A stretch of 26,495 nucleotides of DNA from Glomus cerebriforme. Lineage: Eukaryota > Glomeromycota > Glomeromycetes > Glomerales > Glomeraceae. Shown here in pieces: positions 1 through 26,495 of this stretch. Numbering within the stretch: position 1 is the first letter of the stretch; each line of letters begins with the position of its first letter. The stretch is taken from positions 21,268 through 47,762 of the forward strand of contig QKYT01000467.1 in the NCBI GenBank assembly GCA_003550305.1, given 5' to 3'. The notes under the pieces were generated by a model that searched no databases, was not told the origin of the DNA, and was given only the letters and a program-made list of their open reading frames with translations. The position numbers and the translations under genes were made by a program.

Positions 1-10
1 AAAAAAAAAA

Positions 11-430
11 GTTAGAAGAAATTAATGAAGGAAAAAATAAAAAAAAAAGAAAAGAACCCCTGAAATATATATGACTCACCTGTAAAACTGAAATAAAGAA
101 ATGTCATTAAGATCTAAAAAAAGATAAATAAAAGATCCAAGACTACTGAAACAAAAAGATATTATCAACATCTAAAGAAAAAAAATAAATGAAAAATCTA
201 AGACCACCAAAATGAAGAGACGATGCTGATATCTAAAGAAAAAAGATAAATGAGAAATCTAAGACCACTGAAATGAAGAAATGTTACTGATATCTAAAGA
301 AAAAAAATAAATGAGAGATTTAAGGTCACCAAAATGAAGAAACGCTGCTGACATCTAAAAAAAAAGTTAGAATAAAATGAAAAAATAAAATGGAGAATAA
401 AAAAAAGGAAAAACCCACCTGTAGAACTGA
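11..430. repeat. 61-bp tandem minisatellite with longer-period flanks
   Basis: The motif TCTAAAG/A recurs at 113, 171, 232, 293 and 354, giving spacings of 58, 61, 61 and 61 bp. A longer unit (AAAAAGTTAGAA ... CACCTGTAAAACTGAA) occurs at both ends of the array, near 7-95 and 360-430, so there is a second period of about 350 bp. Read on the minus strand, each 61-bp unit ends in a pyrimidine tract plus TAG, like a splice acceptor. The two flanks each carry CAG|GTGAGT- or CAG|GTGGGT-like donors (near 75-82 and 413-420). Copies differ at CG/TG/CA positions. The array may continue left of the window. No protein is supported. Confidence 0.8.
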
Positions 431-763
431 ACTCAGAACCTGATATATATTAATGAATTGATTTTTGTTTTTTTTTGTTTATAATTTATAAAACTATAAA
501 TAATATTTGTTTTATTTTTTTTTCTTATTATTTTAAAAGAAAAGGTAATAAGAAAGAAAAGAAACCTACTTAAAAAAAAAAAAGAAAACTAATCCATCAA
601 CCTGAAAATTTTTTAAAAAAAGATAATAAATTTTTTATTATAAAGTATATATACTGTAAATTTAAATTTATTATTATATATATATATAATTAAATTTTTA
701 CTTTATATATATTTTTAAGCTATAAATATTTTAAAAACTGTTAACGTAACTTATAATAAAATA

Positions 764-930
764 GTATCTTGAGATCATGTGAACAAATATTTTAATATAT
801 AAATTAGCTTCAGACTTAATAACAATCTGTTTCCTAGTATAATATGTAATAACCAAATAATATATTAGGGAACGGTAAACTGTTGTTAAGTCCAGAGCTA
901 GTGAAATATTTATTTACGTGACCTCAAGAT
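764..930. mobile_element. Foldback / MITE-like inverted repeat
   Basis: The left arm (about 764-845, beginning ATCTTGAG) and the reverse complement of the right arm (about 856-930) align over most of their length, with mainly transition differences and one gap of about 10 bp. They share blocks such as ATCTTGAG, AAATATTT and GACTTAA. Almost no spacer separates the arms. An outer match, TTATAATAAAATAGTA at 751-766, pairs with its complement near 993-1008, so the full element may span about 751-1008 with an insertion in the right half. There is no ORF. Family and target duplication are unresolved. Confidence 0.6.
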
Positions 931-1008
931 AATTATCAGTGATACATTTTTAGCATTAGTAATACATTTTTATAAATAAACATCATGATATTTTACTATT
1001 TTATTATA

Positions 1009-1549
1009 AATTTATTTTTAATAGTTTGTATATATGGAGAGTTATTATTTTAGAGTTATATATTAATAAAAACTAATAAAAATGATTGACTCAAGTAACA
1101 AATAGGGAGAATTCAGATATCTTGAATCAATATATATAGAATTATATAATCCTTCACTACACTCTGAACTAACTAGATTTACTGTATTATTTATATTTAA
1201 TTATATTTTAATAAAAAAAAAGAAATTAAATAATTCTTTATTTATTTAATTTATTAGCAAATTAAAAATCTTAATAAAAAATATTTATTTTACAAAAATA
1301 TAAAAAGAAGTTTTTTGAAAAATATTAATAAACCTAAATAGTTGTCAAATATTCAAAAAAAAATGAAATATTATATTAACTTTTCATTTTGAATATTTTA
1401 AAAAAAGAAGTTATATTATATCATTAATTTTAAAATATTTGCCTTTTAGATTAAGCTTAATATTAATAAATAAAATTTTAAATTTATTAAGATAAATAAA
1501 TAAAACTTTATAGGTACAATAAAAATATTTTTATTTTAATAATTATTAT
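1009..1549. other. AT-rich stretch, nothing recognised
   Basis: No ORF, tandem array or inverted repeat of note was seen here. The sequence is A/T runs with scattered stops in all frames. Confidence 0.6.
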
Positions 1550-1990
1550 CATTATTATCACTTTCACATCTGCTTTCACAATTACTAATATCATTGAAAG
1601 TTATATATTTATTCATTTTTAAGCTTTTCTTTAAAATTAAGAAATTAAAAAATAATTGTAAATAATATTTAAATTATAAAACTTACCAAATAGTATTTAA
1701 ATTTACATTTCATTGCATTACTTTTTAATTGAATTGTATTATGTTTAGGATTAAATATTGTGATGCAAATAGAATACTTTTTTAATAATTTTTGTCAACA
1801 TTAATGGCAATTCTGAATTATTATTCATTTTCTTAAATAAATTTTTATAATAATTTACAACTTCTGAATTTTTTTTTCAAGCTGCTATTTCTAAAATAAT
1901 TTCTCTTGTTTTTAAGATTAAGATACCTTTTAATGATCTTATTTACTTTAGTAACTTTAAAAGCATTCTTATTTATTTTTCATATTTAAA
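1550..1990 (-). pseudogene. Possible decayed coding remnant with acidic, Asn/Asp-rich tail
   Basis: On the minus strand broken reading frames show a segment like REIILEIAA followed by a stop where W is plausible, then KKNSEVVNYYKNLFKKMNNN. After an intron-like gap comes a tail rich in D, N, E and S ending at a stop near 1540. The pattern (a NAF-like piece upstream, then a basic/aromatic helix with NYYK) is reminiscent of fungal HMG-box proteins, which are very numerous in Rhizophagus. The resemblance is weak and no full domain can be read. It could equally be another repetitive gene family or chance. Stops and frameshifts rule out a working gene as written. Confidence 0.22.
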
Positions 1991-2394
1991 GCTTTTAAAA
2001 TATATTGTAAAAACTTACATAGCTGTAAATATCCATATTATAATATAAAAATCAAGTTTTTTTCATAAATTTACCAAGAAAACTTAAATAATTTTCTTTT
2101 ATATATTTGTTTACAGAAGCATATAATTCTTTCTTTAAAGGATAAATCATTTCTTTATTATAAAATTTCACAATATTTTTTATCATTTTCTAAAACATTT
2201 AGTTGAAATTTAAATAACTAAAATATAGTAATGATTAAATTATAAATACAAGATATATGACTTTTGTAAGTGTTTAATTTTTTTTTCATATTTGCTAAAT
2301 GTTTTATTATAGATTACAAAAATATTAATTATATATATTAATATCATTAATCTTCAATTATTTATAGATACTTTCAGATGTAGACTTATCATTA

Positions 2395-2575
2395 AAAAGC
2401 CTACTAAAGCAAGTATTGTTACTGCTATTAGAGATGTTAATGCTACTGCTATTGTTATAGATATTAGTGTTACTATTATGATGCTACTATTATTGTGAAT
2501 GTTACTACTAAAGGTATTAGTACTACTATTATTGTTATTATAGGTAATAATACTACTATTATTAATTTATGAATA
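2395..2575. repeat. Degenerate trinucleotide-periodic tract (ATT/ACT/GTT)
   Basis: The plus strand is built of imperfect triplets of the TAY-TRY type (ACT, ATT, GTT, GCT) for about 180 bases, for example TACTACTATTATTGTTATTA. Stops occur, and no start or flanking gene structure supports translation. It reads as a decayed microsatellite or a low-complexity Asn/Ser/Thr tract on the minus strand. Two direct copies of CTTCAATTTTTT follow at about 2587-2609. Confidence 0.6.
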
Positions 2576-3061
2576 TTTGGATTTTTCTTCAATTTTTTCT
2601 TCAATTTTTTACAGATATCTTTTTTATGCAAGTTTATAGTTATTATTATAGAAAAATAAAAAAGTATTTTTTATTATACTTATTATTTATTTATAAAAAT
2701 TTGCATAATTTTAAATAAATAAGTATTGTTTTTTCAAATATAATAAGTATATATTAAATATATCCTAATAATTATTATACAAAAAATCATTTTAAAAATA
2801 ATGTCATTATATATTGAATATATTTTAATAATTATGAAAAAAATAATATTATTTTAATAATTTTTCCAATAAGTAAAAATTTATGTAATTATACTTATTT
2901 GTTATATCAAAATATTTTATAAAATTATATACAAAAAAATATTTATTATGTTAATTTTAACCAAATATATATTGAACTAAGATTATATAGATAAATTAAT
3001 AAACAGATAAGATAATACTGAATAATTAATTATATTACAATATAATTATAATCAATTATAA
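2576..3061. other. AT-rich stretch, nothing recognised
   Basis: Very AT-rich sequence apart from short local duplications such as ATAATTAT. No coding signal, RNA gene or element boundary was seen. Confidence 0.6.
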
Positions 3062-3365
3062 TATTTGCAAAAATCCTATAGACTATAAATATATAAAATA
3101 TTTTAACTATAATATCACACAAATTTTACAGACCATAAATATACAAAATATTTTAACTGTGATATTATGCAAATTCTATAGACTGTAAATACTGTATATG
3201 AAATATTTTAATTGTAATATTATAAAAATCCTATGGATTATAAATATATAAAATATTTGACTGTAATATTACAAAAATCTTATAGAATCATAAATATACA
3301 AAATATTTTGACCATAATATTATGCAAATCTTATAAAATTATAAATATACAAAATATTTTAATTA
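3062..3365. repeat. About 51-bp tandem array, six copies
   Basis: A unit resembling AAATCCTATAGACTATAAAT followed by ATAYAAAATATTTTAAYTAT and a variable AATATTAYGC repeats with the (A/G)TAAAT mark near 3086, 3135, 3186, 3240, 3290 and 3341 (spacings 49-54 bp). Copies differ mostly by C/T and G/A changes. No ORF crosses the array. Confidence 0.8.
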
Positions 3366-3500
3366 TATTACTTACAAAACTATAAATTTACAAAGATTTT
3401 TGAAAATTTTTAGAATATTATGGCATTAACTTTATCAACTTACAAAATCATAAAATTTTGCAAATTTTCACATTAAAAAATTTTCTGATATAGTACTTAT

Positions 3501-3793
3501 AGCAGTTTTTATAATTGTATGGCCACCAGATTTTTTTATAAGTTTTAAAATTGTGATTTTTAATAGTTTATGTAAAATCAAAATAAATAACAAAAAAAAG
3601 CAGTTTTTATATTACCTGCTATATGTTTCACATGATTTATTTGATGATGGTAATATACTGTATAGTATGATAGTACGACTCATCATGTTAAAATTAGTTT
3701 TTTGTTATTTATTTTAATTTTACATCAACTATTAAAAATCATAATTTCAAACCCTACAAAAAATCTGATGACCATACAATTATGAAAACTGCT
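3501..3793. mobile_element. MITE-like element with about 97-bp terminal inverted repeats
   Basis: The left arm 3501-3599 begins AGCAGTTTTTATAATTGTAT. The reverse complement of 3696-3793 begins AGCAGTTTTCATAATTGTAT and stays alignable for nearly 100 bp through the block ATTTTTAATAGTT and on to AATAAATAACAAAAAA. The centre (about 95 bp) is non-coding. Most arm differences are C/T or G/A. Length about 293 bp and lack of an ORF suggest a non-autonomous DNA transposon. Superfamily and target duplication could not be fixed. Confidence 0.8.
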
Positions 3794-4059
3794 GTAATTA
3801 TCAGTTAAAAAAATATGGATACCATTATTTTTTTGGCTATTGGATATTATATTAATTAATTTATATCTATATAATTAAAAATATTTGTTATGTAACTATT
3901 ACCTTTAGATTAACTGTATAAATAAATGCTTTACAATTGTGTAACTTTATCACATGATATTATACGAATTCCAAAAAAGGAAATTTTATTTCCTACAAAA
4001 ATTGAATCAAATAGTAGTACAAGGTTATGCAAATTTTCAAAAAAGAAAATTAATATGTA

Positions 4060-4250
4060 TACTTATAATTCTAGCCAAAATTAAACTAAACCCTATTACA
4101 AAGCAATGAGTAGCAACTAGTTTAATATTAAAAAAAATTGATGCAAATATTAATTATAAGAATTTTAGATTACAATTAATATAAAATTTAATTAAAGAAG
4201 GTTTAGAAAAAAGTGAAAAAAATTATATATATAAAGTTAAGTTAATAAAT
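4060..4250 (+). pseudogene. Transposase-like fossil, left part (family uncertain)
   Basis: One plus-strand frame reads LAKIKLNPITKQ, stop, VATSLILKKIDANINYKNFR, LQLI, stop, NLIKEGLEKSEKN. Both internal stops sit where TGG (Trp) would make sense, the expected product of G-to-A decay. The reading continues up to the 4291-6786 insertion and another decayed frame resumes on the other side at about 6806. This suggests one older element split by the insertion. A piggyBac-type transposase C-terminal region is possible but unproven. Confidence 0.3.
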
Positions 4251-4290
4251 TAATAAAGTAATTTATATTGATTCTTCTAAAAAATAATAA

Positions 4291-4341
4291 TACATCGGCA
4301 AATTTTTTAGTCTGTAGATCTGCGCAGGTCTGCAATATGAT
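4291..4341 (+). repeat. Left terminal inverted repeat of the 2.5-kb element
   Basis: This 51-bp arm pairs with 6736-6786. The four differences include T/C, C/T and G/A transitions within TCTGYAGATCTGYGCARGTC. Confidence 0.85.
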
Positions 4342-4861
4342 AATTTTATACAGATCTTCAGATATACTATCAAACTTCAAAAAAAAAATTTATGATTTCT
4401 ACGCAGATTATTTAAGTATTAAAAATCTGTGCAGAATTTTACAAAGCAAATCTTCAAAATAACTTCATTTGTAAATTTTTACTATATTTCTATTTATTAT
4501 TATCATTTTAATAAAATTGTATTTAAAATTAAATATTTTTTATTTTGTGAAAATTTTGATACATTTTGTAATAAAATATTTTTAGCAGTATTAAAACTTG
4601 GTATTAAAACTTTTCTAAGTTCTTTTAATTTAAAAAGTTCCTATCCAAATTAGCGATCTAAAATATTATGTGATATTTATTAATTCAAAGTTCAGCAAAT
4701 GTATTATTAATAAATGATATTTTCAAATAACTTACCATAGTGTCATAATCATCGTCGTCCATTGTTACTTTGCTTTCTTCAGCTTGTGATATCCAGGTAA
4801 ATGTTACATTAGTAATGTTTTTTTAATAAAAAAACCTATATCTATCTCCCCCGATACAAAT

Positions 4862-5570
4862 CTTTAAAGTCCAGGTCGAATCTGAAGCCAAAGTCCTACA
4901 AAAAAGTAAGAAACATTATGTTAGTAACATTTCATTAATAAAAAAAATTATATCTCTTCCGATACAAACCTTTGAAGTTTAGATTGAATCTGAAGCTGAA
5001 GTCCTACAACTGAAAAAGTAAGAAACGTTACATTAGTAACATTTCTTTAATAAAAAAAAATTATATCTTTCCTGATACAAACCTTCAAAGTTCAGGTCGA
5101 ATCTGAAGCTGAAGTCCTACAAAAAGTAAGAAATGTTATGTTAGTAATATTTCTTTAATAAAAAAAATCTATATTTATTTTTCCCAATATAAACCTTCAA
5201 AGTTCAGATCGAATCTGAAGCTGAAGTCCTACAAAAAAAGTAAGAAATGTTATATTAGTAATGTTTTTTTAATAAAAAAAAAACCTATATCTATCTTTCC
5301 CAATACAAACTTTCGAAATTCAGGTCAAATCTGAAGCTGAAGTCTTATAAAAAAGTAAGAAATGTTATATTAGTAATATTTTTTTAATAAAAAAAAACTA
5401 TATCTATCTTCCCCAATACAAACCTTCAAAGTCCAGGTCAAATCTGAAGCTGAAGTCCTACAAAAAAGAAAGAAATGTTACATTAGTAATATTTCTCTAA
5501 CAAAAAAAATCTATCTATCTCCTCCAATACAAACCATCGAAGTTTAGGTCAAATTCTGAAGCTGAAGTCC
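4862..5570 (-). repeat. Array A: seven tandem 108-115-bp units with splice-site architecture
   Basis: Exon-like blocks start (plus coordinates) at 4862, 4970, 5083, 5195, 5310, 5424 and 5535. On the minus strand each unit reads pyrimidine tract, TTGTAG|GACTTCAGCTTCAG..., about 34 nt in all, ending GAAG|GTTTGTAT. The spacer is 74-81 nt and contains TTACTAAT or TTACTAAC before CTTACTTTTTTGTAG. Copy 1 has lost the donor G (ATTTGT), and copy 5 has lost the GTAG acceptor. Because 34 is not a multiple of 3, the joined blocks would change frame and hit stops, so a protein is unlikely. Truncated pieces continue to about 5650. Confidence 0.85.
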
Positions 5571-5828
5571 TAATCTTTGAAGTCCAAGTCGAATCTAAAC
5601 CTATAAGAAAAAAAGAATGTTACATTAGTAATGTTTCTTTTAATACCCCTTCCCTTTACTATAAACCTATTTTGAAGTCCTATACCTGAAGACCTGAACC
5701 TATAAAAGAAAAAATGTTAGTAAACGTTCATTTAATAAAAAAAAATAAAAAAAAAAATTTTTTGAAGTCTTACCTTCAAACATTCATAAATAAATAAAAA
5801 TAAAAAAAATCAATTTTGAAGTTATTAC

Positions 5829-6450
5829 CTTCAAAATGGAAGTCCAGAGCTGTACTTCAGTTTCCTGAAACCTAAAGAAAATAAAAATAATATTAGTAAA
5901 CGTTATTAAATAAAAAAAAATGATAAAAAATAAATAAATTTTCAAAGTTATTACCTCAAAATGGGAAGTTCAGAACTTACATTTCAACTTCCAACCCTAA
6001 AAAAATACAAAAGAACATTAGTAAATATTCATAAATAAAAAAAAATAATAATAATCCATTTCAAAGTTATTACCTTTGAAATGGGAGTCTGAAACTGTAC
6101 TTTAGTTTCCTGGAACTAAAGAAAAATAAAAAGAACATTAGTAAATGTTCATAAATAAAAAAAAATGATAAAAAATAAATAAATTTTTGAAGTTATTACT
6201 GTATCTTTGAAATGGGAAATTCAGAACTTACATTTTGACTTCCAACTTAAAAAAAACAAAAGAACGTTAGTAAACGTTCATAAATAAAAAAAAATAATAA
6301 TAATCCATTTCGAAGTTATTATCTTCAAAATGGGAGTTCAGAGTTGTACTTCAGTTTTCTGAAACCTAAAGAAAATGTTAGTAAATGTTCATTTAATAAA
6401 AATATATACTTATTCTTTGAAAGTAAAGTCCAGAGATAATGAGAGAAATC
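5829..6450 (-). repeat. Array B: alternating 119-126-bp units with splice-site architecture
   Basis: Exon-like blocks lie at 5829-5871, 5955-5996, 6074-6115, 6200-6245 and 6323-6365, with a divergent one near 6410-6450. Two block types alternate, one starting TTTCAGGAAACT and one starting GGTTGGAAGT, so the higher-order period is about 245 bp. Minus-strand units end AAG or GAG|GTAATAAC, then a spacer of 77-84 nt with TTTACTAACG or TTTACTAATG, then TTTTCTTTAG. The 6323 block has ATAATAAC in place of the donor. The GGTTGG type has stops in all three frames. It shares the GAACATTAGTAAATGTTC motif with array C. Confidence 0.85.
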
Positions 6451-6735
6451 TGGAGTCCTGCAAAAAAAAAAATCTGCATGCTGCAGATTAAATATAAAGT
6501 TTGGAGAACTTTATACACAATAAGAATTAAAAAAACTAAGTTAAAAAAATTGAAAAACCAAGAAATTTAAATGAAATAAACTTTTTTTTTCACTTTGCAA
6601 ATTGTTGCAGATTTGTTTGTGAAAAATAACAATAATCTTATATTTTACAGATGTTTGCAAAATTCTATTAAAAGTTTGGCAATAATCTGCATATTACAGA
6701 TCGGCAGCAATTTATTAAAGAACTGTGCAAATATA

Positions 6736-6786
6736 ATGATATTGCAGACTTGCACAGATCTGCAGACTAAAAAATTTGCCGATGTA
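6736..6786 (-). repeat. Right terminal inverted repeat of the 2.5-kb element
   Basis: Inverted partner of 4291-4341, ending AAAAAATTTGCCGATGTA. Confidence 0.85.
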
Positions 6787-6799
6787 TATTATAGTAAAA

Positions 6800-7015
6800 T
6801 ATGAATTTCCTATAGGAAAATTATTACCAGATAGCCATTTTCTTGAATGGAAAGAAATGAGAAGTAATTAAATATTTAGTAAAAAAAAATCAAAAAAAAG
6901 TAGCAAAAAATCTTCCTCAATTACAATTGTATTATATAAAATATAATTTAGCCTTATATTGTAATAAAGAAAGAAGTAATTATTTACTTATAAAGAATAT
7001 GTTTAAAATAATATT
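6800..7015 (+). pseudogene. Transposase-like fossil, right part
   Basis: One frame reads EFPIGKLLPDSHFLEWKEMR, then SN, a stop and IFSKKKSKKSSKK. Another continues YYIKYNLALYCNKERSNYLL. The HF-x-EW core and the later spaced Y/C residues would suit a decayed zinc-ribbon tail such as that of piggyBac transposases (C-x2-C ... LC-x3-C with C-to-Y decay), but this is inference. It lies directly beyond the right TIR of the 4291-6786 element and probably continues the 4060-4250 fossil. Confidence 0.3.
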
Positions 7016-7171
7016 TTAATTATAATTTTTTAATATAATAATAGTTTATTTTTATAATTTCCACTTTGTATTTTTTTTATAAAAATAATTCATTTTTTAT
7101 AATTTTGAAATCTTATTTTTAAATCTTATAACTTAATTTAAATTTTATTATTAAGGTTTAATATAGTTACA

Positions 7172-7179
7172 ATCAAATT
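7172..7179. repeat. Left copy of 8-bp target duplication (ATCAAATT)
   Basis: Pairs with ATCAAACC at 13600-13607. The last two bases differ by C/T transitions. Eight base pairs is the standard hAT target duplication length. Confidence 0.6.
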
Positions 7180-7194
7180 CAATATTGATATTAG

Positions 7195-7385
7195 AAACTG
7201 AACTCATTCCAATTGATTTAATTAGATGATTTGAATAGTTGGACAATTGGATATAGTTCAATTGCATCCAATTGTTCAATTGGTCCAATACATATTTGTT
7301 AGATTTGAATTATGACCAATTCATCCAATTAGGCAATTGAATATGCAATTGGACTTAGTCCAATTCATCATCCAATCAAATTTTT
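7195..7385. repeat. Left subterminal CCAATTG cluster of the hAT element
   Basis: CCAATT, CAATTGG and near matches recur about a dozen times in both orientations over 190 bp, for example TTGTTCAATTGGTCCAAT. The matching cluster is at 13478-13595. Clustered short subterminal repeats are typical transposase binding arrays of hAT elements. Confidence 0.7.
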
Positions 7386-8212
7386 GTAATACATAATAAT
7401 AAATCATTAAATTTGAATTTCTGATAATCTATTTTTTTTAATTTGTGATAATAAAAATAATGTATAAAAAACATAAACTTAGTGGGTATTTTTTAATATT
7501 AGAAGAAAAATCTAATAAATATAATAATTATGCAGTTTGTCAAGAATGTATTAGAGATTTAGGTTAAGAGAAAGCAATAAAACAGGAGTTTACAAATACA
7601 AAATGTACATATGCAAAGCATTTCAAAAATTGTTTTTATTGGACTGAAAGACATTCTTCAGAAAAAACTCAAGTTATAATTCAGAAAGTTATGGAGTATG
7701 ATTCAAAAAGATCAATTAAACGATAATAATTATCAATAAATAATAGAAATAAAACTGAAGTATTAATATCGCTACTAGGTACATTAACACCTTTCTAAGG
7801 TACTTTTAATTTGAATAATTTTTTTTATAACTAAATCATCACATGCAAATAGTATAAGTAGCATGTCAGATATTTTATTTCAAAGCTTTAGTTTTCTTAA
7901 TAACTATATGTATCACAAATTAAAGTCAGAACAAATAGAAATATTTAAATGTTTACTATTAAATGTTACTATTGCTTATAGTTTTGCTTTTTATTAGGTT
8001 GATAATCCAACAGTTAAATAACTTTTAATCTAATGTTAAAGTTACCATATTGTAAGCAGCTTAGTGATAGAATTCTTAAAAAAATATCTGATAACTTTAC
8101 AAATATTATTCTTAATGATGCTATTAATAATGATCTTAGAATTAAAAATGTTTCTTGTTAAAATTTATTAGAGTCTGTTTTATTTACTTCAAAATGCAAT
8201 ATAAAATTATGC

Positions 8213-8662
8213 ATGTCTAAAATGTGTGCCAGGTTGGTGATGTAGTTAACCAATTGTAATGCAGAAAAATTTTGCAAAAAAAATATTTTCTCAATATATA
8301 AAGCTTTTAAAAAAAAATACAATATATGTATTTTTATTCACTTTGCAAGTTTACTTAGAGTAGTAAAGGTAATTTTGAAGGTCATTTTTGACTTATTCCA
8401 ATAAACCACTTTTTTTTTGTTAAAATTAATCTAACCATTTTTAGAAATAAATGATTAGCAAAGATGAATTTTTTTATTTTTTTTATATGTAAAGTCAAAA
8501 ATGATTTTTAAATCCCCCTTTTTGGCCTTTAAGTAAACTTGCAAAGTGACTAAAAATATAGTTACATTAAGAATTTTGGGAATTTTTTTATTAAGTTATA
8601 AACTTATTTTTTATAACATTTGAAAATTGCTACATCACTAACCTAGCACACATTCCAGACAT
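8213..8662. mobile_element. 450-bp MITE-like element nested in the hAT gene
   Basis: The ends are inverted. Left ATGTCTAAAATGTGTGCCAG and the right reverse complement ATGTCTGGAATGTGTGCTAG continue together through GGTTRGTGATGTAG. A second inverted block, CACTTTGCAAGTTTACTTA, lies further in (about 8340-8358 and 8530-8550). There is no ORF. The element sits between hAT fragments ending NIKLCMSK-like and resuming near 8690, so it inserted into the transposase gene. Flanking target duplication is not clear. Confidence 0.8.
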
Positions 8663-8885
8663 ATTATAATTATATAAAAAGTTAAGAATATTAATGAAAA
8701 AAAATGTACCAGTAAAATTATAATAAATGAAATGAAAAAATTATTTAATGAGCTTGAAAAAAAGAACATTAAAATTAATGGATTAATTATAGACTTAGCT
8801 TCAAAAAATATTGTTGTAAAGTAATTAATAATAAATTATTTTTAATTTTAGGTTTATAAAATTATTTAGAATTATTTATTAATTT

Positions 8886-9798
8886 GGGTTTAAATTTTGA
8901 ATACATTTGCATTCAAACGCATTCTTATCACGTAATTCATTATTTTTAAATTTGATTAGCTAATCAGTATGATTATTTATTTATTTATCTATTAAACACA
9001 TATAACTTAAAATATTTTTATGATTTGCTTTTTTTAATACAGTTAATAAACTGAAATAAGCCTTTATCAGTTATTGTTTTTATTGTTATCTTTTACCTTC
9101 TGGAGTTCATTATGTCTCTAAGAATTGTTCTTGCAAATAAATTTAAATAAAAGAACATTAGTAATGCCCTTTAATGAAATTAACAAAAAAACTAACAATA
9201 AAAACTTACCTTTCGTTTCCTTTCATCTCCTTTTATCTTCAGAGGGCATTTCTACAAAAAAAACCTACCTTTCATGAGTTTCGTCTCCTTTTATCTCCAG
9301 AAGGTGTTCCTATAAAAAAAAGTCATAAAAAGAACATTAGAAAATGTTTTTAAATGAAATTAACAAAGAAAAAAATAAAAAAAAACTCACTTTTTGTCTC
9401 CTTTCATCTTCAGGAGATATTCCTATAAAAAAAAATCATGAAAAGAACCGTTAAAAATATTCTTAAATAAAATTAACAATAAAAAAAGAATGAAACCTAC
9501 CTTTTCATCTCCTTTCATCTCCAGGAAGTGTTTCTATAAAAAAAATCATGAAAAGAACATTAGAAAATATTCTTAAATGAAATTAATGAAGAAAAACAAA
9601 AAAAACATTTACCTTTTGTTTTCAGAAGTCCATTTCATTTTCAGGTATAAATAAAATTAATTAAAAGAACATTAAAAAATGTTCCTAATAAAAAAAATTA
9701 TTGATCGATAATCTGAATTACATAACTAATAAAATTTAAAAATCAGATCACGTGATAGAAGATGTGTTCGAACACAGATGCGTTTAAATTTTAAACTC
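8886..9798. mobile_element. 0.9-kb TIR element carrying exon/intron-like array C, nested in the hAT gene
   Basis: The left arm 8886-8973 (GGGTTTAAATTTTGAATAC...) aligns with the reverse complement of 9710-9798 (GAGTTTAAAATTTAAACGC...) over about 85 bp. Shared blocks are TATCACGT and TTTTTAAATTT. Many differences are CG versus TG or CA. The right arm still holds the intact palindromes GATCACGTGAT-like (9746-9756) and TGTGTTCGAACACA (9764-9777). There is no transposase. The interior is mostly array C. The host transposase reading breaks at about 8822 and resumes at about 9865. Confidence 0.75.
9210..9650 (-). repeat. Array C: four to five tandem units with splice-site architecture
   Basis: Exon-like blocks at 9210-9251, 9269-9309, 9391-9422, 9501-9533 and from 9613 are read on the minus strand as ATAG|GAACACCTTCTGGAG or a close variant, ending AAAG|GTAGGT, GTAAGT or GTGAGT. 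Full spacers are 78-81 nt and contain TTTTCTAATGTTCTTTT before TTTTTTTATAG. One spacer (9252-9268) has shrunk to 17 nt, too short to splice. The 9501-9533 block is 33 nt and open in one frame (KHFLEMKGDEK); its neighbour keeps EYLLKMKGD. This array is therefore the one most compatible with former coding micro-exons. Confidence 0.8.
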
Positions 9799-11404
9799 TA
9801 TTAATTTTATTGATTTAGAAAATGATTATATCTCTAATATCAGGATAAGATATTTTTGCTATGCTTTTTATGTATCAGATGAATTTGTATATTGAAAATA
9901 TATTTAAAGAGTCATCAAGTCTGAATAATACTGCTAAAGGGGTTATTACTTTTTTTAGTTAGTCAAAAATATGGCTTAAATAACTTTAAAATGAGCAAGT
10001 AGCTATTTACAAAGTTTATATTGTATTAGTAATTTCAGCTATTACTCGATAGAACTTATACTATTACTGTTTTGCTAGTTTATTAAAAACAAAAAAGATT
10101 TTACATGTATGTATAATGTAATAAAATGATGTTTATTTTTAATTAAACAATTTTTATTTTTTTTTTAGAATCTTACAATGAAAATAAATGAAAAGATTAT
10201 TTCTGATGGCTATGATTTTTCTGAAAAATATTTACAATGCATTTTAGATAATAATTGATGAATTTTCATTAAAAAAATTGAAATCTTTTTAATTTTATAT
10301 TGTGTAACATTTAACAAACTTTAATGACAAAATTCATGATTATATAAAGTTCTTCATAGATTTGATAATATAGTTTAGTTATAATATTTAAAACATTTGA
10401 AAATCAAGAATTAGCTATTACTTTTTTTTCAAAAATTGAGTAATAATAAAGAGATTGGAAATAGCCTTTCTTGTTACTATTATTTTTGCTACATCCATTT
10501 TATCATGATACAAAATTTAATTTTGCATTAAATTTATTATTTTCTTATCTAGCAAAATAAGTTTTATATTATTATTATATATGATTTAAGAAGGAACTAA
10601 CAGTTTTATTAGCTAAATTTGAAGAATATAAATCAAAAAAATATCCTTATACTAATTCTATTTCTAAGTAATTTAAAAATAATATTTTAGATTATTGGAA
10701 TTTTATAAAAGGTTATTCAAACAAATTTTTTTAATTACTATATTAACAGTTTTATTGGAATGGTTATTTTTAACAATGGAATGGTATTACTCAAAATGAA
10801 AAAATTGATTAAAGGTACAATATATTTATAGCATATTTATTTATATAATTTAACTACAAAATTGTTTATAATATTTTTTTTTTGGTATTTTAGGTGGAAA
10901 AAGTGTTAAGTTTAGTCCAAATTTATGCAAGTATATAAAGATAATAATAGCTTTATGAGTTAGATTAACTAAAATAGCTTGAAATCTTATGCTAATTTTG
11001 CCAAATTTTTACTATAGTTTTATGGAAATTGCTAAACATTATTTGGATGATTATTATCTGGATGATTGTCACCTAGTATTTATCGTTTGGACAATCATTA
11101 TCTGGATTTTTTTTTAAATATATCATATGTTTTATAATAGAGCATTTTTATTCTTCAGGATGAAAAAAATAAACTCTCAGGGTCTAGGCAAATTAAACTA
11201 AACCTTTAACTTTTTTTTAAATAAAAAAAAAATTTAAACTTTTAAGCTTTTTTTATTTTAAAAATTTTTACATTTTTATATATGTAACAAAACTTTATTT
11301 GTTATTGATTTAAAAAGATTATATGTTTATTATTAATTAAATAAAAAAGATATTGTCAAACTCATTTATCAAAAGTTAAGATTTATATTTATTTTTTAAT
11401 AGGA

Positions 11405-12425
11405 ATATGCTAATAAAAATCAGAAACAGCAATAAAAAAACAAAAATGTAAAGAAGAATAATAAAAACAAAAAGGTGAATAAAAAGAATAAAGAAAGATA
11501 AAAGGAAAACAAAATAAACAATAAAAAATGAAATAAAAGAGGAAAATAATAAAAGGGAAATGAAAGAAAGAAATGATAGAAGGAAGACGAAAGAAAGAGC
11601 GTATAAATGGGAATGAAAGAAAATAGTAAATAAATGAAAGAAGTGAAGAAAGAGAAGTGAAAGAAAGAAACAAAAAAAAGGGAAGAAAGGTGAGTAAAAC
11701 AAAGAAATGATAAAAAAAAATGAAACAAGAAACATTCAAAAGGGGAATAAAATGAATGAAAAGAAAAACAAAAAAAAATAAAAGGGAATGAATGAAAAAT
11801 AATAAAAGAAAAAAGGAGAACAAAAAAATAAAGGAAGGAAGCAGGAATAAAAAAAGAACAAAAAAAAATGAAATAAAGATGAAAAAATAGGTTAAAGAAA
11901 TGGACAAAAAAATAGGACAAAAAAATGTAATGAAAAAGAATAAAAATGAAAGAAAATTAAAATAAATAAAAAGAATAATAGGGGACAAAAAGGGAATAAT
12001 AAAAATGAGATGAAAAATGAGATGAAAAATTATTAAAATAATGAAAAGAAGATAATTAGGAGGAGAAAATGAAGGAACCAACTAATCAAATGAAAAGCAA
12101 ACCCATAAAATAAGAAAAAAATTAAGTTAATAAGGAATGGAATGTAATTAATAATCAAAAANAAAAAAAAACATACAATAATGTAAAGAAGAAAAAGAAG
12201 AGCAAAAGACCTAAAAATAAAAAATGAAATAAAGTTAGTAAGAAGCAATGGAATGTAAGAAATAAAATATAAGAATGAAATAAAAAAATAAAAACTTAGA
12301 AGAAATACAAAATAACAAACCTTAATTGCAAAATCAAGAAAGTAAAAGAATCTAAAGAAATGAAATAAAGTTAATAAAGAATAAGTGTAAAAAATAACAT
12401 AAAGAAAAAGAAAGAAAAAATATAT
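11405..12425. repeat. About 1-kb purine-rich tract (G/A on plus strand)
   Basis: For about 1020 bases the plus strand is overwhelmingly A and G, in blocks such as GAAAGAAAGAAATGATAGAA, with sparse T and very few C. The complementary pyrimidine strand rarely forms stop codons. This creates long minus-strand open frames (up to 223 aa) made of F, S, L, I and Y. They overlap each other in different frames and look like artefacts. Such asymmetric tracts can form triplex DNA or R-loops. One N is at 12162, a sign of assembly difficulty. Confidence 0.85.
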
Positions 12426-12599
12426 CTTTATTGCAGGTTAAGACGTTGAGCAAGTGAGCAAAAAAAATATAAAAATGTGAAATGATAAATAAAATAAATA
12501 TTTTATTTGAAATCATAATGTGTTTTTATATTATTGTGTAATATATCTTTAATTTATGTGACTTCATAACTATAAATGATAAAAAAATTGAAAAAATTA

Positions 12600-12680
12600 A
12601 AGGCCCAGTATAGGAATCAAGCCTGTGTTTCTAACATAAAAAAAGTTATTTAGCATTTTAACCACTGGCAAATCTAATAG
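12600..12680 (-). other. Possible tRNA-derived (SINE-like) segment or tRNA pseudogene
   Basis: On the minus strand TTGCCAGTGGTTAAAATGCT resembles a pol III A box / D arm, and about 45 nt later GGCTTGATTCC resembles the B box GGTTCGANTCC with CG changed to TG. A short AAC...GTT stem lies between them in the place of an anticodon arm. Acceptor pairing is not convincing, so a working tRNA is excluded. Downstream on the same strand comes the long pyrimidine tract. It could be a SINE head or coincidence. Confidence 0.3.
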
Positions 12681-13477
12681 TTATTAATGAATAATAGTTA
12701 TATTTATATATTATAAATCATGTAACATATTCAAAAAAAAATCCAGGCAATGATCATCCAGATAATGATTACCCAGATGACAAACATCTAGGTGATGATT
12801 ACTAGCAATTTCCTAGTTTTATTATAGTTTTGCAAAGTTTTATTAGTTTTACCATTTATAATAAGTTTTAACAGGTTTTACTTTTTGTCAAGTTTTGCTA
12901 ACTTTTAATTAAAACTTTAATATAGTTTCATTAAATTACAATATTTTGTCATTTTACCTATTTGCTAAATTTTTTAGTTTTGTCAAGCAATCTTAAGATT
13001 ATTATGCAAAACAATATCAAACAACTATAACAAGAACTTCAGATAATATAAAATTTGCAAGATTAGAAAATGATGATAAAATTTTTATTTTATCTGATAA
13101 TGAAGATTCTGATACTGATAGTGAAATAGATGAAAATGATAATGAAAATATAAATAAACAACCATTAGCATCTGCTAACGAATGAAAAAAAACAGTAATA
13201 AATTGGATAGAAATGATTAAAAATGAATCACAAAACCAAGATAATGAATTAGCAAGCATTACTGATACATATAATATTTCTATTAATAATATTGAGCAAA
13301 TACAACATTCTGCTATTGATCTGTAAGCAAAATGGGAACTAAAATATATTTTTATAGAAAATTTAGAGTTATCAGTTACTTGGAAGATTTTATTATTGGT
13401 AAAACTTAATAAATAAATTTAATGAACTTTAATAGAGCCATGTAAAATTTATATTAAATCATTTTTTATTATCAGTT

Positions 13478-13595
13478 GAAATTGAATCAAGTCCAATTGT
13501 CCAATTGTTTATTTGGACTAATTGGTACAACTGTACAAGTCCAATAAAGTCCAATGTCTAATTGGTCCAATTGTCCAATAAGTCCAATTGCCAAC
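13478..13595. repeat. Right subterminal CCAATTG cluster of the hAT element
   Basis: Dense CCAATTG and GTCCAATT motifs in both orientations, for example CTAATTGGTCCAATTGTCC, end at the terminus CCAACACTG. Confidence 0.7.
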
Positions 13596-13599
13596 ACTG

Positions 13600-13607
13600 A
13601 TCAAACC
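13600..13607. repeat. Right copy of 8-bp target duplication (ATCAAACC)
   Basis: Pairs with 7172-7179 and immediately follows the hAT terminus ending CACTG at 13599. Confidence 0.6.
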
Positions 13608-13963
13608 CCAATAAGTTTACCAAGCTGGCCAGCTTATACAAGATTTAAAAATAAAAAATGGTTTACAAGCAATTCAATATATTATTACTCAAAGTTGTGA
13701 TGAAATTTCAGCTGAATCATACCAAAATTCTTCCTAATACATTTCTTTTACCAGATGACCAGATGAAATAGATGATAGTACTGAAGTAAAAACTATTTGT
13801 ATTAAACAAAGTATTACAAAGCTTAAAAATTGTACATACATTTTTACTTCAACAAGAAAATGCAAGTGAATATATAAAATTAATGGGTAAAATCGAGAAA
13901 TTTATTAAAAGAGAACAAGCTAATTCAATGCAGCAGATTACTATAGATAGATATTTTAGATAA
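13608..13963 (+). pseudogene. C-terminal remnant of another transposase-like protein
   Basis: Frames broken by shifts read GQLIQDLKIKNGLQAIQYII, then TQSCDEISAESYQNSS and a stop. Then comes PDEIDDSTEVKTICIKQSI and, in a third frame, HTFLLQQENASEYIKLMGKI, then EKFIKREQANSMQQITIDRYF-like and a stop at about 13961. The ending is the kind seen at the C terminus of pogo/Tigger (CENP-B-like, DDE_1) transposases in these fungi. That is recalled, not searched. It starts straight after the hAT target duplication, so it is probably the older sequence into which hAT jumped. Confidence 0.4.
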
Positions 13964-14926
13964 CTGTTTTTTTGTATTGATTTTATTACTTTCATAATTC
14001 TTAATAAAATAATATTTAACTTTTCGTTATATAAATAAATCACGTGATAATTCTATAAATGCCGGATAGAGAGTTGACTGTAGTATGATCTGAAACTTTT
14101 GATCATTTATGGCTTTTTTGATGATAGGTATTCCAAGAACCAAATTGAGATAAAGAGTATGCCAGTTAATTCACCACTTGTTGGTCAAATGAAATGTGAC
14201 CATTGGTAATGCCTTTTAGTGTGGGTATTACCTTTTTGGATTTTCTGGTCGTTCACCAGAGTTGAGATTTGCGATTGATGTTCCCTGATTGCATCTACTA
14301 TTCGAATATTATACTAAATGTCATTTTTGTATTTGATTGATTTTATCCATACCTATTATGGCCTTTGATTACAATTGTTTTTTTCGTTTAATAATATATT
14401 TTCAATATTCTTTTTGTCGTAATTTGTGAGGGATCCAATGCTAATCCTTCGATTTTATGAATACTTAATTTGCCTTTTTAGCTGAAATAGTCGGGTTTGC
14501 CACTTCGCCATATATATCTAATTATTTAAATAATATGTGATCCCGTTACCAATATATATTCCTTCTGTTTTTCTGTTTTTTATTAAATATAATTATATAA
14601 ACATTCGGAATTTTTGCATAATTGTCAAGAATAATATTACAATTTGTTCCGAAATTTAATTTTTTATTGCGTAGCATTAACTAAAGGATCGATGATTAAT
14701 AATTTATTGCATCATAAATTTTTGTTACGATGGTAATTAATATAAATACATGTTCTTCGGTAAGTTAAAAAAAAAGATCGAACACGGTAATTGATACTTT
14801 GTAATTCCCAAATATTGCATTTCTTTTTTGATATTTTACTCAGTTAATAAAGATTACAAGTAAAAAAAAAAACAAAAAAAAATGTGTAAGATTACATAAT
14901 TTGGGAATTTTGACAAACATAAAGAT
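13964..14926. other. Non-coding transition to gene compartment
   Basis: This stretch has more balanced base composition than the repeats to its left but no supported ORF. A TCACGTGAT motif lies at 14040-14048. An imperfect hairpin GGTAATGCC...GGTATTACC lies near 14206-14231. The last few hundred bases are presumably the 3' UTR and terminator of the TAF3-like gene. Confidence 0.5.
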
Positions 14927-16852
14927 TCATGATATACCACGATCGCGACATCTTGGACAGAACCAAGTACCAACGTCAACATGATGAGGTCCAAACCCGG
15001 TACAAACTCCATGAAACCACTCTTGACAATTATCACAAGATACCATAAACTTCCCATCATCTAATGTATTATTTGGAGGAGCACAAATACAATTAATAAC
15101 TTCAGATGGTTCAGGATCGGATGGTGTAGTTGCTGATTTTATACGTAATGTCAGTTTGGGACGATTAGATTCTGAAAGTTTTTCGGGAACATCAGATTTC
15201 ATGGTTGCGCCTTTATATGTTGATTTTTTAGCTTTAATATTCATTGGTTCCTTTTTCTTAAGTGCTTTTGGAGATTCTGTAGACGGTTCAGGCTCTTGGA
15301 AATCAATAATCTCCGGTATCATCTTCTCCTTGCCTTTACGTGACACCGGAGATTTTATTTGTAAAGGTTTAGAAGGTTTCACTTCTGGTAATATGGTGTC
15401 AATAATTTGCACAGGTGCTTTTAGATTGACGTCAGCAACTTTTGATGCTAACTCAATAGACTTATGTTTTTGTATTGGTGTTTCATTTAATCGCAACGGA
15501 TATCCATAAGACTCTACTAGTTCTCTTGTATTTTTGTCATCCATCACAGGAATTTCAGACTCACTAAACAGAGAATCTTCGAATGAAAGCAAATTATCAA
15601 ATTCGACAATTTTACGCTTTTTCCTTGGAGTATCAAATGATAATTCTCCAAGTGCAGATTCGCTTGTAAGTGCTTTTTCAAATAATTCGTCAAGCATAGT
15701 ATATGCAAGTGGACGTTTGAGTTTTTGTTTTGAAGGTTTTATTTGAACATTTGAATCGACATTTATATTGTTTGATTCTTGAATTTCCGATATACTTTCT
15801 TGACTAGTTATCATATCATCGATAGGTTTTTCCTTTTCCGTTAATGTCGTTGATTCAGTTAATCCACTTAATTCCTTTGTTTTTTCTTCGACCCCAACAT
15901 TTTGAACTTCATTTACAGGTTCATTTTCTTTGCGTGGTTTAACTTCAGGAAGTGGTGGAAGCCAATCAGGAATATAGGGTGGTCTTTTTTTTGAAAGTAA
16001 TAACAACCGACTGTAACGATCAGTTGTTTGTTTAACTATTGAATCAATTTGCATTGGACTATTTGATTCTATACGTTCTTTTGTAATTTCGCCATTTATA
16101 TTAGTAATTTTTCCATCATCTTTTGGTGTCGTCTGACCAGAAAGAGAATCTGAAGACTTATCCTCGGCCGTAGACAAGGATGCAGTTTCATTATCATTAT
16201 TTTTATTATTCTGAGAATTATTCTGTGACAATGTTCCTTCAATATCTATAATCATATTATCTTCCACTTCTTTTATATTGTTCTCAATTTCTTTGCTCTC
16301 TAATTTTTTTATTGATTGTTCATTGATCTGAATTTCTTGAACTATATCTACTATATCCTCTTTTTTTGAACTTTGGCCATTTTGTTTGATTTCATCTTTT
16401 TCTTTTGTTTCAATTATTGATAAATCAACATCATCCACTTCATTAGGGAGTCCACTTCTTAATAAGTCTATTAATAAATGAGTATAATTTATAAAAAAAA
16501 ATAGGTCTGAAACATGTAATAAGTATTATTGATTTTATGTAATACCTTTTAAAACAGTCGGTTTTCGTCCAGCGTAACCTCCAAGAACTTTTCCTTCAGT
16601 TTTTGTCCATTCTTTCAACTCTTCCAAGTTTATACCAAGATCTTCAAACGCTATCAAGATGTCTGTAGTATTAACTTTAGTCCTACCAGCATTTGTTGCA
16701 GCTTCTTGAGCTGATTTCCCTAAAAACATTAAATATTCTTTAAAAACATCAGCAAGAACATCTCCGCCAATTCTTGAACTCTTTTCAAATCCTGCAGCTG
16801 CAAGTGTTTGATGGGTAGCTCTACGTATAATTTCAGCGCAAAATTTCTCCAT
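14927..16852 (-). CDS. TAF3: TFIID subunit TAF3-like: histone fold plus C-terminal PHD finger
   Basis: TAF3 pairs with TAF10 in TFIID and, through its PHD finger, binds H3K4me3 at active promoters. Exon 1 is 16546-16852 and exon 2 is 14927-16467. The 78-nt intron (16468-16545) has donor AAAAG|GTATTA and acceptor ATTAATAG|AC, and the phase-1 codon is restored as Asp103. Product 615 aa. Residues 1-80 form a bromodomain-associated histone fold (MEKFCAEIIRRATHQTL...). A conserved-looking PYIPDWLPPLPEVKP motif is at 266-280. The middle is acidic and low complexity. The PHD is at 562-615 with Zn ligands C562, C564, C580, C583, H588, C591, C606, C609. Cage-like M577 and W586 and acidic D572-D573 are present. 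The protein ends five residues after the last Cys pair. Nucleus. The histone-fold/PHD pairing argues for TAF3 over Spp1/CFP1-like readers. Transcript evidence is not available here. Confidence 0.88.
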
Positions 16853-16881
16853 TTTGGAGGTTCCCTTTATGAGATTGAAGG

Positions 16882-16890
16882 GTATATATT
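16882..16890 (-). promoter_or_regulatory. TATA-like element upstream of the TAF3-like gene
   Basis: AATATATACC on the minus strand lies about 30-38 nt before the ATG at 16852. If it is used, the 5' UTR would be very short. A GTAC-rich imperfect palindrome (AGTACTTGTACT) lies further upstream near 16919-16930. Confidence 0.3.
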
Positions 16891-17626
16891 AGAAACGTTT
16901 CCAAACCTATTTTTGTATAGTACTTGTACTGTACAGGTGCAAAGTCATGAAAATTAGTGTATGCTGCGCCACGTTTCAATAAACCCCATTACGATTGGTC
17001 ATGTGATTCGTTTTTTGTTACTCTTTACCTTTTTCGCCATATGTAATATTACCTTATTGGGCGAAAAATGTTCGAGTTCAGACTTTCGGAAAGATGAAAA
17101 AAGAATCATTAGATGCAACTCATGCAAGAATAAGTTGGAGGAAAAGATTGGACAATTAATTTTAAAGATTATACTTTTTATGATATATTTTGTCAGATTT
17201 AAACATGAAAATTTTTATTTTCAATAAAAAGGATAGATTTATTATAATACAAAAAGATTTAAAACAGTTAGTTAATTAATTAACCCACAAACAAGATCAG
17301 ATTTTTTTAAATTATAAATAAATTGATCCTTATAATAAAACATTTTAATTCTCTAAAATCATTAGTAATATTAATGATTTTATTTATGCCCTCTAAACAA
17401 ATGAAAAATATAAATCTAAATCACTAATGTCCCAATGTAAATTTCTATGTCGGAAGGAGAGCAGAAGAAGGCGTTGAAACAAATAAAATGGAAAAAAGAT
17501 TCAATTGCTTTGCCATTATTTTAATTATTGATAATCACAAAGATTGAAAATTACCCTCTAATGTCATAATATATTACAATAGAAGGGAATCCCAAAGTCC
17601 ATGTAATTAAACTCCGATTAATATAT
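16891..17626. other. Intergenic: TAF3 promoter side and DnaJ 3' side
   Basis: The stretch separates two minus-strand genes. An 88-codon plus-strand frame (16961-17227) has a hydrophobic start but no recognisable domain or upstream signals, so I do not call it. No RNA gene was seen. Confidence 0.55.
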
Positions 17627-19760
17627 TTATTGTGGATTACATCCCAAAGAATGATCATCATCATCATCATCATCATCATCATCTTCGTCCCATACGTTTC
17701 CACTTCTTGCTTTCTTGTTACCATACTAATACAGTATAGGAAGACATTGAAGCATCCGAATTAGTAGCTGATCAAAATGCAAAACAAAAAAATCAATCAT
17801 TTTACCTCGCTAAAGTTTCCTTCAGTCAAGTGTACTTCATCGAGAATTTCCGGGTAAGTTGAAGGATCTTCAACCTTCCTTTTTGGTAAAAGCGCCTCCA
17901 ATTCCTATTTCGATGCATATTTATAAATAAAAAATTAATATAATAAACACAAAAATAAATTAATTTACCTTAATTTTTTCCGGAGTTATCCACATGTCAG
18001 GTGGAAATTCTACATTGAACCTAACATACAAATTACCTTTGTCAGACGATCGCTTATACTGTGGCATACCTTCACCAACTATGCATTTCACGGCACCAGG
18101 TTTTATCACTTCACCGGCAGGATGATTTATAACCAGCCCACGTCCATCCAGATGTTTAACAAGAACCTTCGAAAATCCACAAAGCGCTTCAGTAATTGAT
18201 ATACTAACTTCTGTTAGTAAATCATTACCTTGTCGCTCAAATTTTTCGTGAGGTTTTTGTTTGAGGACAAGAATTACATCTCCTGTTTCAACACCAGGCT
18301 ATGATACAAAAACATAAAACAAAATAGTTCATAAATATAATTCAGAAGCTTTATTTAAAGTAAAACATGATTTAAACTTTTGTATAAATACCTCTTGATC
18401 AGCTTCACCTTGCATGACTATTCTTTGATTATCTTGCATACCTTTCTCAATAAAAATGTCTAGTTTCTTTTTTTCTTCTATAGTCTTTACGCCTTTACAT
18501 TTCTTGCACTTATTTCCCTTAATTACTTCACCTTCACCATCGCCTTAAAATTTATGCATAATTGTAAGCGTCTAAGCGATAGAAATACACTATAAATCAA
18601 TTACAAATATATTTTTAACACATACAAGTAGTACAAACTGTATTTATTCTTTGAATCATGCCAGGACCGATTTGTCGCATAGCGACTTTGATTCCACGAC
18701 CTTCACAGCTGGTACATTTACTGGTAGCCCCAGATTTACTACCCTTTCTATACAGATGATTAAAATATTCAGTATTAGACCAAATTTGAATTAATATCAA
18801 CGATTAGCCGAAAAAAATTTTATATACCCGTGGCATGATGGGCAAACAACATCTTTCTGCAAAGAAATTTTGGTAGTTTTTCCATTATAAAGATCTTCCA
18901 AAGTAACGGGGAAATGTTTAACGATATCTTCTCCACGCCTTTGTCTAGAAGGTCCACCACCTAAATATATTCATTAATGTAATATATAATATATATAATT
19001 ATTACAAGTATTATAATAATGATTTAAAAAAGTAGCTTGCACTAACCTCCCATTCCACCAAAACTAAAAAAACTCGCAAATAATTCTTCGGCCGACATAC
19101 TAGTACCACCACCACCGGATAATCCATCTTCACCAAATCGATCATATAATTCACTAAAGGAATTAATTAATTAACAATTTGACGCGTTTCTAAAACCGAA
19201 TTTTTAATAAATTGCAATAATTAATTACCGTTTCTCTGGATCACTTAAAACATCATATGCGTGGCTAATTTCTTTAAACTTTTCTGAGGCTTCATCATCA
19301 GGATTTTTGTCGGGATGATATTTCATCGCCTATAAAATAAATAAATATATAAATAAATTTCTTGTGATACAATTGAATAAATACAGAAGCTAAAACACGT
19401 GTTTCCAAATAGTGCATTTCCAAATAATTAAAATGAGATAATTCAAAATTCTTTTATTGTATTTTATAGTAAAATGCAACAAGAAAAAAAAAAAAAAATC
19501 TCTTCATAGTAAACCACATTAAACTTTCTCGGAATGATTTTAGTACTAACTACAACAATTTAGCCAGAATTATAAGATCTACTTCTTTAACTTACTAACT
19601 TGCGGTATGCCTATAATAAGTATACATGCAAAATGATTTTATTAGTTAAATAATACTTGTACTTCATATAAAAATCCGGAATAGTTTTTACCTTTTTGAT
19701 TTCACCTTCAGAAGCGATCGTTTCGACACCGAGAACTTCATAGTAATTAGTATTTTTCAT
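17627..19760 (-). CDS. YDJ1: Type I (class A) DnaJ/Hsp40 co-chaperone, Ydj1/DNAJA-like
   Basis: Stimulates Hsp70 ATPase and delivers unfolded clients in the cytosol and at organelle surfaces. Ten exons: 19692-19760, 19596-19610, 19229-19329, 19047-19153, 18828-18960, 18626-18747, 18392-18543, 17969-18298, 17806-17904, 17627-17725. All phases agree, giving 408 aa (yeast Ydj1 is 409). The J domain starts [20 protein letters not shown], with HPD at 33-35. A Gly/Phe-rich linker follows to about 101. Four zinc repeats: C137PSCHGKG, C153TSCEGRG, C180TTCDGEG, C195KKCKGVK. The client-binding C domain runs to about 375. Then come ten Asp residues and the terminal C405NPQ, a CaaX-like farnesylation box as in Ydj1 (CASQ). 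Exon 2 is only 15 nt (AYRKL). Introns are 64-93 nt except intron 2 (266 nt). The start was chosen as the first Met before the canonical YYEVLGV. Confidence 0.93.
19596..19610 (-). other. YDJ1: 15-nt micro-exon of the DnaJ gene (AYRKL)
   Basis: TTATTATAG|GCATACCGCAAGTTA|GTAAGTT supplies exactly the five residues between ...GEIKK (exon 1) and AMKYHPDKN (exon 3). These belong to the near-invariant KKAYRKLAxKYHPDKN of J domains. Phase is 0 on both sides, so skipping it would keep the frame but delete part of helix II. Confidence 0.9.
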
Positions 19761-20698
19761 CGCGACAATGTCCTAAGATCTAAATCAAAAAGTTTACAAA
19801 AACCGCAAAAAAGAAAAAAATTACTTTAAATGAATATTAGATCGCGTGACTGACCACTTGACTCACGCTTCAGAAATTTTTTTTAACTAACCAGAATTTT
19901 TTAAATTCTAACATAAAGTATGACATCACGTGACTAATTAGAAGTTGATCATATTATCTATAGATCAAATTTTTATCTAGCCAGTGTTTAAATATTTTAG
20001 TAAATATGGACACAAAATATAAAACTTGAACAATGATTCAAAAAATTCTTTGTACTTATGCATCGCACAAAAAAAATAAATATGTAAATCTAAATTTCAA
20101 ACTAAATTATGTCCTTGTTCCTGAAATTTCGGAAAGAATTTAATTATCCTTTTCAGCATTCTTTTAAGAAAAATATTTTTTCTTTGATTCTAACAAGTGT
20201 AAATATTTATCATTATAATAAATTAAATATATTCAAATAATATTGTAAAATTTATGCACGTTTTTAGTTTTGACTTTTGCGCAAATTTTTTTAAATGAAA
20301 TAATGAACAAGAATTTTAAAATAAATAAATAAATATATATATAATAAATCTACAAATAAACAAGGAACATAAAACACGCAAAACATAAGAAATCTATAAT
20401 GTTATAATATATAAACAATAATAATTAATTCGAAATGGCGTTGATATATATTGTAGGGGGAGTTGAAATGGGTTTATACATTGAGAATGTGTGTAACATT
20501 TAATAACAAGAATTAAACCCGCCTTGAGATCCTAAATAAAATAAAATAATATTTCCTAACAAAAAGTCTAAGAAATAAATAACTAAAATAAAATAAATAA
20601 ATCGTATAAATGTTATAAATGTCCAAATAAATACTAATAATAAAATACAATAATGAAAAACAGAGAATAAACGACAAATTATTGATTGAAGCTAATTC
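19761..20698. other. Intergenic: DnaJ promoter side and PAK 3' side
   Basis: AT-rich, no ORF. The palindromic E-box TCACGTGA at 19926-19933 is about 165 nt upstream of the DnaJ ATG. I looked for canonical heat-shock elements (nTTCnnGAAn) near the start and saw no clean one. Confidence 0.55.
19926..19933. promoter_or_regulatory. Palindromic E-box TCACGTGA upstream of DnaJ
   Basis: TCACGTGA is a classic bHLH (Cbf1/MITF-type) site. Similar CACGTGAT motifs occur at 9749-9756 inside a TIR and at 14041-14048, so it may also be simply a repeat-derived word in this genome. Confidence 0.3.
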
Positions 20699-20719
20699 TT
20701 TTTTTTTTTTTTTTTTTTT
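20699..20719. repeat. T21 homopolymer in the presumed 3' UTR of the PAK gene
   Basis: A run of 21 T (A on the gene strand) lies about 60 nt past the kinase stop codon. Confidence 0.8.
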
Positions 20720-20781
20720 AATATCTCGTTACCAGATTATCCAAAACATTATAACGTGACTTTTTTTTGTAAAATGAATTT

Positions 20782-23973
<3,192 letters not shown>

Positions 23974-24420
23974 AATTTTAGTCTGTACTGTTTTTTTTAT
24001 ATATATATGCGCAGTTATATTGTATATTTCGTTTCGTTTTTTTTTCCTAATACTGAGCTACCAAATACCAACTTTAAAGTTTTCCCTTTAAATTATTAAA
24101 CACAATAAATAAATAAAAAAGTCATTCTCATAAAAAAAAAAAATAAATAAAATTGAGGAGCCTTTCGTGTTACAATAAACCCCAATGGTCCGACCCATCC
24201 TCTTGACAATGGATTTTTACAATCCCCGATCATATTACAATATTTACTCGGCGTTTTTTTTTTTGAATTCATAAAATAATTACGGAAAGAATCTGGAAAG
24301 TCACCTTACCAGCATTAGATTATAAGTTATATAAAGATCACCGCTCTAAAATTTTATATTAACAGTATTAGTATTAGTATGTGTTTTTTTAAGGTCAAAA
24401 AGTCATTTGAAATTAACGGC
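23974..24420. promoter_or_regulatory. Upstream region of the PAK gene
   Basis: This is the least AT-rich part of the right flank. It contains a CCCCAATGG (CCAAT-type) word at about 24180-24188 and an (AT)n run near 24000-24008, about 30 nt before the ATG. No uORF or recognisable operator stands out. Confidence 0.35.
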
Positions 24421-24558
24421 TGAATTCAATAACGGAAATTTAATTTTATAAATTGTATTTGAAAAAAAAATTTTTTTCATTGTAGTAACAAATATATATA
24501 GTATATAGAAATTCCAAAAAAATAAATTAGATTAAAATTTATGAATATAACATGGCTT

Positions 24559-24601
24559 ACTTGATCCAGCATAATATAAAACAAATATATATGGATCAAG
24601 T
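24559..24601. repeat. Short inverted repeat ACTTGATCCA ... TGGATCAAGT
   Basis: Perfect 10-bp arms at 24559-24568 and 24592-24601 with a 23-nt AT-rich centre. It could be a hairpin or the remnant of a tiny MITE. No ORF. Confidence 0.55.
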
Positions 24602-25729
24602 TAACAAAAAAGAATCCAATTCTGATTTTTTTATAATTAAATTTATATCTTATTTTAAGTAGAATTTTTTTTTTTTTTTACTTTTTATAATACAAATCAA
24701 CAAACAAATTGATTGTCTAGAATGCAAAAGCAAATATAAATTAATCTTACTATTTAAAATTTTCTAAATTATAACCAGTTTAATAACTTAAAAATTTTAT
24801 TTGAAACATTGGAGTGAGTTTGAAAGTTAAAAATAAATAGTATTAATATAAAGATTTATAATAATTAATAAATGTAAGATTTAATTACTTTGTTGATTAA
24901 TTTTTAAAAGCAAAAGTACATATATAAATAATATTACAGAATTTTAAAACCCTATTTTAACTTTATTCAAAAGATTTAAAATAGATATCTGTAACTATAT
25001 AGATATCAATTTATTAATACTTATAAAAAGGTATTTTATATAAAAGGTAATTATATAGAAGTCTAATTGTATAATATATAAATATATACAGTATATATAT
25101 ATTTTTTTTAATTTATAAATTAAATACAAATTATATATTTTTATTTATCTTTTATAAATTTTTCTCACCTTTCTAATTTAATTTAAATATAACTTATTTA
25201 ACACCACCATAATAGCCAAATTAATCTTTTATTTTATTATTAAAATGCTATATATAGATTCTGTCTTATATAGATCAATGCTAATAATTATTTTTAAGAA
25301 AATATAATTTTAAAATTTCTAGATCATAAAAAAATTATATCTGACTATTCTATCCTAACTACTTTTAATTAAACCTATTTTATTTACTAAGTTAAAATTT
25401 ATACAAGTTATTCTTTTAGAAAGTTTATATTACTAATGGTAGATGCCTTCCATCCTAGTTTAACTAGCTATAAAATAAAAAGTATTTATATTAATTATAT
25501 ATTTTTTTACTAATTATAGATCTTTTATATTTAAGTATTATTTTTTTAATACAGATTTCTTTATATTTAGTAGGGTAATATTAGGAGTTCTAGGATAGCC
25601 ATTATTTGTCCTTTAGAAGTTATTGTAAAAATTAGGGTTATATAACCTTCTTTTAATTCTAGGAGCAATTATAGGAGTAAGTTACATGATTTCCAAACTA
25701 CTTTAGGAGTTTTTTAAAGTCTAATATCA
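24602..25729. other. AT-rich stretch, nothing recognised
   Basis: No supported ORF, array or element ends. From about 25570 a CTAGGAGT/TAGGAG word recurs irregularly to about 25815. Confidence 0.55.
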
Positions 25730-25786
25730 AAGGTTAGATACTATAGACCTCAAATTCACTTCAGAAATCTTTTAAAATCTAACCTT
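25730..25786. repeat. Inverted repeat AAGGTTAGAT ... ATCTAACCTT
   Basis: Perfect 10-bp arms at 25730-25739 and 25777-25786 with a 37-nt loop. Function unknown. Confidence 0.5.
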
Positions 25787-25969
25787 AATTATATTCTTTA
25801 TATTATTCTAGGAGTCTATTTTTTGGTACAAATATTACACGACCTCTATTTTACCACAGGAATTTATTTTCTAAGGTAAAAATATAAGTATATTTCTTAA
25901 TTTTAACTTTAAAGTTGAACTTGAATTTATCAGGAAATTTTTTCAGGAAATATATAGTGATATATATCT

Positions 25970-26240
25970 CTTTATCATTATTTATCACATTAATTATAAT
26001 ATGTAATATATATCAATAATAATCGAACTCGTCAAATAAATTCGATATGAATAAATAGTAATAAAACATCAGATTTTAACCTAAATGATAAATATCGATA
26101 AATATTTAAATAATAAATATCAAATTCAATAAACACCAATAAATATGCTAATGATAAATAACCTGAATGATAAAAAATACAAATGATAAAAATTAAAATT
26201 TAACCAATATGATAAACATAATATTTTATAAAGGATAAAT
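25970..26240. repeat. Degenerate AATGATAAATA-type low-complexity tract
   Basis: GATAAATA, AATGATAAA and AATAAATAT words recur irregularly over about 270 bp with no fixed period. It is probably a decayed minisatellite. Confidence 0.45.
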
Positions 26241-26301
26241 AATCCTTTGCATTTATTTTATGGATAAATCTATTTGTAACATCATGTTACGTGTCTTATT
26301 T

Positions 26302-26349
26302 NTAACAACCTCAATTTTATCNAATTAAAATTTAAGATNAGGTNTAANN
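26302..26349. other. Ambiguous bases (N) in the assembly
   Basis: N occurs at 26302, 26322, 26339, 26344, 26348 and 26349. The local sequence is uncertain, perhaps from collapsed repeat copies. Confidence 0.95.
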
Positions 26350-26495
26350 TAAATAGTTTAGCGAATCAAAATAAAAGATCAGTTGTGTAACTAAACAAGA
26401 ATTTTTTTAAAAAATTTCAAAAAACTGCTTATAACTTAAAATTTTATCTATGAAACTGTCTTTGTTACATTAAGTAAAAGTTTTCCAAATTAAAT

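What the first reader, a model, noticed from the sequence alone, without database searches (positions are those of the whole stretch)
4862..9650. Minisatellites whose units are exon-intron pairs
On the minus strand arrays A, B and C are made of 33-46-nt blocks separated by intron-like spacers. Nearly every spacer has a donor (GTTTGT, GTAATA, GTAGGT), a TACTAAY- or CTAAT-like branch site, a pyrimidine run and TAG or AAG. I measured 74-81 nt in A, 77-84 nt in B and 78-81 nt for intact spacers in C. The real introns of the three genes here are mostly 64-99 nt. Array A blocks (34 nt) cannot keep a frame, so the splicing signals appear to have been amplified without protein constraint; array C retains two open blocks. 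Possible readings: a multi-exon non-coding RNA, a decayed micro-exon gene, or intron-generating (introner-like) DNA. I know of no described family like this.
Basis: partly seen in the sequence, partly recalled or inferred. Interest (0 to 1): 0.9.

Follow-up and report, generated by a model that had tools for sequence, protein, structure and literature searches.

The report
Transposons carrying tandem exon-intron units
In a mycorrhizal fungus, two different kinds of jumping DNA each carry rows of tiny exon-plus-intron repeats whose splice signals are shared even between repeats that otherwise differ greatly, which suggests mobile DNA that the cell could splice into short RNAs; no RNA data were available to show that it does.

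Summary
The genome is Glomus (Rhizophagus) cerebriforme, an arbuscular mycorrhizal fungus. Arrays A and B lie inside a 2,492-bp TIR transposon (4293-6784, 2-bp target duplication) that shares only its ends with ~5.9-kb elements, one of which has a Plavaka transposase domain. Array C lies in a different, Mutator-like element (8886-9798, exact 9-bp duplication TATTAATTT). The DNA between them belongs to neither. At least 86 genomic places carry A/B/D-type arrays, and 32 places match C (lower bounds). Fuller copies chain up to 17 introns on one strand (score 374, shuffle maximum 117). Across 11 diverged unit types aligned without anchoring on splice signals, the only conserved G or C columns are the last exon base, donor G, branch C and acceptor G. 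Present copies decay like neutral transposons; in array A the splice sites are no better kept than other Gs. Database proteins of this species contain spliced micro-exons (one significant hit, two weak). I read these as splicing-competent exon-intron minisatellites carried by Pack-TYPE-like elements. In vivo splicing, coding role and source gene are unproven; introner activity has no support here.

The parts
4293..6784 (-). TIR element of a Plavaka family, 2492 bp, array read on the minus strand; target duplication TA at 4291-4292 and 6785-6786
   Evidence: TIRs and 2-bp duplications, 11 of 12 copies; only the ends are shared with 5.9-kb copies, one of which has a Plavaka domain; three ORFs of the window element have no Pfam match
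4293..4358 (.). left terminal inverted repeat
   Evidence: 87% to the right TIR
6718..6784 (.). right terminal inverted repeat
6377..6480 (-). putative first exon(s) upstream of array B
   Evidence: sequence; shared with other array elements; inferred
5722..6376 (-). array B: alternating B1/B2 exons with introns (77 and 84 nt where both signals are intact)
4799..5572 (-). array A: 34-nt exons with introns of ~73-80 nt
4736..4793 (-). penultimate exon (..MDDDDYDTM) of the minus-strand gene of the 5.9-kb elements, its 5' part replaced by array sequence; boundary read by eye
   Evidence: compare
4625..4657 (-). last coding exon of the same gene (IANLDRNFLN, stop); 78-nt intron at 4658-4735; read by eye
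8886..9798 (-). Mutator-like TIR element, 913 bp; 9-bp target duplication TATTAATTT at 8877-8885 and 9799-9807
   Evidence: 6 of 7 copies with an exact 9-bp duplication
9195..9605 (-). array C: 32-41-nt exons with introns of ~78-81 nt

Best explanation
The arrays are splicing-competent cargo of two families of TIR transposons without their own transposase, one Plavaka-derived and one Mutator-like, in Glomus cerebriforme. A transcript started near the right-hand TIR would run along the minus strand through a row of 22-43-nt exons, each followed by a complete ~75-nt spliceosomal intron. Because each repeat is a whole exon plus a whole intron, units can be gained or lost by unequal exchange without breaking splicing of the rest. 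In the window copy the row joins into the last two exons of a second gene of the parent transposon, making a chimeric transcription unit. Shown: TIRs, target duplications, many copies, a Plavaka domain in a same-TIR element, strand specificity, retention of splice signals across diverged units, neutral-looking decay of present copies. Inferred: transcription, actual splicing, the route of amplification, any benefit to the element such as harmless insertion into genes. Most likely the array began as a captured or element-born micro-exon gene whose coding role was lost or is marginal.
For: TIR and target-duplication anatomy. Same-TIR ~5.9-kb relatives, one with Plavaka PF18759 at E 3.6e-7, 30.1 bits against cut-off 26.3. 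Array-strand chain scores above all 40 shuffles in 8 of 8 array elements. Unanchored alignment of 11 unit types: 4 G/C columns conserved at 80% or more, all of them splice positions; 25 shuffled sets give a mean of 0.04 and at most 1. In B1, B2 and C the splice Gs rank at or near the top among non-CpG Gs. All three signals intact in 123 of 184 A, 74 of 110 B1, 78 of 114 B2 (the B sets overlap) and 31 of 33 C units. Database proteins of this species contain A and B exon translations: P0001 in all three A frames, P0003 in two A frames and one frame each of B1 and B2, above all 200 shuffles (P0002 above in two A frames, by less).
Against: No RNA evidence of any kind. In array A the splice Gs are not better conserved than other non-CpG Gs. 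The window copy's intron count is within reach of shuffles. The palindrome around the branch site could be a transposon motif; covariation there is weak (48 complementary pairs of 144 against 38.1 expected, p 0.036) and absent at the donor palindrome (30 of 89 against 28.1, p 0.36). Only P0001 is a significant hit to the repeat query (E 7.6e-5); P0002 and P0003 have E 1.7 and 2.8. P0001 and P0002 were not matched exactly in the genome held, and P0001 departs from my exon calls at several places. No source gene was found.
Confidence: 0.65

Rival explanations
1. Captured host protein-coding micro-exon gene: both transposon families picked up pieces of a host gene family whose protein is built from 7-14-residue exons; the arrays are its decayed remains.
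For: Database proteins read the exons as coding. The majority A exon is open in all three frames, as it must be if 34-nt exons are read in sequence (my reading), and 147 of 184 A exons keep 34 nt. Many stops in the copies are of the C-to-T or G-to-A kind (my reading).
Against: Other exon lengths follow no frame rule (C mostly 31, 32, 33, 39 and 41 nt; B1 43 or 42; B2 43, 42 or 41). Spliced chains of four copies have stops in all frames. The majority B1 exon has TGA in the frame demanded by B1-B2 alternation (my reading). Searches with the repeat and with P0001 found only this species' proteins (candidates capped).
Confidence: 0.3
2. Hairpin-rich transposon satellite: palindromic motifs (TTCGAAG..CTTCGAA and GAACGTTTACTAACGTTC) serve replication or transposase binding; splice-like motifs are side effects in AT-rich DNA.
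For: Donor and branch positions sit in or beside inverted repeats in several unit types; fold z-scores of five units run from -0.7 to -4.5. The branch palindrome occurs 382 times against 1 for the reversed control.
Against: The acceptor (pyrimidine run, YAG) lies outside the palindromes yet its G is kept in 10 of 11 unit types; array A shows no donor hairpin in the fold but has GT in its majority sequence. Two element families share the design. Covariation is weak or absent.
Confidence: 0.18
3. Introner-like DNA: units insert singly into genes and become introns.
For: Units carry the signals of a working intron; one isolated unit with exon-like flanks, L064, was seen.
Against: Four unit profiles found nothing convincing in the host-gene half of the window (best E 0.14). 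Of two apparent singletons fetched, L065 proved to be an array. TIRs and target duplications flank the whole array, not the unit. No genome-wide intron survey was possible.
Confidence: 0.05

Closest known systems
Tgm-Express1, soybean CACTA element with captured gene fragments (PMC1947982, abstract and outline seen)
   Same: CACTA-group element whose inner exons and introns are kept; there they were shown to be spliced into chimeric RNAs
   Different: cargo is five unrelated host gene fragments, not a tandem array of one exon-intron unit; plant; RNA shown
Pack-TYPE transposons, Pack-CACTA and Pack-MULE (PMC8903248, start of abstract and passages seen)
   Same: TIR elements of the same two broad groups without transposase, carrying gene-like exons
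   Different: defined by captured host coding DNA; no donor gene found here; described there in plants; cargo here is repeated and largely frame-free
Plavaka transposons of Rhizophagus irregularis (PMC11075540, start of abstract and passages seen)
   Same: same transposase group, placed there in CACTA/CMC/EnSpm
   Different: no exon-intron arrays are mentioned in the passages that I saw; the word intron does not occur in its main text
Introners (PMC9860276, start of abstract and passages seen)
   Same: mobile DNA with splice signals, some families with TIRs and target duplications
   Different: introners create introns in genes; here each element holds many introns and exons
SP7-like effectors of mycorrhizal fungi (PMC11333574, passages seen)
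   Same: repeat proteins with a conserved intron before the first repeat, same fungal group
   Different: signal peptide and hydrophilic repeats with a conserved island; not recognised here by eye

Membership tests
Plavaka (CMC/CACTA group) | Plavaka transposase in an element with the same ends | tested here: met
   L055 ORF, PF18759 E 3.6e-7, 30.1 bits against cut-off 26.3; the window element shares only the ends and three of its ORFs have no Pfam match
Plavaka (CMC/CACTA group) | TIRs with short 2-3-bp target duplication (recalled) | tested here: met
   2 bp in 11 of 12 elements, never 3
Plavaka (CMC/CACTA group) | CACTA termini (recalled; typical of plant CACTA) | tested here: not met
   ends are CATCGGCAAA or close variants; so I say Plavaka-derived, not CACTA proper
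Mutator-like (MULE) | TIRs with target duplication of ~9 bp (recalled) | tested here: met
   exact 9 bp in 6 of 7; the seventh, L048, has none
Mutator-like (MULE) | MULE transposase in an element with the same TIRs | tested here: inconclusive
   a MULE domain at C369:89157-89426 lies 3.5 kb from a family-C TIR; second TIR not seen; with 150 MULE hits listed this could be chance
Pack-TYPE | non-autonomous TIR element with target duplication | tested here: met
Pack-TYPE | contains DNA captured from a host coding gene | tested here: inconclusive
   no donor gene found by two protein searches or the own-genome searches
Introner | individual copies are introns of many host genes | tested here: inconclusive
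   no clear case found, but no genome-wide intron survey was possible
SP7-like effector | secreted protein: signal peptide then hydrophilic repeats | not tested
   no signal-peptide tool; judged by eye on P0001-P0003
Protein-coding micro-exon gene | one reading frame open through the spliced exons | tested here: not met
   stops in all frames in 4 of 4 spliced copies (L036, L045, L051, window); decayed copies, so the ancestor is not excluded

The most novel reading that the evidence does not exclude
A self-contained exon-plus-intron minisatellite is a mobile module that entered two transposon superfamilies and was kept by selection for splicing rather than for protein: elements with such cargo could hide in transcripts, land in genes at little cost and supply ready-made micro-exons.
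Probability: 0.25. Interest if true: 0.88.

Novelty: new variant of a known kind. Interest (0 to 1): 0.66.

Why it matters
Gene-capturing transposons are best described in plants (recalled), and minisatellites are not known to me as carriers of whole splicing units. If these arrays are spliced, they are a natural, many-copy test of how far splice signals alone can be selected, of how tandem exon arrays and new micro-exon genes arise, and of how transposons live inside transcribed regions of the repeat-rich genomes of mycorrhizal fungi. The exact boundaries make the idea testable with ordinary RNA data.

Tried and rejected
SP7-like effector origin: dropped after passages of PMC11333574; P0001-P0003 look unlike it by eye. 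RNA hairpin under selection: covariation p 0.036 at the branch palindrome and 0.36 at the donor palindrome, not pursued. Intron counting alone on the window: shuffles reach the same counts, so I used chain scores. Rfam: 0 matches at gathering in window, L045 and L059. Pfam scans of other pieces: four L054 ORF pieces had nothing over cut-off, two with weak sub-threshold hits; one L056 piece, three window-element ORFs, P0001 and P0002 had none, P0003 one sub-threshold hit. The minus-strand gene of the 5.9-kb elements was not scanned. Exact placement of P0001 and P0002 in the genome: not achieved (55 looked only at fetched loci). The contig length of P0002 (269313) equals that of our C1110, but that of the TAF3-like protein (95573) differs from our C597 (72010), so the assemblies may not be cut alike. 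Literature: ten searches of the open library; none of the listed papers showed, in title or abstract start, an exon-intron minisatellite in a transposon; (Rhizophagus with microexons) gave 0 papers; most subscription papers are not in that library.
Full report
WHAT AND WHERE. The window lies in G000:C597. A host protein of the window with histone-fold and PHD domains (TAF3-like, name recalled) is 100% identical over 97% of the query to C1645_831724 of Glomus cerebriforme, so the organism is this mycorrhizal fungus (taxid 658196). The PHD, DnaJ and kinase domains of the neighbouring genes are ordinary.

THE TWO ELEMENTS. A genome search with the finding's interval gave 512 candidate places, 40 of them scored. 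The stretch 6718-6792 recurred inverted at 4284-4358, and in like places of other copies, which exposed terminal inverted repeats. A script over the fetched loci found 12 pairs of this TIR, 1839 to 5996 bp long, with the same two bases on both sides in 11 of 12 (L055 fails). The window element is 4293-6784 with TA on both sides. Array C belongs to something else: its copies (L048-L053 fetched) share other TIRs, with an exact 9-bp target duplication in 6 of 7 (L048 fails), TATTAATTT in the window. One copy, L052, lies in a stretch with B-type units. The ~2.1 kb between the two elements belongs to neither.

THE PARENT. Left and right ends searched separately gave several pairs on one contig, about 5.9 to 10.4 kb apart; three of about 5.9 kb were fetched (L054-L056). 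They share W:4293-4790 and 6514-6784, wholly or in part, with the window element at 86-93% in the main blocks, and gave 0 hits at E 1 or better with the A, B1, B2 and C profiles. One ORF of L055 is Plavaka transposase (PF18759, E 3.6e-7). On the minus strand L055 has a second gene ending ..MDDDDYDTM, intron, IANLDRNFLN stop (my reading; the donor of that intron is mutated in L055, and L054 differs slightly). The window and four other copies (L009, L017, L043, L044) keep these last exons, and their array runs straight into the first of them. Eight other copies (L014, L015, L016, L023, L024, L037, L038, L045) end instead in a different last exon, followed by a tRNA B-box-like stretch where not mutated; L027, L036 and L059 reach that same exon after further units.

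THE UNITS. L027, L036 and L059 carry, beyond A and B, about eight further micro-exons (D) of different sequence, most ending in TTCRAAG or close variants before GT. D-type DNA is at 39 places in the 40 scored rows (203 candidates). Merging typed places closer than 6 kb gives 59 A/B, 86 A/B/D and 32 C places, lower bounds or approximate. L036 chains 17 introns of 57-92 nt in a single run.

IS IT MORE THAN CHANCE. In the decayed window copy the number of chained introns is within reach of shuffles, but scores are not: W element 186 against at most 107; L059 259 against 123; L027 161 against 103; L036 374 against 117; L063 214 against 96; C copies L048 and L051 154 and 159 against 67 and 52; L045 281 against 110. 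The opposite strand exceeded its own shuffles in 1 of 8 (W, 72 against 66). The parent element L055 scored 99 against 100 on the minus and 54 against 85 on the plus strand, that is, nothing (all; 40 shuffles each; hand-set weights).

CONSERVATION. (i) Present copies: profiles gave 184 A units in 36 loci, 110 B1 in 33, 114 B2 in 31, 33 C in 7; the B1 and B2 sets overlap, since the profiles cross-match; 78, 35, 5 and 1 profile hits were dropped, mostly for not spanning the junctions. CpG sites are strongly decayed. Among non-CpG Gs the donor G is equalled or beaten by 10 of 13 others in A, 1 of 10 in B1, 0 of 7 in B2, 1 of 12 in C; the acceptor G by 9, 1, 0 and 2. So A shows no protection, B and C do. 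(ii) Deep comparison: 11 diverged unit types were cut inside exons and aligned by MAFFT without anchoring. Of 47 columns at 80% or more, 31 are T and 12 are A; the four G/C columns are exon-last G (10 of 11), donor G (11), branch C (10) and acceptor G (10). In 25 shuffled sets G/C columns averaged 0.04, at most 1. One mis-cut piece, D2, was dropped before this count (it was), and one expected D exon was not found by my marks. The unit types share ancestry, and I defined the D units after seeing their exons, so this is strong but not independent evidence.

CODING OR NOT. Exon lengths other than A's follow no frame rule, and spliced chains of four copies have stops in all frames. Yet a search with the translated A repeat found three proteins of G. 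cerebriforme: P0001 at E 7.6e-5, P0002 and P0003 only at 1.7 and 2.8 (7996 candidates scored). A direct comparison supports P0001 (all three A frames) and P0003 (two A frames, one frame each of B1 and B2) above 200 shuffles, and P0002 more weakly; P0001 and P0002 are related at E 4.5e-6. By eye, P0001 follows several D exons, skips or shortens others and reads partly through one A intron, so it shows that a gene finder sees such splice sites, not that they are used. P0001 and P0002 were not found exactly in the genome held.

STRUCTURE. Donor and branch lie in hairpins in several unit types, but folding of five units is only moderately better than shuffles (z -0.7 to -4.5) and covariation is weak or absent.

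INTRONER TEST. A branch-palindrome pattern has 382 matches against 1 for the reversed control; of the 100 listed most are clustered at array spacing. Two apparent singletons were read: L065 is an array with several B-like units; L064 is an isolated intron-like unit with exon-like neighbours. Four unit profiles found nothing convincing in the host-gene half of the window.

CONCLUSION. Two transposon families of one fungal genome, by their ends from different superfamilies, carry the same unusual design: tandem units that are each a tiny exon with a complete intron. It works like Tgm-Express1 (abstract, PMC1947982), where inner exons of a CACTA element are spliced, but with a tandem array as cargo. 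Membership: Plavaka-derived (met), Mutator-like by TIR and duplication (transposase not shown), Pack-TYPE unproven without a donor gene. On checking, the support from database proteins proved weaker than first written (two of three hits are not significant on their own), so confidence went from 0.66 to 0.65.

Noticed in passing
8200-8676: Another inverted-repeat (MITE-like) element between the two array elements; 89% copies at C578:73541 and C369:113861.
   Followed up: partly
L064 (C247:361450-362150, minus strand): An isolated intron-like unit with the GAACGTTTACTAACGTTC branch palindrome between exon-like stretches; no A or C profile hit and only a weak B2 hit to the palindrome region.
   Followed up: partly
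L045, L014, L015 and similar, just after the last exon: tRNA B-box-like GGTTCGATTCC (motif recalled) on the opposite strand, perhaps a SINE fused to the element's end in one subfamily; no Rfam match in L045.
   Followed up: partly
C369:89157-89426 and C369:92879-92959: MULE transposase domain 3.5 kb from a family-C TIR: candidate autonomous partner.
   Followed up: no
L037 flanks: Element inserted in a TTAGGATTA-like repeat, possibly subtelomeric.
   Followed up: no
117-377, 3059-3379 and 11415-12320: Further minisatellites (61 bp, 50 bp) and a purine-rich stretch of short repeats.
   Followed up: no
L056 (C369:219150-225350): Long run of N inside one 5.9-kb element.
   Followed up: no
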